Origin: Desulfamplus sp.
GTDB taxonomy: Bacteria; Desulfobacterota; Desulfobacteria; Desulfobacterales; Desulfobacteraceae
Length of the DNA: 64,000 nt
Assembly (NCBI GenBank): GCA_015232455.1
Contig: JADFZQ010000001.1
Span: 434,001-498,000, forward strand
Direction: 5' to 3'
Part shown: positions 1-64,000 of the stretch, one piece after another
Position numbering within the stretch: the first letter of the stretch is position 1
Layout of the letters: every line of letters begins with the position of its first letter
Made by a program: the position numbers and the translations under genes
Notes under the pieces: model-generated
Seen by the model: the letters and a program-made list of their open reading frames with translations, nothing else
Database searches by the model: none
What the model was told of the DNA's origin: nothing

Positions 1-556
1 ACTTACAATTTTGGCAAAATCCTGTGTGGCTGCATGGGGTATTTTTATCAAGATTCATAGTATTTAACGGTGCTGCATAGCTTTTGATTCTATACATTGC
101 ATCGTCAAGATCACAGCAGATTTTGTTTCTTCCAACAAGTATAATTACATGACGGGGTCCAAAAGTTATTCCACCAATTCTATTTCCAATCATGTCAAGG
201 TTGACAAGTTTTCCATCTTCAGTTATGGCGTTTGTGCCTGTTATAAACAGATCTACAAGAAGAGATTGCCTTCTAAGTTCCATCTGCTCTTCAACAGAGA
301 CAGTTTTATCAAATGTATTGATAACTTGATAACGCTCATCATCTTTAATTGCATGAAAGAGTCCTGTACCAATAAAGGTCATTGAACCACCCCATGAGAT
401 AGATTTCACTTCAAGGGATGGAATAATTTGGTTTAGGACAGTCTCTTTTGCCTCTTGACCATTTTGTACTATGAAAACCTCAAAATTGTTATCTTCCAAC
501 TCTTCTTTAACTTTTGTTAAGCGGTGATTCCAGTAGTTTAGTTCAGGATTCTTCAT
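1..556 (-). CDS. LUD-domain (DUF162) lactate-utilisation-type protein, 3' end outside window
   Basis: Reading the minus strand from an ATG at 556 gives 185 codons with no stop before base 1, so the gene is cut by the left edge. The product starts MKNPELNYWNHRL. It contains the LUD features SISWGGSMTF (about 53-62), DLFITGTNAITEDGKLVNLD (about 103-122) and GPRHVIILVGRNKI (about 133-146), followed by a Cys-containing stretch CSHTGFCQNCK. LUD proteins of the LutC/YkgG/DUF162 type are linked to lactate oxidation and FeS partners; the exact substrate here is inferred only. An in-frame ATG lies 18 nt upstream at 574, but the GGAGG at 567-573 sits correctly in front of 556, which decides the start. 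The family call is firm; the role is not. Confidence 0.8.
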   Translation of the reverse strand, partial: MKNPELNYWNHRLTKVKEELEDNNFEVFIVQNGQEAKETVLNQIIPSLEVKSISWGGSMTFIGTGLFHAIKDDERYQVINTFDKTVSVEEQMELRRQSLLVDLFITGTNAITEDGKLVNLDMIGNRIGGITFGPRHVIILVGRNKICCDLDDAMYRIKSYAAPLNTMNLDKNTPCSHTGFCQNCK

Positions 557-1244
557 ATTTAATTTATCCTCCATACAGATATTTCTATTTTATGTTTAAG
601 TTTGCAATTTGGTTGTTTGAGATAGTAGAAATCTATGGTGTTATTTTATTCCCATTCATAACTTGGTGTCTTTTTAATAAGCATTTCTACAACTTGATAA
701 CATATTGAGCCAATTATAGCATATTGATTTTGGGAATTCTTACCTGATATAATTCATAAAATCAACTAATCATAATAAAATTAAACCCAATTTTAGATTC
801 ATAAATTTTACATTATGCACATTTCTAAAAAGTCAATTTATTATCTTAAATTAATTCACTTTTTTAAAAAAAAAATATTGACTAATATTTTTTTCCTTTT
901 TATAGTCAAATAAATTTTATGAATCTCCTTCAATTAATATAAAATATTTTTTACACAACACTTGAAACCCAATTTTCTTACAGTTAGACTCCTTAAAATT
1001 TATAAACATAGCCTTTATAAAGGAGGTGGTTGCTCCTTAAAATTCAAAATACTATAAGATATATAAAACTCTTTAACCTTACCCTAATAGTCTTCAATTT
1101 TATCTTACGTCCTTTAAAAATTTAAGTTGTTTCAAGAAGTTGTTTCAAACTCCGTAAATTGTTATTTTTTTTAATAGCTATCTTAACTTATTAAGTTACT
1201 TGTAAACTTAATAGAATAAACTAAAAAATGCAGGAGAAAAATCA
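557..1244. other. AT-rich divergent intergenic region
   Basis: This is 688 bases between the divergently transcribed LUD gene and the acetyl-CoA synthetase gene. It must carry both promoters. No convincing coding region was found. The only notable structure is a 12-base palindrome CCTTTATAAAGG at 1012-1023 overlapping a small hairpin (AAGGAG at 1020-1025 with CTCCTT at 1033-1038). It could be regulatory but is unproven. Confidence 0.5.
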
Positions 1245-3278
1245 ATGGGCGACACAAATGTTTTAGAAACAACCGAGGCACAGATTGCTGTACATTGGCA
1301 AGAAGAAGATTACTACTATCCATCACCAAAGTTTATCGGTCAAGCAAATGTAACTGACCCCGCAATTTATGAGCGTTTCAGCTTAGACAAATTTCCCGAC
1401 TGCTTTATAGAATATGCAGAGATGCTAACATGGTATAAATATTGGGATACTGTGTTAGATACAAGCGATGCCCCTTGTTGGAAGTGGTTTAAAGGGGGGA
1501 AAATAAACGCAAGCTATAACTGCATTGACCGCCATCTTAAAGATAACAAAAATAAAACAGCAATTCACTTTGTGCCAGAACTTGAAGAGGAGAGAATTGA
1601 CCACATAACCTATCAGGAACTCTATGTTAGAGTTAATGAATTTGCAGCACTTCTTCGTGATTTCGCAGGATTAAAAAGAGGCGATAGAGTTACGATCCAC
1701 ATGCCGATGTCAGCAGAGCTTCCAATCACAATGCTCGCATGTGCAAGGCTTGGCGTTATCCACTCTGTTGTGTTTGGAGGGTTTTCTGCAAGTGCTTGTG
1801 CTGATAGAATAGTTGACTCAAAATCAAGAGTCCTTATCAGCATGGACGCTTACTATAGGTCAGGTAAACTTCTAAATCATAAAATCAATGCTGACGAAGC
1901 TGTAGCCCTTGCTGCAAAAGATGGTCAAATTGTTGATAAAGTGCTTGTGTGGCAGCGTTATCCCGGTAAATCATCTACTGAAACACCTATGGTTGAAGGT
2001 CGAGACTATTTTGTTAATGATGTTGTAAAAAAATACTATGGAGCAAGAATTGAGCCTGAACAGATGCTCTCTGAAGAACCTCTATTTTTAATGTACACCA
2101 GCGGCACGACTGGAAAACCAAAAGGAGCACAGCACGGCACAGGCGGTTATCTTGCCTATGTTACTGCAATGTCAAAGTATATCCAAGATATTCACCCAAC
2201 AGATGTATATTGGTGTATGGCTGATATTGGCTGGATTACAGGACACTCATTTATTGTATATGGACCGCTCGCCCTTTGTGCCTCAACTGTAATTTATGAA
2301 GGTGTTCCAACCTATCCAGATGCTGGTCGCTCATGGCGAATTGCACAGGCATTAGATGTCAATATTTTCCACACAGCACCTACTGCAATTCGTGCTTTAC
2401 GAAAAATAGGACCAAATGAACCAGCAAAATATAACTACCACTTTAAACACATGACAACTGTAGGTGAACCAATTGAACCTGAAGTTTGGAAATGGTATGA
2501 GTCAGCAGTTGGTAAAGGTGAGGCAATCATTGTTGATACTTGGTGGCAGACAGAGACAGGTGGATTCCTTTGCAGCACAGTTCCAGCAATTAAACCAATG
2601 AAGCCGGGAAGTGCTGGTCCTGGTGTTCCGGGAATTCATCCAATTATATTTGACGAAGATGGTAACGAAATTACTAAACCCGGAATTGCTGGAAATATCT
2701 GCATTCAAAATCCGTGGCCAGGACAGATGCAGACAATCTGGGGAGATAGAGATAGATTTGTAAAGACCTACTTTGCAAGATATTGCAAAAATAAAGATAG
2801 CAAAGATTGGAGAGATTGGCCCTATATTGCAGGCGATGCGGCTACATGCTCTGCTGACGGCTACTACAGAATACTTGGACGAATTGACGATGTTATCAAT
2901 GTCTCTGGACACAGGCTTGGAACAAAAGAGATTGAGTCAGCAGCCCTTGTTGTCCAAGAAGTTGCAGAAGCGGCTGTTGTGCCTGTTGCCCATGAGATTA
3001 AAGGTAAAGAGCCAGATTTATATGTTGCGTTAAAACCCGGAATTCAAGCAACAGATGAGTTAGCCCAAAAAATTTCAGATGCTATATGTAACCAAATTGG
3101 AAAAATAGCAAAACCAAGAAAGGTCTGGATTGTGCCTGATATGCCAAAAACACGCTCTGGAAAAATTATGAGAAGAGTTCTTGGAGCTATTTCAAATAAG
3201 GGCGATGTTGGAAATGTTATGACACTTGCAAACCCTGAAGTTGTTGAAACAATTAAAACTCTTGTAGAAAAATCGTAA
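1245..3278 (+). CDS. acs: Acetyl-CoA synthetase (AMP-forming)
   Basis: 677 residues, slightly longer than typical Acs (about 650). The enzyme activates acetate to acetyl-CoA through acetyl-AMP in the cytoplasm. Visible ANL-superfamily motifs are the P-loop MYTSGTTGKPKG (about 283), DIGWITGHS, DTWWQTETGG with the substrate-pocket Trp, the GRIDDVINVSGHRLGT hinge region and the C-terminal TRSGKIMRR with the catalytic, acetylatable Lys. The residues after the P-loop are QHGTGGYL, where Acs usually has VHTTGGYL. The ATG is preceded by AGGAG at 1232-1236. Next comes a second, propionyl-type acyl-CoA synthetase and an OFA transporter, so the three probably handle short-chain acids together. A hairpin terminator follows the gene. 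Confidence 0.93.
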   Translation: MGDTNVLETTEAQIAVHWQEEDYYYPSPKFIGQANVTDPAIYERFSLDKFPDCFIEYAEMLTWYKYWDTVLDTSDAPCWKWFKGGKINASYNCIDRHLKDNKNKTAIHFVPELEEERIDHITYQELYVRVNEFAALLRDFAGLKRGDRVTIHMPMSAELPITMLACARLGVIHSVVFGGFSASACADRIVDSKSRVLISMDAYYRSGKLLNHKINADEAVALAAKDGQIVDKVLVWQRYPGKSSTETPMVEGRDYFVNDVVKKYYGARIEPEQMLSEEPLFLMYTSGTTGKPKGAQHGTGGYLAYVTAMSKYIQDIHPTDVYWCMADIGWITGHSFIVYGPLALCASTVIYEGVPTYPDAGRSWRIAQALDVNIFHTAPTAIRALRKIGPNEPAKYNYHFKHMTTVGEPIEPEVWKWYESAVGKGEAIIVDTWWQTETGGFLCSTVPAIKPMKPGSAGPGVPGIHPIIFDEDGNEITKPGIAGNICIQNPWPGQMQTIWGDRDRFVKTYFARYCKNKDSKDWRDWPYIAGDAATCSADGYYRILGRIDDVINVSGHRLGTKEIESAALVVQEVAEAAVVPVAHEIKGKEPDLYVALKPGIQATDELAQKISDAICNQIGKIAKPRKVWIVPDMPKTRSGKIMRRVLGAISNKGDVGNVMTLANPEVVETIKTLVEKS

Positions 3279-3338
3279 GCTATTCTCAAATTAAATTTCA
3301 GTTATTTAAAAAAAATTGGATATTGTAATATGTTTATA

Positions 3339-3369
3339 GATTTGACAACTTTTGAAAAGTTGTCAAATC
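3339..3369. terminator. Hairpin terminator, TTTGACAACT family
   Basis: A 31-base near-perfect palindrome: 15-base arms GATTTGACAACTTTT and its complement around a single central base. It sits 60 bases after the acs stop. Closely related hairpins follow prpE (5347-5377), the RlmL-like gene (26202-26238), the DUF3334 gene (30550-30580) and ihfA (37251-37286). Confidence 0.7.
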
Positions 3370-3436
3370 TTAAAAAGACAATTCATTATTAAATCTTACA
3401 AAATAAAAAAATCATACATTTTAAGGACTTAAATTC

Positions 3437-5341
3437 ATGTTAAACATGTATAAAGATGCTTACGAAAAATCGCTAAATGATCCGAACGGTTTCTGGGGTT
3501 CTGTTGCAGAAGATTGCCATTGGTATAAAAAATGGGATAAAGTGCTTGATGATTCCAATAAACCTTTTTACAGGTGGTTCACAGGGGCAGAGATGAACAC
3601 CTGCTATAATGCTCTTGATTTTCACATAGATAACGGCAAAGGTGATAAATTGGCTCTTATCTACGATAGCCCTGTTACAGATACCAAGAAAACCTACACA
3701 TTTAAGGAGTTGAGAGATGAGGTTGCGAAATTTGCTGGGGTTTTAAACTCAATGGGTGTGGAAAAAGGCGACAGGGTCATTATTTATATGCCTATGATTC
3801 CAGAAGCTGCAATTGCCATGCTCGGGTGTGCGAGAATAGGTGCTGTCCACTCTGTTGTATTTGGAGGATTTGCTCCAAACGAGCTTGCAACACGCATTAA
3901 CGATGCTAAACCAAAAGTTATTATATCTGCCTCATGTGGAATTGAAGTTAAAAAGAAAATTCCATATAAACCCCTCCTTGATAAAGCAATTGACCTTTCT
4001 GAAAGCAAACCCAATGCAACAATTATTTTCCAGCGTCCAATGGAGACAGCATCTCTTCAAGATGGCAGAGATTATGATTGGACAACCTTAATGTCTGACG
4101 CAAAGCCACACGACTGCGTTCCAGTTAAGGCAACTGATCCTCTATATATTCTATACACCTCTGGAACTACAGGTCAGCCTAAAGGCGTTGTTCGAGATAA
4201 TGGTGGTCATCTTGTTGCTTTAAAATGGACAATGAAAGCAGTCTATAACATTGATGAAGGTGATGTTTGGTGGGCAGCTTCAGATATTGGCTGGGTTGTT
4301 GGACACTCTTATATTGTCTATGCACCTTTATTTAAAGGGGCGGCAACTGTGATGTTTGAAGGAAAGCCAGTTGGCACTCCTGATGCTGGAACATTTTGGA
4401 GAGTTATCTCAGAGTATAAAGTTAAGTCTATGTTTACAGCTCCAACTGCATTTCGTGCAATAAAGCGAGAAGACCCAGAGGCTAAATTGGTTAAAAATTA
4501 CGATCTCTCAAAATTTGAGATTCTTTTCCTTGCTGGCGAAAGAACTGACCCAGATACTCTTCATTGGTCTGAAAGAAACTTAAATGTTCCAGTAATTGAC
4601 CATTGGTGGCAGACAGAGACTGGTTGGGCAATTGCTGCAAACTGCATGGGAATTGAGAGATTTCCTGTAAAGGCTGGCTCTCCAACCAAAGCTGTTCCGG
4701 GTTGGAATGTTCAGGTTGTTGATGCTGATTGCAAAGTTCTTCCAGCAGGTCAAATAGGTGCTATTGTCGTTAAACTCCCGCTTCCTCCCGGAACACTTCC
4801 AACTTTGTGGCAAAATGATGATAGATATATCAAGGCATACCTTGAGGAGTTTCCGAGTTATTACAAAACTGCTGACGCTGGATACATAGACGAAGATGGT
4901 TATATCTATGTCATGTCGCGAACTGACGATATAATCAATGTTGCTGGGCATAGACTCTCAACTGGAGCTATGGAAGAGGTGCTTGCAAATCACCCTGACG
5001 TTGCTGAGTGTGCTGTAATGGGAGTTGAAGATCAACTAAAAGGACAGGTTCCACTTGGATTTTTGGTCTTAAACGCTGGTGTTACAAGAGATCATGCTGA
5101 GATTATCAAAGAGGCTGTTCAGATGGTAAGAGATCAGATAGGACCTGTCGCAGCTTTCAAAACTGCCACTATTGTTAAGAGACTTCCAAAAACAAGATCA
5201 GGAAAGATTCTCAGGGGAACAATGAGAAGCATTGCTGACAAAAAAGAGTATAAAGTGCCAGCAACTATTGATGATCCTGTTATTCTTCAAGAGATTGAAG
5301 AGAGTCTTGGTAAAGTTGGATATGGTCCAAAGGCAGGTTAA
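3437..5341 (+). CDS. prpE: Propionyl-CoA synthetase-type acyl-CoA ligase
   Basis: 634 residues; an AMP-forming acyl-CoA ligase of the PrpE/ACSS3 branch. The branch is shown by TSGTTGQPKGVVRDNGGH (about 235-253), with VRDNGGH instead of the acetyl-type sequence, and by PLPPGTLPTLW. The other ANL motifs are intact: DIGWVVGHS, DHWWQTETGW, SRTDDIINVAGHRLST and KTRSGKILRG with the catalytic Lys. Propionate is the likely substrate, but this group often takes acetate or butyrate as well. The start is placed at the ATG behind AAGGAC at 3422-3427; an alternative ATG lies 9 bases downstream. The gene is in line with acs and the OFA transporter, each separated by its own terminator. Confidence 0.85.
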   Translation: MLNMYKDAYEKSLNDPNGFWGSVAEDCHWYKKWDKVLDDSNKPFYRWFTGAEMNTCYNALDFHIDNGKGDKLALIYDSPVTDTKKTYTFKELRDEVAKFAGVLNSMGVEKGDRVIIYMPMIPEAAIAMLGCARIGAVHSVVFGGFAPNELATRINDAKPKVIISASCGIEVKKKIPYKPLLDKAIDLSESKPNATIIFQRPMETASLQDGRDYDWTTLMSDAKPHDCVPVKATDPLYILYTSGTTGQPKGVVRDNGGHLVALKWTMKAVYNIDEGDVWWAASDIGWVVGHSYIVYAPLFKGAATVMFEGKPVGTPDAGTFWRVISEYKVKSMFTAPTAFRAIKREDPEAKLVKNYDLSKFEILFLAGERTDPDTLHWSERNLNVPVIDHWWQTETGWAIAANCMGIERFPVKAGSPTKAVPGWNVQVVDADCKVLPAGQIGAIVVKLPLPPGTLPTLWQNDDRYIKAYLEEFPSYYKTADAGYIDEDGYIYVMSRTDDIINVAGHRLSTGAMEEVLANHPDVAECAVMGVEDQLKGQVPLGFLVLNAGVTRDHAEIIKEAVQMVRDQIGPVAAFKTATIVKRLPKTRSGKILRGTMRSIADKKEYKVPATIDDPVILQEIEESLGKVGYGPKAG

Positions 5342-5346
5342 TATAA

Positions 5347-5377
5347 AGTTTGACAACTGTTAAACAGTTGTCAAACT
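5347..5377. terminator. Hairpin terminator, TTTGACAACT family
   Basis: A perfect 31-base palindrome with 15-base arms starting AGTTTGACAACTGTT, six bases after the prpE stop. It is followed by a T-rich stretch (TATTTTTTATT), as expected of an intrinsic terminator on the plus strand. Confidence 0.8.
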
Positions 5378-5489
5378 ATCGCCTATTTTTTATTAAATAA
5401 TATGGTTATTAAATCTATGATGCTAAAAATTAAAACTACTCTAATAATATTTATATTTATTGATTCATAACATCACAAGGAGATTTAAA

Positions 5490-6806
5490 ATGGCTACACA
5501 GACGATTGAAAAAGTTCCAACACAGGCTTGGATAACAACTTTTTCTGGTACAGCTATAAACCTCTGTCTTGGTATTCTATATGCTTGGAGTATCTGGAAA
5601 TCAGCCCTTGTTAATGTTGACAAGGCTGGACAAGTAATGGACGGAATAAATGCTGGTTGGACATATCTCACAAATGCAGAAGCCGCAACTCCGTTTTCTC
5701 TGTGCGTTATTATTTTTGCTGTTCTTATGATTCCTGGCGGAAGAATTCAAGATAGAATTAGCCCTAAATTTGGAGCTACTCTTGGTGGGCTTCTCTTAGC
5801 TGCTGGTTGTATTGTTGCTGGTCTAATGAAGAGTTACACAGGACTTATAATTGGTTTTGGAATACTTGGCGGTGCTGGCATGGGTATTGGTTATGCAGCC
5901 CCAACACCAGCGGCTCTTAAATGGTTTGGTCCTGAAAAAAGAGGACTTATTGCGGGTCTTGTTGTTGGTGGATATGGCGGAGCAGCCCTTTATATCGGCG
6001 GGCTTGGATCATATCTGCTTAAAAGTTATGGTATCTCAGGCAGCTTTATCTATCTTGGAATCTTTTTTGCTGTAATCGTTGTTATTGCAGGTCAAATGCT
6101 CAAAGCTCCTCCTGCTGGATATGTCCCACCTGCTAATGTGAATAATGCTGGACAAAAAGGGGCAACAGAAAAGACCCATAATTGGGAAGCTGGCGATATG
6201 ATGAAAACTTGGCAGTTTTACTCACTTGTAATTATGTTTATTTTGACTACACAGTCAGGTCTTCTAATCATAAGCAGTGCTAACGGACTTTTAATGAGTA
6301 CGGCTAAAGATATGCCATTTTTTGTCGCAAACGCATGGATTTTAGTTTCGTTTGGCGGGCTTGTGAACGCCTTAGGTCGTGTTGGAACAGGTTTTTACTC
6401 GGATAAAATCGGAAGGCTTAATGCCTACTGCCTAAATTGCGGTGTATCTGCTCTCTGCCTATTTTTGCTACCTTATGTTATCTCAACAGCAAATCTCTTC
6501 TTGCTTTTTCTTGCAGTGGGTGTTGCGTATTGGCAATACGGAGGCGGACTCTCTTTGATGCCATCATTTACAGCAGATTTCTTTGGTGCTAAAAACCTTG
6601 GCTTTAACTATGGATTGGTTTTTATGGGCTGGGGATTTGGTTTTTTCATGGCAAGAATCGGTGGTTGGATTCAAGATGTTACAGGAAGCCTTGACTATGC
6701 GTTTTATATCTCAGGCGGCTTGTTAGTTGGTGGTGTTCTTTTAGCAAGAATTACAACAAAACCACAATATGGCGGAGCTGCTGTATATCAGCCTCAGCGA
6801 GGATAA
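5490..6806 (+). CDS. OFA-family major facilitator transporter (oxalate/formate or monocarboxylate type)
   Basis: 438 residues from the ATG at 5490, which has AAGGAG at 5478-5483; an upstream in-frame TTG at 5460 has no ribosome site and is rejected. The protein is very hydrophobic with about 12 membrane segments. It opens QAWITTFSGTAINLCLGILYA, typical of OFA carriers, and has the loop motif GGRIQDRISPKFGA (about 85-98) and a second GRVGTGFYSDKIGR (about 305-318). Members exchange oxalate/formate or carry small monocarboxylates. Placement after two short-chain acyl-CoA synthetases suggests acetate or propionate uptake or exchange, which is inference. Confidence 0.85.
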   Translation: MATQTIEKVPTQAWITTFSGTAINLCLGILYAWSIWKSALVNVDKAGQVMDGINAGWTYLTNAEAATPFSLCVIIFAVLMIPGGRIQDRISPKFGATLGGLLLAAGCIVAGLMKSYTGLIIGFGILGGAGMGIGYAAPTPAALKWFGPEKRGLIAGLVVGGYGGAALYIGGLGSYLLKSYGISGSFIYLGIFFAVIVVIAGQMLKAPPAGYVPPANVNNAGQKGATEKTHNWEAGDMMKTWQFYSLVIMFILTTQSGLLIISSANGLLMSTAKDMPFFVANAWILVSFGGLVNALGRVGTGFYSDKIGRLNAYCLNCGVSALCLFLLPYVISTANLFLLFLAVGVAYWQYGGGLSLMPSFTADFFGAKNLGFNYGLVFMGWGFGFFMARIGGWIQDVTGSLDYAFYISGGLLVGGVLLARITTKPQYGGAAVYQPQRG

Positions 6807-6881
6807 TTAAGATTATTTGCAGTCATTTAGTTTGATTATTTTTAAATTTAGAGTTAATTTCAAATAGTTGCCATAATTAAA

Positions 6882-6912
6882 TAAGGGATAAGAAACTTTA
6901 GCTTATCCCTTA
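6882..6912. terminator. Hairpin terminator after the OFA transporter
   Basis: Arms TAAGGGATAAG (6882-6892) and CTTATCCCTTA (6902-6912) are perfect complements around a 9-base loop, 75 bases after the transporter stop. The sequence differs from the TTTGACAACT hairpin family. Confidence 0.7.
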
Positions 6913-6963
6913 CTATTTTGTACCGTTATATATTTTAAATATCAAAAAGGTATTCAACTTCCA

Positions 6964-7665
6964 ATGCCCACTTCCCACTCTTTACTCATAGAGATTCCAT
7001 TTGTTTTAAATTTCTCTAACCTTGAATTTGACAAAGTGATTATTTTTATTGTGGCAGTCCTATTATCTGTAACTGTTAATGCAGAAGCTCAAGCATTCAT
7101 GGCAACGGTATTAGGAGATATAAAAAATGATCCTAAAGATAGATTTCATTTTAACCCTCTTTTGCATATTAACCTTGCTGGGCTTATCTGTTTTGCAGTT
7201 GCTGGATTTGGCTGGGCAAGACAGATTGAGATTGATACTTCTAATTTTAAACACCCTGCAATTGCAGTTATGATAGTTAAATGTGCGGGTGCTTTTGCTA
7301 ATTTACTTTTGGCAAGCATTGCAGCAAGTATCTTGTTTATAATGAAAAAATGGAATCTTGAAGATCAGGTCTTTTCCATTGTAGTAGCTGTAAATATCAT
7401 GATTTTCGTTTATAACTCTGTTCCAGTCCCGCCCCTTGCTGGAGCTTACATTCTTTTTTCTATAATCTCTGCTTTTTTACCCACCTCTTTTCTTAACCTC
7501 CTTTTTGCAAGTACAAAAACAATGAATTTCAATAGATACTTTATCAGGATAACTCCATATATTTTTGTGGGTGTTTTGATTGTGATGAAAATTAATGGTT
7601 TATCATTATTAAATGAGACGCTCTATCCAGTTGTGAGAGCTATTTTCCAATTTATTGCTGGATAA
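6964..7665 (+). CDS. Site-2-protease (M50) homologue lacking the zinc ligands
   Basis: 233 residues with about five or six membrane helices. The fold markers of M50 intramembrane proteases are recognisable. However, where active enzymes have HExxH followed by Ala-Phe and a GD loop, this protein reads VNAEAQAFMATVLGD (about 38-52), so both His are replaced (Asn, Gln) and the Glu is shifted. The downstream PPLDG ligand motif reads VPPLAGAYIL (about 157-166), so the Asp is Ala. All three metal ligands therefore appear to be missing and a proteolytic function is unlikely. It may be a pseudoprotease with a binding or scaffolding role. It stands alone between a terminator and the aldehyde-oxidoreductase operon. 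No good ribosome site is visible at the ATG. Confidence 0.7.
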   Translation: MPTSHSLLIEIPFVLNFSNLEFDKVIIFIVAVLLSVTVNAEAQAFMATVLGDIKNDPKDRFHFNPLLHINLAGLICFAVAGFGWARQIEIDTSNFKHPAIAVMIVKCAGAFANLLLASIAASILFIMKKWNLEDQVFSIVVAVNIMIFVYNSVPVPPLAGAYILFSIISAFLPTSFLNLLFASTKTMNFNRYFIRITPYIFVGVLIVMKINGLSLLNETLYPVVRAIFQFIAG

Positions 7666-7808
7666 AAATTATTGTTGTCAGATTAGATTCTTGAATATGA
7701 TTTTCTTAGATATTTTTTGATATGCTGTAAAGCCAATTCATGCCAACTTAAGAGTATAAGAGTATCTTATTTAGAATAATAGATTGCATCTTGACACAAA
7801 AGTTCTAC

Positions 7809-7852
7809 TATATTAAACAGTGTTCATCATTATATTAAACAATGTTTATCAT
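7809..7852. promoter_or_regulatory. Two tandem 22-bp operator-like repeats
   Basis: TATATTAAACAGTGTTCATCAT (7809-7830, 22 bases) is followed directly by a copy with two changes (7831-7852). The core of the second copy, TAAACAATGTTTA, is a perfect 13-base palindrome. The spacing is about two helical turns and the site lies 80-120 bases upstream of the SCP2/ADH/AOR genes, as an operator would. The same 14-mer AAACAATGTTTATC recurs at 47449-47462 upstream of the ABC-F gene. Confidence 0.45.
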
Positions 7853-7930
7853 AATGATTTCAATACACTTATTTGATTTAGTTGAAGCATAGATAAATTT
7901 AAACTTTAAATGAGTTAAGGAGGGCAGTAA

Positions 7931-8455
7931 ATGAATGTTCAGTATCGTCCTATAGTTCCGAGCATAAAGAGATTTAAAATCTTTGTGATTAAAATTGTCT
8001 TTATTGTTTTAGGAAGAGCGTTTCAATCTGCATCACAGCATGACGAAGAGATAAAAAAAGAGATCTCTTCATGGCGTGATGGTTTTACATTGATTATGAA
8101 GGTTATGCCAGACGGACCATATATGGGTCTTGAGAAAAAAAATAACATGCTTGAATTTAAAGGTTCTCAACTAAAACAGGCTGATCTTGAGATATATTTT
8201 AGAAACGTTGAGTCTGCATTTATGATTATGACCCCTCAAATGGGTTCACATCAGGCATTTGCAGAAAGGAGAATGAGCATTAAAGGTGATCTTGGAATTG
8301 CCACAGCTTTTACAAGAGCTTTAGTAATTGTGATGTCACTTCTCTATCCTGAATTTATAGTTAAAAGACTCGTAAAAAGAGTTCCACCTTTGACGCTAAA
8401 AAGAGCTGGGCTTAGAGTATGGCTCTATACATTCGGAATAGTTCTTGCTCGTTAG
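7931..8455 (+). CDS. SCP2-sterol-transfer-like small protein
   Basis: 174 residues. The N-terminal quarter is basic and hydrophobic (about 12-30) and could associate with the membrane. The middle, from MLEFKGSQLKQADLEIYFRN to AERRMSIKGDLGIA (about 73-138), resembles SCP2-type lipid-binding domains: a beta sheet, then the RxxIxGD turn leading into a helix. No catalytic residues are evident. It is preceded by AAGGAGG. It lies upstream of an iron alcohol dehydrogenase and an aldehyde ferredoxin oxidoreductase in the same direction, so a role in hydrophobic aldehyde or alcohol metabolism is possible, but this is inferred from position only. Confidence 0.55.
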   Translation: MNVQYRPIVPSIKRFKIFVIKIVFIVLGRAFQSASQHDEEIKKEISSWRDGFTLIMKVMPDGPYMGLEKKNNMLEFKGSQLKQADLEIYFRNVESAFMIMTPQMGSHQAFAERRMSIKGDLGIATAFTRALVIVMSLLYPEFIVKRLVKRVPPLTLKRAGLRVWLYTFGIVLAR

Positions 8456-8592
8456 TATTATAATTCAAGACCAAGTGATTAAGATTACTTTTGGCAACTA
8501 ACTGTAATAATCACTATTGATGATTCAAGGATAAATAAACAACGAATATTAAAGAGATAAAAACATATAATAAATTATAAAAGGAATTGAAA

Positions 8593-9777
8593 ATGCTACC
8601 TTCATACTATGAGTTTCACAATCCCGTAAAAATAATATCTGGCAATAAAGCCCTTGACAATCTTCCATCAGAACTTGAAATACTTGGTGCAAAACGCCCA
8701 ATGGTAGTTACGGATAAAGGGGTTGCTGGTGCTGGTCTTGTAAAGATTTTTATTGATAGCTTTGGCAGCTCTGGCATGACAATTGGAGCAATATTTGACG
8801 ATGTTCCCCCTGATTCTTCAAGTGAAGTTGTTGAAAAAATAACCTCAATATTTAGACAAAATAAGTGCGACTCTATTGTTGCCCTTGGCGGAGGCTCTGT
8901 AATTGATACTGCAAAAGGTGTAAATATCTTGGTTACTGAAAATTCTGATGATCTTCTTAAATTTTCAGGTGCTGAGGTGCTTAAAAAAAAGATGAAGCCG
9001 CTTGTAGTTATTCCAACAACATCAGGCACAGGCTCAGAAGTTACTGTAGTGGCTGTAATATCTGATGTTAAACGAAACCTTAAAATGCCATTTGCATCAA
9101 CCTATCTTCTGCCTGATATTGCACTTCTCGATCCAAGAATGACATTAACTCTTCCTCCTAAGATGACTGCTGCAACTGCAATGGACGCAATGTGCCATGC
9201 TGTTGAATCTTACATAAATCTCCAAAAAAACCCAATGAGCGATGCTTATGCTGTTGCTGCAATTGAGATGATTCGTAAAAATGTTCTCAAAGCTGTAAGC
9301 GATGGAAACAACGCACAGGTTAGGCTTGCAATGGCAAATGCCTCAACAATGGCTGGAATTGCATTTTCAAACTCAATGGTCGGCGTGGTTCATGCTCTTG
9401 GTCATGCTGCTGGAGGAATCTGCCATATTCCTCATGGTGTTGCTATGAATATCTTTTTGCCATTTGGATTAGAATATAATTTGCCAAAATGCCGTGAAAA
9501 TATAGGAAAACTTCTTCTCCCACTTGCTGGAGCCGAAGTTTATGCAAGAACGCCAGAGTCTCGAAGAGCAGAGCAGACAATTAACCATATAGTAGAACTG
9601 CGTAAAGCTCTAAATGATCTGTGTGGTCTTCCAATAAATTTAAAACAGGCTGGTGTAACTGAAGATAAACTTTCTGAAATTGCTCAAGCAGCTATTAATG
9701 ACCCAAGCATTGTTATGAACCCAAGAGAGATGGACGCAAATGATGCTCTTGCTATTTTGAAAAAAGCGTTTGAATAG
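8593..9777 (+). CDS. Iron-containing alcohol dehydrogenase (family III)
   Basis: 394 residues from the ATG at 8593, behind AAGGA at 8581-8585; an in-frame TTG six bases upstream is not needed. It has the NAD(P)-binding GGGSVIDTAKG (about 98-108), then PTTSGTGSEVT, and metal ligands in AMDAMCHAVESY (about 198-209) and HALGHAAGGICHIPHG (about 266-281). These enzymes interconvert alcohols and aldehydes. The gene is 53 bases before an aldehyde ferredoxin oxidoreductase, so the pair would take an alcohol through the aldehyde to the acid, or run in reverse. Confidence 0.92.
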   Translation: MLPSYYEFHNPVKIISGNKALDNLPSELEILGAKRPMVVTDKGVAGAGLVKIFIDSFGSSGMTIGAIFDDVPPDSSSEVVEKITSIFRQNKCDSIVALGGGSVIDTAKGVNILVTENSDDLLKFSGAEVLKKKMKPLVVIPTTSGTGSEVTVVAVISDVKRNLKMPFASTYLLPDIALLDPRMTLTLPPKMTAATAMDAMCHAVESYINLQKNPMSDAYAVAAIEMIRKNVLKAVSDGNNAQVRLAMANASTMAGIAFSNSMVGVVHALGHAAGGICHIPHGVAMNIFLPFGLEYNLPKCRENIGKLLLPLAGAEVYARTPESRRAEQTINHIVELRKALNDLCGLPINLKQAGVTEDKLSEIAQAAINDPSIVMNPREMDANDALAILKKAFE

Positions 9778-9829
9778 AGTGCGATATAACAGGGCTAAAT
9801 TAAATATCTATGAACCTTAAGGTGAAAAT

Positions 9830-11824
9830 ATGGAAGAGATAAAAGGATTTTCTAACAAAATTCTTGAAATTAACCTAACAGATAAATCGTGGTCTGTTTC
9901 TGAAGCATCAATAGAAGATAGAAAGATGTTTCTTGGCGGTAAAGGTTTGGGAATGAAACTTCTCTACGACCGCTTAAAACCAGGGGTTGATCCACTTGGT
10001 GAGGATAATATAATTATAATTATGCCAGGTGTTGTAACTGGAACTTCTGCCCCATGTTCAGGTAGATTTGAGGCAATTTCTAAATCTCCTTTAACTGGAA
10101 TCATTGCAACAGCATCTTGCGGCGGACCTTTTGGTATTCAGCTTAAAACAGCAGGATATGGCGGGCTTGTAATTCGTGGAAAATCAAAAGATAAATGCGT
10201 TGTCTGGTTTGATCATGAAACCGTTGAATTTAAAGATGCTGCACATTTATGGGGTCTTGATACAGTAGAAACTCAAGAGAGAGTTTTAAGCTCTTCAAAA
10301 GCTGAATCTAAAAAAGAGGCAACACTTGCAATTGGTCCGGCTGGTGAAAATCTTGTCCGCTTTGCAAATATCTCGTCAGGGCATAGATTTCTTGGCAGAG
10401 GCGGACTTGGAGCTGTTATGGGTTCAAAAAACCTTAAAGCAGTTGTTGCAAAAGGTGGTCATTACAAAATTGTTCCAGCAGAGCCTGAGAAATTTCAAAA
10501 GGTTAAGAAAAAGGCAAATCAATTTATAAAAAATGATGCCGTAACAATTTCTATGGGTAAATTTGGCACGGCAACCAATGTTAAGTTTGTAAACAAGGGG
10601 AAGATGCTGCCCGTCTGGAACTACTCTTTTGGTGATCATGAACACGCTTTTAGAATATCAGGCGAGATGATTAAAGAGAAACATGACACTAAGGTTCATA
10701 CCTGTAAGCCATGCTCAATAATGTGCGGACATAAAGGGACATTTAACGGAAAAGAGGCACCTGTGCCTGAATATGAAACGCTCACACTTCTTGGCTCAAA
10801 TCTTGGTATCTTTGATACAGACGCAATTTCACGATTTAACGATATTTGCAACAAAGCTGGAATGGACACAATTTCAGCAGGTGGAACACTTGGGTGGGTT
10901 ATGGAGGCTGTTGAAAAAGGGTTAGTTTCACCTGATCTTTTTGTCTCTTCTACAAATTCAAAGAAAGATGAGTTATCTTCCAATCAAGAACATTCTGATG
11001 CTGTAGATAAGACTCAATCTGGGACACGCAAATATTCTTTGATGTTTGGTTCAATTGATGGAATTGAAGATGCTTTGGAAAGTATTGCAAAAGGCGAAGG
11101 ATTTGGAAAAGAGATGGGGCTTGGCTCAAGAGCTTTATCCCATAAATATGGAGGAAAAGGTTTTGCGATTCAAGTAAAAGGGCTTGAGATGGCAGGATAT
11201 GACCCAAGAGGCTCTTATGGATTGGGGCTTGCATATTCAGTTGCAAACAGAGGGGCATGTCATCTCTCTGCATCTCTTATGGCTTTTGAGGTATTTTTGG
11301 GGCTTCTTAAACCAGATACTGCACGTTCTAAACCTCAATTTGTGAAATTTGTTGAAGATTTAACGTGCGGTGTAAATGCACTCCAAACTTGCCATTTCAC
11401 CATGTATGCCTACACCCTTGAACCAATGCTTACAAAATACACACCAAAATTTATTCTAAAAAATTTGATGCTTTGGCTTCCTGAAGTTGCTCTGGCTCTT
11501 TTTGATTTCTCTATTTATCCTGATCTTTTCTCTTCAATTACTGGAATTAAAATGTCATCAAGAGAGTTTCTCAAAGCTGGGGAGCGGATTCATGTTCTTG
11601 AAAGATATATGAATACAAGAGAAGGAATCAGAAGCAGAGATGATGTTCTGCCAGATAGAATGGTTATGGAGACAATCGTAAGAGATAAGAAAAAAAGAGT
11701 CGTTCCACTTAAAGAGATGCTTGTAAAGTATTATAAATTAAGGGGTTATAATGCAGATGGTATTCCTGTTCAAAGATTACTTCAAAAATTGAAAATACCA
11801 TCACAGCCCTGTTGCAGCGTGTAG
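9830..11824 (+). CDS. aor: Aldehyde:ferredoxin oxidoreductase family protein (tungsten enzyme)
   Basis: 664 residues, close to the usual 600-650. It oxidises an aldehyde to an acid with ferredoxin, using a tungstopterin and a 4Fe-4S cluster in the cytoplasm. The N-terminal pterin-binding half shows FLGGKGLGMKLLYDRLKPG, GRFEAISKSPLTG and HRFLGRGGLGAVMGSKNLKA. The cluster ligands are in CKPCSIMC (about 288-295), with the distal Cys in LTCGVNALQTCHF (about 516-528). A hydrophilic linker of about 30 residues (KKDELSSNQEHSDAVDKTQ, about 377-395) looks like an insertion relative to the family. It follows the iron alcohol dehydrogenase. Substrate unknown. Confidence 0.9.
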   Translation: MEEIKGFSNKILEINLTDKSWSVSEASIEDRKMFLGGKGLGMKLLYDRLKPGVDPLGEDNIIIIMPGVVTGTSAPCSGRFEAISKSPLTGIIATASCGGPFGIQLKTAGYGGLVIRGKSKDKCVVWFDHETVEFKDAAHLWGLDTVETQERVLSSSKAESKKEATLAIGPAGENLVRFANISSGHRFLGRGGLGAVMGSKNLKAVVAKGGHYKIVPAEPEKFQKVKKKANQFIKNDAVTISMGKFGTATNVKFVNKGKMLPVWNYSFGDHEHAFRISGEMIKEKHDTKVHTCKPCSIMCGHKGTFNGKEAPVPEYETLTLLGSNLGIFDTDAISRFNDICNKAGMDTISAGGTLGWVMEAVEKGLVSPDLFVSSTNSKKDELSSNQEHSDAVDKTQSGTRKYSLMFGSIDGIEDALESIAKGEGFGKEMGLGSRALSHKYGGKGFAIQVKGLEMAGYDPRGSYGLGLAYSVANRGACHLSASLMAFEVFLGLLKPDTARSKPQFVKFVEDLTCGVNALQTCHFTMYAYTLEPMLTKYTPKFILKNLMLWLPEVALALFDFSIYPDLFSSITGIKMSSREFLKAGERIHVLERYMNTREGIRSRDDVLPDRMVMETIVRDKKKRVVPLKEMLVKYYKLRGYNADGIPVQRLLQKLKIPSQPCCSV

Positions 11825-11905
11825 TTGTTATATAAAAAATATCTTACTGTAAATAAATCCGTGCTGTATTAGAAATTATATTTGTTTTTTCATCTGGACA
11901 AGAGA

Positions 11906-11947
11906 TGGAATGGCATAGTGATTATATCATTGTATAATATCATTCCA
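11906..11947. terminator. Possible hairpin between converging genes
   Basis: TGGAATG (11906-11912) and CATTCCA (11941-11947) can pair around an AT-rich centre, in the 222-base gap between the converging AOR and P-type ATPase genes. The stem is short and the call is weak. Confidence 0.3.
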
Positions 11948-12046
11948 ATAACACATAGATATTAATCTATTTTTAAGCCAGCATAATACTACAAAATAGT
12001 CAAATATATATACTTAAAAGACTCTGTCATAACAGCACGGAATTAT

Positions 12047-14068
12047 TTATGGGGACAATTTTTTATAATGCAGCCTCGGCAGCATGGCGTTTCCCACTCC
12101 TGAAACCAGCCCTACATTATACAACATAACTGAACTTACAATACCGAATCCCAAGAAGAAAGCCCCACCAACACATATTGCTCCAGGAATAATAGTAGTC
12201 ATTAAACTGATATTTATGTTACTGTCAAATTTAGAAGCTAAATCAAATAATGGTATTAATTTATCAAGATTTGTTCCCATAAATACAATTTGGGCAGAGT
12301 CTGTTGCAATAGTTGAAGCCCCACGCAAAGAGATTGAAACATTGGCTTTTTTCAAGGCAATTGCGTCATTGATACCATCTCCGACAAAACATACCGAGTG
12401 TCCTGAGTCTTGCAACTTCTTGATAAGATTGGCTTTATCTTCCGGCAATACCTCGGAAAAGTAATGGTCAATACCTAAGTCGGAAGCAAGTTTTCGGGTG
12501 GGTTTTTCATGATCTCCTGAAATAATATAAATTTTTTTGCCTCGTTGTTTCAGTGTCTGAACAATTAATTTTACTTCGGGGCGTATGGCGGCTTTCAGCT
12601 CTATCGCCCCAGAAAGTTGATTATCAACTGCCACATAAATGATAGTGGTTCCTTCTTCATTACTATTTGATTGGTGAACACTTATTCCGTCTGGCACAAA
12701 GATGCCTTCCATAATCATAAACCTTATATTTCCCACTTTCACAGAATGATCCTCGAAATCTGCTTTGATGCCATATCCAACTTCATATTTTACATGCTCT
12801 ATCTGAGGCAGGTCAATTTTACGCTCTTTGGCAGCTTCCAAGACAGCTTTGGCAATAGGATGAGTCTGCCGATATTCTGCAGCAGCCGCAAAACGTAAAA
12901 CCTCAACTTCTGTAAAATTATTATAGGAATAAATCTTGGCAATATCAGGCTCTACAAGAGTAAGAGTGCCAGTCTTATCAAAGACCACCGTGTCTGTTTT
13001 TCCCAATAATTCCAAAGAACGTCCATCTTTGATCAAAATACCTTCCTTTGACGCAATGCTAAGGAAATTCAGCATACTGATAGGTGCGATTAAACGCATG
13101 TTATATCCAAAACCAGAATTGAGGACAGCCAGTGCATGAGTAGCACCCAGCGGCACAGCCATTGCACTCAAAGCCAGTGTTGGAACAACAGCTTTGTCGG
13201 CAATTACCCGCCCCTTAGACTGAATCGATGTTTTGAAATCTGCGGTTCGGCTCAGAATTTCACCAAGTTGAGCTATCACCGTATCCGCCCCTGCTTTTTC
13301 TACCCTGATGTTTAACCGACCTGAAAGTACAACAGTACCTGCAAATACCGAATCTCCTAATGTTTTTTCCGCCGGTTGTGCTTCGCCCGTGAGTTGATGC
13401 TGGTCAATACTGGCAATTCCCTTGACAATCACTCCATCGCTGGGAATATGTTCACCTGCATTGACCACAATAATATCTCCTGCTTTAACTTGTTCAAACG
13501 GAATTTCTACTTCGACGTTATCGGTTAGAATCCAGACAAATTTGGGTTGTTCTCCAAATATATTTGTCAGATTTTTGCGAGAATCATCCTCTGTTTTCAA
13601 TAACAGTTTCTCGCTTCCTGTCAACAGAGAAGCTGCAAGTGCACAAACCAGTAAATTGCCGGTTGCAAGCATTGCGGAAATCGAAACAGCATCTAAAATA
13701 GAAGCACGAACTTTATGATCATGGAAAACAGCACGATAAGCATCTTCCACCATAGGAACACCGATATAGATCAAGCCGGGAATAGCAAGAGGTACTAATA
13801 AAGGGTTGCTGGTCAGTACACCCACGCTGGTCAATGCTAAGGAGCTTCCAGCAACTGCAAGGTTACGATCCGTTGTCTTTTCCAGATGCTCGCGGTTCGT
13901 CTTGTCGTCAATAGATATATCTGCCAAAGCCTGAAAGTCATCGGGCAATATGTTAGCAGAATCAGTGTATGTCTGTTTCTCTTGCTTAAGGGGCTTATTA
14001 TGCTGATGCCCCTTAAGTCCTGCATAAATCGATGCACCTGTAATAAGCAGTTTAAACAAAAACAACAT
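12047..14068 (-). CDS. P-type ATPase, P1B-like but without the CPC motif
   Basis: 673 residues. The catalytic core is intact: LTGEAQP in the actuator domain (about 225), the phosphorylation site FDKTGTLT (about 363), the HP signature of heavy-metal pumps in RQTHPIAK (about 402) and GDGINDAIALKKA (about 570). The membrane metal site usually has CPC followed by a conserved Ala-Pro helix; here the aligned stretch reads NSGFGYNMRLIAP (about 315-327), with no Cys, so the ion is unlikely to be bound as in Cu or Cd/Zn exporters. There is no N-terminal CxxC domain. It is the last gene of the NRPS operon, 26 bases after the A-MT-PCP-R gene, which hints at a role in exporting or balancing whatever the peptide product handles. 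Confidence 0.8.
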   Translation of the reverse strand: MLFLFKLLITGASIYAGLKGHQHNKPLKQEKQTYTDSANILPDDFQALADISIDDKTNREHLEKTTDRNLAVAGSSLALTSVGVLTSNPLLVPLAIPGLIYIGVPMVEDAYRAVFHDHKVRASILDAVSISAMLATGNLLVCALAASLLTGSEKLLLKTEDDSRKNLTNIFGEQPKFVWILTDNVEVEIPFEQVKAGDIIVVNAGEHIPSDGVIVKGIASIDQHQLTGEAQPAEKTLGDSVFAGTVVLSGRLNIRVEKAGADTVIAQLGEILSRTADFKTSIQSKGRVIADKAVVPTLALSAMAVPLGATHALAVLNSGFGYNMRLIAPISMLNFLSIASKEGILIKDGRSLELLGKTDTVVFDKTGTLTLVEPDIAKIYSYNNFTEVEVLRFAAAAEYRQTHPIAKAVLEAAKERKIDLPQIEHVKYEVGYGIKADFEDHSVKVGNIRFMIMEGIFVPDGISVHQSNSNEEGTTIIYVAVDNQLSGAIELKAAIRPEVKLIVQTLKQRGKKIYIISGDHEKPTRKLASDLGIDHYFSEVLPEDKANLIKKLQDSGHSVCFVGDGINDAIALKKANVSISLRGASTIATDSAQIVFMGTNLDKLIPLFDLASKFDSNINISLMTTIIPGAICVGGAFFLGFGIVSSVMLYNVGLVSGVGNAMLPRLHYKKLSP

Positions 14069-14094
14069 AATTTCTTCCCTTCAAGAATATCAAT

Positions 14095-17000
14095 TTATAT
14101 GAGGCTGGTCTTGTAACGGGATTGCAGATAGCTTAAATAAGTCCGCATCAACTGAGTATCAGGCAGAGGACAACTGATATTACTGTCAGCCAAACCTTTA
14201 AAAGTATTTATGCAATCAAATTTCATTCCGATAGAAGACACCTCCATGTAACTTAAGTTTGTTTTTGACAAACTGCCTGTTAAAATCGGCAGTACAGCAC
14301 CGAACAGATTATCAGGGGATTCGATATTCATTTCGCGAAGTGATGCTAACCATTGTGAGTATTCTGTCAGCTCTATATTGTATCCTAACTCTTTCAGAGA
14401 ATATGCCAACGTGTCGAATGATAATGGCTCAGGATTAACCAGATGAAATACTTTTCCATGGTTATCAGCATTAAGGGAGAGATGGACAATCGCCTTACTA
14501 ATATAATCTACAGGTGTCATATCAACAAACATATTTAATACTGGAATTGATTGGGTCTGTATAAAATATCGCAACAATAAAATGAGAATATGATCTGTAT
14601 CTGTTATTCCAGTTCGGCTATGACCTGTTGCTGCACCGGGTCGATAAATTGTTGTTGGAATCCCATGTTCATCAGCTATCTTGAGCAGTTGTTCAGCAAC
14701 CCATTTGCTTTGAGCATAACCTCCGTAAATAAGGTCTTCTGCATCAAGAATAATATTTTCAAGAATCAAAGGATGATCCACATAGGAAGATGATTCAAAT
14801 ATTCCCATAGTTGATGTGTAATGAACGGGCTTGATTCTAAGATGTCCCGCAAGTCGTAAAATTTCCTGAGTTCCCTGAACATTGGCGGCCTGAACCGCTA
14901 TGTAAGGGTAGAGCAAATTGACCTCTGCCCCAAGATGATAGATAACTTCTACCTCCTTGGCAAGAGTATCAAATTCCGATTGGCTTAATCCTAAAAGAGG
15001 CTGGGATAAATCTCCTCTAACAGGAATAATACGAGGGTTGAGAGATTCATTTTCAATAAAATCATTTAAACCGTAATGCCTAAGATTCTCAAAAATGCGT
15101 TTTTTAGCTTTTATGACGGTTTTGCAGCCACGGACAAGACAATAAATATCAGCTTGGGTTTCCCTCAGCAACTCATCAACCAGAAACGCACCTATGAATC
15201 CTGTTGCACCTGTCAGGAAAATCCGCTTGGGAGAAGTAATTAGCGAGTCGGCGTGCTGGTTGTGTCGATTGTGCTGTTGCATTTCAACAGAGCTATCCAT
15301 CATATCCAGCTTAACATAAGCCTGCAATTCACTCACTTTCATGGCTGTCAATGCAGCAGTTTGATCATTGTCACTATGTGCTTTTATTATTTGTCCTAAT
15401 TGGGCAATCGTGGGGTTCTCAAAAAAAGCAATAAGAGGCAAATCTGTATGAAAAGCCTCCTGAATGAGAGAGAGCAACTGCATAATAAGCAGAGAATGTC
15501 CTCCGAGATCAAAAAAATTATCATCTCTGCTGACAGGGTGAATATTCAATATTTCCGACCATATTTCTGCTAATTTTTTTTCTGTTGCTGTATGCGGTGC
15601 AGCAAAAGGCTGTTCAGATACAGGTCGTTCTGATTTAGGAGCTGGCAGCATACGGCGATCCACTTTGCCGCTGGGAGTTACGGAGAGAGCATCCATAAAT
15701 ACGAATGTAGATGGAATCATATAATCAGGAAGTCTCTGTTTGAGAAACTTACGCAGTTTAGGGACTAATGCCTCCTTGCTTTGCAAAGGATTATTTGCAT
15801 AATCAGACCATGGTTTGAGTCTGTCAGCAACCGTTTTGAAAGATGGAAACAAATCAGTCGTTACTGTGGCAGAAGAGTCATTTCGCTGAAACAAGACATC
15901 ATAACAAGCCTGATTACTTTCTGCTGACCAGCACAGATAAACATTATAAGGCAATTCTGTTTGCAAAGCCCACCATGCTTCAGGTTCAATTCCTCCTGAC
16001 TTGAGCATATTTCTCAGTTCTCCTGCTGTTTTAGGAACAGCGGAAAAAACATTAGATGATTTGGTATTTGCAGGTTCGTAGCAAAATAGAAAATTCATTG
16101 CCTGCGTATCTGTCCATAACCGTGCATTCGGCACATCTGAGATAGATAAAAACTCAGGTGCCGTCTCGACCAATTTTCGGCGTAGTTCAGAAAAAGAGAA
16201 TCTGTCAGGGTGCCATGCTGACCATTTCAATAGTTTGTCAGGCTGTTTAACAGGCTTCCCCACGTGAACTACAACATCGTAGCGAAATCGGGTCAATTCA
16301 TTCTGATAATACCCTCTTTTCAATTGTATTTCCGTATGACTTATCTGCGGAAAACGATTTGACAGGGCAGCAAACAGAGCTGGACTGAACAGAAGTTTTT
16401 TTTCCTCAGCCATTCGTTCTGTAATGCGTTTTTGTAAATCCTGCACTGAAACTTTATCCGAAGCCTGATAAAGTTGGACAGAGGTGTTAAACAGTTCTGC
16501 AAGGTGATAGCTTTGCACATCTCCAATAAATATCTGTCCTCCGGGTTGGAGCAGACTAAGTGCTTTTTCTATTACTTTTATAAAGTAATCCATTCCGGGG
16601 AAAAACTGGATAACCCCATTGATTATTATTGTGTCAACAGGCTCAATTTGCATATTGTCTATCGCATCTGCTGCTGCATGTTGCAGAGTAACAATATCCT
16701 CCAGGGGGGTGGAAACGATTTGTTGACGAATATAGTTAAGTCCTTGCTCTGATACATCAATACCATAATAACGACTACAACTAGGTGCAATTCTAAATAG
16801 CAAAAGCCCTGTACCACATCCTATTTCCAACACTCTTCTAGGCGACAGCTTCATAATACGTTCTACAGTATATGCAACCCATTCCCGTATCTGCTCCTCT
16901 GGTAAGGAACCTCCTGTATAACTGTCATTCCAACCGCCCAAATGGAAAGTATTTGCCCATTTATCAAGAAAAGAGCGATAAGCTTCATCCCAAATGGACT

Positions 17001-18474
17001 GCCATGTATCTACCTGTTCTGACTGAGTGCCTCCCATGGTTTCTAAATTAGCTGGTGATTCAGGTACAACATAAGCAATCAGCCGTTTTTTCTGAATACC
17101 ATCTCTATTTTGACTACCATCTTCATAAGGTACGACAGCAACCTGTTTTACCATAGGATGTTGAGATAGGAGTGTCTCGATCTCTCCGAGTTCTATCCTG
17201 AATCCTCGAATTTTTACCTGATTGTCTGATCGTCCTAAAAATTCGAGATTACCGTCAGGCATAAAGCGTGCCAAATCGCCTGTTTTATAAAGTCGTCCTG
17301 TTCCGTAAGGATTTTGAATAAATTTAGTTTGGGTCAGATCAGGACGATTCACATAGCCTCTGGCTAATCCCATGCCCCCGATATAAAGTTCACCGTAATT
17401 TCCTTCTGGCACATGCTCCAGGGTTTCATCTAAAAGGTATGTGTAGTTATTAGCAATGGCTTTGCCAATAGAAGGAATTCTTGTCCATGTTGCAGGAGAA
17501 CCTTTGAGAGTAAAGGCAGTTACAACATGAGTTTCAGAAGGTCCATAGTGGTTGTGAAGGGTGCAATGGGGTAGGCTGCTGAAAAAATCTTCAATCGCCG
17601 GAATAATTTGCAACTGATCTCCTGCGGTAATAACCTCTTTCAGACAAGAAAGGGTTATCTCCGAATCAATTGCAGCCATTGCCAGTTGCTGCAATGCGGC
17701 AGGAGGCAAAAACAATCGCTCTATTTCCTTGTCTGCCAGAAAAAGCAGCAACTCTTTTGGATTTCTTCTCAAAGCAGGCGGCATCATTACAAGAGTTCCA
17801 CCAGAACAAAGAGTTGAAAAAATTTCCTGAAAAGAGACATCAAAGCTGATAGGTGCAAATTGCAAAGTTTTTGCAGTTCTCGAAATAGTTGTAGCATTTT
17901 TTTGCCACTGAATCAGATTAACCAAGGCACGGTGCGGCATTTCTATCCCTTTGGGTTTGCCTGTCGAACCTGAAGTATAAATAATGTATGCCAAAGTTTC
18001 TGGGGCAGAACAATTCTCGGGATTTTTCTGACTCATATTTGCAATTTTATCCCATTCAGTATCTACAGCAGCCAAAGAGAATTTAGTATCTGCTGCAACT
18101 AAAGATAAATCGCTATCTGACAACTGCTCAGCCAAACTCTTCTGGGTAAGCAACACCGTGATCTGTGAATCAGCTATCATGTAAGCAATTCGATCTGAAG
18201 GATAAGCCCTGTCCAACGGCACATATCCCCCTCCTGCTTTCAATATGCCAAGCATTCCAACCAGCAAGTCCACAGAGCTTTCCATGTAAAGCCCGACAGG
18301 TAAATCTGCTACTACTCCCAATCCTCTGAGATAATGGGCTAACTGATTGGCACGGGTGTTCAATGTCTGATAAGTGAGTTGTTCATTTCCGAAAGTGACG
18401 GCAATCGCCATCGGGGTGCACATCGCCTGTTCTTCAAACAGCTGATGAATACACAAAGAATCATTGGGTATCAT
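14095..18474 (-). CDS. Single-module NRPS: adenylation (with embedded N-methyltransferase), carrier protein, thioester reductase
   Basis: 1459 residues. Domains in order: adenylation, with LAYIIYTSGSTGKPKG (about 168), ISFDVSFQEIF, NHYGPSETHVV, YKTGDLAR and NQVKIRGFRIELGEIE (about 415). Then a SAM methyltransferase inserted in the A domain, with VLEIGCGTGLLL (about 540). The rest of the A domain follows with TPSGKVDRR (about 915), then a carrier protein with the phosphopantetheine site DNFFDLGGHSLL (about 975). Last is a C-terminal NAD(P)-dependent thioester reductase beginning RIFLTGATGFIGAFLVDELL (about 1100) with YAQSKWVAEQLL. The logic is to activate one amino acid, N-methylate it, and release it reductively as an aldehyde or alcohol. 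The amino acid cannot be read reliably by eye. It sits 22 bases after the condensation gene in the same operon. Codons are more G+C-rich than in neighbouring genes, suggesting transfer. Confidence 0.88.
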   Translation of the reverse strand: MIPNDSLCIHQLFEEQAMCTPMAIAVTFGNEQLTYQTLNTRANQLAHYLRGLGVVADLPVGLYMESSVDLLVGMLGILKAGGGYVPLDRAYPSDRIAYMIADSQITVLLTQKSLAEQLSDSDLSLVAADTKFSLAAVDTEWDKIANMSQKNPENCSAPETLAYIIYTSGSTGKPKGIEMPHRALVNLIQWQKNATTISRTAKTLQFAPISFDVSFQEIFSTLCSGGTLVMMPPALRRNPKELLLFLADKEIERLFLPPAALQQLAMAAIDSEITLSCLKEVITAGDQLQIIPAIEDFFSSLPHCTLHNHYGPSETHVVTAFTLKGSPATWTRIPSIGKAIANNYTYLLDETLEHVPEGNYGELYIGGMGLARGYVNRPDLTQTKFIQNPYGTGRLYKTGDLARFMPDGNLEFLGRSDNQVKIRGFRIELGEIETLLSQHPMVKQVAVVPYEDGSQNRDGIQKKRLIAYVVPESPANLETMGGTQSEQVDTWQSIWDEAYRSFLDKWANTFHLGGWNDSYTGGSLPEEQIREWVAYTVERIMKLSPRRVLEIGCGTGLLLFRIAPSCSRYYGIDVSEQGLNYIRQQIVSTPLEDIVTLQHAAADAIDNMQIEPVDTIIINGVIQFFPGMDYFIKVIEKALSLLQPGGQIFIGDVQSYHLAELFNTSVQLYQASDKVSVQDLQKRITERMAEEKKLLFSPALFAALSNRFPQISHTEIQLKRGYYQNELTRFRYDVVVHVGKPVKQPDKLLKWSAWHPDRFSFSELRRKLVETAPEFLSISDVPNARLWTDTQAMNFLFCYEPANTKSSNVFSAVPKTAGELRNMLKSGGIEPEAWWALQTELPYNVYLCWSAESNQACYDVLFQRNDSSATVTTDLFPSFKTVADRLKPWSDYANNPLQSKEALVPKLRKFLKQRLPDYMIPSTFVFMDALSVTPSGKVDRRMLPAPKSERPVSEQPFAAPHTATEKKLAEIWSEILNIHPVSRDDNFFDLGGHSLLIMQLLSLIQEAFHTDLPLIAFFENPTIAQLGQIIKAHSDNDQTAALTAMKVSELQAYVKLDMMDSSVEMQQHNRHNQHADSLITSPKRIFLTGATGFIGAFLVDELLRETQADIYCLVRGCKTVIKAKKRIFENLRHYGLNDFIENESLNPRIIPVRGDLSQPLLGLSQSEFDTLAKEVEVIYHLGAEVNLLYPYIAVQAANVQGTQEILRLAGHLRIKPVHYTSTMGIFESSSYVDHPLILENIILDAEDLIYGGYAQSKWVAEQLLKIADEHGIPTTIYRPGAATGHSRTGITDTDHILILLLRYFIQTQSIPVLNMFVDMTPVDYISKAIVHLSLNADNHGKVFHLVNPEPLSFDTLAYSLKELGYNIELTEYSQWLASLREMNIESPDNLFGAVLPILTGSLSKTNLSYMEVSSIGMKFDCINTFKGLADSNISCPLPDTQLMRTYLSYLQSRYKTSLI

Positions 18475-18496
18475 ATTGCTGGTTATTCCTTAATTT

Positions 18497-19891
18497 TCAT
18501 TGTGGATCAAACGCAAATTCTTTTAATAAATTCTGAATTTTGATTGTGGGAGCAGATGCAATCGTTTTTAGTAAAGTTTTAAAATCATTTATAATTTTAG
18601 CTATGGTCCCCTCCTTAAACAAATCGGTGGAGTATGCAATTAGCCCTGATACAATATTAGGCTCTTCTGTCAGACTTATCTCTAACTCATACCACACGCC
18701 AAGCCATGAAGGAATAATATTATTGAAAGGTTCCATGTTCAAAACGCCAGTTTCCGCAGATTTTATCTTAATTTTCCTTTCATCAGAATAACGTCGGGGC
18801 AGCATCGTCAGCCAGACAGAACATATATCTTCTGGAAAGTGTAATCTTTCTGACAGCAATTTCATGGGATAACCTTGATATTTTTTTGCCTCTGACACAG
18901 TTTTTCCAACTTGTCTTAAGAGTTCAAGAAACTCACTCTGATCAGATATTTTAGTGCGTATGATAGTTGTTTCAGCCAAATATCCTACAATATCGAAAAA
19001 TTCTGCTCTTGCCCTGTTCAGAGTATGGGTAGCCACAAGAATATCATCTTGTTTAGTGTAATAGTGGAGCAAAATATTTAGAGCCGTTAAAAAAATTCTA
19101 TAAAGAGTTCCAGCCTCATTCTGTGCAATATTACGCAGCTTTTGTGTAAGAACATCGTCAATCTCAAAAGAGTAACATGCTCCGTAATGACTTGCTTTAG
19201 AAGGGCGGGGATAATCAGTTGGAAGGTTTAATCGCTTAAGATTTCCTGACAACTGCTTTTGCCAGTAATGCCATAACCGTTCCCCTTCTTTACCTTGCAA
19301 CATTTCAGTCTGGCATCTGAGATAATCTGAAAAAGAAAATTTCACAGGTGGTAAAACTATTTTTGATCTGGTATGGTAAGCCTGATTTGATTCGGTATGG
19401 CAGACCTGATACAGACTACGGAACTCGTTTAACAATAGAGCAAAAGCAAGGGCATCAACTGCAATATGATTAGTAACTATGAGGCAGAGATGATCATTGG
19501 TGTCCCGACTGAACAGACGGCAACGCAATAAGCAATCGTGTTTCAGGTCAAAAGGCTCTCTTGCAGTTTCTTCTACTAATGATGCGACTTCTTCCCATGA
19601 CTGACAGACTACATTTGTCATTTTAAAATCAACTGGTTGATAATCAAGCACCTGCTGCATCAACTCTGAGTCTTTCCTGAAATACACTGTCCGTAATACC
19701 TCGTGTCTGTCAACCAGAGTTTGTAAAGCATTTTGCAGAGCCTTTTTATCTACCTGAGAATTAAATCTTATAGTCATACAGAAATGATTACAGGCTTTAT
19801 TAGCCGCTTGTTCATCTCGTAGATAACATTCCTGCTGGTTACAGAGTTGAAGATGACAACTATTTAACATCTGTTGATTTGGATAATGCAA
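18497..19891 (-). CDS. Stand-alone NRPS condensation-domain protein
   Basis: 464 residues, the size of one condensation domain. It has the early motif DRHEVLRTVYF (about 61-71). The catalytic region reads TNHIAVDALA (about 140-149): the second His and the Asp of HHxxxDG are kept (His142, Asp146), but the first His is Asn and the Gly is Ala. Later NRPS C motifs (LNLPTDYPRP, VGYLAETTIIR) are visible. It probably forms the peptide or acyl bond with the amino acid loaded on the downstream A-MT-PCP-R protein. It is the first gene of the three-gene operon, so the promoter should lie in 19892-20012. Confidence 0.82.
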   Translation of the reverse strand: MHYPNQQMLNSCHLQLCNQQECYLRDEQAANKACNHFCMTIRFNSQVDKKALQNALQTLVDRHEVLRTVYFRKDSELMQQVLDYQPVDFKMTNVVCQSWEEVASLVEETAREPFDLKHDCLLRCRLFSRDTNDHLCLIVTNHIAVDALAFALLLNEFRSLYQVCHTESNQAYHTRSKIVLPPVKFSFSDYLRCQTEMLQGKEGERLWHYWQKQLSGNLKRLNLPTDYPRPSKASHYGACYSFEIDDVLTQKLRNIAQNEAGTLYRIFLTALNILLHYYTKQDDILVATHTLNRARAEFFDIVGYLAETTIIRTKISDQSEFLELLRQVGKTVSEAKKYQGYPMKLLSERLHFPEDICSVWLTMLPRRYSDERKIKIKSAETGVLNMEPFNNIIPSWLGVWYELEISLTEEPNIVSGLIAYSTDLFKEGTIAKIINDFKTLLKTIASAPTIKIQNLLKEFAFDPQ

Positions 19892-19958
19892 GAAAATTCC
19901 TCTTTTCTCCAGATATATTAACCTATTTTCCCCTTAAAACTTTACACTCCCAAAAAAT

Positions 19959-19991
19959 ATGGGTAACACCTTAACTGATTGTTACCCATAC
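19959..19991 (-). terminator. Hairpin terminator of the universal stress gene
   Basis: TATGGGTAACA (19959-19969) pairs with TGTTACCCATA (19981-19991) around an 11-base loop. It lies 22 bases past the UspA stop on the minus strand and upstream of the NRPS operon, and so separates the two units. Confidence 0.7.
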
Positions 19992-20012
19992 CCTAAGAAA
20001 GTATGCTAAAAG

Positions 20013-20405
20013 CTATATTGATTTAACTGTTAAGACGGGGCAGTGAGCTTCTAAAATTATATATTGAGCATTGGAACCAAAAACTAATTTGCCAACCTTT
20101 GACTCTTTTCTCATCCCATAGAGAATTTCATCAACTTCCTTCTCCTTTGCAAATCGTACAACATCTTCGCCCGGAGCAATGCCACGAATAAGCAAATGAG
20201 TTTCGCACTTAACCCCTTTTTGCTCAAAATCTTCTTTATGGTAATTAAGTTTTTTTTCAACTTCAGCAATCTCTTCTTGTGGCACATCTGGATCACATGT
20301 TTTTACAAAAAAGATATAGGCATCTGATTGCTGTGCTCTTCTTAGTGCTATATCCATAAGTGTTGATGTTCTTACTTCGTCATCATAGCTAACTAATATT
20401 TTCAT
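20013..20405 (-). CDS. Universal stress protein, UspA family
   Basis: 130 residues, slightly short for UspA. It starts MKILVSYDD and ends with the family's nucleotide-binding pattern GMRKESKVGKLVFGSNAQYI (about 96-115, matching Gly-x2-Gly-x9-Gly-Ser), then CPVLTVK. It is a cytoplasmic stress-responsive protein of unknown exact role. It is monocistronic, with its own hairpin terminator, and is separated by 190 bases from the FeS oxidoreductase upstream. Confidence 0.85.
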   Translation of the reverse strand: MKILVSYDDEVRTSTLMDIALRRAQQSDAYIFFVKTCDPDVPQEEIAEVEKKLNYHKEDFEQKGVKCETHLLIRGIAPGEDVVRFAKEKEVDEILYGMRKESKVGKLVFGSNAQYIILEAHCPVLTVKSI

Positions 20406-20594
20406 TATCTTTTCTCCTAATATAGCTTACAATAAAACTCAAATAATACTCACATTAAGAAACTTGACCTCCTTCAAAACCCACTTGCTATCTACAAAAT
20501 CAAGGGATCAACTCAAGTTTTGAAGGATTTCTAATGATTAAATTTCCCATTTGTCTTCTTAAATGTCAAGTACAACGGATAATCTTTAACGCTT

Positions 20595-22724
20595 CTAAAT
20601 TGTCCCTTCATCAACAAGTTCAGCAATATCTTTTACTGGAATCTGACGTTCAGATTCCATGATTCCATCATTTAGCATAGTAATACAGAATGGACATGAG
20701 ACACAGACCATTGATGCCCCAGTTGCTACTGCCTCTTTTGCCCTGACATTATTTATCCTTTGACCAATTGTCTCTTCCATAAACATTCTTGCACCACCTG
20801 CACCGCAACACATTGCCCTTGACATATTTCTATCCATCTCAATTAACCTGCTGCCATTTTTATTAATATCATTCTGTTCATTGCCACTTGATGAATTCTG
20901 GTTTGAGTTTGACGATATTAGGCTGCCACTATTTATCTGTTCAAGGATTTTTCTTGGAGCAGTGTAGATATTATTCCACCGTCCAAGATAACATGAGTCA
21001 TGGAAGGTTATTGTTCCAAAATTTTTATCTTTTGAGACCAATCTTCCCTCTTTTAGAAGCTCAAGAATATACTCAGTATGATGAAGAACTTTAAATTTTG
21101 CACCAAATTGTGGATACTCATTTTTGATAACATTGTAGCAGTGGGGGCAACCAGTCAAAATCATTGAAGGGTTATATTGCTTGAATATTTCAACATTTTG
21201 CTGAATCAGCATCTGTGCAAGATACTCATTTCCAGCACGTCTTGCCATATCGCCGTTACAGCTCTCTTCAGGTCCAAGTATTGCAAAATCAACTCCAGCT
21301 TTTTGAAGAACTCTTGCTGTTGCCTGTGAAATCTTTTTGCCTCTGTCATCAAATGAGCCAGCACAACCAACAAAGTAAAGCACTTTTGCATCTGGTTTAT
21401 CCATCATCAACGGAATGCCCATTCCTTTGCACCAATCTGCCCTTGTATCTGAGCTAAATCCCCAAGGATTAGATTGATTTTCAAGGTTGCTAAAAGTCTC
21501 CTGCATTTCAGGAGGAAAGGCGGCTTCCATTAATACCTGATTTTTTCTAATCTCAAATATAAAATTAAGATGCTCATTATTAACAGGACAGACATCTTCG
21601 CAAGAGCGGCAGGTTGTGCATGACCATAGAACATCGTGAGTAATTTCAGAACCCTCACGCATTATTGGCAAAATAGATTCTCTGTTTTTACTTGGTTCTG
21701 GCAACGATGCCATTGTGAGAAGTGCATCAGACTGCTCAAAGAGATCAATCTTAAAATCGTGAATAATCTTTTTTGGAGAAAGTGGCTTTCCAGTGTTAGC
21801 TGCTGGACAAAGCTCTTCGCATCGTCCGCACTCTGTGCAGGCATAGAGGTTTAACACATTGTGCCAGTTAAATTCGCTTACCTTTGCAAGACCAAAAGAG
21901 GAGGCTTCTTCATTTTCAATATCAGTTTTTTCAATTGCCTTTTCAACGTCAAGAGGTTTGAAAAAGACATTTGGGGCAGCAGCCAAAAGATGAAGATGCT
22001 TTGAACCCGGAATATAGATAAGAAAACCAAGAATTGTGAATATGTGAATATAATAGAATATCTCATATCCAAAGATGAGCATACCATAAGACCAATTTTG
22101 CAGTCCTAAAATCGAAGCCAATATTCCTGAAATTGGAAAAATATCTTTATAGATAAGAGAAGTAACCACGTTATTTGCACCTTCTGCCTCTATTTCAACT
22201 GGAATAAAACTTTGAAAAGCATTGATAAAGTGAAATGATATAACAATCACACAGGTAAATAAGATAATTAAATTGGCATCTCTTCCCATTGTTAAATAAG
22301 GCGGTTTAATTACTAATCTTCTGTAGAGGGCGTATCCAAACCCGACAAGAACAAAAAAGGCAAAAATATCAGCTAAAAATAGATATTTGCTGTAAACAAA
22401 AGGAATAAAATGGAGTAGATCAAATGATGGGAAAACGCCTCTTATCATAAGCTCAAGTGAATGAATCTGAATAGCAAGGAAGCCAAAAAATATCATTGTG
22501 TGAGAAATACCTGGCAATGCTTTACGTCTTACATTAGATTGCCCAAGAACATCAGTGAAAAGAACGGTTATACGATCTTTAATCCGATTAAATGGATTCT
22601 CAGTTTTTCCTTCAACTGCCATCATAATGGCATATAATCTTCTGATTTTAATAAAAAATAGCTTAAATGCGAAAACAATCGCAATAAGCATTACTATTGA
22701 TTTAAGAATAAGATAAAATTGCAT
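20595..22724 (-). CDS. Membrane-bound iron-sulfur oxidoreductase with cysteine-rich (CCG) domains, EtfAB partner
   Basis: 709 residues. The first 270 contain about five to six membrane helices, as in NarI-like haem b subunits. Next come two 4Fe-4S motifs, CTECGRCEELCPA (about 296-308) and CTTCRSCEDVCPV (about 372-384). Two HdrD/GlpC-type cysteine-rich domains follow, seen in TGCPHCYNVI (about 536) and MCCGAGGARMF (about 655). Between them is an unusual Asn/Ser-rich low-complexity insert (SSNSNQNSSSGNEQN, about 620-634). Proteins of this design pass electrons from EtfAB to the quinone pool, or back. The gene follows etfB-etfA on the same strand after a strong hairpin, so it may be only partly co-transcribed. 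Confidence 0.85.
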   Translation of the reverse strand: MQFYLILKSIVMLIAIVFAFKLFFIKIRRLYAIMMAVEGKTENPFNRIKDRITVLFTDVLGQSNVRRKALPGISHTMIFFGFLAIQIHSLELMIRGVFPSFDLLHFIPFVYSKYLFLADIFAFFVLVGFGYALYRRLVIKPPYLTMGRDANLIILFTCVIVISFHFINAFQSFIPVEIEAEGANNVVTSLIYKDIFPISGILASILGLQNWSYGMLIFGYEIFYYIHIFTILGFLIYIPGSKHLHLLAAAPNVFFKPLDVEKAIEKTDIENEEASSFGLAKVSEFNWHNVLNLYACTECGRCEELCPAANTGKPLSPKKIIHDFKIDLFEQSDALLTMASLPEPSKNRESILPIMREGSEITHDVLWSCTTCRSCEDVCPVNNEHLNFIFEIRKNQVLMEAAFPPEMQETFSNLENQSNPWGFSSDTRADWCKGMGIPLMMDKPDAKVLYFVGCAGSFDDRGKKISQATARVLQKAGVDFAILGPEESCNGDMARRAGNEYLAQMLIQQNVEIFKQYNPSMILTGCPHCYNVIKNEYPQFGAKFKVLHHTEYILELLKEGRLVSKDKNFGTITFHDSCYLGRWNNIYTAPRKILEQINSGSLISSNSNQNSSSGNEQNDINKNGSRLIEMDRNMSRAMCCGAGGARMFMEETIGQRINNVRAKEAVATGASMVCVSCPFCITMLNDGIMESERQIPVKDIAELVDEGTI

Positions 22725-22752
22725 AAATTTTCCTCCTGACTGTTTAATAAAA

Positions 22753-22785
22753 AACCCTCTGAAAAGATTAAATATTCAGAGGGTT
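22753..22785 (-). terminator. Intrinsic terminator after etfA
   Basis: AACCCTCTGAA (22753-22763) and TTCAGAGGGTT (22775-22785) form a perfect 11-base-pair stem. On the minus strand it is followed by a T run (TTTTTTATT), which is classic intrinsic terminator form, between etfA and the FeS oxidoreductase. Confidence 0.85.
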
Positions 22786-22809
22786 CTTAAATTACAATAT
22801 CCAAAATTT

Positions 22810-23805
22810 TTATTTCAATGCCTTTGTCAAAGCTGGAATAACTTCAAAAATATCACCCACAATGCCGTAATCGCATTTAGAAAATATTGGTGCATCCTTA
22901 TCAGTATTGATTCCAACAATAATTTTAGACGTTTTCATTCCAGCAAAATGTTGAACTGCACCTGAAACTCCACATGCAATGTATAGCTTTGGGCTTACAG
23001 TCTTACCAGTTTGACCCACCTGCATTGAGTGTGGAGCATATCCAGCATCAACCGCAGCTCTTGAAGCACCTACCGCAGCACCAAGAAGGGCTGCACACTC
23101 CTCAAGTATCTTGTAATTTTCCCCATTCTTGATTGCACGCCCACCAGTAATGATAATCGGGGCTTCTGTAATATCTATCTTGCCAGAAGTTCCCTTTTTA
23201 ACTTCAACTCTTTTAACTTTACCAAAATCACTCGTTGGTGCATTAAAAGTAAAGTTTTCTAAATTTGCAGCATTTACACTGCTATCAGCAACCTTTACAG
23301 CCTCAATTGCATTTGGTCGAATTGTGGCAATCATAGTTGAGCAATCTAACTGAATTGTGGCAAAAGTTTTACCAGAAAAGTGGGATTTAACAGCAATTTT
23401 AGCATCAACGTCAATAGCAACACAATCTGATGCCATTGGTTCATCAAGATTTGCTGCGATTCTTGCAAAAATATCACGACCAGATGCACTTGAAAGTCCT
23501 AAAATAGCATTAAGTCCATACTCTTTTGTTGCTGCAATAACTGCTGATGCTTGAAGGTCAGGGCTGTTTTGCAAATCTCCATTTGCTGTAATGATAATAG
23601 CTTTATTGACACCATAGCAACAAAAGTCATTGTTGAAAGCAGCAAAATCAGCTTTAACAGCATCGTTCCCTGCACTACCATCAATAATCATTGCATAAAC
23701 TTCATTACTGTTATCCTTACCTCGTGCAGCAGTAATAACACCATAATTGGTATCTTTGATTTTACCACCATCTGACATCTCCATTAAAACGCCTATCTTT
23801 GGCAT
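22810..23805 (-). CDS. etfA: Electron transfer flavoprotein, alpha subunit
   Basis: 331 residues, normal for EtfA. The C-terminal FAD domain shows GGRAIKNGENYKILEECAAL (about 216-235), GASRAAVDAGYAPHSMQVGQ (about 241-260), GKTVSPKLYIACGVSGAVQH and the NTDKDAPIF turn. It forms a heterodimer with EtfB, encoded 61 bases upstream, and carries electrons from acyl-CoA dehydrogenases (two are encoded in this window) to the membrane FeS oxidoreductase encoded just downstream. Confidence 0.95.
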   Translation of the reverse strand: MPKIGVLMEMSDGGKIKDTNYGVITAARGKDNSNEVYAMIIDGSAGNDAVKADFAAFNNDFCCYGVNKAIIITANGDLQNSPDLQASAVIAATKEYGLNAILGLSSASGRDIFARIAANLDEPMASDCVAIDVDAKIAVKSHFSGKTFATIQLDCSTMIATIRPNAIEAVKVADSSVNAANLENFTFNAPTSDFGKVKRVEVKKGTSGKIDITEAPIIITGGRAIKNGENYKILEECAALLGAAVGASRAAVDAGYAPHSMQVGQTGKTVSPKLYIACGVSGAVQHFAGMKTSKIIVGINTDKDAPIFSKCDYGIVGDIFEVIPALTKALK

Positions 23806-23866
23806 ATCTACTCTCCATTATCAATAGCTGAAATATGAATATATAAGAAATCTAAACTTAAATTTC

Positions 23867-24637
23867 TTATAAAATTTTCTCATCTTCTTTAAGTATTCTA
23901 ACAAGCTCTTTAACCTGTTGCTCAACAGAGCCTTCAATCATCTTTGCACCTGTTCGTTCAGGTACAGCTTCAAGTTTAATAAGCCTACTTTTACCTGCAT
24001 ATTGATCAATACCAAGATCAGCAATAGGTATAACATTAATAGGCTTTTTCTTTGCCTTCATAATATCAGGAAATTTGGGGTAACGAGGCTCATTTAACCC
24101 TTTAGTTGCACCAATAACAGCGGGTAGAGATATTTCCAAGACCTCTCTATCTCCACCACCAGTTTCTCTTTCTGCAACTGCCGTGCTGCCACTAACCGTG
24201 AGCTTAGATACCTCATTTACAACAGGTAAGCAAAGTGCAGCAGCAAGGCGATATTGAGTCTGAAAACCCTCTGTATCTACAGCACTTTTGCCAGTGAAAA
24301 TTATATCAGGCATTCCATCTTTTTCAATTGCTGCTTTAATTGCTTTACAGGTAATGGCACTATCAAGGAATTGCTCTTCAGTTTTAATATGAATTGCCCG
24401 TGCAGCACCCATTGCCATTGCACTTCTTAAAGTTGTCTCTGCCGCTGCTTTGCCAACTGTTATAAGAACCACCTCTCCGCCATTTTTTTCAACAAGCCTT
24501 ACAGCCTCTTCAAGTCCATATTCGTCATAGGGATTGACAACAAATTTGCAATCTGCCTCTTCAAAATTCTTTTCAGAAGATAGCTTTATGGTTGCTGCTG
24601 TATCTGGAACATGCTTTATACAAACAAAGATTTTCAT
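23867..24637 (-). CDS. etfB: Electron transfer flavoprotein, beta subunit
   Basis: 256 residues. It starts MKIFVCIKHVPDTAATIKL, the usual EtfB opening. It contains NPYDEYGLEEAVRL (about 35-48), the AMP/FAD-binding ITVGKAAAETTLRSAMAMGA (about 59-78) and GKSAVDTEGFQTQYRLAAAL (about 116-135). It is first in the etfB-etfA operon and is divergent from the RlmL-like methyltransferase. The 192-base gap at 24638-24829 must hold both promoters. Confidence 0.95.
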   Translation of the reverse strand: MKIFVCIKHVPDTAATIKLSSEKNFEEADCKFVVNPYDEYGLEEAVRLVEKNGGEVVLITVGKAAAETTLRSAMAMGAARAIHIKTEEQFLDSAITCKAIKAAIEKDGMPDIIFTGKSAVDTEGFQTQYRLAAALCLPVVNEVSKLTVSGSTAVAERETGGGDREVLEISLPAVIGATKGLNEPRYPKFPDIMKAKKKPINVIPIADLGIDQYAGKSRLIKLEAVPERTGAKMIEGSVEQQVKELVRILKEDEKIL

Positions 24638-24829
24638 AAATTTAGCCTTTTCAATTTTTAAACATTGCTACGTTGATTTGTGAATGGATTTAGTCGCAGA
24701 TTTGGCAATTAAAAAATATTAACAAATCTTTATCAATATTTACTCCAAAATTGCAGTTATAAGTGTTAAATAACCAAGTGCAATGATTTTGTCAACTATG
24801 TGCCGTAACAACAGGAGTTATAACTAACC

Positions 24830-26146
24830 ATGATAACGAAGAGTCCCTTAGAAAAGAGGGTAAAAAGAAGAATCACGGCAAGAACACATCGTTTCTTTGC
24901 AGTTTGTCCGCCAGGACTTAAAAGAATGTGCCACAAAGAGATAATCTCTTTATCTGAACAGATATTAAATTGTGAATTTCAAGATATTGTCATGCTTTCA
25001 GGAGGGGTTGAGTTTACATCAACGATTCAAGGCTGCTATGCTGCCAATCTCTATCTTAGAACTCCATCAAGAATTTTGATGAGAATTACAAAATTCAAAG
25101 CTGAAAACTTTAGAACTCTTGAAAAAAAGCTCAGTCAGATTGAGTGGGAACTTTATATTAAACCATCTCTAAAGGTCCATGTTGAAGTTTCAACTAACTC
25201 TTCAAGACTTTATCACACAGATGCAATTGCCCAAAGAGCAGAAAATGCAATTAAAGATAGTTTTACTGATGTTAGCAATGTTGTCAAAATTAATAGCCTT
25301 AATGATATTGCTCAAATAAGCGATAATGAAAAAAATAAAATGGCTATGCAGACAATTATGATTCGTGGTGAAAATGATCTTTTTGAGGTTTCCATAGACA
25401 GTAGTGGAGAGCTTTTACATAAAAGAGGATTAAAGGAGAATGTTGGAGTAGCACCTATTCGTGAAACTATTGCTTTTGCAATTCTTTCAGCCATGAAATA
25501 TCCAGAATCTCCAACAGTAGCAAGTGGTGTTAGTTCGCTATCTGATAACTCTACAATATTTAAAGCAAATAGCCTTCCATTGATTGATGGAATGTGCGGC
25601 TCTGGCACATTTGCTCTTGAGGCAGCAATGGTAGCACTCAATATTCCAGCAGGTTTTTTTAGACGATTTGCTTTTGAAAATTGGCAATGTTTTAGCAAAG
25701 TTCAGTGGGACTACATGAAAAAAATATCATCAAAAAATATTCTAATTGGTGATGATCGCTATAAAAATCCTTTTATATTTGGAGTTGATCAAGATTCTTT
25801 TATTTTAAAAGAATTTGAAACAATGATTCAACGATTCAACTTGTCATCAGCAATTAAAACCATAAAAGGTGATTTTCTTGATATTTTGCCTGAAAAAATT
25901 ACAAACAGCAGTAATAAAGGATTTGTGGTATTAAACCCACCTTATGGAAAACGTATTGGCGAAAACGAAGATATTGAAAAAATATTCTTTGATATTGGAA
26001 AAAAACTTAAATCAGACTTTAAAGGTTGGAGAGCAGGGGTAATTATTCCTGATAAAAAATTTATAAACTATCTGCATGGAAGAAAATCAATAATGCCAAT
26101 ATTTCATGGGGGACTTGAGATTTATGCTGTAATTGTAGATTGTTAG
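24830..26146 (+). CDS. THUMP-domain RNA methyltransferase, RlmL N-terminal type
   Basis: 438 residues. The N-terminal part (about 60-165) looks like a THUMP RNA-binding domain. The SAM-binding motif is MCGSGTFALEAAMVA (about 261-275) and the catalytic motif is NPPYGKRIG (about 370-378), as in rRNA guanine-N2 methyltransferases once annotated as DNA methylases. It lacks the second methyltransferase half of E. coli RlmL. The likely target is 23S rRNA, but the exact base is inferred. AGGAG stands 12 bases before the ATG. It converges with the acyl-CoA dehydrogenase gene. Confidence 0.85.
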   Translation: MITKSPLEKRVKRRITARTHRFFAVCPPGLKRMCHKEIISLSEQILNCEFQDIVMLSGGVEFTSTIQGCYAANLYLRTPSRILMRITKFKAENFRTLEKKLSQIEWELYIKPSLKVHVEVSTNSSRLYHTDAIAQRAENAIKDSFTDVSNVVKINSLNDIAQISDNEKNKMAMQTIMIRGENDLFEVSIDSSGELLHKRGLKENVGVAPIRETIAFAILSAMKYPESPTVASGVSSLSDNSTIFKANSLPLIDGMCGSGTFALEAAMVALNIPAGFFRRFAFENWQCFSKVQWDYMKKISSKNILIGDDRYKNPFIFGVDQDSFILKEFETMIQRFNLSSAIKTIKGDFLDILPEKITNSSNKGFVVLNPPYGKRIGENEDIEKIFFDIGKKLKSDFKGWRAGVIIPDKKFINYLHGRKSIMPIFHGGLEIYAVIVDC

Positions 26147-26201
26147 ACTGTTTATTGCGAAGTTTTGGTTAATATCCGCGGCTGCGGCAGAGGTTCATTA
26201 T

Positions 26202-26238
26202 AAAGATTTGACAACTTTTGAAAAGCTGTCAAATCTTT
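26202..26238. terminator. Bidirectional hairpin terminator, TTTGACAACT family
   Basis: A 37-base inverted repeat with the same GATTTGACAACTTTT arm as 3339-3369 and one mismatch in the stem. It is flanked by AAA and TTT, and lies between two converging genes, so it can end transcription from both sides. Confidence 0.75.
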
Positions 26239-26290
26239 ATGTATTTCCAAATCTTATTATAACATATTTTTAATGAAGTTTTATAATACT

Positions 26291-28105
26291 TTAGCTTGCA
26301 AAAGAAGCTTCGTCCATTTCAACGGCAGCACCACTTGTATTTTTAACTGCGATAAGATTTCCCATTGTGATTGGCAGATAAGACTCAACAAAGAACTGTA
26401 GTGATTTAACAAGTCCTTCATAGAAAGGTTTATCTTTCTTTTTTGCTGATTCAAGTTTTTGGGCAGCAATTGTGGCTCTCCAAAGAAGCATCCATGCAAG
26501 AACAACATCACCAGTTGCATCTTGGAATGGGTGAGCATTAGCAAAAGCATTAAGAACTTTAGCAGACATAGCTGTCTGACCCATGTGTAAGGCAACTTCA
26601 GCCAATTTATTGAATGCTTTCTCAAGTTTTTCTGTATAAACAGCAAGTGTTGGAATCTCTTTAGCAACTGTAAGAGTTTTTTGCATCTCACCAAACAGAT
26701 CCATTACTGGTTTGCCTTTATTCATGCCAAGTTTTCTACCAAGAAGGTCCATAGCCTGAATACCATTTGTCCCTTCGTAAATCATTGTAATACGGCAATC
26801 TCTAAGAAGTTGTGCCATTGGATACTCTTCAATAAAACCATATCCACCGTAAACCTGCATACCTTGACTACAAACGTCAAAAGCTCTGTCAGTAACATAA
26901 CCTTTAGCAATCGGGGTAAGAACCTCAACAAGTCCTTGATATTTTGCACGCTCTTCTTCTGTTGCACCAACAACAGCCATATCTGCACAATAGGTTACAT
27001 AGTAAAGGATACTTCTCATACCCTCAACAAAAACCTTCATCTTCATAAGCTGTCTTCTAACGTCAGGGTGGTTTATGATTGTAACTGCTTTGGCATCAGG
27101 GTTCATCATATCAAGAAGACTTTTGCCTTGAACTCTCTGTTTAGCATAATTTACAGCATACATATAAGATGATGTTGCACATGAGAAACCTTGAAAACCT
27201 ACAAGCAGACGGGCTTCGTTCATCATTACAAACATTGCCTTCATGCCTTTGTTCTCTTCTCCAAGCAAAGTTCCAATACATTTACCGTTGCTGCCAAGTG
27301 CTAATGAACATGTGCTGTTGCCATGAATACCCATTTTATGCTCAATGCCTGTGCATATAACGTCATTAAATTCACCAAGAGAACCATCTGAATTTACTCT
27401 AAATTTTGGCACAAGAAATAGAGATATTCCTCTTGTTCCTTCAGGTGCCCCTTCAAGGCGGGCAAGAACAGGATGGATAATGTTTTCTGTTAAATCATGC
27501 TCTCCACCTGATATAAATATCTTTTCTCCAGTGATTGAGTAGGTGCCATCAGGATTCTTTTTTGCACTTGTAGTCAAAGCACCAACATCAGAACCAGCTC
27601 CTGGCTCTGTCAAAAGCATTGTGCCTGCCCATTTTCCTGAATACATGTTTTTTAGAAAAAGCCTTTTTTGCTCATCAGTTCCAAACTCTTCAACAAGTTT
27701 GCCAGCTCCGTGTGTCAAGCCCGGATACATCATAAATGGATAGTTTGCACCGTTGAAATACTCAGCAGCAGCAGAAGCAACAGTTCTTGGCATACCTTGA
27801 CCGCCCCATTCTGGTGATTCAGTTGTTGCAAGCCAACCACCTTCGCAAAAAACTTGATAAAGTTTTTTAAATGGTTCAGGAGTTGTTACTTTACCGTTCT
27901 CTAATTTGCATCCTTGCTGATCACCTTCTTTCTGTGTTGGAAGCACCTCTTTTACTGCAAGATTTCTTGCCTCAGATACAATAAGATCAATGGTTTTTCT
28001 GTTAAACTCTTCAAATTGTTGATGTTTTGTTGAAAGAGATTCTGCATCAAGCATCTCATGTAAAACAAAGTCAATGTCTCTACGGTCTGATATAAATTGT
28101 GCCAT
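26291..28105 (-). CDS. Acyl-CoA dehydrogenase (about 600-residue class)
   Basis: 604 residues, longer than the 380-residue classical enzymes, with the extra C-terminal domain of this class. Visible motifs: TMLLTEPGAGSDVGAL (about 158-173), EKIFISGGEHDLTENI, KMGIHGNSTCSLAL, GYGFIEEYPMAQLLRDCRIT (about 414-433) and IYEGTNGIQAMDLLGRK (about 436-452), with the catalytic Glu in YEG. It oxidises acyl-CoA to enoyl-CoA and gives electrons to EtfAB, encoded nearby. A strong TetR-type palindrome lies upstream of the start (28268-28285). AGGAG precedes the ATG. Confidence 0.93.
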   Translation of the reverse strand: MAQFISDRRDIDFVLHEMLDAESLSTKHQQFEEFNRKTIDLIVSEARNLAVKEVLPTQKEGDQQGCKLENGKVTTPEPFKKLYQVFCEGGWLATTESPEWGGQGMPRTVASAAAEYFNGANYPFMMYPGLTHGAGKLVEEFGTDEQKRLFLKNMYSGKWAGTMLLTEPGAGSDVGALTTSAKKNPDGTYSITGEKIFISGGEHDLTENIIHPVLARLEGAPEGTRGISLFLVPKFRVNSDGSLGEFNDVICTGIEHKMGIHGNSTCSLALGSNGKCIGTLLGEENKGMKAMFVMMNEARLLVGFQGFSCATSSYMYAVNYAKQRVQGKSLLDMMNPDAKAVTIINHPDVRRQLMKMKVFVEGMRSILYYVTYCADMAVVGATEEERAKYQGLVEVLTPIAKGYVTDRAFDVCSQGMQVYGGYGFIEEYPMAQLLRDCRITMIYEGTNGIQAMDLLGRKLGMNKGKPVMDLFGEMQKTLTVAKEIPTLAVYTEKLEKAFNKLAEVALHMGQTAMSAKVLNAFANAHPFQDATGDVVLAWMLLWRATIAAQKLESAKKKDKPFYEGLVKSLQFFVESYLPITMGNLIAVKNTSGAAVEMDEASFAS

Positions 28106-28267
28106 TGTTTAATCCTCTCCTGAATTCTGTTTTTGTTGATTACCCGTTTTGATTGTCTCTTTTACGGTTAGCTATTATGAATTGTCCTTCATATTATTCT
28201 TTGCTTAATTTAACTGCTAAATAATATGAACAATCTATTATTACTTAGTTTTATCCTTACTTGAAAA

Positions 28268-28285
28268 AATGAATAAGTATTCATT
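28268..28285. promoter_or_regulatory. 18-bp perfect palindrome, TetR/FadR-like operator
   Basis: AATGAATA, then AG, then TATTCATT: two perfect 8-base half sites. It lies in the 330-base gap (28106-28435) between the divergent acyl-CoA dehydrogenase and YciI genes. TGAAT-type half sites are typical of TetR-family fatty-acid regulators, so acyl-CoA-dependent repression is a reasonable guess. The rest of the gap is AT-rich, with no gene seen. Confidence 0.5.
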
Positions 28286-28435
28286 ACACTATAAAATTTT
28301 ATAGTCAATAATAATTTTTAATTTTATTTTTTTTTATATTGAACCATATTTTAATGTCAGATATAGATACTCAACATTTTGTAAGAATTACTGTTCTACA
28401 ATGTTAAAAAAAATATTGGGCAAAGAGGTGGTTAT

Positions 28436-28735
28436 ATGCAGTTTATTGTAATTGGTTATGATGGGACAGATGAATATGCTCTTGAGAGAAGAATGGCAGC
28501 AAGAGAAGCACACCTAAAAGTTGCTTCTGAGATGAGTTCTCATGGGAAATGGCTTTACGCAGCCGCTATCTTAAATGACAACGGTAATATGTGTGGCTCT
28601 ATGATTGTTTGTGAATTTGATTCAATTGAGGAATTAAAAGCAAAGTGGTTAAACAGTGAACCATACGTTGTTGGCAATGTGTGGGAAAAAATTGAAATTA
28701 AACAGGCTAAGGTTGCACCATCTTTTGCTAAATGA
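28436..28735 (+). CDS. YciI-family protein
   Basis: 99 residues. It has the family's ferredoxin-like pattern: IVIGYDGTDEYALERRMAAR, an AHLK helix with the conserved His (about 26), LNDNGNMCGSMIVCEFDS (about 43-60), then WLNSEPYVVGNVWEKIEI (about 68-85). YciI proteins are small, mostly cytoplasmic, and of largely unknown or dehydrochlorinase-like function. The gene is followed after 17 bases by the DUF1456 gene, probably in one transcript. It is preceded by AGAGGTGG. Confidence 0.8.
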   Translation: MQFIVIGYDGTDEYALERRMAAREAHLKVASEMSSHGKWLYAAAILNDNGNMCGSMIVCEFDSIEELKAKWLNSEPYVVGNVWEKIEIKQAKVAPSFAK

Positions 28736-28752
28736 TTTAGGAACCTGTAAAA

Positions 28753-29304
28753 ATGGAAAACAATGATGTGTTGCGAATGTTTAGGTATGCCTTAAATATT
28801 CCAGATTTAACTATGCTCAATATTTTCAAAATAGCAGAGTGTAAAATAGATGGACCGCAGTTATTAAATCTTCTGAAAAAGAGAGAAGATGAAGGGTATG
28901 CTGCCTGTTCTACAGATCTTCTTGAACGCTTTTTTAATGGATTGATAATATACAATAGAGGCAGACAAGGTTATGAAACATCAGAGTCAAATGAAAAATC
29001 TATAGAGAGAGGAGGGTTTATAGAATCTAAGCCAACTCTTACGACAGAACAAGAAACAAGAGGGGTTAAAAGTAGTCAACCATCAGAATCATTGAATAAC
29101 AATACTATACTGAAAAAAATACGAATTGCCCTTGACCTTAAACAAGAAGAGATGATGGAGATTTTCAGGCTTGGAAAAGTCAATATGACAAAAGGGGAAT
29201 TTACAGCTCTATTTAGAAAAGAGGGGCATAAAAATTACAAAGAGTGCGGAGATCAATATCTAAAAAAATTTTTACAAGGACTTGCTGTGCGTCATAGGAG
29301 TTGA
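28753..29304 (+). CDS. DUF1456 (YehS-like) protein
   Basis: 183 residues made of two similar helical repeats. The first starts NNDVLRMFRYALNI (about 3-16), and the second NNTILKKIRIALDLKQEEM (about 116-134), each ending in a LERFFNGL/LKKFLQGL helix. They are joined by a polar linker of about 40 residues (about 73-114). This duplication is the hallmark of DUF1456. Function unknown. It lies between the YciI and prolyl-tRNA-editing genes in a likely operon. Confidence 0.8.
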   Translation: MENNDVLRMFRYALNIPDLTMLNIFKIAECKIDGPQLLNLLKKREDEGYAACSTDLLERFFNGLIIYNRGRQGYETSESNEKSIERGGFIESKPTLTTEQETRGVKSSQPSESLNNNTILKKIRIALDLKQEEMMEIFRLGKVNMTKGEFTALFRKEGHKNYKECGDQYLKKFLQGLAVRHRS

Positions 29305-29340
29305 TGGCATCAAATTTTGGATATGTTTGGAGCTTAAATA

Positions 29341-29829
29341 ATGTTAAAAACTCAGGAAGAGTTATTATATGTATTATCAAAAATTGGCATAAATTATAAA
29401 AACCATGAACATCCACCTGTATATACTGTTGAGGAAGCAGATAAACACCATGAAGGAATTGAGGGTGTTCACAGCAAAAATCTATTCTTTAAAGATAAGA
29501 AAAATAATCTCTTTTTAGTGATAACCCTCTCTGACAAAGAGATAAGTATCAAGGATATTGCAAAGAAAATTGATGCAAAGAATCTCACTTTTGGCAAACC
29601 AGATCTCCTTGAAGAGGTTTTAGGAGTTACACCAGGTGCTGTTACTCCTTTTGCTGTCATTAATATAAGAGACTATAATGTTAAAATTGTGCTTGATGAA
29701 GAGATGATGGGACACTCCCTTCTCAATTTCCACCCTTTGGTTAATACAGCAACTACAACAATCTCATCAAATGATCTGCTAAAATTTATGGATTACTGCA
29801 ATCAAAAGCCTGAAATAATAATGCTTTAA
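29341..29829 (+). CDS. Prolyl-tRNA editing (YbaK/ProX-type) deacylase
   Basis: 162 residues. It has the INS/YbaK fold of free-standing tRNA editing proteins of the PrdX/ProXp-ala kind: HEHPPVYTVEEADKH (about 22-36), HSKNLFFKDKKNNLFLVI (about 44-61), FGKPDLLEEVLGVTPGAVTP (about 84-103), DEEMMGHSLLNFHPLVN (about 119-135) and TTTISSNDLLKFM. It would clear mischarged alanyl-tRNA(Pro). It follows the DUF1456 gene after 36 bases. Confidence 0.87.
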   Translation: MLKTQEELLYVLSKIGINYKNHEHPPVYTVEEADKHHEGIEGVHSKNLFFKDKKNNLFLVITLSDKEISIKDIAKKIDAKNLTFGKPDLLEEVLGVTPGAVTPFAVINIRDYNVKIVLDEEMMGHSLLNFHPLVNTATTTISSNDLLKFMDYCNQKPEIIML

Positions 29830-29874
29830 TGCTTCATAAATATTTTGATAAATGATAATTTAAGGAGGCACGGT

Positions 29875-30525
29875 ATGACCGAAAACAATATTCAGTCAAC
29901 AGATGATATACTCATTATTTTATGCAATTCGGTTACAAAAGTCTTGACTAAAGCATCAGGTGAAGATGTATCATTTTCTCCTATTGTGCAAAAGATAAGC
30001 AAAACTTGTTTAAAGCCAGACATTAGCTGTTTTACGATATTTGAAGGGGGGCTTTCTGGACTTCTTATAATGAATTTTACAGCAGAAGCTGCAATGGAAA
30101 TTTATACAAGCTATATGATAAACATGGGTATGCCTAAAGAAGAGCTTTCGATTTTACACACATCTGATGATGTTGCCAATGTTTTAGGTGAGCTTATGAG
30201 CCAGACTATGGGGAGATTTCAAACTGAGCTAAGACAGGAACTTCAGGTCTCAATAAAGCTAAGTTTGCCTAAAATGCTTGTTATTAATAAAGATGTTGTG
30301 ATCTCAATTGACACAAAGATTGAGACTCCACAATTTAGGAGAGTCTCGTTTGAAACTGAGAATCATAGACCATTTTTCCTTGAACTTGGTATTGAAAAAA
30401 CAGAATTTGAGACACTCTTCCCATTTGAAAAGGAGAAAGAGGAAGATGTAGAAGAGATACTTCTTGCTGAACAAAAAAGGCAGAGGCTGACAAAAAAGAT
30501 CGATTGGAATGCTACTTTAAAATAA
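29875..30525 (+). CDS. DUF3334-family protein (CheX/CheC-like fold)
   Basis: 216 residues from the ATG at 29875, chosen because TAAGGAGG stands just in front; an upstream in-frame start at 29845 has none. The protein has a long amphipathic helix DVANVLGELMSQTMGRF (about 105-121) set between beta strands, as in CheC/CheX phosphatases. The catalytic residues cannot be confirmed. It ends in a charged tail (EKEKEEDVEEILLAEQKRQR). It converges with purB and is separated from it by a shared terminator hairpin. Confidence 0.65.
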   Translation: MTENNIQSTDDILIILCNSVTKVLTKASGEDVSFSPIVQKISKTCLKPDISCFTIFEGGLSGLLIMNFTAEAAMEIYTSYMINMGMPKEELSILHTSDDVANVLGELMSQTMGRFQTELRQELQVSIKLSLPKMLVINKDVVISIDTKIETPQFRRVSFETENHRPFFLELGIEKTEFETLFPFEKEKEEDVEEILLAEQKRQRLTKKIDWNATLK

Positions 30526-30549
30526 TGTATCCCAATTTGTATTTCATAA

Positions 30550-30580
30550 GATTTGACAACTTTTGAAAAGTTATCAAATC
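30550..30580. terminator. Bidirectional hairpin terminator, TTTGACAACT family
   Basis: A 31-base inverted repeat GATTTGACAACTTTT with a complementary right arm carrying one mismatch, between the converging DUF3334 and purB genes. It is the fourth relative of the hairpin at 3339-3369. Confidence 0.75.
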
Positions 30581-30642
30581 TATTCGTAAAATATTAAAAA
30601 ACTAAAATATAGCGTTTATATGTTAATAATTATTTATTGTAT

Positions 30643-32064
30643 CTACTTTGAAAAATAGCTATCCACAAGTTTCTCAGCAAGCCCTGTATAGTTAGAAGGG
30701 GTCAATGTTTTCATCTTATCTTTAAAATTAATAGGAACTTTCTCAAGGCTATTTACAAACAGATCAAGCTCTTGCTTTCCAATCTTTTGTCCTCGCGTAA
30801 GTTCCTTTAGTCTCTCATAAGGGTTATCCTCTCCAAAAACTCTCATGGCTGTCTGGAATGGCTCTGCTAAAAGTTCTTGGTTAGCCTCTAAATCTTTAGA
30901 AATGGTATCTATATCAACCTCTATTTTTCCAAGCCCTTTTATGGCATTTTTAACCCCAATAAGATAATAGCCAAAAGCAGAGCCAAGGCTTCTTAAAACA
31001 GTGCTATCACTCAAATCTCTTTGAAAACGAGATTTTTGAAGTTTTACTGCAAGATGCTCCATGAGTGATATTGCAAGCCCCATATTTCCTTCGCTGTTTT
31101 CAAAATCAATTGGATTTACTTTGTGTGGCATGGTTGAAGAGCCAGTCTCCCCTTGTTTGAGTCGTTGCCTAAAATACCCAAGTGAGATATAGCCCCACAT
31201 ATCTCTGTCAAAATCAACTGTGATTGCAGATGATCGCACCATAGCGTGAAGGATAAAGGATAGATAGCTATTCGGGTTAATTTGCGTAGTAAATAGTAAA
31301 GGCTCAAGCCCAAGATATTTGGAAAGAAATTTTTGTCCAGATTCAATCCAGTCAATTTCAGGAAAGACAAAATAGTGAGCATTGTAGTTGCCTGTTGCAC
31401 CATTTATTTTTGCCTCTATCTTTGCATCGTTTAGAATCTCAAGCTCTCTACTCAGACGCCACGCAAAATTGACAAACTCCTTACCAACAGTTGTTGGTGT
31501 GGCTGGCTGTCCGTGCGTTCTTCCCATCATTGGGATTGATTTATAGCCACGAGCTTTTTCCTCAATTTTTTCAACAAATTCAGAAAGATATTTAACTACA
31601 ACCTCTTTGCCCTGCTTTACCATAAGTGAGTATGATATATTGTTTATATCATCTGATGTGCAGGCAAAATGTACCCACTCCATAATATCAGATAAGCCAA
31701 GCTCTACTAATTTATCCTTAATAAAATACTCAACTGCTTTGACATCGTGGTTGGTTCTCTTTTCAATATCTTTTATCTTTTGTGCGTCTGATTCGCTAAA
31801 ATTATCAAGAATAGATTGTATTCTATCCAATCTGTTCTCGTCTGTGCCAACCTTAACTTTATCTACACCTGCTGTTTTATACCCTGCTAATTCAGGTGAT
31901 AAGTTAGTCAGCTTTAAATCTCTAATTATGAATTTAAGCCATTCAAGCTCTACATAAACTCTATAGCGTATCAATCCATATTCAGAAAAAATATCTTTTA
32001 GTTCTGCTGTCATTTTGTCATATCTGCCGTCAAGTGCAGATAGTGCTTTTAGAGAAGATTCCAT
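30643..32064 (-). CDS. purB: Adenylosuccinate lyase
   Basis: 473 residues, of the longer E. coli-like type. Motifs: EKRTNHDVKAVEYFIKDKL (about 102-120), CTSDDINN (about 137-144), MGRTHGQPATPTTVGKE (about 183-199) and the fumarase-superfamily signature GSSTMPHKVNPIDFEN (about 311-326). It catalyses two fumarate-releasing steps in purine synthesis. It stands alone on the minus strand, divergent from a histidine kinase gene. Confidence 0.96.
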   Translation of the reverse strand: MESSLKALSALDGRYDKMTAELKDIFSEYGLIRYRVYVELEWLKFIIRDLKLTNLSPELAGYKTAGVDKVKVGTDENRLDRIQSILDNFSESDAQKIKDIEKRTNHDVKAVEYFIKDKLVELGLSDIMEWVHFACTSDDINNISYSLMVKQGKEVVVKYLSEFVEKIEEKARGYKSIPMMGRTHGQPATPTTVGKEFVNFAWRLSRELEILNDAKIEAKINGATGNYNAHYFVFPEIDWIESGQKFLSKYLGLEPLLFTTQINPNSYLSFILHAMVRSSAITVDFDRDMWGYISLGYFRQRLKQGETGSSTMPHKVNPIDFENSEGNMGLAISLMEHLAVKLQKSRFQRDLSDSTVLRSLGSAFGYYLIGVKNAIKGLGKIEVDIDTISKDLEANQELLAEPFQTAMRVFGEDNPYERLKELTRGQKIGKQELDLFVNSLEKVPINFKDKMKTLTPSNYTGLAEKLVDSYFSK

Positions 32065-32293
32065 TGTTATAAAATCCTTAATATATTGACATTTATAAAT
32101 TGTTTACTAATTTTTGTTTAAAATGAAATATTCATACGCTCATTTGTTTTTTTATATAATATCTTTATAATACCATAATTTATAAGAAAATATTTGACAT
32201 AAACCTCTCTTATCTAATAATAGTTCAAAAAATTATACTTTGTTATCTTATCATAGTTTTTAGCTACTTTTTAATGAAGGGATTGTAAAAAAA

Positions 32294-34465
32294 ATGCCCA
32301 CAACTTCTGACTCAGACCCCAAATCAAGCATATCTTCAGACCCCAACTTAATTGTATTTGCTGATGAAGTACCTTCTAACTTACCCTCGAATAATAGACT
32401 AAAACATTCTGTTAAAACAATTAAAGATAATGGAGTTGAAGATGGCGATTCTATTCCACCTTGGAAAATACTCATAGTTGATGATGAAAAAGATGTTCAT
32501 TATATCACAAAAAAGGCTCTTGAGAATTACTCATTTCAGGAGAGAAATCTTTTTTTTCTTCACAGCTTCTCATCAAGGGAGGCGGCAGCCACTATTAAAG
32601 ATAACCCAGATATTGCCCTGATTCTTCTTGATGTTACTATGGAGAGCGATGATGCTGGTCTAAAACTTATCCACTATATCAGAAAAAAACTAAATAATAG
32701 TATTGCCCAGATTGTAATAAGGACTGGACAGCCAGGACAGGCACCAGAACAGAAGGTTATTGAAGATTATGATATTAATGATTATAGGCTAAAAACTGAA
32801 CTTACATCTCAAAAATTACATACTCTTGTAACGGCATCACTTCGCTCTTTTGAACTAAAATCAAGGCTTCAAAGAGAGTTAGAGTATCGAGAAACTGTGG
32901 AATCATCACTTAGAGAGAGCAGAGAGAGATTTAGAGATATTGCTCTAAGCACAGGTGATTGGATATGGGAGACAGATGATTTGGGCAAATACACCTATCT
33001 TTCTGACAATGTAGAGCAGCTTACAGGCTACACAGCATCTGAACTTATCCACAAACATTTCTCTCACCTTATGTCCCCAGAGACAAAAGATAATGCCCTT
33101 AAAATAATTGAAGAGCAGATTGCTTCGGGTAGCAACTACACTAATATTGAAACTATCAAGATAGCAAAAGATAGCAAAAACGTCTATCTTTTGACAAGCG
33201 GAAAACCTGTGCATGGGGAAGATGGAACTATAACAGGTTATCGGGGCGTAGATAAGGATATTACAGGAATCAAACTTGCTGAAAAAGAGAAAGAAAAACT
33301 TCTTTTTAACCTAAAAGAGTCTCAAAGGCTTGAGGCACTTGGCACTTTAGCAGGTGGTATTGCCCATGATTTCAATAATATACTTGGCTCTATTCTTGGT
33401 TACGCACAGTTGCTTCAAATGGATGCTGGTGGGAATGAAAAAAGTATGCGTTACACCCAGCAGATAATCAACGGTTGTAATAGAGCAAAAAACTTAACGC
33501 TTCAGATTCTTGAATTTAGCAGACAAAGAGAGTCGCAAAATGCTGTGCAAACTCCAGTATTAGTATCTTCAATGCTTAAAGAGAAGGTAAAATTACTTCA
33601 CGCCTCTATTCCATCATCAATTAATATTATTACTAAAATAGATAAAGATGCTGGGTATATCCTTGCCTCTCCTACTGATATTCATCAGATAATTATGAAT
33701 CTTGCTACAAATTCAATGCAGGCTATGGATAACGGTCAGGGAAATATTACCATTGGAATCCAAAACATCACCATTGATAACTATAATGCCGCACTCTCAA
33801 GAGAGATTGGTATTCCTTATGGAGAGTATGTTGCTATATTTGTAGAAGATGATGGCAAAGGCATGTCCCCTGAAACAATAGAAAAAGTTTTTGACCCATA
33901 TTTTACAACAAAAACAGGAGGAGATGGAACAGGGCTTGGATTATCTGTTGTTCACGGAATTGTTAAACGCTCTCATGGTGGTATAAAGATAGAGAGTGCT
34001 GTTGGTAGTGGAACAAAGATAACTATTTGTTTTCCAAGACAATTTCCTGAAAAGAAAAAAACAGTTCTTGACGGAATGCCAATTCAAACTGGCGAAGGTA
34101 AGGTTCTATTTGTTGATGATGAGCAGATGCTTGTAGATTTGGGAAAAATGATGCTTGAGAGAATAGGCTATGAGGCTCTTGCAGTTAAATCTTCAAGAAA
34201 TGCACTTGAGATTATCCAGAAAAACCCTAATGGTTTTGATCTTGTGATAACAGACCTCACCATGCCAGACATACAGGGGATTCAGCTTGCTGAAAAGATA
34301 AAAACAATTCGCCCTGAGCTTCCAATTATTCTCGTAACAGGATTTAGCGATATAACTACAACTGCAAAAGCCAGCTCTTCTTGTATTGATGCGGTTCTTG
34401 CCAAACCTCTATCAATTAACTCACTTGCTATGACGCTTCAAAAACTTCTGCCTCGGAAAATATAA
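32294..34465 (+). CDS. Hybrid sensor histidine kinase (REC-PAS-HisKA-HATPase-REC)
   Basis: 723 residues with no membrane helix, so a cytoplasmic sensor. In order: N-terminal receiver with ILIVDDEKDVH (about 57-67) and phosphorylatable Asp in ILLDVTM; PAS domain with GDWIWETDDLGKYTYLS (about 220-236); HisKA with LAGGIAHDFNNILGS (about 353-367); ATPase with N box NLATNSMQAMDN and G boxes DDGKGMSPETIEKVFDPYF and GTGLGLSVVHGIVKRSHGG (about 510-565); and a C-terminal receiver with LFVDDEQMLVDLG and DLVITDLTMPD. The N-terminal receiver is of the type that precedes sensory modules. Its stop overlaps the next ATG (TAATG). Confidence 0.93.
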   Translation: MPTTSDSDPKSSISSDPNLIVFADEVPSNLPSNNRLKHSVKTIKDNGVEDGDSIPPWKILIVDDEKDVHYITKKALENYSFQERNLFFLHSFSSREAAATIKDNPDIALILLDVTMESDDAGLKLIHYIRKKLNNSIAQIVIRTGQPGQAPEQKVIEDYDINDYRLKTELTSQKLHTLVTASLRSFELKSRLQRELEYRETVESSLRESRERFRDIALSTGDWIWETDDLGKYTYLSDNVEQLTGYTASELIHKHFSHLMSPETKDNALKIIEEQIASGSNYTNIETIKIAKDSKNVYLLTSGKPVHGEDGTITGYRGVDKDITGIKLAEKEKEKLLFNLKESQRLEALGTLAGGIAHDFNNILGSILGYAQLLQMDAGGNEKSMRYTQQIINGCNRAKNLTLQILEFSRQRESQNAVQTPVLVSSMLKEKVKLLHASIPSSINIITKIDKDAGYILASPTDIHQIIMNLATNSMQAMDNGQGNITIGIQNITIDNYNAALSREIGIPYGEYVAIFVEDDGKGMSPETIEKVFDPYFTTKTGGDGTGLGLSVVHGIVKRSHGGIKIESAVGSGTKITICFPRQFPEKKKTVLDGMPIQTGEGKVLFVDDEQMLVDLGKMMLERIGYEALAVKSSRNALEIIQKNPNGFDLVITDLTMPDIQGIQLAEKIKTIRPELPIILVTGFSDITTTAKASSSCIDAVLAKPLSINSLAMTLQKLLPRKI

Positions 34466-34737
34466 TGTTAATATCTAATGCTATGAAGTTAAAAGTTTAC
34501 ATTGAAACAAGTGTTGTTAGCTATTTAACAGGCAGACCAAGCCGTGATCTAATTGTTGCTGCACGCCAGCAACAGACGCATGATTGGTGGTATAATAGAG
34601 TTAAATATTTTGATATTTTTATTTCAAACATGGTGTTAGATGAAGCAACAATAGAAAATACAATAAGAGATTGTGGATATGAATGTTCAGTTATTTGTAC
34701 ACCAGAAGAACTCATGGAGATTAACTATGAACAATGA
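34465..34737 (+). pseudogene. VapC-like PIN toxin with internal deletion
   Basis: 90 residues. The N-terminal half is a normal PIN opening, KLKVYIETSVVSYLTGRPSR (about 8-27). The end, GYECSVICTPEELMEI, is what I recall as the C-terminus of this about 170-residue toxin family. The central part, with the second and third acidic residues of the nuclease site, is missing, and the join is in frame at about residue 58 (VLDEATIENTIRDCGY). It therefore reads as an internally deleted, probably inactive toxin. An internal ATG at 34483 matches the usual family start. It overlaps the kinase stop upstream and the partner gene downstream. Confidence 0.65.
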
Positions 34738-34927
34738 TCCTATTGTTGAAGAAATAAGAAAAATCAGGCAGAGACATTCTGAAAAATTTAACTTTGATCT
34801 ACGTCTGATTTTTGAAGACTTAAAATCAAGACAAAATGAAATGAGAACAAAAATAGTCTCATTTTCACCAAAACCTTATATTAAAATGCAACACTCTTTA
34901 TCTTATCAACCACATGGGCATCTATAA
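34727..34927 (+). CDS. Putative antitoxin partner of the PIN gene
   Basis: 66 residues from the ATG at 34727, which has GGAG seven bases upstream and overlaps the end of the PIN frame. It begins NNDPIVEEIRKIRQRHSEKF and is mostly helical and charged. Small proteins of this pattern usually sit directly downstream of PIN toxins of the KLKVYIETSVVSYL type and are taken as antitoxins. No DNA-binding motif was recognised. With the toxin broken it may be under little selection. Confidence 0.55.
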   Translation: MNNDPIVEEIRKIRQRHSEKFNFDLRLIFEDLKSRQNEMRTKIVSFSPKPYIKMQHSLSYQPHGHL

Positions 34928-35119
34928 AAAACACTTCTCTATTTTTCAATTAATAAAACACTTGACAAAGCATCTTTAATTATAGAATTGTGCCTCTACT
35001 GATTTAACCGAAACATTGTTTTTTATACAAACTTTGATTTAATATAGTTTTTAACATTTACATTTCCAATTTACTTTATCGTATCTTAATTATTTTTATT
35101 TAATTTAATGGAGAATAGC

Positions 35120-36817
35120 ATGAAACTTCTTAACCCAAAAACAGAGACTTATGAACACCTTGACCCAGAATCACGAGAAATTATGAAAAAAACCATTAAT
35201 TTCTTTGAAAATAAAGGCAAAGACAAACTTAAAGAAGATTATAATGGAAGAATTTGGTATGCTGATTTTCTTGATTTTGTTAAACAAGAGAAGATATTTT
35301 ATAGACTTTTAACACCTTCTCAATATGGTAAAGAGGGTTGCAGATGGGATACTACCAGAAATTGCGATTTTAACGAAATCCTTGGATTTTATGGACTTCC
35401 CTATTGGTACACATGGCAAGTAACGATTTTAGGTCTTGGACCTATCTGGATGGGCAATAACGAAGATGTGAAAAAAAAGACAGCAGAGCTTCTTGAAGAG
35501 GGTGGAATCTTTGCATTTGGACTTTCAGAAAAAGAGCATGGTGCTGATCTTTACTCAAGTGAAATGGTGCTTACCCAGTTGTCAGAAGGAAAATATGTTG
35601 CAGATGGCGGTAAATACTATATTGGAAATGCCAATAAGGCTGGATTTGTCTCTGTGTTTGCAAAAGATACTGACACTGATGAATATGTTTTCTTTACAGC
35701 AGACCCAAAACACGAAAACTATGATTTAGTTAAAAATGTTGTGAGCAGCCAATCTTATGTTGCTGAGTTTGGGCTTCATGGCTATCCTGTAACTGATGCA
35801 GACATTCTCTCAAGAGGTGATCATGCTTGGGATTGTGCTTTAAATACAATAAATGTTGGAAAATATAATCTTGGTTGGGCATCAATTGGAATTTGTACAC
35901 ATGCTCTATTTGAAGCTATTACACACGCCTCAAAAAGAAATCTTTATGGTAAATTCGTTACTGATTTTCCCCATGTTCAAGCTCTTATGACAGATGCGTT
36001 TGTTCGTTTAACTGCTATGAAGCTATTTGCCCGTAGAAACGCAGACTACATGAGAACAGCCTCAAAAGATGATAGACGTTATCTGCTTTACAACCCTTTA
36101 ACCAAAATGAAGGTTACAACACAAGGTGAAGAGGTTATAAACCTTATGTGGGACGTTATTGCGGCAAAAGGTTTTGAAAAAGATATGTACTTTGAGATGG
36201 CAGCAATCGATATAAGAGCATTGCCTAAACTTGAGGGAACGGTTCATGTTAATATGGCTCTTATAATTAAATTTATGGCAAATTATCTCTTTGCTCCTGC
36301 TGCACTACCAGAAATTCCAGTAGTTGATAAACCAGCAAATGATAATTTTCTATTTAATCAGGGACCAACAAAAGGTCTTGGAAAGACAGTATTCCACGAT
36401 TTTAATAAAGCATACACAAGCGTTGATCTGCCAAATATTGCAATTTTTAGAGAACAGATAGAGGTTCTTAAAGAGATGCTTATATCTGCCTCACCAGATA
36501 AAGAGCAGAGCAAAGATATTGATTTTCTATTAATTCTTGGGGAACTTTTTACCCTCATAGCTTACGGACAGCTTATTATTGAAAATGCACTATTAAGAGG
36601 TCTTGATAACGATATTTTGGATCAGATTTTTGATTTTATGGTAAGAGATTTCTCAAAATTTGCACTTCAGCTCTACTCAAAGAGCAGTAGCAGTACAAAA
36701 CAGATGGAATTTGCCCTTAAAATGATTAAGAAACCAGAGCTTAATAAAGAGCGTTTCAAGAGAGTTTGGGAAAATTATGTTCTCTCATTAAAAGAGACTT
36801 ATGAGATGAACAGGTAA
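35120..36817 (+). CDS. Acyl-CoA dehydrogenase family protein
   Basis: 565 residues from the ATG at 35120, chosen over the in-frame ATG at 35108 because GGAG (35110-35113) overlaps that upstream codon and is correctly spaced for 35120. Motifs: ILGLGPIWMG, FAFGLSEKEHGADLYSSEM (about 128-146), GGKYYIGNANKAGFVSVFA (about 161-179) and KYNLGWASIGICTHALFEAI (about 246-265). The usual catalytic-Glu segment is not obvious by eye. It is divergent in sequence from the dehydrogenase at 26291-28105. It is monocistronic, ending at a hairpin before ihfA. Confidence 0.85.
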   Translation: MKLLNPKTETYEHLDPESREIMKKTINFFENKGKDKLKEDYNGRIWYADFLDFVKQEKIFYRLLTPSQYGKEGCRWDTTRNCDFNEILGFYGLPYWYTWQVTILGLGPIWMGNNEDVKKKTAELLEEGGIFAFGLSEKEHGADLYSSEMVLTQLSEGKYVADGGKYYIGNANKAGFVSVFAKDTDTDEYVFFTADPKHENYDLVKNVVSSQSYVAEFGLHGYPVTDADILSRGDHAWDCALNTINVGKYNLGWASIGICTHALFEAITHASKRNLYGKFVTDFPHVQALMTDAFVRLTAMKLFARRNADYMRTASKDDRRYLLYNPLTKMKVTTQGEEVINLMWDVIAAKGFEKDMYFEMAAIDIRALPKLEGTVHVNMALIIKFMANYLFAPAALPEIPVVDKPANDNFLFNQGPTKGLGKTVFHDFNKAYTSVDLPNIAIFREQIEVLKEMLISASPDKEQSKDIDFLLILGELFTLIAYGQLIIENALLRGLDNDILDQIFDFMVRDFSKFALQLYSKSSSSTKQMEFALKMIKKPELNKERFKRVWENYVLSLKETYEMNR

Positions 36818-36852
36818 AATATTTATTAAAAATTGAAGAATATAATTCTAAC

Positions 36853-36892
36853 CCACCGTTTGCCTATTGTATATATTAATTTAAAGCGGTGG
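36853..36892 (+). terminator. Hairpin after the acyl-CoA dehydrogenase
   Basis: CCACCGTTT (36853-36861) pairs with AAAGCGGTGG (36883-36892), with one bulged G, around an AT-rich loop. It is 36 bases after the stop and 45 before ihfA. Confidence 0.55.
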
Positions 36893-36936
36893 ATTAACCT
36901 AATAATCAAATAATAATGCTGATTTAGGAGATATAG

Positions 36937-37218
36937 ATGGCATTGACTAAAACTGACGTAACAGAAAAAATTCAGCAAAATCTTAATATTTCAAGAACAA
37001 CCGCATATAATATAATGGAAGATTTACTCAAAATTATAAAAGATAGTCTTACAAAAAGCGATGATGTAATGATAAGCGGGTTTGGAAAGTTCTGTGTAAA
37101 TGAGAAGAAATCAAGAAAAGGTAGAAATCCAGCTACAAATAAGGAGATGAATCTTCCAGCAAGAAGGGTCGTAACATTCAAATGTTCTGGAAAATTGAGA
37201 AACCTTATTAATGGCTAA
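36937..37218 (+). CDS. ihfA: Integration host factor / HU-family DNA-binding protein, alpha type
   Basis: 93 residues. It shows the HU/IHF fold: MALTKTDVTEKIQQNLNIS at the start, the dimer core DDVMISGFGKFCVNEKKSRK (about 42-61), and the DNA-wrapping arm GRNPATNKEMNLPARRVVTF (about 62-81) with the intercalating Pro. It bends DNA in recombination, replication and transcription. GGAG precedes the ATG. A strong hairpin follows, and beyond it the IS701 element. Confidence 0.9.
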   Translation: MALTKTDVTEKIQQNLNISRTTAYNIMEDLLKIIKDSLTKSDDVMISGFGKFCVNEKKSRKGRNPATNKEMNLPARRVVTFKCSGKLRNLING

Positions 37219-37250
37219 TTCATAGATAAGTAGATATGCCATAAACAAAA

Positions 37251-37286
37251 AGAGGTTTGACAATTATTATGAATTGTCAAACCTCT
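37251..37286 (+). terminator. Hairpin terminator of ihfA, TTTGACAA family
   Basis: AGAGGTTTGACAATT (37251-37265) and AATTGTCAAACCTCT (37272-37286) form a perfect 15-base-pair stem with a 6-base loop. It shares the TTTGACAA core with four other terminators in the window. Confidence 0.8.
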
Positions 37287-37330
37287 TATGAATACTATAC
37301 TGTTCAAGGTCATAAATTTAGGTTTGCTAA

Positions 37331-38801
37331 TACTACTTTGTTAGATTACGTTTTTAAATATCGTTGAGTATCTTTTTCTCTCTGTCGATGTCTGTTTTGC
37401 ATTTGCAGCATTCTTTTTTGGATAAGCAGATCATCTTCTGTCAGCAATGCAATAATTAAGATTCTAATATCGCGATAACTGAGCAAGGGACAATTGTCTT
37501 GATTTTTGATTCTCTCCTTTACAATAAAGGAAAGGGCTAACATTACAAGTGCCATATGATGATGCCACCCATTCCATTTTCTGATTTGATAATCAGACAT
37601 ACCCAACTCACTTTTGCACTCTTGCAAAGACCGCTCTATCCAGTATCGTTGAGCTTGCATAAAGGCAAATTGTTTCACTGGAGTTTTGATTATGTCTGCA
37701 TTGCTCAAACCATATTTTATCTTGTTATCTGCCATGTTCCTGCTGATTACAAGAACCCTTTTTCTGGCACGCTCTTCCTTCTTATCCCATACCCACACTT
37801 CCATTAGATGTATGGACAATTTCAATTTTCCTTTTGTTGTATCTCTGACTTCAACTGTTTCCCATTGGGATTCATCAAGCTTTGCCTTGTAATTTTTTAC
37901 TTTTATGCTCTTCGCCAGAGTGCGGGGAAGAGTTGGTATTCTTCCTTTAACAGATTCTTTTTCTGGAATGAATATCTCTGGCTCTTGCTCATATATTTCC
38001 TGATCATTGTGAACATCAAACAGAAAAGTCAGCCCCATATCTTCAACAGCATAATTTAATTCACATCCATGACCATAAAAGCCATCTCCGCCAACCCAGC
38101 CAAAACGAACACCAGCAGCAATGTCTGCTTTGAGCATATCAAGTGCAAGTTCAAGTTTTGTTTTATGTTCACATTTATCTTCAGGAATCCCTGCCTTTGC
38201 ACATTTAGCACTATCGGCACTCCAGCATTCAGGAAGAAAAAGCCTGCAATTGATAATACTTGTATGATTTTGCCACACTAAACTTGCATAAACTCCTACT
38301 TGGCAGTTATCAACTTTACCTATAACTCCAGCATATTGCCGTGAAACTCCTACTGATTCTTTACCTTTCTTTAAATGGGCTGATTCATCAAATATATACC
38401 CCACATCTTTCACATCATAGCATGGCTGCATACTATACAGTTTAGAAGTATTCTGTGCAATTTCACGCATCAATCCAAATCCGTCCCAAGTCGAATCAGT
38501 TATAAATTGTTGTATCCGCTGATAACCATCTCCTTTCATATCAAGCTCCTCATGCAAACGTTCCATGTTTCTTCTGCCATGTTCTGTCTTTAGCAATCCT
38601 GAAATATACAATTCACAAAGTTCGCCAGAATCCTTTGTTGTTCTAAAAAAGAGGTTTCTGTATTCTCTTATATGAAAAGAGAGATTCCATAACATTCTCT
38701 TGAGAACGGGAGCATTTACATCATTATGTTTTATATTCATAAAAGCATAATAATGTAAAATAATTCAAAAATATATAAACTGGAAATCTAACAAAGTAGA
38801 A
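37331..38801 (-). mobile_element. Complete IS701-family insertion sequence
   Basis: About 1.47 kb. The terminal inverted repeats share CTACTTTGTTAGATT (37333-37347) and its complement (38785-38799). The element is bracketed by a 4-base direct repeat CTAA (37327-37330 and 38802-38805), which fits the CTAR target preference of IS701 elements. It carries one intact transposase gene whose stop codon lies inside the left inverted repeat. Outside the CTAA copies, GGTCATAAATT (37308-37318) and AATTTATGACC (38816-38826) are perfect complements, so the element landed in the loop of a pre-existing hairpin. Confidence 0.9.
37346..38740 (-). CDS. IS701-family DDE transposase
   Basis: 464 residues, full length for the family. 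The acidic residues expected at the active site can be placed in IFDESAHLKKGKESVG (about 117-132), WVGGDGFYGHGCELN (about 216-230) and YWIERSLQECKSELGMSDYQ (about 380-399), followed by WNGWHHHMALVMLA. A basic C-terminal tail follows. No frameshift or stop is present, so the element may still be active. The start ATG is 61 bases inside the right end. Confidence 0.92.
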   Translation of the reverse strand: MNIKHNDVNAPVLKRMLWNLSFHIREYRNLFFRTTKDSGELCELYISGLLKTEHGRRNMERLHEELDMKGDGYQRIQQFITDSTWDGFGLMREIAQNTSKLYSMQPCYDVKDVGYIFDESAHLKKGKESVGVSRQYAGVIGKVDNCQVGVYASLVWQNHTSIINCRLFLPECWSADSAKCAKAGIPEDKCEHKTKLELALDMLKADIAAGVRFGWVGGDGFYGHGCELNYAVEDMGLTFLFDVHNDQEIYEQEPEIFIPEKESVKGRIPTLPRTLAKSIKVKNYKAKLDESQWETVEVRDTTKGKLKLSIHLMEVWVWDKKEERARKRVLVISRNMADNKIKYGLSNADIIKTPVKQFAFMQAQRYWIERSLQECKSELGMSDYQIRKWNGWHHHMALVMLALSFIVKERIKNQDNCPLLSYRDIRILIIALLTEDDLLIQKRMLQMQNRHRQREKDTQRYLKT

Positions 38802-38859
38802 CTAACAAAAGGCTCAATTTATGACCGCTTGGAATATATCTGATAATTATAAAAATATA

Positions 38860-39156
38860 TTACTCCTTCTCTTTTTTTTCTTTTATATCTTGAAATCTAA
38901 ATACCAGCTCATCTTTTGCTACCATTCCAAGTTCATGTCTTGCAATATGTTCAATATAGGTAATATCACTCTTAAGACGATCGATTTTTCTCTCAAGCAC
39001 CCTGTTTGCTTCGTTTATTGCAAGGTTTTCGTTTATAATAGCCTTTTCCTGCAATCTTAGATGGTGAACATCCATAAAACCGTTTTTGCCATAAAGTATC
39101 AAAAACGCTAAAATTACCATCACTGATATAACTAAAAAATAGATCATCTTCTCCAT
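38860..39156 (-). CDS. ftsB: FtsB/DivIC-type septum formation initiator
   Basis: 98 residues. One membrane helix (about 5-22, IYFLVISVMVILAFLILYG) is followed by a coiled coil rich in Leu/Ile/Asn/Glu heptads (about 33-68), then IEHIARHELGMVAKDELVFR, the typical FtsB end. It is part of the FtsQLB cell-division complex in the inner membrane. The sequence around its 3' end is only 60 bases from the IS element. Upstream on the same strand is the dual-CXXC selenoprotein gene. Confidence 0.85.
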   Translation of the reverse strand: MEKMIYFLVISVMVILAFLILYGKNGFMDVHHLRLQEKAIINENLAINEANRVLERKIDRLKSDITYIEHIARHELGMVAKDELVFRFQDIKEKKEKE

Positions 39157-39204
39157 GATATTCTTACCAACCTAAGAAAAAATTACGTATATTAGCATAA
39201 CCAA

Positions 39205-39393
39205 CTACAATCTGTTACAAGGAACATTTGCAAGCATCTCTTCCATATAGTCGTCCATCAAATCTTTATATTTATCTTCAGGATATTTTGTTTTGCATGA
39301 CCTGCAAATTAAATATACACTTCTTCAAGTTTTTCTAAGCATAAGAGGACTTCCACAAGATAAACATCTCCCTTTTTTTAATTTCTCCTCCAT
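39205..39393 (-). CDS. Dual-CXXC small selenoprotein with in-frame UGA
   Basis: Minus-strand reading from the ATG at 39393 gives 62 codons to a TAG, interrupted only by UGA at codon 23 (39327-39325). On both sides the frame encodes one coherent zinc-ribbon-like protein: CLSCGSPLMLRKT before the UGA, then RSVYLICRSCKTKYPEDKYK after it, with a charged helix to the end. The CxxC pairs are at Cys10/Cys13 and Cys30/Cys33. A hairpin with GG in its loop lies 22 bases after the UGA, as a bacterial SECIS should. From memory, a dual-CXXC small (seleno)protein family of this shape exists in anaerobic Desulfo-type bacteria. Function unknown, probably redox or metal binding. Read without Sec it would be a 22-residue peptide. 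Confidence 0.75.
39292..39308 (-). promoter_or_regulatory. Putative bacterial SECIS hairpin
   Basis: On the minus strand TTTGCAGGTCATGCAAA forms a perfect 6-base-pair stem with loop GGTCA. The loop begins 22 nt after the UGA of the small selenoprotein gene. The apical sequence GCAGGTC is the same as in the E. coli fdhF SECIS as I recall it, where GGU in the loop binds SelB. Confidence 0.65.
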
Positions 39394-39583
39394 AACTGCA
39401 ATAATCCTTTTATAATTTTACTATTTTCTGATAAAAAATTTTAATAATAGATGCTTAATAACTACATGATGATATATATCAAAAAAATAGAGTTATATAA
39501 AACAATAAAAAATTAACCTCAAACAAGCTAAATTGATGATTATACTTCGCACGGTTATAAATTGAGTTTTTATTCAATCTTTC
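39394..39583. other. AT-rich intergenic stretch
   Basis: Between the selenoprotein gene and the hairpin cluster that precedes argJ (total gap 39394-39748). Apart from the three hairpins at 39584-39674, I see no coding potential. The promoter of argJ and that of the selenoprotein/ftsB unit should lie here. Confidence 0.4.
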
Positions 39584-39674
39584 AGCCGATGGTTAAAACC
39601 ATCGGCTAAGTTAAAAGAAGTCCTCTTAAGAGGACTTGGAGAATTCAGCCCTGAAGCTTTTTTAGCTCTGGGCT
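39584..39674. repeat. Cluster of three consecutive hairpins (REP-like)
   Basis: Hairpin 1: AGCCGATGGTT (39584-39594) with AACCATCGGCT (39597-39607). Hairpin 2: a perfect 20-base palindrome at 39618-39637 (AAGTCCTCTT and its complement). Hairpin 3: AGCCC at 39647-39651 with GGGCT at 39670-39674 plus an inner AGCT pair, followed by an A run. It is more G+C-rich than its surroundings and resembles mobile REP-type palindromic units. It lies 75 bases before argJ. Confidence 0.6.
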
Positions 39675-39748
39675 AAAAAATAGATTAAAAGCTCAAATTA
39701 AGACCTTGTTGAGTATATATTTCAAAATGAAATAAAGGAGATATTTTA

Positions 39749-40960
39749 ATGAAGGGTTTTAAATTCAAAGGTATAGTTGCTGGTATCAAAAAAGATGGCA
39801 AAAAGGATTTAGGTCTTATCTTCTCGACTCGTCCAGCATCAGCAGCAGCACTTTTTACAGAAAACAGAGTTGTTGCTGCTCCTGTAATTATGGGACGTGA
39901 GAGAATCAAGTCAGGGGTTTGTCAAGCAGTTGTGGTAAATAGTGGTAATGCAAACTGTTTTACTGGAGATCAAGGTTTAAGGGATTCAATAGAGACAGCA
40001 AAATTTGCAGCTCAGGCTCTCCATATTCCTGAGGAGTTGGTTATGGTTGCATCTACAGGAGTAATTGGTGCACCTCTTCCTATGGAAAAATTTAGAGATG
40101 CAATGCCAGAGCTGACATCTAATATTTTGTCTAAAAATATTGAAAAACAGACTCAAATTGGCGAATCTGAACTTGAAGGGCTTGAAGATTTTGCTCAATC
40201 AATTATGACAACTGATCTTGCAATGAAAGTTGTTGTTAGAAAACATAAAATAAAGGGAGAAGAGTTTACAGTTGCTGGCGTTGCCAAAGGTTCTGGCATG
40301 ATAAGACCTAATATGGCTACAATGCTTGCGTTTATCTGCACTGATCTTGATATATCTTCAACACTTTTAAAAGCTGCTTTAAAAATAGCGTGTGACCAAT
40401 CGTTCAATCGAATATCTGTAGATGGAGATACAAGCACTAACGATACTGTTCTTGCTATGGCAAACGGTATGTCCAATGCTGTAGTTGAAGAAAGTGATGA
40501 TGCCTTAGAGTTTGAGAAAGTTTTAAATGAGGTGATGTTAGAACTCTCCAAGATGATTGTAAGAGATGGAGAGGGGGCAACTAAACTTGTTAAAATCGTG
40601 ATAAACGGTGCTGCAACTGCTCAAGATGCTTACAAAGCTGCTGAAGCTGTGGCTCACTCAAATCTTGTTAAAACAGCAATTTATGGGCAAGACCCAAACT
40701 GGGGAAGAATTACTGCTGCTGCTGGAAGATCAGGTGCAACAGTTGATCCTGATAAGATGGATTTAACTTTTGGCGATGTTGTTTTAGTAAAAAAAGGGGT
40801 GTGGCAGGGCGTTGAGGCAGAAAAAATGGCTGCTGAGGTTATGAAAAAGAGCGAACTTGATATTTTTCTTAATCTAAATATGGGAAAATTTAGCGATTTT
40901 TACTATTTTTGCGATTTTTCAGAAAACTATGTTAAAATTAATGCAAACTACAGATCATGA
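39749..40960 (+). CDS. argJ: Bifunctional ornithine acetyltransferase / N-acetylglutamate synthase
   Basis: 403 residues. It makes N-acetylglutamate and recycles the acetyl group in arginine synthesis. It has KKDLGLIFSTRPASAAALFT at the start and the self-cleavage region KGSGMIRPNMATMLAFICTD (about 179-198), with the nucleophilic Thr in MATML. SFNRISVDGDTSTNDTVLAM (about 222-241) and GQDPNWGRITAAAGRSG (about 314-330) follow. It is preceded by AAGGAG. Its TGA overlaps the ATG of the pseudouridine synthase gene (ATGA), so the two are translationally coupled. Confidence 0.95.
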   Translation: MKGFKFKGIVAGIKKDGKKDLGLIFSTRPASAAALFTENRVVAAPVIMGRERIKSGVCQAVVVNSGNANCFTGDQGLRDSIETAKFAAQALHIPEELVMVASTGVIGAPLPMEKFRDAMPELTSNILSKNIEKQTQIGESELEGLEDFAQSIMTTDLAMKVVVRKHKIKGEEFTVAGVAKGSGMIRPNMATMLAFICTDLDISSTLLKAALKIACDQSFNRISVDGDTSTNDTVLAMANGMSNAVVEESDDALEFEKVLNEVMLELSKMIVRDGEGATKLVKIVINGAATAQDAYKAAEAVAHSNLVKTAIYGQDPNWGRITAAAGRSGATVDPDKMDLTFGDVVLVKKGVWQGVEAEKMAAEVMKKSELDIFLNLNMGKFSDFYYFCDFSENYVKINANYRS

Positions 40961-41763
40961 CAATAAATCGGGTTACACAAAATCTACCTAAACAAGAGCT
41001 TGGGAGTAAAAAGGTGCATCTCAAAAATTTATCTGAACAAGAGCTTGAGAGCAAAAAGATGCGTCTCCAAAAATTTCTATCACAAGCAGGTATCTGCTCA
41101 CGAAGAAAAGGTGAGGAGTATATTATAGCTGGATTAATTACAGTCAACGGCGTTGTTGTAACTGAGCTTGGAACATCAGTTGATGTTGAAAATGATGAGG
41201 TAAAATTTCAAGGTGAGATTATTAGATTTTTTCCAGAAAAAGAGAAAATCTATATAGCACTAAATAAACCTCTTGATGTTATTGCATCTTGTTCCCATTC
41301 TCATGTTGGTGAAAAAATAGTGCTTGATCTTATTGATATTCCTGACCGAATCTATCCAATTGGCAGACTTGATAAAGATTCAACTGGACTTTTGCTTTTA
41401 ACTGATGATGGAGAGCTTCACAATAAACTCTCCCACCCATCTTACAACCATGAAAAAGAATATATTGTTACCACTGTTGAGCCTGTCTCTAAATCTGCTC
41501 TTGAAAAGATGGCTGTTGGCATAATGTTAGATGGAAAAAGGACAAGAGCTGCACAAGTTGAACAACTTTCAAGGTATAAATTCAGGATAATTCTCAAACA
41601 GGGAATTAATCGCCAGATAAGAAGAATGGTTGAAAAGACAGGCAATAACGTTAAAGAGCTTATAAGAGTGAGGATAGGTTCAATAAAACTTGGTGGACTT
41701 AAACAAGGTGAGTGGAGATTTCTAAATCAACAAGAGATAAATGCTTTAAAATTAAGCCTATAG
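40957..41763 (+). CDS. RsuA/RluB-family pseudouridine synthase
   Basis: 268 residues. An S4 RNA-binding domain, MRLQKFLSQAGICSRRKGEE (about 35-54), is followed by the catalytic domain with the signature GRLDKDSTGLLLLTDDG (about 137-153) and catalytic Asp, then QGINRQIRRMVEKTGN. It modifies a uridine in rRNA (16S or 23S is not decided). The first 34 residues are an extra N-terminal piece containing a near-duplicate of the next segment (KQELGSKKVHLKNL against EQELESKKMRLQKF), from a 45-base tandem duplication. The original start may have been the internal ATG at about 41059. Confidence 0.87.
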   Translation: MTINRVTQNLPKQELGSKKVHLKNLSEQELESKKMRLQKFLSQAGICSRRKGEEYIIAGLITVNGVVVTELGTSVDVENDEVKFQGEIIRFFPEKEKIYIALNKPLDVIASCSHSHVGEKIVLDLIDIPDRIYPIGRLDKDSTGLLLLTDDGELHNKLSHPSYNHEKEYIVTTVEPVSKSALEKMAVGIMLDGKRTRAAQVEQLSRYKFRIILKQGINRQIRRMVEKTGNNVKELIRVRIGSIKLGGLKQGEWRFLNQQEINALKLSL

Positions 41764-41764
41764 T

Positions 41765-44560
41765 TCAAGACCTTAACCATTTGTCAAGCATGGGTAAAAG
41801 TTCTTCCATCTTAAATGGCTTACTTAGATAATCATCCATACCAGCTTCAAGACATTGTTGTTTATCTTCTTTAAAGGCATTTGCAGTTAGAGCAATAATT
41901 GGAATACGTTCGGTTGTGTAAGTATCTTTTTCTCTATTTTCCAAAATTGCTTTTTCTCTTTCACGGATTATCCTTGTTGCATTGTAACCGTCCATTACAG
42001 GCATTTGGCAATCCATAAGAATCATGTCATACTTTTTATTTAAAAAAGCATCAATAGCTTCTGAGCCGTTATTAACTACATCAATCTGATAGCCTGCTTT
42101 TTCTAAAGTACTCTTTACAAAAATCTGGTTTATCTCATAATCTTCCGCAACAAGTATATTTATTCCAATATGCTTGGCAACATTTTTAGCTTTATCTTCA
42201 ATACTATCTGTTAAATCCTGAGCTTTTCTATCTCCAGCTCTTCTGTTTCTTAGATTAAGAATTCTTTTTTTTATGCACTTTACAACCTCTTTATAAAGCT
42301 CAACTGATCTGATTGGCTTAGTTAGTAAAGCATTTATTCCAAACTCTTTACACTTTACAATATCAACACGTCTATCTATTGAGGTTAAGAGTATAATTGG
42401 AATATTTCTCATCGCCATATATGATCTAATTGATTTTGCAGTCTGAAGACCGTCCATTATAGGCATGTGAAGATCAAGAAGAACAGTATCAAAAGGTTCT
42501 TCCATACTTTGAGCTTGAAGAAGTTTATAAACCCCTTCGCTTCCACTCTCTGCAGTATAAGGGGTAAGCTCCCATAAAGATGTTAGGTGCGTTAAAATAT
42601 CGCGGTTTGTAGCATTATCATCAATAATCAGAACTTTTTTGCCTTTAAGAATCTCAGTGTCATAGTTGAGAAATGTTGTATTATCTGAAATATTTTCATC
42701 AGCAACTTCAACTGGAATATTAAAGAAAAACTCAGAGCCTTGACCAATCTCGCTTTTTAGAGAAAGTGTACCACCCATCAATGAGACAAGCTGAGTAGAT
42801 ATAGCAAGCCCAAGACCTGTGCCTCCATATTTTCTTGTAGTTGAAGCATCTGCTTGAGAAAATGGCTTAAATAATTTTTTGCAATCTTCAGAAGCTATGC
42901 CTATTCCTGTATCTTTAACGCTTATATGCAACATAACTTTTTGCTTTTCCCAAGAGCTGCTGTGTTGTCCCGCAATATTTATATCTTCTTCTTTATACTC
43001 TTTATCAATATCAAGACCCTCTTTAGTCTGCCCAATCTTCTCTGTGGAAACGGTGATGACAACCTCTCCCTTTGATGTGAACTTAATGGCATTTCCCACA
43101 AGATTAATAAGTATCTGCCTCATTCGCCCAGAATCACCTTTAATCATAACCTCTGTCTTAGGTTTAATTTCAACGGCTAACTCAACGCCTTTGGATTGAC
43201 TCCTTGTTGCAAGAAGTTGTGCAACATCTTCTACAACATCTTGAATATTAAAATTAATCACCTCAAGATCAAATTTACCTGCTTCAATCTTTGAAAAATC
43301 AAGAATATCGTTTATGATAAGAAGCAAAGATTTTCCCGAATCTTGTATTGTGCGGGCAAATTTTTGTTGTTCTGGTGTCATGTTGGTATCAAGCAAAAGT
43401 TCTGTCATACCAAGCACACCATTCATAGGTGTGCGAATCTCATGGCTCATATTAGCAAGAAATTGAGATTTTGCCTTGTTTGCTGAATCTGCTTCTGCTT
43501 TAGCCTTTTCAAGATTTACAACCATCTTTTCAAGGCTATCATTGGTCTCTTTTACCCATTTCCATGCCTTATGAAACTCATCCATTAATATTCCGATTTC
43601 ATCAGAACGGTCTGATTTAAAAGATAGTGATAGGTCTTTATTTTCATGTATGGAGATTACATTTTGAGTAAGATTTGATAAAGGCGATAGAATATAATGA
43701 CGAAGAAATATAATTATAAAACCAAGAATAAATATTCCTATGACTGTGATTGAAATAAGAGAGAACAAAAATACTCTCTTTCCACGCTGGCTGATTTCCC
43801 GCTTGATAACAGCTTTGATTATAAATGCAGGATTGCCCAATATATCACTGTAAATCTCCGATATTTCTAAAATATCATCATTTATAATGCTGATTTTATT
43901 AGTATCGAATTTGGCATCTTGTATGGGAGAATAGATGTCAACTGTTAGTTTAGCAGAATCAACAGATATTGTATCGCCTTGCCTATTTTGATCGTTTTTT
44001 GATTGGTCAAACGAGATGATGGAGAAATTAACTTGTGTCTGTTGTTTCAATTTTGCAACAAGTTCATCTGTTATAAAACGCCCCATAAAAAGAGTTCCAC
44101 GAATAGGACCTGTCTGGAGTGAAGTAAGAATCGGGCGTGAGGAGAGTAGCATATATCCCTTTTCAGTAATATAAACGCCTGATTTTGAGCTTTCAACATC
44201 TTGATGGTTTAACAAGAAATGGGACTTATCAAACTTATCAGGAAACTCTTTAATTGATATTTCCTTCTCCCAATTGTTATCGTATATTTTTCCACCAATA
44301 AGCTCACCTTCCATATTGATGATATAAATAATATTAACACGACTTGTAGAGAAAGATTCAGGAAGTAACGTAGTGTTGATATAATTCTGGTTTTTATCTT
44401 CAACAAACCTATATGTGTCGTCCCAGCCAGCCCAATCTGCTGCCATTATGCTCAAAGCAAAAATTTCGCGGTCAATTGCCAATTTGCATCGCTCAATATC
44501 TTTTTTCGCATCTAACTCTTCTAAAACCATGAAATCATCTAAGATGAACTTGTGAAGCAA
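41765..44560 (-). CDS. Membrane hybrid histidine kinase (CHASE4-HAMP-HisKA-HATPase-REC-REC)
   Basis: 931 residues from the first conventional start (TTG at 44560). Domains: CHASE4-like extracytoplasmic sensor (about 20-240, WAGWDDTYRFVED), one membrane helix (about 265-290), HAMP, a short coiled coil, HisKA MSHEIRTPMNGVLGMTELLL (about 373), and ATPase with ILINLVGNAIKFTSKG and YGGTGLGLAISTQLV. Two receivers follow: LIIDDNATNRDIL with LLDLHMPIMDG, and ILVAEDYEINQIF with LMDCQMPVMDG. The open frame continues upstream of 44560 and encodes a second hydrophobic helix (AVIIIAVFFIFYIAIN, about 44566-44613) that a CHASE4 kinase needs. No ATG, GTG or TTG lies in that extension before the stop at 44659-44657, but GGGGGA stands seven bases before an ATA at 44644, so a rare start codon or a lost start is possible. 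Confidence 0.88.
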   Translation of the reverse strand: MLHKFILDDFMVLEELDAKKDIERCKLAIDREIFALSIMAADWAGWDDTYRFVEDKNQNYINTTLLPESFSTSRVNIIYIINMEGELIGGKIYDNNWEKEISIKEFPDKFDKSHFLLNHQDVESSKSGVYITEKGYMLLSSRPILTSLQTGPIRGTLFMGRFITDELVAKLKQQTQVNFSIISFDQSKNDQNRQGDTISVDSAKLTVDIYSPIQDAKFDTNKISIINDDILEISEIYSDILGNPAFIIKAVIKREISQRGKRVFLFSLISITVIGIFILGFIIIFLRHYILSPLSNLTQNVISIHENKDLSLSFKSDRSDEIGILMDEFHKAWKWVKETNDSLEKMVVNLEKAKAEADSANKAKSQFLANMSHEIRTPMNGVLGMTELLLDTNMTPEQQKFARTIQDSGKSLLLIINDILDFSKIEAGKFDLEVINFNIQDVVEDVAQLLATRSQSKGVELAVEIKPKTEVMIKGDSGRMRQILINLVGNAIKFTSKGEVVITVSTEKIGQTKEGLDIDKEYKEEDINIAGQHSSSWEKQKVMLHISVKDTGIGIASEDCKKLFKPFSQADASTTRKYGGTGLGLAISTQLVSLMGGTLSLKSEIGQGSEFFFNIPVEVADENISDNTTFLNYDTEILKGKKVLIIDDNATNRDILTHLTSLWELTPYTAESGSEGVYKLLQAQSMEEPFDTVLLDLHMPIMDGLQTAKSIRSYMAMRNIPIILLTSIDRRVDIVKCKEFGINALLTKPIRSVELYKEVVKCIKKRILNLRNRRAGDRKAQDLTDSIEDKAKNVAKHIGINILVAEDYEINQIFVKSTLEKAGYQIDVVNNGSEAIDAFLNKKYDMILMDCQMPVMDGYNATRIIREREKAILENREKDTYTTERIPIIALTANAFKEDKQQCLEAGMDDYLSKPFKMEELLPMLDKWLRS

Positions 44561-44705
44561 AAGCGTATTAATGGCAATGTAAAAGATAAAGAAAACAGCA
44601 ATTATAATAACTGCCTTGTGCTTTATTTTGAGTTGCCGTCCTATGATAGATTCCCCCTAAATTGTCATTATTTGCTTTAATACTTAATTCATCTTGAACA
44701 AAAAA

Positions 44706-44744
44706 GTTCTATAACGCTATGTGAAATTTCACAGCGTTATGAAC
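44706..44744 (-). terminator. Hairpin overlapping the gmhB stop codon
   Basis: GTTC-TATAACGCT-GTGAAA on the left pairs with TTTCAC-AGCGTTAT-GAAC on the right, with small mismatches. It covers the gmhB stop (TAA at 44739-44737) and lies upstream of the kinase gene on the same strand. Confidence 0.6.
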
Positions 44745-45396
44745 AATTAATAATAAAATTAACAGCTTCCTTTAGGTTATCAAAAACAAAATCAGGAGTT
44801 ACTTTGTATCTATTATCTGTTCCTGCTTTGCCTGTTCTTACAAGAGCTGTTTTAATACCAGCATTTATACCAGTTTGAATATCTCTTGTTGTATCTCCTA
44901 TTATCCAAGAGTTATCCATATCAATATTATATATAGATTTTGCTTTTTCTATCATACCAATAGCTGGTTTTCTGCATTCACACTCTTTGTTATAAATTAG
45001 ATTCTCTTCCTCTTCCAACTTCACATTGTCAAAATATTCATTATTAGAAAGATGTCTCTTATCAGGGTGATGAGGACAAAAAAATATATGGTCAAGGTAG
45101 CAGCCATGTTGTTTTAAAAGAGACTCCATTTTGTTGTGCATCTTTTCAACCATATTAATATCACATAAGTTCATAGCAACTACTGGTTGATTGGTTACTA
45201 CTATACCTAAATAATCTGATCGGTTGATCATCGCAATTGCTTCATAAGAAAATGGATATAATACCAAATTTTCTAATTTATTAAGATAAGCAACATATTC
45301 GATTATAGTGCCATCTCTATCTATAAAAATTGCTGGTTTTTTATGTCTATCTAAATTATTGAGATTTGAATGTTTTGAAGAGTGGTTATTTTGCAA
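44737..45396 (-). CDS. gmhB: D-glycero-D-manno-heptose 1,7-bisphosphate 7-phosphatase (HAD)
   Basis: 219 residues. The HAD motif FIDRDGTI (about 25-32) carries the nucleophilic Asp and the general-acid Asp. VTNQPVVAM (about 68) is motif II, CRKPAIGMI (about 136-144) carries the motif III Lys, and IGDTTRDIQTGINAGI (about 165-180) is motif IV. Zinc ligands fit CPHHPDKRH and CECR, although the zinc loop is enlarged by about 15 acidic residues (NVKLEEEENLIYNKE). It acts in ADP-heptose synthesis for LPS, so it supports a Gram-negative outer membrane. No other LPS genes are adjacent. Confidence 0.87.
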   Translation of the reverse strand: MQNNHSSKHSNLNNLDRHKKPAIFIDRDGTIIEYVAYLNKLENLVLYPFSYEAIAMINRSDYLGIVVTNQPVVAMNLCDINMVEKMHNKMESLLKQHGCYLDHIFFCPHHPDKRHLSNNEYFDNVKLEEEENLIYNKECECRKPAIGMIEKAKSIYNIDMDNSWIIGDTTRDIQTGINAGIKTALVRTGKAGTDNRYKVTPDFVFDNLKEAVNFIINCS

Positions 45397-45420
45397 ATTA
45401 TAAAATCCTTAACTTTGCTG

Positions 45421-45504
45421 TCTGAATCAGGATAATCAGGATTAACAGATATTAAGGATAGGTTATCATGCTTTATCCTTTTATCTTGGGTATCCTGATT
45501 CAGA
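45421..45504. repeat. 84-bp imperfect palindromic repeat element
   Basis: TCTGAATCAGGATA (45421-45434) and TATCCTGATTCAGA (45491-45504) are perfect 14-base terminal inverted repeats. Inside are AAGGATA (45454-45460) and TATCCTT (45474-45480). The internal repetition of the AATCAGGATA unit is like small dispersed repeats. It lies in the 190-base gap upstream of gmhB. Confidence 0.6.
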
Positions 45505-45585
45505 TTGTGAAATATTAAAAACATCATCTTGAATAACTAAAGTCGGCTATCACAAGACAATTCTAACTCTGCAAATTCTATTATT

Positions 45586-47406
45586 TTATTCATTTGAGCT
45601 TTTAAGTTGTTCTAACTCTTCCCACCTTGCATAAAGGGAATCAACCTCTTCTTGTGCTTTTTGAAGTGAAATACACACTTTAGCCAGCTCTTCAGGATTG
45701 CCCATAATCTCAGGCTCACCTGTTTGTGCCTGAATAGCTGTAAGTTCAGACTCTGCTTTTAGAATCTTATCCTCAATCTGGCTCAACTCAAATTTATGCT
45801 TATACGAAAAAGTTTGGGTATTTTTCTTTTCTTTTGTTTTTTCTTTAGAACTTAATTCAGAGTTAGATGGCAATTGTTTCTCTTTTAACTCATTTTTTTG
45901 TTGATTTAAGCACTGTCTATAATCGGCAAATATGCCAGAGCCTCCTTTTCCATCAAAATGTAGAATAGAGTTACAAACCCTATCCATTAAAAATCGATCG
46001 TGCGAAACTAATACGACAGCTCCAGCAAATTCAAGCAAACTCTCTTCAAGCACCTCAAGAGATGGAATATCAAGATCATTTGTTGGCTCATCAAGAAGTA
46101 AAATATCAGCAGGCTGAAGCATCAAATTGGCAATAAGAATTCTTGCCTTTTCTCCGCCAGAAAGGCGTCTAATCGGCAAACTCAACTGACTTGGCGTAAA
46201 TAGAAATTTTTTTGCCCAAGAGACAACGTGAAGGCTTCTATTCTTGTAAATTACTGACTCTCCAGCAGGACTTAAGGCATCTTTTAGCGTCATATCAGGG
46301 TCTAACGTTGTTCTATTTTGATCAAAAACTGCTATTTTTAAATTTTCAGCCCTGTTTACAATGCCGCTATCTGGAGCTATTCTATTCTCAAGAATAGTCA
46401 TAAATGTGGTCTTTCCACTACCATTTTCACCCATAAGACCAAGTCTTGTTCCCGGCATGAGCTTAAGGTTAATATTTTCAAATAATTTCTTTCCATTAAT
46501 AGACTTGGAGACATCTTTACAGATTAAAAGCTGCTTTGTTTTACGTTCAGTTGAGTCAAAATCAATATTAACTGTTCCTGTCTGACGGTTTCTGTTTCGT
46601 ATCATCGAAAGTTCAAGCCTCAATTTTTCTGCCTGATCAATTCTATATTTTGCCTTTGTTGTCCTTGCCTTTGCCCCTTGATGCAGCCACTCTGTCTCAC
46701 GCCTCATCTTATTTGAGAGTATCTCTTCTTGCTTTAATTGGGCTTCTAAAAAACTCTGCCTATATTCTGAAAATTTTATATAGCCACCATTTAATGTAAG
46801 CAATCCTTCAGGATAGCATTTTCCAAGCTCAACGATCCTTTGGCAAACATTTTCAAGAAAAGCTCTGTCATGGCTTACAACTACAGATGCAAATTTGGAA
46901 TTTTTAAGAATCTCCTCAAGCCACAAAATGCCTTTTATATCTAAATGGTTAGTAGGCTCATCAAGAAGCAAAATATCTGGCTCAAGACAGAGAGAGCGAG
47001 CAATGGCAACCCTTTTGTGCCACCCACCAGAGAGCTGAGAACATTTTAAATGCTCATTTTCAAAGCCACATTTACCCATAATACGTTTTACTCTAAAGTA
47101 TCGTTCTTGATCATCAATATCTTCATCTAACAGACCATCAAAGAGTGTCTGTTCAACTGTTTTATCTGGATTTAGGCGATCTTCTTGAGGTAGATAAACT
47201 AATTTTGTGAACTGTTTTAAATATTTTTCACCAGAATCTGCTGTGGCTTCCCCTGCTATCAATCGCAAAAGGGTAGATTTTCCACTGCCATTTCCGCCAA
47301 TGAGTCCGAGACGCTCATCTGCTTTGATGTTTAAGGAGAGGTCTTCAAATAGAGCCTCTTCACCATAAGTTTTGTAAATTGATCTGTAGCTGAATAAAAG
47401 GGTCAT
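45586..47406 (-). CDS. uup: ABC-F family ATPase (Uup-like)
   Basis: 606 residues. Two ABC cassettes: Walker A GGNGSGKSTLL (about 37-47), signature LSGGWHKRVAIARSL and Walker B ILLDEPTNHLDI, then GENGSGKTTFM (about 327-337), LSGGEKARILIANL and ILLDEPTNDLDI. A linker helix pair lies between them. The C-terminus is a Lys/Glu-rich region and coiled coil (about 510-606), like the Uup C-terminal domain. There are no membrane segments. ABC-F proteins act on ribosomes or on DNA structures; Uup type is inferred from the C-terminal coil. An AAACAATGTTTATC motif lies 43 bases upstream of the start. Confidence 0.88.
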   Translation of the reverse strand: MTLLFSYRSIYKTYGEEALFEDLSLNIKADERLGLIGGNGSGKSTLLRLIAGEATADSGEKYLKQFTKLVYLPQEDRLNPDKTVEQTLFDGLLDEDIDDQERYFRVKRIMGKCGFENEHLKCSQLSGGWHKRVAIARSLCLEPDILLLDEPTNHLDIKGILWLEEILKNSKFASVVVSHDRAFLENVCQRIVELGKCYPEGLLTLNGGYIKFSEYRQSFLEAQLKQEEILSNKMRRETEWLHQGAKARTTKAKYRIDQAEKLRLELSMIRNRNRQTGTVNIDFDSTERKTKQLLICKDVSKSINGKKLFENINLKLMPGTRLGLMGENGSGKTTFMTILENRIAPDSGIVNRAENLKIAVFDQNRTTLDPDMTLKDALSPAGESVIYKNRSLHVVSWAKKFLFTPSQLSLPIRRLSGGEKARILIANLMLQPADILLLDEPTNDLDIPSLEVLEESLLEFAGAVVLVSHDRFLMDRVCNSILHFDGKGGSGIFADYRQCLNQQKNELKEKQLPSNSELSSKEKTKEKKNTQTFSYKHKFELSQIEDKILKAESELTAIQAQTGEPEIMGNPEELAKVCISLQKAQEEVDSLYARWEELEQLKSSNE

Positions 47407-47588
47407 AGATATGTTCGCTTTAAATTATAATATGTGGTGCAACAGATAAAACAATGTTTATCGTAGAAATTAATAAACGGCAAACTATTATGATGTTATA
47501 AACCTTGTCAAGACGTAATTAAATTACCATTATATGTGTCAATTTAGATGTTGGTAGGTATATCTTAACTTAAGGAGCTATTTGCTTA
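47407..47588. other. Left part of a 369-base intergenic gap
   Basis: Between the divergent uup and yjbQ genes. It holds the motif AAACAATGTTTATC at 47449-47462, also found upstream of the aldehyde oxidoreductase operon. Otherwise AT-rich with no gene seen. The palindromic element at 47589-47724 fills the right part. Confidence 0.4.
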
Positions 47589-47724
47589 TATAGCTTTCCA
47601 GATAATTATTTTGCCCCTCCCCAGCCATCCCCAAGGGGAGTGAGTAATTATTTCCCCCTCTCCATTGGGGAGGCGGCGGGATGCGGCAACAGGAACTGGC
47701 AATTTATTTATCTGGAATACTATA
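47589..47724. repeat. MITE-like 136-bp palindromic element
   Basis: Long terminal inverted repeats: TATAG, three bases, TCCAGATAAT, then TTTTGCC on the left (from 47589), matched by the complement on the right (GGCAATTTATTTATCTGGA to CTATA, ending 47724). The inside is much more G+C-rich than its surroundings, with CCCC/GGGG blocks that also pair. It encodes no protein. The form is that of a miniature inverted-repeat element. Confidence 0.6.
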
Positions 47725-47775
47725 GTTGAAGATGGCTAATTTTTTAATACTTTTAGATAATTGAAGGTAACTATC

Positions 47776-48192
47776 ATGAAACATTATAGAAAAGAGATTT
47801 TCCTTGAAGTTCCAACAAGACGTGCATTTATTAATATCACCCCACAAGTTGAGGCAATTTTAAGAGAAAGTGGTATAAAAAACGGGCTGCTTCTGTGCAA
47901 TGCTATGCACATTACAGCGTCAGTTTTTATAAATGATGATGAATCTGGTCTTCACCATGATTATGATGTGTGGTTAGAAAAAATAGCTCCGCATGAGCCA
48001 GTCTCTCAATATCGTCATAACGGCTATGAAGACAACGCAGATGCCCATATAAAGAGGCAGATAATGGGGCGTGAGGTTGTTGTTGCAGTTACTGATGGAA
48101 AACTTGACTTTGGAACTTGGGAGCGTATATTTTACGGCGAATTTGATGGCAGAAGAAAAAAACGAGTTCTTGTGAAAATTATTGGTGAGTAA
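47776..48192 (+). CDS. YjbQ-family (secondary thiamine-phosphate synthase-type) protein
   Basis: 138 residues from the ATG at 47776; a TTG at 47761 is in frame but AAGG (47763-47766) serves the ATG better. YjbQ motifs: [20 protein letters not shown] (about 22-41), [17 protein letters not shown] (about 46-62), [13 protein letters not shown] (about 87-99), and [16 protein letters not shown] (about 109-124). The real role of the family is uncertain; weak thiamine-phosphate synthase activity has been reported. It precedes the HtrA protease gene by 61 bases. Confidence 0.85.
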
Positions 48193-48253
48193 AAAAGTTA
48201 TTATAGAAGATTGTAAATGGTTATTGAAAAAATGTCTGTTCAAGGAGATTTAT

Positions 48254-49738
48254 ATGAAAAGTTCAATTAATGTATTAGATAGATTTGAAAATATTTATAG
48301 AAAACAATTTGTATTTAAACATATTAATATGGTTTGGTTTATGGTTATGGTGCTTTGCTTTACAGCATTGCCAGATATTTCATTTCCAAAATCAGTTCCT
48401 ATGGTTCCAGCAACTTTTAGCGATATTGCTGACGAGGCAAGACCTGCTGTTGTAAATATACGAACGACAAAAAACATAAGAGGTGGTGGTCGAGTGTTTA
48501 ATCACTTCTTTGGTCAACCTTTTGGTGGAGACGAGATGTTCCGTCAATTCATGGAACCTTTTATGCAGCAACAACCAAAACAGCATGAGCAAAACAGCTT
48601 AGGCTCTGGTTTTATTGTAAGTCCTGAAGGCTACATTGTAACTAACAACCATGTTATTGAAGGTGCAGACAGTATAAGCGTAAAGATGTATGATAATAAA
48701 GAGTATAGTGCAAAATTAGTTGGTCGTGATCCTAAGACTGATCTTGCATTGATTAAAATAGATGCAAAAGGTCTTACCTCTCTTAAACTTGGGAACTCTT
48801 CTGATTTAAAGGTTGGAACATGGGTTGTGGCAATTGGAAGTCCATTTGGTCTTGAGCAGACTGTTACTGCTGGTATTGTCAGTGCTAAGGGAAGAATTCT
48901 TGGCTCTGGTCCCTATGATGATTTCATACAAACCGATGCCTCAATCAACCCGGGTAACAGCGGAGGACCTCTTCTTAACCTTGAAGGAGAGGTAATTGGA
49001 ATAAATACGGCTATAATACAATCTGGTCAGGGAATTGGTTTTGCAATTCCTTCTGACCTTGCAAGAGGAATTGTTGAGCAACTTAAGAGTTCAGGTCAAG
49101 TTACACGAGGCTGGCTTGGCGTTGCAATTCAAGATATTACACCAGAACTTGCCGAATATTATGGCATTACAAATCGTGAAGGTGCATTAGTTGGGACAGT
49201 CTATAAGGATCACCCAGCAGACAAGGCAGGAATAAGAGCGGGTGATATGATAATAAAAGTTAATGATAATCCTGTGAAATCAAGTCGAGATCTCTCATCT
49301 TCTATTGCAGGACATGCTGTTGGAGAAAAAGTTGATATTACCTTTATCCGTGATGGACAGGTGAAAACAGTTAAAGTTACACTCACAAAACGAAATGACT
49401 CTGAGCAGTTTGAGCAATCCTTATCTCAATCTCAATCAGAAGACGGGCAATTTGATGAATTGGGTATGAATTTAACTGCTATTAATGATGAGATTGCTTC
49501 AAGATTTGGCTATGATCCAAGAGCAAGAGGTCTTGTTGTTATTGACATTGAGCCTGACAGCAAAGCTGCGGTTTCTGGTATTAGGGTTGGAGATGTTTTA
49601 AGAGAGGTAAATCACAGACCTGTTGAAAATATAAATCAGTATAACTCTATCTTGAGGCAGACTCAAAAAGGGGCTTCTCTTCAGTTGCTTTTTATAAGAG
49701 GAAATGCAAGTTTTATAGCTGTAAGGCTTGTTAAATAG
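48254..49738 (+). CDS. degP: DegP/HtrA-type periplasmic serine protease with two PDZ domains
   Basis: 494 residues from the ATG at 48254, with AAGGAG at 48243-48248; an upstream in-frame start at 48182 would overlap yjbQ and is rejected. It has an N-terminal hydrophobic signal or anchor (about 24-40). The protease domain has its triad in [10 protein letters not shown] (His), KTDLALIKI (Asp) and [11 protein letters not shown] (Ser). Two PDZ domains follow (about 285-375 and 400-490). It degrades or refolds damaged envelope proteins. It is the last chromosomal-type gene before the cassette array. Confidence 0.93.
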
Positions 49739-49991
49739 TTTAACCTCTTAGAGCCTGTTTAAAGGTTATCTGTAACGTTTAAGCATTGTTGCGATTAAAG
49801 ATATATAAACCGTGATTTCAGAAGCGAAGGTTTGTCTTTGATAGATTTGCATCAGACACTTTAACTAAAAACTAAAAGCCGAGTATATCAACCCTGAAAA
49901 ATATTCTGATTATAACGGTTTTGCAATGCTTGATATTTTACAGGATAGGTTAAGTTCTCTATCACTCTCAATAATGCTTTTTAATAACATT
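49739..49991. other. Intergenic stretch before the cassette array
   Basis: No gene and no integrase. No clear attI or integrase promoter could be recognised. It is the left shoulder of the array; the repeat at 49992-50137 follows. Confidence 0.4.
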
Positions 49992-50137
49992 CCCTGATAA
50001 TAGTTCTAAAATCAACTTATCAGGGAAAATTGACCTGATAAGTTAGGATTTAGGGTGTTATCAAGGAAATGTCTCATTGATAATATGGAATTTAAGGTAT
50101 TATCAGGTAAGAATGACCTGATAATCAATGGTTAGGC
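49992..50137 (+). repeat. Multi-hairpin repeat, copy 1 (ends in an attC-like GTTAGGC)
   Basis: It contains three stem-loops built on the same half site: CCCTGATAA (49992-50000) with TTATCAGGG (50017-50025), a central TTATCAA/TTGATAA hairpin, and TTATCAGGT (50100-50108) with ACCTGATAA (50116-50124). It ends with GTTAGGC (50131-50137), nine bases before the first cassette ATG. Copy 2 is at 52967-53112; the last about 120 bases are about 90 percent identical. Confidence 0.75.
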
Positions 50138-50146
50138 AATTTTGCC

Positions 50147-50638
50147 ATGAGTAATTTTGTATCACTAATTATAGGCATAGTAAGCAGCTTGGTAGCCACA
50201 GCTGTTTTTATCGTACTTTCTGAATTTTTCCGTCGTATTGTTTTACCGTGGTATGAGGACAAGATTTACCGAGGTGTCAGGATTGACGGCGAGTGGCGAA
50301 TAAAGTCGGTAGATGGAAAAGCGGTTGACCCAAAAGATGCGACGCTCACATCAAAGTTCACGCTTCACCAAAAAGGAGAGAAAGTCATGGGGCAATATTT
50401 TCACGGCGGCGTTGATGAGAAGGACGAGGTTTATTTAGTCACAGGCCATATACGAGATGGCTATTTGTCCTTGATTAGCGAGCCAAAGTCTCGGCGGTCT
50501 ATTGATGCCGGAGTTGGCCTGTATCACATCAGATACGATGGTTCCAAGTTACAGTTATTGGGAGCACTGACATATATTGTCAATCACGGAGAGGTTGAGA
50601 CCCAGAAAATGATGTGCTATGAGTTACAAGTTGCCTAA
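50147..50638 (+). CDS. Membrane-anchored beta-rich protein of unknown function (cassette 1)
   Basis: 163 residues. One N-terminal membrane helix (about 4-28, VSLIIGIVSSLVATAVFIVL) is followed by a soluble part predicted as a string of beta strands: DGEWRIKSVDG, ATLTSKFTLHQKGEKVMGQY, EVYLVTGHIRDGYLSLIS, and GVGLYHIRYDGSKLQLLGAL. A small barrel on a membrane anchor recalls the layout of beta-barrel membrane effectors such as Cap15 of CBASS, but with one helix rather than two and no cyclase beside it, so this is only a comparison. There is no ribosome site; the start codon lies nine bases after the recombination-type GTTAGGC. Its stop is inside the GCCTAAC of the next attC. Confidence 0.6.
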   Translation: MSNFVSLIIGIVSSLVATAVFIVLSEFFRRIVLPWYEDKIYRGVRIDGEWRIKSVDGKAVDPKDATLTSKFTLHQKGEKVMGQYFHGGVDEKDEVYLVTGHIRDGYLSLISEPKSRRSIDAGVGLYHIRYDGSKLQLLGALTYIVNHGEVETQKMMCYELQVA

Positions 50639-50758
50639 CCATAGTGCTGCAGCGAACCGCCCCCCCGCTGGGCAGTCGGACGGTTCGGGTAATTTGTTCG
50701 CGACTGTTGCAGCCGACCGGGCGTTTCCGGCGGCGATCGCTGAGCTTGGTCGTTATAT
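50633..50758 (+). other. attC recombination site 1
   Basis: GCCTAAC (50633-50639) overlapping the stop of cassette 1, then an imperfect, G+C-rich dyad (GCAGCGAACCG with CGATCGCTGAGC near the ends), closing with CGTTATAT (50751-50758). Length 126, like long attC sites. Confidence 0.75.
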
Positions 50759-50810
50759 ATCGTTTAAATAAGGATAATCTGCAGCAATAAAGAAAGCTGA
50801 ATTAGAAAGA

Positions 50811-51014
50811 ATGAATGATATGTGGATAAATGGAGCAACAATAGCAGAAATTCAAAGACAGTTTGACAAGTATGATGACTATTGGGAGATCAACGATTAC
50901 AACTTTCTTGGTAAAAAAAAGATGGTCTCAAATCGAACTAACAAAATTGTTGAGTCTAAATCTCTTTCAGAGTGCCAGAAAATTCGCAAAGAAACCAAAG
51001 AATCGTGGTGCTAA
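50811..51014 (+). CDS. Truncated hypothetical protein at a cassette junction
   Basis: 67 residues in this frame. The part DDYWEINDYNFLGKKKMVSN to SLSECQKIRKETKE looks like a conserved small unknown family, but the reading then stops three codons later (SWC). The next bases begin the body of a PIN toxin in another frame. The coherent frame also runs about 12 codons upstream of the ATG without a start. I read this as a gene piece cut and joined to the toxin gene. Confidence 0.45.
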   Translation: MNDMWINGATIAEIQRQFDKYDDYWEINDYNFLGKKKMVSNRTNKIVESKSLSECQKIRKETKESWC

Positions 51015-51321
51015 TTTGCTGGCACCTTATTCAATTCATTGGGAAATCGGAAACGCATTTTCAGCAATGCTAAAACGCCATCGTATATCCCTTGCTGATG
51101 CCCAGAAAGCAATAGCTGTGTATAAACAAATTCCAATACGGTTAGTTGATGTTGAGCTTGAAGAAACACTGTCGATAGTTAATAATCTTAACATTTATGC
51201 TTATGATTCCTATTTAATCAGGTGTTCACAAAAATATGATGCTCCTCTGCTCTCTTTAGATTCAGGATTATTAAGAGCAGCCAAACAACTTAATATAAAA
51301 GTTATTGAGGTGGTAAAATGA
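50863..51321 (+). pseudogene. PIN-domain toxin lacking its N-terminus
   Basis: The open frame is 152 residues, but only from about residue 48 (GANLLAPYSIHWEIGNAF) does it look like a PIN toxin, through KRHRISLADAQKA, IPIRLVDVELE, IYAYDSYLIRCSQ and APLLSLDSGLLRAAK. The first 47 residues are translated from a different gene's sequence. The missing part holds the first essential Asp and strand of the PIN fold, so nuclease activity is doubtful. It overlaps its Phd-type antitoxin by an ATGA. Confidence 0.65.
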
Positions 51322-51536
51322 TTTATACCTGTTCACAAGCTCGTCAGAAGCTGTCACAAGTTTTAGATGAGGCACTAAAAGAAGGTGAAGTAAGGATTAA
51401 GCGGAAAGACGGACAGATTTTTATAATAAAGAGTGAACCTAAAATTGAATCCCCATTTGATGTTTCAGGAGTAGATTTAAATATAAGTGCTGGAGAAATC
51501 TTGCAGTTTATTCAAGAAAGCCGCAAATATTTATAA
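51318..51536 (+). CDS. Phd/YefM-type antitoxin
   Basis: 72 residues beginning MIYTCSQARQKLSQVLDEAL, the classic Phd/YefM N-terminus that binds DNA, followed by GEVRIKRKDGQIFIIKSEPK. The C-terminal 25 residues (GVDLNISAGEILQFIQESR) would wrap the toxin. It overlaps the truncated PIN gene by four bases. With the toxin broken, the antitoxin may remain as an addiction-neutralising or regulatory relic. Confidence 0.8.
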   Translation: MIYTCSQARQKLSQVLDEALKEGEVRIKRKDGQIFIIKSEPKIESPFDVSGVDLNISAGEILQFIQESRKYL

Positions 51537-51625
51537 CCCAGCGTTTTAGGGGAAAGTTCTACGGCGGAGTTTCCCTACTCTTCATTCGGACTCGCTGAAC
51601 CTCGCCGTTGGAGTTACCGTTAGCC
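51531..51625 (+). other. attC recombination site 2
   Basis: It starts at TTATAAC (51531-51537) over the antitoxin stop, contains CCAGCGTTTTAGG and TCGCTGAACCTC as paired inner boxes, and ends CGTTAGCC (51618-51625). The R boxes deviate from consensus, so it may be weak. Confidence 0.6.
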
Positions 51626-51714
51626 TATATATGTTTTGTTAATATTTATGTAATAGTTTAATATAAAGCACAAAAAAGTAAAACGTGACTTAAATAGATA
51701 TTAAAGGAATTCTT

Positions 51715-51978
51715 ATGGGGACAATGATTACAATTAGAAAACTTGATGAATTTGCAATTGAATGGATAAATCAAAAAGCAAAACTGCAAGGCGTAGATTT
51801 AGAAGATATAATCGTTCAGCTTATTTATGAGAAGGTACGGTCAAGTGAAATAAAAAAAGAATTGATAGAATATAATGATCTGGATTCATTAGCCGGCACA
51901 TGGAGTAAAAAAGAATTTGACGATTTTTTTGAGACAACTGACAAATTCAATCAGGTAGATGAAAGTTTATGGAAATAG
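51715..51978 (+). CDS. VapB/FitA-like antitoxin
   Basis: 87 residues. The start MITIRKLDEFAIEWINQKAK resembles a ribbon-helix-helix of the FitA/VapB kind, followed by an acidic C-terminal half (SLAGTWSKKEFDDFFETTDK) of the sort that blocks PIN toxins. AAGGA stands seven bases before the ATG. It overlaps the PIN toxin ATG by ten bases. Confidence 0.8.
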   Translation: MGTMITIRKLDEFAIEWINQKAKLQGVDLEDIIVQLIYEKVRSSEIKKELIEYNDLDSLAGTWSKKEFDDFFETTDKFNQVDESLWK

Positions 51979-52388
51979 CTGATATTCTAATTGATACTAA
52001 TGCTTATGCTTCATTCAAGAAAGGTAAAGTTGAATCTATTGAAATTATAAGATATTCTTCTTTCATTGGTCTTAATTCTGTTGTTCTTGGTGAATTATTA
52101 GCAGGCTTTGCTGTGGGTAATCGGGAATCACGGAACAAGTTAGAATTGGAAGAGTTTTTAAAATCTCCCCGTGTTAGATTTTTAATAATTGATAATGAAA
52201 CGGCAAAACATTATGCAGCCATATATAAAGAGTTGAGGCAAAAAGGAAGACCAATTCCTACTAATGATTTGTGGATTGCAGCAACAGCGATGCAATATAA
52301 TCTGACCATTTTTACCTATGATGAGCATTTTAAAACTATTGAAGGAATACGTATTGCTAAATCTTTAACAGATTTGCTTCATTCATGA
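51969..52388 (+). CDS. vapC: VapC PIN-domain ribonuclease toxin
   Basis: 139 residues with the full set of acidic residues: Asp9 in LIDTNAYA, Glu42 in VVLGELLAG, Asp100 in PTNDLWIAATA and Asp118 in TYDEHF. PIN toxins of this kind cut tRNA or rRNA and are held by the antitoxin encoded just upstream. This is the only intact toxin-antitoxin pair in the window. Its stop is six bases before the GCCTAAC of attC 3. Confidence 0.9.
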   Translation: MEIADILIDTNAYASFKKGKVESIEIIRYSSFIGLNSVVLGELLAGFAVGNRESRNKLELEEFLKSPRVRFLIIDNETAKHYAAIYKELRQKGRPIPTNDLWIAATAMQYNLTIFTYDEHFKTIEGIRIAKSLTDLLHS

Positions 52389-52393
52389 GTTGT

Positions 52394-52460
52394 GCCTAAC
52401 CAAACGCTGCACCAAACCACGCAGGATGTGAGCGGCAATCATGGAGTTGTTGGGGCTTGT
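52394..52460 (+). other. attC site 3, left half only
   Basis: A perfect GCCTAAC (52394-52400) and an AACGCTGCACC box follow the toxin gene, as in the other sites, but no matching right end is visible nearby. The first perfect complement (GTTAGGC) is at 53106-53112, at the end of the multi-hairpin repeat, 700 bases on. Confidence 0.5.
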
Positions 52461-52517
52461 CTGGTGAGCTTATAGTTGTGGAGTTGTAGGACGTTGTTTG
52501 ACATTTAAAGGAGGGGG

Positions 52518-52724
52518 TTGAATATACTCATAACTAATAAAGAATATGATAAAATGATGGAAAATTACAATTTTGAGGATTTTCCAGAAATCATAAGCGA
52601 ACTCCGTGAAGGTGTTATTGATAAATTTGCAAACCATTCAGAGCCATCAGAAAATAAATTAGTTGCAAATCGTCCTAATAGCAAATCGTTAGAGTTTGCA
52701 AGTGAGTTTTGGGGAGCTTACTAA
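52518..52724 (+). CDS. Small acidic hypothetical protein
   Basis: 68 residues, TTG start with AAAGGAGG in front; an internal ATG at 52554 is an alternative. The sequence NYNFEDFPEIISELREGVID and the end KSLEFASEFWGAY are antitoxin-like in size and charge, but no family was recognised. It is followed directly by a frameshifted remnant. Confidence 0.4.
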   Translation: MNILITNKEYDKMMENYNFEDFPEIISELREGVIDKFANHSEPSENKLVANRPNSKSLEFASEFWGAY

Positions 52725-52873
52725 TTGAACGGATTAGATGACAATATTGTGATTGTAGATGGTTGAAAAATGTTGCTATTCTTAATGATAAAAAACAAAT
52801 GAGCTTTCCGTTTTTTGCAGTTTCTCAAATTTGGTATTTAGCAGAAGAGCTTTGCATAAAACACAGTCAATAA
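52725..52873 (+). pseudogene. Frameshifted small-gene remnant
   Basis: A TTG immediately after the previous stop opens NGLDDNIVIVDG, which ends at a TGA. In another frame the text continues as a coherent LKNVAILNDKKQMSFPFFAV, then SQIWYLAEELCIKHSQ and a stop at 52873. One frameshift near 52763 would join them into a protein of about 50 residues. Family not recognised. Confidence 0.4.
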
Positions 52874-52966
52874 AATAAACCGAATGGAATACTGAGGATT
52901 ATGGAGTTGTAGAGTTGTGGGAATTTATTTGATATTTAATGAGGTATGTTATCAAAGTATATATTG

Positions 52967-53112
52967 CCCTGATAACAGCCTATTGTAGTTATTATCAGGG
53001 CAGATTGATCTGATAAGTTGGTATTTAGGGTGTTATCAAGGAAATCTTTCCTTGATAATATGGAATTTAATGTATTATCAGGTAAGAATGACCTGATAAT
53101 CAATGGTTAGGC
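52967..53112 (+). repeat. Multi-hairpin repeat, copy 2 (ends in an attC-like GTTAGGC)
   Basis: Second copy of the element at 49992-50137. The three hairpins are kept by compensating changes: CCCTGATAA with TTATCAGGG, a perfect TTATCAAGGAAA with TTTCCTTGATAA, and TTATCAGGT with ACCTGATAA. It ends with GTTAGGC (53106-53112), 24 bases before the next cassette start. Confidence 0.75.
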
Positions 53113-53136
53113 TTTTAATGATAAGGAATACTCTTT

Positions 53137-53943
53137 ATGGAATTTAGTGGATGTAATTTTTGTTTGCCTGTGTTTTTCCATCAATACTTTTTAGTTGATG
53201 GGCACACTGAAAAAACAAACAACGCTACTTTAACATTTTTTAAGTATAATAACAGACGTTATATGGTAACATGCCTGCATGTCATTGATATTTTGGATGA
53301 AAAAAGAGATAAAACAAACGATTATTGGCATACACTATCTCTCAGTTTAGGACGCACTTTTTTACAGTTATCGGATATGGATCATTCCGACCCGACAAAG
53401 AGAAAAGATGTTTTTAGAAAAATAACAGAAAATTTTGGAGAAGAACAGGTAGATATAGTCATTGCACCTATTGATGATATCCGCTGGTCTTGGATACAAT
53501 CTGAAAAATTGAAACAAACAATTGATTTAGATAACTGGATTGCTCCAAAATGGGCTGATATGGATATGGGATCAGTATTTGGTTATCCAACAAAGCACAA
53601 ATCTCAAAAAGGCGATTATGTGGCATCGCCATGTGTAACTATTTTTGCCGAGATAGTGAGCAATCTAAATGAAAATTCAAATCAAATTACATTGTTCAGC
53701 ACCCTTGAAAAACCTCATGGCTATTATTTTAGCGGGATAAGCGGAGGACCAATTTTCGTTTCATCTGATGAAGATAGGCGATATCCAATAGGTATTGTGT
53801 ATGAAGGTCAGCCTGGAAGTCCGAAAGATTTGACTACGGAAGAATCTGAGCAGTCCATTTTCTCAGAAAATGACATTTTAATTAAAGGTTTTGTTCTAAC
53901 TCCTGACATTTTTTCAACATGGATTGAGCGTGCTGGGTTGTAA
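53137..53943 (+). CDS. Trypsin-fold serine protease, stand-alone (cassette)
   Basis: 268 residues. The catalytic triad can be placed as His48 in MVTCLHVID, Asp106 in QVDIVIAPID and Ser202 in FSGISGGPIFVS. No signal peptide or membrane helix, so it is probably cytoplasmic, unlike DegP. No PDZ or other partner domain. Stand-alone cytoplasmic trypsin-like proteases occur in several bacterial conflict systems, which fits the cassette setting, but its substrate is unknown. Its stop is followed by the GCCTAAC of attC 4. Confidence 0.75.
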   Translation: MEFSGCNFCLPVFFHQYFLVDGHTEKTNNATLTFFKYNNRRYMVTCLHVIDILDEKRDKTNDYWHTLSLSLGRTFLQLSDMDHSDPTKRKDVFRKITENFGEEQVDIVIAPIDDIRWSWIQSEKLKQTIDLDNWIAPKWADMDMGSVFGYPTKHKSQKGDYVASPCVTIFAEIVSNLNENSNQITLFSTLEKPHGYYFSGISGGPIFVSSDEDRRYPIGIVYEGQPGSPKDLTTEESEQSIFSENDILIKGFVLTPDIFSTWIERAGL

Positions 53944-53945
53944 AA

Positions 53946-54038
53946 GCCTAACCACAGGTTGCAGCGGACGGCGGGGGCGGGTTCTCGGTCGAAGTTGTTC
54001 ATCAAAGCCCCCGCCGCCGCTGAACCTGAGCGTTATCT
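53946..54038 (+). other. attC recombination site 4
   Basis: The clearest site: GCCTAAC (53946-53952), GCAGCGG-ACGGCGGGGGC, a loop, then GCCCCCGCCG-CCGCTGAACCTG and CGTTATC (54031-54037). The two arms are near-perfect complements with the extra unpaired bases typical of attC. Confidence 0.85.
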
Positions 54039-54058
54039 GAACAATGAGGAGATCAATA

Positions 54059-54427
54059 GTGCCGTATAAATCGATTAATTTTGCAAATAAGCTTGGCTTG
54101 TTTAAAGAGCAGTGGTCGCCTAAAGTTGTGGCGGAGATGAATGACTATCAGTTCAAGCTGGTGAAACTGGAAGGTGACTTCGTTTGGCATGAGCATCAAG
54201 ACACTGATGAGACTTTCATTGTTTTGAAAGGATCCCTTCGTATTGATTTCAGAGATGGTTACGTGAGTCTTTCTGAGGGCGAAATGTATGTTGTGCCAAA
54301 GGGTATTGAACACAAACCTTACGCTGAAAAAGAAGTTGAGTTAATGCTGATTGAGCCTAAGGGTGTCTTGAATACAGGAGACAGCGAAGAAAGTGAGCGT
54401 ACTGCCACAAATGATGTCTGGATATGA
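54059..54427 (+). CDS. Cupin-fold protein
   Basis: 122 residues from the GTG at 54059, chosen because GAGGAG (54046-54051) is correctly spaced; an ATG at 54044 lies under the ribosome site. The cupin metal motif is FVWHEHQDTDETFIVLKGSL, giving the two His, and a later MYVVPKGIEHKP with the last His. Proteins like this are small sugar-isomerase-like or sensor cupins; no substrate can be given. One cassette, flanked by attC 4 and 5. Confidence 0.82.
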   Translation: MPYKSINFANKLGLFKEQWSPKVVAEMNDYQFKLVKLEGDFVWHEHQDTDETFIVLKGSLRIDFRDGYVSLSEGEMYVVPKGIEHKPYAEKEVELMLIEPKGVLNTGDSEESERTATNDVWI

Positions 54428-54432
54428 CAATC

Positions 54433-54480
54433 AGATAACGCCGCATTGCAGCGGACGAACCGCTGAATGCGGCGTTATGG
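54433..54480 (+). other. attC recombination site 5 (short)
   Basis: A compact 48-base site: AGATAAC, then CGCCGCATT-CAGCGG and CCGCTG-AATGCGGCG, which pair almost fully, ending GTTATGG (54474-54480). Confidence 0.75.
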
Positions 54481-54504
54481 GTTCGAGAGTACAAAGGAAA
54501 AAAT

Positions 54505-55092
54505 ATGAGTTCAAGTCATTATCTGCCAGACAATCTTATTTCGCATGCAAAGGCGATGATGTTTGTTGATGGAGAAAACTTGGCTATTCGTTTCAAAGAA
54601 TTATTGAGGCAAAACGAAGTTGAGCCCCATATCTCATACCTTGCTGATACATTCGTATGGTCAAGCTATGCGAATATTCCCCACCATCGACGTTGTGAAG
54701 TAGTTCGAAAGTACTATTATACCGCTGTGCAAGGTGATTTGAATAAAGTCGATGACGTCATTAATAAACTTAAAGAGGTGGGGATTGAAACTCCAAGAGT
54801 TTTTAAAAAACAAGCTCGAAAAAAGTCCAAACAGGTTGATATCACTTTAGCTACAGATATGCTTACACACGCTTACCGAAGAAACTACGACATCGCGATA
54901 TTGGTAGCAGGTGATTCCGATTATGTGCCATTAGCAAGAGCTGTCAAGGAAGAAGGTAGAAGATTAATATTGTGGTTTTTTGAAGAAAGCAAGGGGCTTA
55001 GTAAAGAGCTAAAACAGGAATCTGATTATTTTTTTGATTTATCCTGGTTTTTCCTTAAGCCTCAAGATGAAATTCGAAAATATTACCCATAA
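54505..55092 (+). CDS. NYN-domain (LabA/PIN-like) nuclease
   Basis: 195 residues. The NYN core is complete: MMFVDGENLAIRF (Asp22), KQVDITLATDML (Asp112, Asp118) and ILVAGDSDYVPLARAVKEEG (Asp137, Asp139). NYN proteins are Mg-dependent nucleases related to PIN domains, usually acting on RNA. No other domain is attached. A single-gene cassette between attC 5 and 6; AAGGAAAA precedes the ATG. Confidence 0.88.
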   Translation: MSSSHYLPDNLISHAKAMMFVDGENLAIRFKELLRQNEVEPHISYLADTFVWSSYANIPHHRRCEVVRKYYYTAVQGDLNKVDDVINKLKEVGIETPRVFKKQARKKSKQVDITLATDMLTHAYRRNYDIAILVAGDSDYVPLARAVKEEGRRLILWFFEESKGLSKELKQESDYFFDLSWFFLKPQDEIRKYYP

Positions 55093-55143
55093 TCATCGCT
55101 TTCAGGCGACGGCTAAACGCCGCACCTGAGGCGCACGTTAGGT
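55086..55143 (+). other. attC recombination site 6
   Basis: It begins within the NYN stop (CCATAAT, a degenerate R box), has GCTTTCAGGCGACGGC against GCCGCACCTGAGGCGC, and ends GTTAGGT (55137-55143). Confidence 0.75.
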
Positions 55144-55146
55144 AGA

Positions 55147-55155
55147 CCCTTCGGG
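55147..55155 (+). promoter_or_regulatory. TTC-loop leader hairpin of the cassette
   Basis: CCCTTCGGG, four bases after the attC end, followed by ACGAGGAAAAAT and the ATG. It is one of three similar leaders (also 56157-56167 and 58127-58135). Confidence 0.5.
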
Positions 55156-55167
55156 ACGAGGAAAAAT

Positions 55168-56118
55168 ATGGATACTTTAAAAGAAATTGATAGCTTAATT
55201 GATAGTTTGTCCGTAGAAGTGCAAAATAAAATTAAACTAGGGGTTTCTCAACATATTTCAAGAGCTGAGTATCATTTCCGACAAGCAAAAACGAAGAATG
55301 ATGATCAATATTATACAGATGCAATTTATCGAACAAATCAAGCCTATGAAGGTATTTTACGTGAAGCTTATGAGCTATTAGCTAAAAAAACATCTGAAAA
55401 GATGAAAACTTTCGAAATTGAAGATTACTTTGAAAAAGAGAATGTTTTTAATTATCGAGTAAAAAAGGCATTTACAAATTACAGGCAGGAATGGAGAAAT
55501 ACCGCCACGCATAATCACAATTTGTTTTTTAAAAAGGATGAAGCTTTTCTTGCAATAGTTAATGTATCTGCATTCATTTATATATTATTAAATCAGATTG
55601 TTGAAAAAGTAGCATACTCTGCGACAAAAGAAAACATAAAGAACAAAAATCTTTCTGTTACAATACCAAAAGATATAAAGCAGAATACAATTGAAAGTAT
55701 TAAATTTGCATTTCTTAATTACCATAAATATGTAATTACTTCAAAAATTGAGAATATGAACGAAGCTCAATTATTAGGCAATCTTACGGCTTATTTTGAA
55801 GAGATATTAATCGGATTTAAGATATTTGCAGAATATGAGATAGGAGATACAAAATATCATTGTGATTTGCTGGTAAGTCGCGATGATGAAAAACCCGTAA
55901 TTATTGAAATTAAAGTAAGGTTTGATAGGAATAATTATGAGAATGCAATTCGTCAGGTACTATCATACTTAAATCAAACAAAAATGGATGTTGCATTTAT
56001 TTATTTTGCGTCTGAAAATAAAACCATTGAATATGTTTATGAAGAAAAGATTTTGAATGATAAAAAAATATATGTTTTTATGCCAGAAAAAAAGTACCTA
56101 ACAACTAATTCAACCTGA
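55168..56118 (+). CDS. Putative nuclease: HEPN-like N-terminus fused to a PD-(D/E)XK-like C-terminus
   Basis: 316 residues. The N-terminal 150 are helical, and include EWRNTATHNHNLFF, where Arg110-x4-His115 matches the HEPN ribonuclease pattern Rx4-6H. The C-terminal part, YHCDLLVSRDDEKPVIIEIK (about 230-249), gives Asp233, Glu247 and Lys249 in the spacing of PD-(D/E)XK nucleases, followed by a QVLSYLNQ helix. Neither the whole protein nor the fusion was recognised as a named family. If both sites work it could attack RNA and DNA. One cassette; GAGGAAAAA precedes the ATG. Confidence 0.6.
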   Translation: MDTLKEIDSLIDSLSVEVQNKIKLGVSQHISRAEYHFRQAKTKNDDQYYTDAIYRTNQAYEGILREAYELLAKKTSEKMKTFEIEDYFEKENVFNYRVKKAFTNYRQEWRNTATHNHNLFFKKDEAFLAIVNVSAFIYILLNQIVEKVAYSATKENIKNKNLSVTIPKDIKQNTIESIKFAFLNYHKYVITSKIENMNEAQLLGNLTAYFEEILIGFKIFAEYEIGDTKYHCDLLVSRDDEKPVIIEIKVRFDRNNYENAIRQVLSYLNQTKMDVAFIYFASENKTIEYVYEEKILNDKKIYVFMPEKKYLTTNST

Positions 56119-56153
56119 CAATGTACGCAATGCAGGTTAACTAAATGTTAGAT
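56096..56153 (+). other. attC recombination site 7
   Basis: Consensus ends: ACCTAAC (56096-56102) and GTTAGAT (56147-56153). The inner boxes TTCAACCTGAC and GCAGGTTAACTAA are complementary. It overlaps the stop of the preceding gene. Confidence 0.85.
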
Positions 56154-56156
56154 TCA

Positions 56157-56167
56157 CGCCTTCGGCG
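56157..56167 (+). promoter_or_regulatory. TTC-loop leader hairpin of the cassette
   Basis: CGCCTTCGGCG, four bases after the attC end, then GGGAAAAATT. Same design as 55147-55155 and 58127-58135. Confidence 0.5.
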
Positions 56168-56215
56168 GGGAAAAATTATAATTAATATCTACCAATGAAA
56201 CAAAGGAACATGAAT

Positions 56216-56791
56216 ATGGTAAATGTTGGAATATTTCTATTTAATGAAGTCGAAGTACTTGATTTTGCTGGACCTTTTGAAGTTTTTTCTGTGACATCAG
56301 AATTAAGTGAATATTCACTACTGAAGGTATTTACCATTTCTCGCGATGGGAAAATGGTTACTGCCGTTAATGGACTAAAAGTACTACCTGATTATTCTTT
56401 CGATTTGCATCCACAAATTGATATTCTTGTTATTCCTGGCGGTGTAGGATCAAAAAAAGAAATTGAAGATAAAGAAACTCTTGAATGGGTAAAAAAGAAT
56501 TATCTTACATCGCAGATAACATTTTCTGTTTGTTCTGGTGCCAGAATATTAGGTAAATTGGGTTTGCTTGATGGATTAAAAAGTATTACACATCATGAAG
56601 TTATTTCTCATTTAAAAGAAATTGCACCATTAACAATTATTGATGTTGATTCTCGGTACATTGATAATGGAAAAATAATGACTTCTGCTGGAATTTCAGC
56701 TGGTATTGATCTGTCATTACATATTGTTAGGAAATTATTTGGAACGGAAATAGAAAGAAAAACAATTGAATATATGGAATATAAAATATAA
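56216..56791 (+). CDS. DJ-1/PfpI family protein (isonitrile-hydratase-like)
   Basis: 191 residues from the ATG at 56216, chosen because AAGGAA (56203-56208) is eight bases away; upstream ATGs at 56195 and 56210 are less well placed. Motifs: VEVLDFAGPFEVF (about 12-24), ILVIPGGVGS (about 70-79), the nucleophile elbow TFSVCSGARILG (Cys about 104), and HHEVISHL and SAGISAGIDLSLHI. The set resembles the GATase1-like part of AraC regulators and of isonitrile hydratase. No DNA-binding domain. A single cassette between attC 7 and 8. Confidence 0.87.
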   Translation: MVNVGIFLFNEVEVLDFAGPFEVFSVTSELSEYSLLKVFTISRDGKMVTAVNGLKVLPDYSFDLHPQIDILVIPGGVGSKKEIEDKETLEWVKKNYLTSQITFSVCSGARILGKLGLLDGLKSITHHEVISHLKEIAPLTIIDVDSRYIDNGKIMTSAGISAGIDLSLHIVRKLFGTEIERKTIEYMEYKI

Positions 56792-56802
56792 GAAATGAAG
56801 AA

Positions 56803-56928
56803 ATCTAACAATCGCTTCAACCGGACGCACCCTTTGTCACGGTTTGTGTGCGTCGATTCGCTCCTTGACGCACAAACCGCACCAATCCGCTTCGCGGAAC
56901 GGGCTTGCCGGTTAAGCGTATGTTAACT
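56803..56928 (+). other. attC recombination site 8 (long)
   Basis: ATCTAAC (56803-56809) to GTTAACT (56922-56928), 126 bases. The outer boxes CGCTTCAACCGG and CCGGTTAAGCG pair. The centre contains long G+C-rich complements (TGCGTC/GACGCA and others), as in long attC sites. Confidence 0.85.
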
Positions 56929-56941
56929 GTCTGAAGAAAAA

Positions 56942-58069
56942 ATGAATTTCATAGATACATTCGAAAAACATCGCACTGAACCGCATATATCCTTAGATGT
57001 ATATTCAAAAGTATTGAGGCTACAGCTTGGAAATGATCTGAAAACCGTAAAAAAAATTTATCTTGATACCAACTATTGGCTTGAATTGAGAAATGCTGCA
57101 TTAGGTCATGCTAAAAATGTCATCTTTTCTGATTTGCTGAAGTCGTTAATAAATAAAGTTGAATGTGGCAATATTATATGTCCCATCAGTGACGAAAATT
57201 ATTATGAAATTTTAAAACAAACTGACCCAGACACATTGCAAGTATCAGCAAAGCTTATTGATGAACTTTCCAAAGGAGTAGCCTTGTTAGGCCCAGAGGA
57301 AAGAGTCCAATTCGAGATTCTTTACTTTATTCAAAGTGCAATTTATGGGGAACAATCTGTTTATAGCCCAGATGAATTCATATGGACAAAAGTCGTATTT
57401 ACATATGGCACACAACATCCTCACAATTCAGTTTTTTCTCCAGAAGAACAGTTGGTTATTCAAAAAGCATTTCTTGACCAAATGTGGACTATGTCTTTTT
57501 GCGATATGGTTAATACAATGGGCATAGATCAAATACGCAAAATGCCAAGATTTAAAGATATTACACCCCAATTAAATAAAGATAAAGTAACACATGCTCA
57601 TGAAAACAATTCTTTCAAACAACTATTTTTATCAGAAATTGCAGGAGTTCTTGACTGTTATAAGCCTCTTTTTGAAGATGCTATGATATATTTATTTGAA
57701 AAGGAATATGGGCACAAACCCACCGATGAAGAGATAAAAAAAACTGATAGCGGAAAAAGTATAGCTAATGTAATTTATAACCTATTTAAAATGAATAAAT
57801 TGGGGAAATACTTCCCTTCTGTAGTTATTGGTGCGGGTTTATATGCCTCAGTTAGGCAGGATATTCAAAGAAAATTTAAGTTCAATGATATGTCGGACTT
57901 TCGGCATGCACAGGCTGCTTTGCCGTATTTTGACTATTTCTTTACGGAAAATAGCCTGCGAGATTTGATCAAAAGAAATAATTTGAGATTTGATAAACAA
58001 TATAGCTGTATTGTCGAGTCTAATCCTTGTGAAGCCGTCACCCTCTTAAAGCAGATTGGCAACAGTTAA
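56942..58069 (+). CDS. Large PIN-like nuclease of unknown family
   Basis: 375 residues. Near the start, KKIYLDTNYWLELRNAALG (Asp42) is a PIN motif I, and near the end MSDFRHAQAALPYFDYFFTE (about 316-335) fits motifs III and IV of PIN proteins, with the acidic residues Asp and Glu retained. The 250 residues between are a helical insert not found in small VapC toxins. There is no antitoxin gene next to it. Probably an RNA-cutting enzyme. One cassette between attC 8 and 9, starting 14 bases after the recombination point. Confidence 0.65.
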   Translation: MNFIDTFEKHRTEPHISLDVYSKVLRLQLGNDLKTVKKIYLDTNYWLELRNAALGHAKNVIFSDLLKSLINKVECGNIICPISDENYYEILKQTDPDTLQVSAKLIDELSKGVALLGPEERVQFEILYFIQSAIYGEQSVYSPDEFIWTKVVFTYGTQHPHNSVFSPEEQLVIQKAFLDQMWTMSFCDMVNTMGIDQIRKMPRFKDITPQLNKDKVTHAHENNSFKQLFLSEIAGVLDCYKPLFEDAMIYLFEKEYGHKPTDEEIKKTDSGKSIANVIYNLFKMNKLGKYFPSVVIGAGLYASVRQDIQRKFKFNDMSDFRHAQAALPYFDYFFTENSLRDLIKRNNLRFDKQYSCIVESNPCEAVTLLKQIGNS

Positions 58070-58123
58070 CCCATTTTTCCACAAGACGCCAAACAACCGG
58101 CACCTGTGAAAAACCCGTTAGCT
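58064..58123 (+). other. attC recombination site 9
   Basis: AGTTAAC (58064-58070), TTTTTCCACAAGACGCC against GGCACCTGTGAAAAA, and GTTAGCT (58117-58123). Confidence 0.8.
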
Positions 58124-58126
58124 TGA

Positions 58127-58135
58127 CGCTTCGTG
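58127..58135 (+). promoter_or_regulatory. TTC-loop leader hairpin of the cassette
   Basis: CGCTTCGTG, three bases after the attC end (one wobble pair), then CGGAGAAATTA and the ATG. Third example of the shared leader. Confidence 0.45.
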
Positions 58136-58146
58136 CGGAGAAATTA

Positions 58147-58986
58147 ATGGAAGAGGTTATCAATAAAATATTCAAACAGAATAAAATAAATGAGCCGTGG
58201 CATGAATTAATAACAAATGGATTAGCAAATAAGATATATGCAACAAAAAACTATATTTTACGAATTCCAATTGATCATGAAGAAGCAATTAATGATGCAC
58301 GTACTGAATCAGTTGCGGCACCAATAGCTCATAGCCATGGAATAAAATCTCCAGAGCTAATTTTATATGATAATTCATGCAACCTCATTAATAAAAGTTA
58401 TTCAATATGGGAACGAATACAAGGTGTTTCTCTAGATCAAATAGATGATAAGTTATCATTAGAAAATGTTTGGATAGAGCTTGGAATAGAATTAGGGAAA
58501 CTGCATATATCTGTTGAAGAAACTTATGATCCGAATGAGTGGCTTGATTCTCCCGATCGAGAATATTCAAAAGAACAAATGATTGAAATGACAAAGAAAA
58601 ATTATTATGAAAAATCAGATGGAATAATAAAGATTATAAATCTTTTATTCAATTCTGGAGTTTTTGATTACAAAAGAAGGTTTGTTCATGGTGATACACA
58701 CGATGGAAATATAATGTGTAGTGGTTCTTATAATTATTTAGCACTTATCGATTGGGGTGATGCAGGATGGGCAGATCCTGCCATAGATTTTTATATGATT
58801 CCAGTCGAAATACTACACTTTGTTTTAAAAGGATATAAAGACATTGCCAATAGTATTATTGACAACAATTTTTATAATAGAATAATTCTAGATAAAATTT
58901 GGATATACATGGAAGAAAATAAAAACCATGAGGAAATAATACATATGTTTAATGAATTGGAAAATACAATAGGAAAAGAAAGCTAA
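58147..58986 (+). CDS. Aminoglycoside-phosphotransferase-fold (APH-like) kinase
   Basis: 280 residues from the ATG at 58147, with GGAG in front; an in-frame TTG at 58123 lies inside the attC end and is rejected. The kinase core is FVHGDTHDGNIMCSG (about 180-194, catalytic Asp and Asn) and LIDWGDAGWADPAIDF (about 200-215, metal-binding Asp). IWERIQGVSLDQ is the hinge. The family phosphorylates aminoglycosides, choline, fructosamine and other small molecules; no drug specificity can be claimed. It is the last clear cassette; AGCTAAC (58981-58987) over its stop matches the GTTAGCT of attC 9. Confidence 0.8.
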   Translation: MEEVINKIFKQNKINEPWHELITNGLANKIYATKNYILRIPIDHEEAINDARTESVAAPIAHSHGIKSPELILYDNSCNLINKSYSIWERIQGVSLDQIDDKLSLENVWIELGIELGKLHISVEETYDPNEWLDSPDREYSKEQMIEMTKKNYYEKSDGIIKIINLLFNSGVFDYKRRFVHGDTHDGNIMCSGSYNYLALIDWGDAGWADPAIDFYMIPVEILHFVLKGYKDIANSIIDNNFYNRIILDKIWIYMEENKNHEEIIHMFNELENTIGKES

Positions 58987-58998
58987 CAAGGAAATGTA

Positions 58999-59745
58999 AT
59001 GTCAAATTATACCCATCTATATCAAAGCTATAAGATTTCAATGGTTCGTATTACAGTGAAAACAGAAGCTGGAGATTTATCCAATGGGGCTGCATTTCAT
59101 ATTGGAGATGGCTGGCTTGCTACTGCCGCACATGTTGTAAAGAATTTTGAAATTAAAGAAATAATTTCTGAGTATTGCAATGAAAAACTAAATATTGAAA
59201 AAATTATTTTCCATAGTGATGAACGAGTTGATCTTGCAATTATTAAAACAAATTTCGATTTGACTCATTACTTAACAAAAACAACAATAAACGGCTCTCC
59301 GAAAGTTTTTTTAAAAACCGATCAAATTGAAATAGGTGGTCATCTGGATGACTGGATAGGCGATGAACTGGTTTTATCAAAAGTTTTACTTATGGGTTAT
59401 CCACCAGTACCATTTTCTGATAACACAGTCCTCTTAGCCGCGGAAGGCGAAGTTAACGCTGTAATTGACAAATATAATGGGACTCATCCGCATTTCATAA
59501 TTTCTTGCATGGGGCGTGGAGGATATAGCGGTGGACCAGTATTGAGTGAACACGGTTTTTTACTCGGTGTTATGACAGAGTCATTAGTGATAAATAATCA
59601 ATCGGTAGAATTAGGCTATTTATCAGCAATATCTATAGAGCCATTACTGACACTTCTCCACGAAAATGGCATTTATCCGGGCAAGAATAGAGAAACTATT
59701 GAGGTGCTATTTGACGGTGCCGATCATTGGGAGTCAAAGACATAA
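58999..59745 (+). CDS. Second trypsin-fold serine protease, stand-alone
   Basis: 248 residues. Triad: His45 in LATAAHVVKNF, Asp78 in RVDLAIIKTNFD and Ser177 in GRGGYSGGPVLSEHG. Like the protease at 53137-53943 it has no signal peptide, PDZ or membrane segment, but the two share little beyond the fold. It begins 12 bases after the APH-like gene with AAGGAAATGTA in front, so the two may form one cassette or operon. No right-hand attC was found behind it, so it marks the right edge of the array. Confidence 0.78.
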   Translation: MSNYTHLYQSYKISMVRITVKTEAGDLSNGAAFHIGDGWLATAAHVVKNFEIKEIISEYCNEKLNIEKIIFHSDERVDLAIIKTNFDLTHYLTKTTINGSPKVFLKTDQIEIGGHLDDWIGDELVLSKVLLMGYPPVPFSDNTVLLAAEGEVNAVIDKYNGTHPHFIISCMGRGGYSGGPVLSEHGFLLGVMTESLVINNQSVELGYLSAISIEPLLTLLHENGIYPGKNRETIEVLFDGADHWESKT

Positions 59746-59944
59746 CTTGTTGTTAAGATGCTTAAATATGAGATATTTATTATAGGAAGGAAAATTGTGT
59801 TGTTGCATCTAAAACGATAATACAACACACTATGTTAAGGGAATTAATATTACATTAGACGATCACAAGCCAATTCTTAAGTGTAGATAAAATAGGCTTG
59901 ATTGAATTTAAAAATTATTAACTGAAAATTAAACTGGAGTATTT
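59746..59944. other. Right shoulder of the cassette array
   Basis: No gene. One hairpin-forming pair, GTGTTGT and ACAACAC (about 59797-59830), could end transcription of the array. No integrase and no clear attC. Confidence 0.4.
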
Positions 59945-60589
59945 ATGGGTTTGTTGTCATCAAGCGTATCTATTGCAAGATACAGGGTGGATGGAAAAAT
60001 TGAAGAGAATGTTATGGAGACCATACACGCTGGACTTAAACAGAACGCTATCACCACAATTGAAGATGAATATGCTGAAGTTACAATGGGTTGGACACCA
60101 TTTGAAAGTAACTTTAATCCTGATTTTGAGAAATTTACATTCACTTTTGGAGATTTTTTTCTCTTCTCTTTCAGGATAGATAAAAAAAGCGTTCCTTCAA
60201 AGATAATTCAAAAACATGTTTCAATTGAAATTGAAAAAAAACTTAAAGAAGAGGGGCGTCAGTTTATCTCAAAAAACGAAAAAAAAGAGATAAGAGAGAG
60301 TGTTACAGACAGACTTATGAGTCAAATGCCCTCTACACCTAATATATATGATGTTCTTTGGAATCATGAAGCTCAAAGAGTGCTTTTCTTTTCAACGCAA
60401 AAAGCAGCAAATGAAGAGCTTGAAACCTTATTTTCAAAATCATTTAAGTTAAGGTTAATAAGGCTCTTTCCATTCACAATAATTGAGAGTTCAGATAGTT
60501 TTTCTGACGAGGAGCGAGATATGGTTCTTAATTTAGCTCCTGCTAATGTAAATAGAGGTAAGGTAGTAGCGGGTGATTCTAATGAATGA
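59945..60589 (+). CDS. RdgC-like recombination-associated protein
   Basis: 214 residues. It starts GLLSSSVSIARYRVDGKI and has GWTPFESNFNPDF (about 49-61) and FFLFSFRIDKKSVPSKII (about 71-88), then a long Lys/Glu-rich helix and RVLFFSTQKAANEELETLF, all as in the RdgC superfamily (ring-shaped DNA-binding proteins that limit RecA). It is shorter than E. coli RdgC (about 300), lacking the C-terminal third. That third may be supplied by the next gene, whose ATG overlaps this stop. Confidence 0.75.
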   Translation: MGLLSSSVSIARYRVDGKIEENVMETIHAGLKQNAITTIEDEYAEVTMGWTPFESNFNPDFEKFTFTFGDFFLFSFRIDKKSVPSKIIQKHVSIEIEKKLKEEGRQFISKNEKKEIRESVTDRLMSQMPSTPNIYDVLWNHEAQRVLFFSTQKAANEELETLFSKSFKLRLIRLFPFTIIESSDSFSDEERDMVLNLAPANVNRGKVVAGDSNE

Positions 60590-61136
60590 TATATCAGTAA
60601 GTTATAATAAATATAAGTTTCTTGGTAATGAATTTCTAACTTGGCTTTGGTATCTAATTGAAAACGACATTAATATAAAAACGATAGCAGAATCTGAATT
60701 AAAAAAAGCAGGAATTGAATGCGAATCAATTGTATTTGAAATAGGGAACTGCATTGCACTTGAAAATTCACTTGGAGATGACTCTGTTGAAAAAATTTCA
60801 ATTAAAGGCGATGATCCAGGTCTTGAAGAGGGAAAGACAGCCCTTAAAAAAGGGGCAGTAGTAACAGATATGAACCTGATTTTACGTGTTGATGAAGATG
60901 AGTGGAAATTCAATATAAAAGGCGAGAGCATGGAGATAACTTCTCTTAAAATACCTGTTTCAGGAAAAGTAGAAGGAGAGGACGATATAGAGGGGGCTGT
61001 TCTTGAAAAGGTCTTTCTCTATAACAAAGTCTTTGAAGTTGTTGATACCTTATTTCATTTTTTCATTAAAAAAAGAGTATCTAAAGAGTGGAAAACTGTT
61101 GATATTAATGGAATAAAAGAATGGGTAGAGCTGTAA
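60582..61136 (+). CDS. Conserved hypothetical partner of the RdgC-like gene
   Basis: 184 residues from the ATG at 60582, which overlaps the previous stop (ATGAATGA); a GTG at 60573 is an alternative. It begins NDISVSYNKYKFLGNEFLTW and has FNIKGESMEITSLKIPVSGK (about 109-128) and a C-terminal VDTLFHFFIKKRVSKEW. From memory, RdgC-like genes in related bacteria have a similar partner, and the two might together equal a full-length RdgC. No catalytic motif. Confidence 0.55.
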   Translation: MNDISVSYNKYKFLGNEFLTWLWYLIENDINIKTIAESELKKAGIECESIVFEIGNCIALENSLGDDSVEKISIKGDDPGLEEGKTALKKGAVVTDMNLILRVDEDEWKFNIKGESMEITSLKIPVSGKVEGEDDIEGAVLEKVFLYNKVFEVVDTLFHFFIKKRVSKEWKTVDINGIKEWVEL

Positions 61137-61192
61137 ATAGAATAGCCAAAAACAATTTTTGACTTTGGCATTAATGGAGAAAAATTTTATCC

Positions 61193-64000
61193 ATGGATAA
61201 TTTAAACAGTGTCCATTTTATTGGCTGTGGCGTTCTTGCACCAGATATTAAAAAAATTGCAGAAGATTTAAACAATAGAGACGACTTTAAACTAAATTTT
61301 AAAATGACCTTTCTTCCAGGAGGTCTTCACGATAAGCCAAATGAGTTGAGGATAAGGCTGCAATCTGCAATTGACATTGCTGCACAAGATGAGAGTTGCT
61401 CTCGAATTGTAATTGGATATGGAATTTGTGGAAGAGGAACTGTGGGGATTAATGCCCCGCATGTTCCTTTAATTTTTCCGCGAGTGCATGACTGCATAGC
61501 AATGTTCATGGGCAGTGATAGTGCTTATAAAAGAGAGTTTGCAAAGTATCCAGGAACATTTTATCTATCTAATGGTTGGTGCAAAGAGAAAGATAACCCA
61601 AAGGATAAGCTTGATAGAAAAATATGGATTGGTTCAGAGTCAATGGGTTGTCTTGAGTTAAAAGAGAGATATGGCGAAGAGGGTGGTAAGACAATTATAG
61701 ATTTTTTCAGCAGTTGGCAAAAAAATTACCAAAGAGCTGCTTTTATTGATACTGGACTTGGCAATACTGAAAAATATGAAAAACAGGCACAGGAGATGGC
61801 AAAAGAGTATAATTGGAAATATGAGCGTATCCAAGGCGATAACTCCTTGATGAGACGCCTTTTAACTCAAGAACACTCTGATGATGCCATTTTAATTGTT
61901 CCGCCTCACCATTGCACAATATATTCTGCTTTTAAAAATGGTTTAGATTCCGCTCCAATTATTAAAGATTCTGTAGAAATTCTTAATGATTTTGCTCCAG
62001 TTCTCAATGATTCCAATTTAGTTATTAATAAGGGGCTTTTAATTCGTTATGGACTTGGTATTGATGCTGGTGGAACATATACAGACGCTGTAATTTATGA
62101 TTTTCACGATAAACAGATAGTTTATAAAAATAAAGCTCTTACTACTAAGTGGGATTTTTCTATTGGCATTGACAATGCTTTATCAGGGTTAAATCAAGAT
62201 ATTCTCTCTAAAGTTGAGTTAGTCTCTGTCTCAACAACCCTTGCAACCAATGCAATTGTTGAGGGTGAAGGTCAAAAGACTGGATTAATATTGATGAACA
62301 GTGCTGGAATGGTCTCTGACGATCTTATTTCTCACACGCCAAAACGCAACATAAAAGGTTATATTAACATAAGCGGTGAAGAGATTGAGCCTGTTGATGA
62401 AGATGAGGTAAAAAGGGTTATCAAAGAGATGATCTCAAATGATGGCGTAACTGCATTTGCTGTATCAGGATTTGGAGGCTCTATCAACCCTGCCCATGAG
62501 TTAGTTGTAAAGAAGATTATTGAAAAAGAGAGTGGAATGGTAGCGTGTTGCGGACATGAACTATCTGATCTACTTAATTTTGTTGTCAGAGCACAGACCG
62601 CAGTTTTAAACGCACGCATTATTCCACGAATGATAAAATTTTTCAGTGAGATTGACACTGTTCTTAAAAAACGAGGAATAGCTGCACCTGTTATGGTGGT
62701 AAAAGGAGATGGAACTCTAATATCTTCTGAAGTTGCAAGAGAGAGACCAGTTGAGACGATTCTTTCAGGACCTGCGGCAAGCGTTGCAGGAGCAAAGATA
62801 TTGACTGGTTTAAATAATGCAATGGTTGTTGATATGGGTGGCACCACAACTGATACAGCAGATATTTGCGATAACATGGTTGCTGTCTGCGAAAGTGGAG
62901 CAAGTGTTGGAGGGTTTGTAACCCACGTCAAAGCTCTTGACATGCGAACTGTTGGTCTTGGCGGAGATAGCCTTATAAAATGGAAACAAGGTGAGTTTGT
63001 AGTTGGACCAAGGCGTGTTGGACCAATTGTATGGGCTGGTGAGATGTTTCCAGCAGGTTTAGATAAAGCACTGTGCAAGATGAAGGAACGTCAGCTTTCT
63101 CATTTAGAACAGGTGATCTTTGTAGCTATGGGTGCTAATAAGCAAATTACATCTTCAAAAATTAACTCAAAAGAGTTTGACTCACATACTGATAAAGAAG
63201 AAATATTCCCATTTAAACCAACAAATCAGGAGATTCAAATATACGAGTTGTTGACTATTCGTCCACATACACCTGAGGAGCTTGCAAAAGAACTTAACAC
63301 CCTTTCAACACTATTTTTACCTATGGAGCGTCTTGAAGAGAGTGGTCTTGTTCAACGATGTGGTTTGACTCCAACTGATCTTCTCCATGTAAGAGGAGAT
63401 TTTAGAAAATGGAATCCTGAACCCGCTCAAAAATTGGTTAATATAATGGCAGAGTTCAGTAAAAAAGAAGTTCCTGAATTGATTGATGAGCTTCTTGAAA
63501 AGATAGAGAAACAATTAGCATCAGAACTTTTAAAAAATTTAATTTTCAAAGGTATTGAGTATGGGAAATTTGGAGATACAGACAAACAACAGATGCAAGA
63601 AAAAGTAAGAGAGCAAAATCGAATTAACAATCGCAATGAACAATTTGAAAATGAATTTGAAAAATCTCCTTTAGCAAAACATCTTATCTCTAATATGCTT
63701 GATTCATCTTTGAGTTCACGCTATCGGATAAAGGCAGAGTTCAAGTATCCTGTAATTGGAATAGGGGCACCTATCCACTACTTTCTCCCAAAGGTAAGTA
63801 AGATACTCAATGCAAAGGTGGTTGTTCCAAATAATGCTGATGTTGCCAATGCAGTTGGTGCAATAACAAGTCATATTCTGGTAAGACAGAAAGTTGTTAT
63901 CAGACCTGATAGTGTCGGAAGGTTTATTATTGAAGGAGTTGCTGGAAATAAAGGTTTTACAGATATAGCCGAAGCTGAATCATGGGCAGTAGAATATTTG
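61193..64000 (+). CDS. DUF1638 - hydantoinase/oxoprolinase fusion protein, 3' end outside window
   Basis: 936 codons are open to the right edge. The first 230 residues are a DUF1638 domain: FIGCGVLAPDIKKIAEDL, GYGICGRGTVG, FPRVHDCIAMFMGS and SESMGCLELKERYG. From about 285 comes a hydantoinase/oxoprolinase ATPase of the ASKHA fold: GLGIDAGGTYTDAVIYD, VSVSTTLATNAIVEG (about 343), then AMVVDMGGTTTDTADI (about 543) and RTVGLGGDS. DUF1638 proteins and hydantoinase-like ATPases occur separately near corrinoid methyltransferases, where the ATPases help reactivate the cobalt cofactor. A fusion of both, with a likely role in corrinoid protein activation, is an inference. The ATG is set 14 bases after GGAG. 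Confidence 0.8.
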   Translation, partial: MDNLNSVHFIGCGVLAPDIKKIAEDLNNRDDFKLNFKMTFLPGGLHDKPNELRIRLQSAIDIAAQDESCSRIVIGYGICGRGTVGINAPHVPLIFPRVHDCIAMFMGSDSAYKREFAKYPGTFYLSNGWCKEKDNPKDKLDRKIWIGSESMGCLELKERYGEEGGKTIIDFFSSWQKNYQRAAFIDTGLGNTEKYEKQAQEMAKEYNWKYERIQGDNSLMRRLLTQEHSDDAILIVPPHHCTIYSAFKNGLDSAPIIKDSVEILNDFAPVLNDSNLVINKGLLIRYGLGIDAGGTYTDAVIYDFHDKQIVYKNKALTTKWDFSIGIDNALSGLNQDILSKVELVSVSTTLATNAIVEGEGQKTGLILMNSAGMVSDDLISHTPKRNIKGYINISGEEIEPVDEDEVKRVIKEMISNDGVTAFAVSGFGGSINPAHELVVKKIIEKESGMVACCGHELSDLLNFVVRAQTAVLNARIIPRMIKFFSEIDTVLKKRGIAAPVMVVKGDGTLISSEVARERPVETILSGPAASVAGAKILTGLNNAMVVDMGGTTTDTADICDNMVAVCESGASVGGFVTHVKALDMRTVGLGGDSLIKWKQGEFVVGPRRVGPIVWAGEMFPAGLDKALCKMKERQLSHLEQVIFVAMGANKQITSSKINSKEFDSHTDKEEIFPFKPTNQEIQIYELLTIRPHTPEELAKELNTLSTLFLPMERLEESGLVQRCGLTPTDLLHVRGDFRKWNPEPAQKLVNIMAEFSKKEVPELIDELLEKIEKQLASELLKNLIFKGIEYGKFGDTDKQQMQEKVREQNRINNRNEQFENEFEKSPLAKHLISNMLDSSLSSRYRIKAEFKYPVIGIGAPIHYFLPKVSKILNAKVVVPNNADVANAVGAITSHILVRQKVVIRPDSVGRFIIEGVAGNKGFTDIAEAESWAVEYL

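Follow-up and report, generated by a model that had tools for sequence, protein, structure and literature searches.

The closest described relative of the gene studied here is in print as hypothetical protein OS_HP3, which appears in tables of PMC13188914 and PMC9312934 and is credited in both to Zhang and Gladyshev 2007 (reference 60 of PMC13188914). The table of the review PMC13188914 gives its selenocysteine (Sec) context as RxU and also files a second entry, 'Hypothetical protein DW' with the context GxU, under NCBIfam model NF041197. The passages of PMC12013277 that deal with these proteins report 'Hypothetical protein DW' from two Desulfosarcina strains and name OS_HP3 of Desulfosarcina widdelii as the only known selenoprotein missed by deep-Sep in its test genomes. 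The NCBIfam model carries the name CxxC_Se_CxxC, 'dual CXXC motif small (seleno)protein'. Although the family is frequent in the class that we searched, the tables and passages in which we found it state no function for it. Outside the family, the best matches of our profile searches among known structures are to YfgJ of E. coli and Salmonella (PDB 2JNE and 2JRP), which differs in having two ribbons, no Sec and no [ND]R[LIF] end.

The window, by which we mean the whole stretch of 64,000 nucleotides of Desulfamplus sp. DNA that was analysed, carries one such gene with the following features:

39205..39393, minus strand: selenoprotein gene of the NF041197 family (OS_HP3), 62 codons and a TAG stop, from the ORF reading, the family profile match and the alignment
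39325..39327, minus strand: Sec codon UGA, codon 23, at a position where 110 distinct homologous cores have TGA (98), a Cys codon (11) or TGG (1)
39355..39366, minus strand: first predicted zinc knuckle CLSC, residues 10-13, with C10 and C13 invariant in a 100-sequence alignment
39295..39306, minus strand: second predicted zinc knuckle CRSC, residues 30-33, with C30 and C33 invariant, codons shared with the SECIS stem-loop and a codon bias
39292..39308, minus strand: bacterial SECIS hairpin, 6-bp stem TTTGCA/TGCAAA and loop GGTCA, overlapping the codons of the second CxxC (CRSC)
39208..39222, minus strand: conserved C-terminal tail PCNRL-COOH, R61 invariant, from homologue ends and the alignment

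The protein reads MEEKLKKGRCLSCGSPLMLRKT-U-RSVYLICRSCKTKYPEDKYKDLMDDYMEEMLANVPCNRL (window 39393..39205, minus strand). We put the probability that the Sec reading, the family assignment and a zinc-ribbon architecture hold together at about 0.85. The gene is real, and it is not new, its family being on record for sulfate-reducing bacteria; the selenoprotein interpretation of the original prediction, drawn up from the letters of the window, is well supported.

Conservation of the reading frame across the UGA codon

The gene had been described as a 62-codon minus-strand frame interrupted solely by a TGA at codon 23, and its existence is confirmed with coordinates, strand and length all exact. 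The start codon is probably the ATG at 39393, 11 nt 5' of which stands a Shine-Dalgarno-like AAAGGA, with an in-frame ATT nearer to it. The further claim of one coherent protein with two CxxC motifs spanning the UGA agrees with a match to the whole of NF041197 (73.1 bits, where the curated cut-off is 40; profile positions 1-53, 53 in all), in which Sec lies between the two CxxC motifs (C10-C13, U23, C30-C33), and with conservation of the downstream half in homologues. At E 0.001, NF041197 is matched by each of the 100 members in the alignment. Nothing essential separates the protein from OS_HP3: it scores above the cut-off, covers the whole profile and has Sec between two CxxC. In place of the RxU context of the review table it has RKTU, with K two residues before Sec; among the Sec forms that residue is R in 69 and K in 20, i.e. 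R or K in 89 of 97. The original prediction also held that standard gene callers miss the gene, which is true of callers that take TGA as a stop, as these return an ORF of 22 aa only, and untrue of the curated NCBI model that exists for exactly this family. The gene is a clean case in which a plain ORF caller breaks a gene and comparative evidence settles its reading.

Family matches were found in 251 of 389 genomes of the class at E 0.001, 237 of them above the cut-off, and every one of the matches listed from this search contains either one TGA or no stop. We examined 117 loci, comprising the window's own, 30 + 6 placed by searches and 80 fetched, a sample that leans to high-scoring matches, includes all 12 listed class-search matches without a stop and holds several copies of one MAG. 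Of the six named loci retrieved with the protein sequence, five belong to Desulfamplus sp. MAGs, at 77-98% protein identity, in keeping with a host in or near that genus. The gene is present in all 117 loci, and their 118 cores have TGA in 106 cases, a Cys codon in 11 and TGG in one (98, 11 and 1 among the 110 distinct cores), in line with the expectation that homologues would carry Cys or Sec at position 23. Ten of the 11 Cys forms come from one genus of the same family, the other from another family of the order, and Cys stands at the Sec position in 13 further loci of the phylum (L143, L165-L176). Both marks of a bacterial selenoprotein are thus found, namely an in-frame UGA with the frame conserved on its two sides and homologues with Cys at the Sec position (11 of 110 class cores and the 13 phylum loci).

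In an alignment of 100 sequences, made up of the window protein and 99 of the 109 distinct proteins, the invariant columns are C10, C13, C/U23, C30, C33 and R61; the ten proteins dropped were six with a long N-terminus, the near-copies L052 and L053, the truncated L047 and L063 with its Trp. Homologues were also expected to continue beyond codon 22, and they do so with a conserved C-terminal half and a common end point: 113 of 116 copies stop directly after [ND]R[LIF], two extend by one codon to a TGA and one is cut by a contig end (L104 and L080, which have no start by the rule used, are left out of this count). TGA is the terminator in 39 of the 113 copies with the common end, so that a single gene can give UGA two meanings, Sec and stop. 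A Cys directly precedes [ND]R[LIF] in 80 of 96 Sec forms (absent from 16) and in one of 11 Cys forms (absent from 10).

Two loci deserve separate mention. L063 (G241), in a single-contig genome, has TGG at the Sec codon, keeps a SECIS-like hairpin and lacks part of the first CxxC, which looks like recent decay or a sequencing error. In L113 (G206:C214) the selenoprotein gene occurs twice on one strand, at a distance of about 3.8 kb. A tblastn search with the selenoprotein against plasmid sequences gave no match, and a scan by eye of TGA codons in the window outside ORFs of at least 120 aa turned up no convincing second read-through selenoprotein.

Elsewhere in the phylum, other families hold a GxU-type subgroup close to NF041197 (22 loci, L138-L161 minus L143 and L150). 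Three of its members score 42-46 bits when Cys is substituted for Sec; judged by eye, its proteins lack the [ND]R[LIF] end, and the SECIS of some members appears to lie in another frame, its loop taking in the first Cys codon (L140, AGGTAAG-GTGT-CTTACCT). GxU-type and NF041197-type forms co-occur in some genomes. 'Hypothetical protein DW' shares the NCBIfam model of the window protein in the table of PMC13188914 and differs from it in its GxU context; the phylum subgroup may or may not be identical to it.

The SECIS hairpin and the selenocysteine machinery of the host

According to the legend of Fig. 2 in PMC13188914, a bacterial SECIS has an apical loop of 3-9 nt, an upper stem of 4-16 bp, G in the first two loop positions and a spacing of 16-37 nt, which we take as reaching to the loop. 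The window hairpin fits this model in its loop (5 nt), its stem (6 bp) and the G at loop positions 1 and 2 of GGTCA, the last in keeping with the GG rule invoked in the original prediction. The hairpin had been placed 22 nt downstream of the UGA, a distance that is correct for the loop and not for the stem, which begins at 16 nt; the spacing falls within the published range by either count.

With a score of 8.8, the window hairpin alone is weak evidence, and the evidence at the level of the family is strong. Across the 98 distinct TGA cores the mean hairpin score is 11.3 and falls to 6.4 when synonymous codons are redrawn (sd of the mean 0.33; maximum of 100 rounds 7.4), while the share of cores scoring at least 8 falls from 95% to 32%. 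The 12 non-Sec cores show no difference on redrawing (7.1 to 6.8, sd 0.85), a contrast that rests on cores mostly of one genus and few origins, the relaxed SECIS of the class Cys forms representing about two. Consistently, the SECIS dictates synonymous codons in the Sec cores: the codon that follows the first Cys of the second CxxC has G as its third base in 98 of 98, and Arg at that codon is AGG in 72 and CGG in 7, compared with AGG for 71 of 498 Arg elsewhere in these genes. Since the codons of the second knuckle contain the SECIS, part of what constrains CRSC in Sec forms is the RNA; at the residue after that first Cys, 8 of the 11 class Cys forms have Asp.

Support for the hairpin also comes from covariation. 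In an alignment of 36 columns and 97 distinct rows, 94.8% of cells are paired, a share that drops to 17-56% if one arm is displaced by 1-3 columns. Against shuffles that do not keep relatedness, two-sided changes number 31 cells versus 6.1 +/- 2.1 (none of 500 as high; 5-18 in the slid versions) and the covariation score is 0.290 versus 0.182 +/- 0.009 (again none of 500). Two further measures, the pairs with two-sided change (2) and the further pair types (10), lie within the shuffles, 443 and 174 of 500 being as high, because four of the six pairs vary on one side only. An Rfam scan of the window at gathering thresholds gave 0 matches.

The reading further depends on a host that can make and insert Sec, and the predicted selA, selB, selD and tRNA-Sec were all found in its own genome (4.35 Mb, 82 contigs, 98.5% complete). 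They score 593.8, 369.2, 363.4 and 74.4 bits, respectively, all above the cut-offs, which among 14 control genomes are exceeded by selA in 1, selB in 2, selD in 2 and tRNA-Sec in 5. ARAGORN reads the host tRNA-Sec as SeC with anticodon TCA and finds no tRNA within the window. The host selD gene served as an own-genome positive control for a UGA followed by a hairpin:

G000:C77:143397-144323 (L011): selD, itself a selenoprotein gene with one in-frame TGA

It reads GAG-U-ASK and has, 3' of the UGA, a 7-bp stem with the loop GGGAT, so that SelD, an unrelated protein, has in common with the window gene an in-frame UGA and a following GG-loop hairpin. Among 60 genomes chosen to cover Sec-form, Cys-form and family-lacking ones, selA is above its cut-off in 57; the exceptions are a below-cut-off fragment in a 63% complete genome and two genomes without selA (69% and 86% complete). 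Cys forms thus occur in genomes that still have selA. Altogether, comparative evidence, all of it from sequence, shows decoding of the UGA as Sec. In our model, codon 23 would be read by SelB with Sec-tRNA, guided by the SECIS within the codons of the second CxxC.

Predicted zinc-ribbon architecture and the comparison with YfgJ

We favour reading the protein as a ribbon with one zinc and with Sec at its beta-hairpin tip. An AlphaFold model predicts the strands expected of such a fold, at residues 16-21 and 26-30, joined by a turn at 22-25 that holds Sec; the model is poor (mean pLDDT 62, pTM 0.40), and binding of one zinc by the four Cys of the two CxxC knuckles is a prediction from the sequence and from this low-confidence model. 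With the same model, Foldseek returned 432 matches at E 10, none at or below 0.001 (best E 0.15), and a structure comparison gave a best Z of 3.8 with no Z of at least 5 and with YfgJ structures absent from its best 50 rows. Several Foldseek rows, none of them significant, superpose ribbons of the RPB9/RPA12/Rpc11 type over about 30 residues at an rmsd of 1.6-1.9 A.

Profile comparison points more specifically to YfgJ. The best PDB profile matches are 2jrp (E 6.5e-5), which we take to be the Salmonella YfgJ protein, and 2jne (E 0.001), also YfgJ, ahead of an RPA12 chain (E 0.0018). PF07191 (Zn_ribbon_6) is matched by 44 of the 100 family members at E 0.01; the window protein, at 16.6 bits, lies under the Pfam gathering score of 25 and is not a member, and it has one ribbon where PF07191 has two in tandem. 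YfgJ-type proteins were represented by four aligned sequences, one from Klebsiella aerogenes and, at 41-46% identity to it, those from Vibrio, Aeromonas and Citrobacter. All four have Cys at the place of Sec in the second ribbon. Three of them have the second-ribbon pattern CxxC-x9-C-x6-CxxC (CxxxH in Klebsiella), i.e. the same spacing as C10-C13-x9-U23-x6-C30-C33 in the window; the Citrobacter sequence has CC there, is one residue shorter and is off by one. The profile-profile match between the family and YfgJ (E 5.3e-7, probability 92%) runs over 33 gapless columns with a score of 35.8, which none of 100 permutations of the non-Cys YfgJ columns reached (median 13.7, maximum 25.3; this control was run for YfgJ against the family only). 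PF07191 was found at E 1e-7 in none of 118 phylum genomes.

We speculate that the family and the second ribbon of YfgJ belong to one class of zinc ribbons whose hairpin tip bears a fifth, reactive chalcogen (thiol or selenol), a unification that we consider rather unlikely. If true, Sec in anaerobic sulfate reducers would mark the active site of a zinc-ribbon protein kept as a Cys version in E. coli and its relatives. The alignment offers a genetically tractable Cys relative in which to search for the function. In a limited literature search, we did not find the alignment of Sec with the YfgJ cysteine in print; the family is known, and this alignment is a possible new element that remains a lead.

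Possible roles and the gene neighbourhood

In our model of the protein, the four knuckle Cys are predicted to hold zinc within the ribbon, and Sec23, amid basic residues (RKT-U-R) at the hairpin tip and distant from the zinc, would be a free reactive selenol. Cys versions at the Sec position imply thiol/selenol chemistry. We propose, tentatively and at somewhat less than even odds, a small cytosolic protein of thiol/selenol redox or metalloid handling in which Sec23 would be the reactive group and which would dock a partner via its conserved C-terminal tail, C[ND]R[LIF]-COOH in most Sec forms. In most members the C-terminal Cys may serve Sec as a resolving partner; the absence of this Cys from 16 of 96 Sec forms indicates that it is not essential and that an intramolecular Sec-Cys pair is not general. 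Its near absence from Cys forms possibly reflects loss of a Sec-Cys pair or ancestry, the contrast being confounded by ancestry.

Among the alternatives, the one that survives best has Sec as a fifth ligand that joins the Cys knuckles in holding zinc or another soft metal, making the protein a metal carrier and not a redox protein. The five invariant soft ligands of the 100-sequence alignment speak for it, as do HypA (E 0.0044) and LysW (E 0.74) as weak profile hits, whereas four Cys in two CxxC motifs are established to suffice for one zinc in zinc ribbons, the model places residues 22-25 in a turn (at low confidence), and the commonest neighbours, as judged by family representatives, include no conspicuous metal-related gene. 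On this balance we regard a fifth ligand as unlikely. Less probable again is a ribbon that binds nucleic acid or RNA polymerase and uses Sec as a catalytic or sensing residue at the hairpin tip, where TFIIS-type ribbons carry acidic residues. RPB9/RPA12/Rpc11-type ribbons are indeed the best neighbours besides YfgJ (RPA12 at E 0.0018), but zinc ribbons are generally alike, and both the E-values and the best Z of 3.8 are weak.

The neighbouring features of the gene in the window are:

38860..39156, minus strand: FtsB/DivIC-like gene (PF04977), downstream neighbour, at 5 loci that amount to 3 distinct sequences (window genome, L052 = L092, L053 = L091)
39749..40960, plus strand: argJ, divergent neighbour, seen at 50 loci out of the 115 that have a neighbouring ORF, the 50 including copies of one MAG
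37299-38836: insertion sequence that separates the ftsB-like gene from the HU/IHF-like one and encodes a DDE_5 (PF13546) transposase at 37346-38740, minus strand

A TruA-like gene (PF01416) lies co-directionally downstream of the selenoprotein gene at 40 of the 115 loci, and argJ and the TruA-like gene are both present at 25. Neighbour families were checked on one representative each, and the finer names AEC transporter, gpt and TruA are our assumptions. These adjacencies, together with the 48 nt between the selenoprotein gene and the FtsB-like gene in the window, could be taken to mean that the protein acts as a redox switch on one of its neighbours, be it the divisome protein FtsB, ArgJ or a TruA-type tRNA pseudouridine synthase. 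This has slightly less to recommend it than the polymerase ribbon and is improbable: ftsB adjoins in only three distinct sequences, BLAST recognised no argJ or truA within some 1.45 kb at 38 phylum loci (13 of close type, L165-L177), and shared descent of gene order could explain the remaining adjacency. An operon with ftsB was rejected as a general arrangement for the former reason, and the argJ/truA link, frequent within the order and not seen at the phylum loci examined, was dropped as a guide to function. As no neighbour recurs across the phylum loci examined, genomic context names no partner for the docking proposed above.

The weakest alternative, that the UGA is a true stop leaving a 22-residue peptide and a decayed remnant, has on its side the 22-aa standard ORF call and L063, whose TGG and partial loss of the first CxxC suggest that decay may occur in the family, but this pseudogene reading is rejected as extremely improbable by the one TGA or no stop of all matches listed in the class search, the conservation of the protein beyond the UGA, Cys replacement elsewhere and the covarying SECIS that follows.

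Between argJ and the selenoprotein gene lies a palindromic dispersed repeat (39560-39705) with the arms AAGTCCTCTTAAGAGGACTT and AGCCGATGGTTTTAACCATCGGCT; it has 38 matches in its own genome at E 0.001 or below, some of them at the same place on both strands, and is REP- or MITE-like. The relative L053 lacks the insertion sequence; when aligned, the L053 flanks show an overlap of 3 nt, which is what a 3-nt target duplication would leave.
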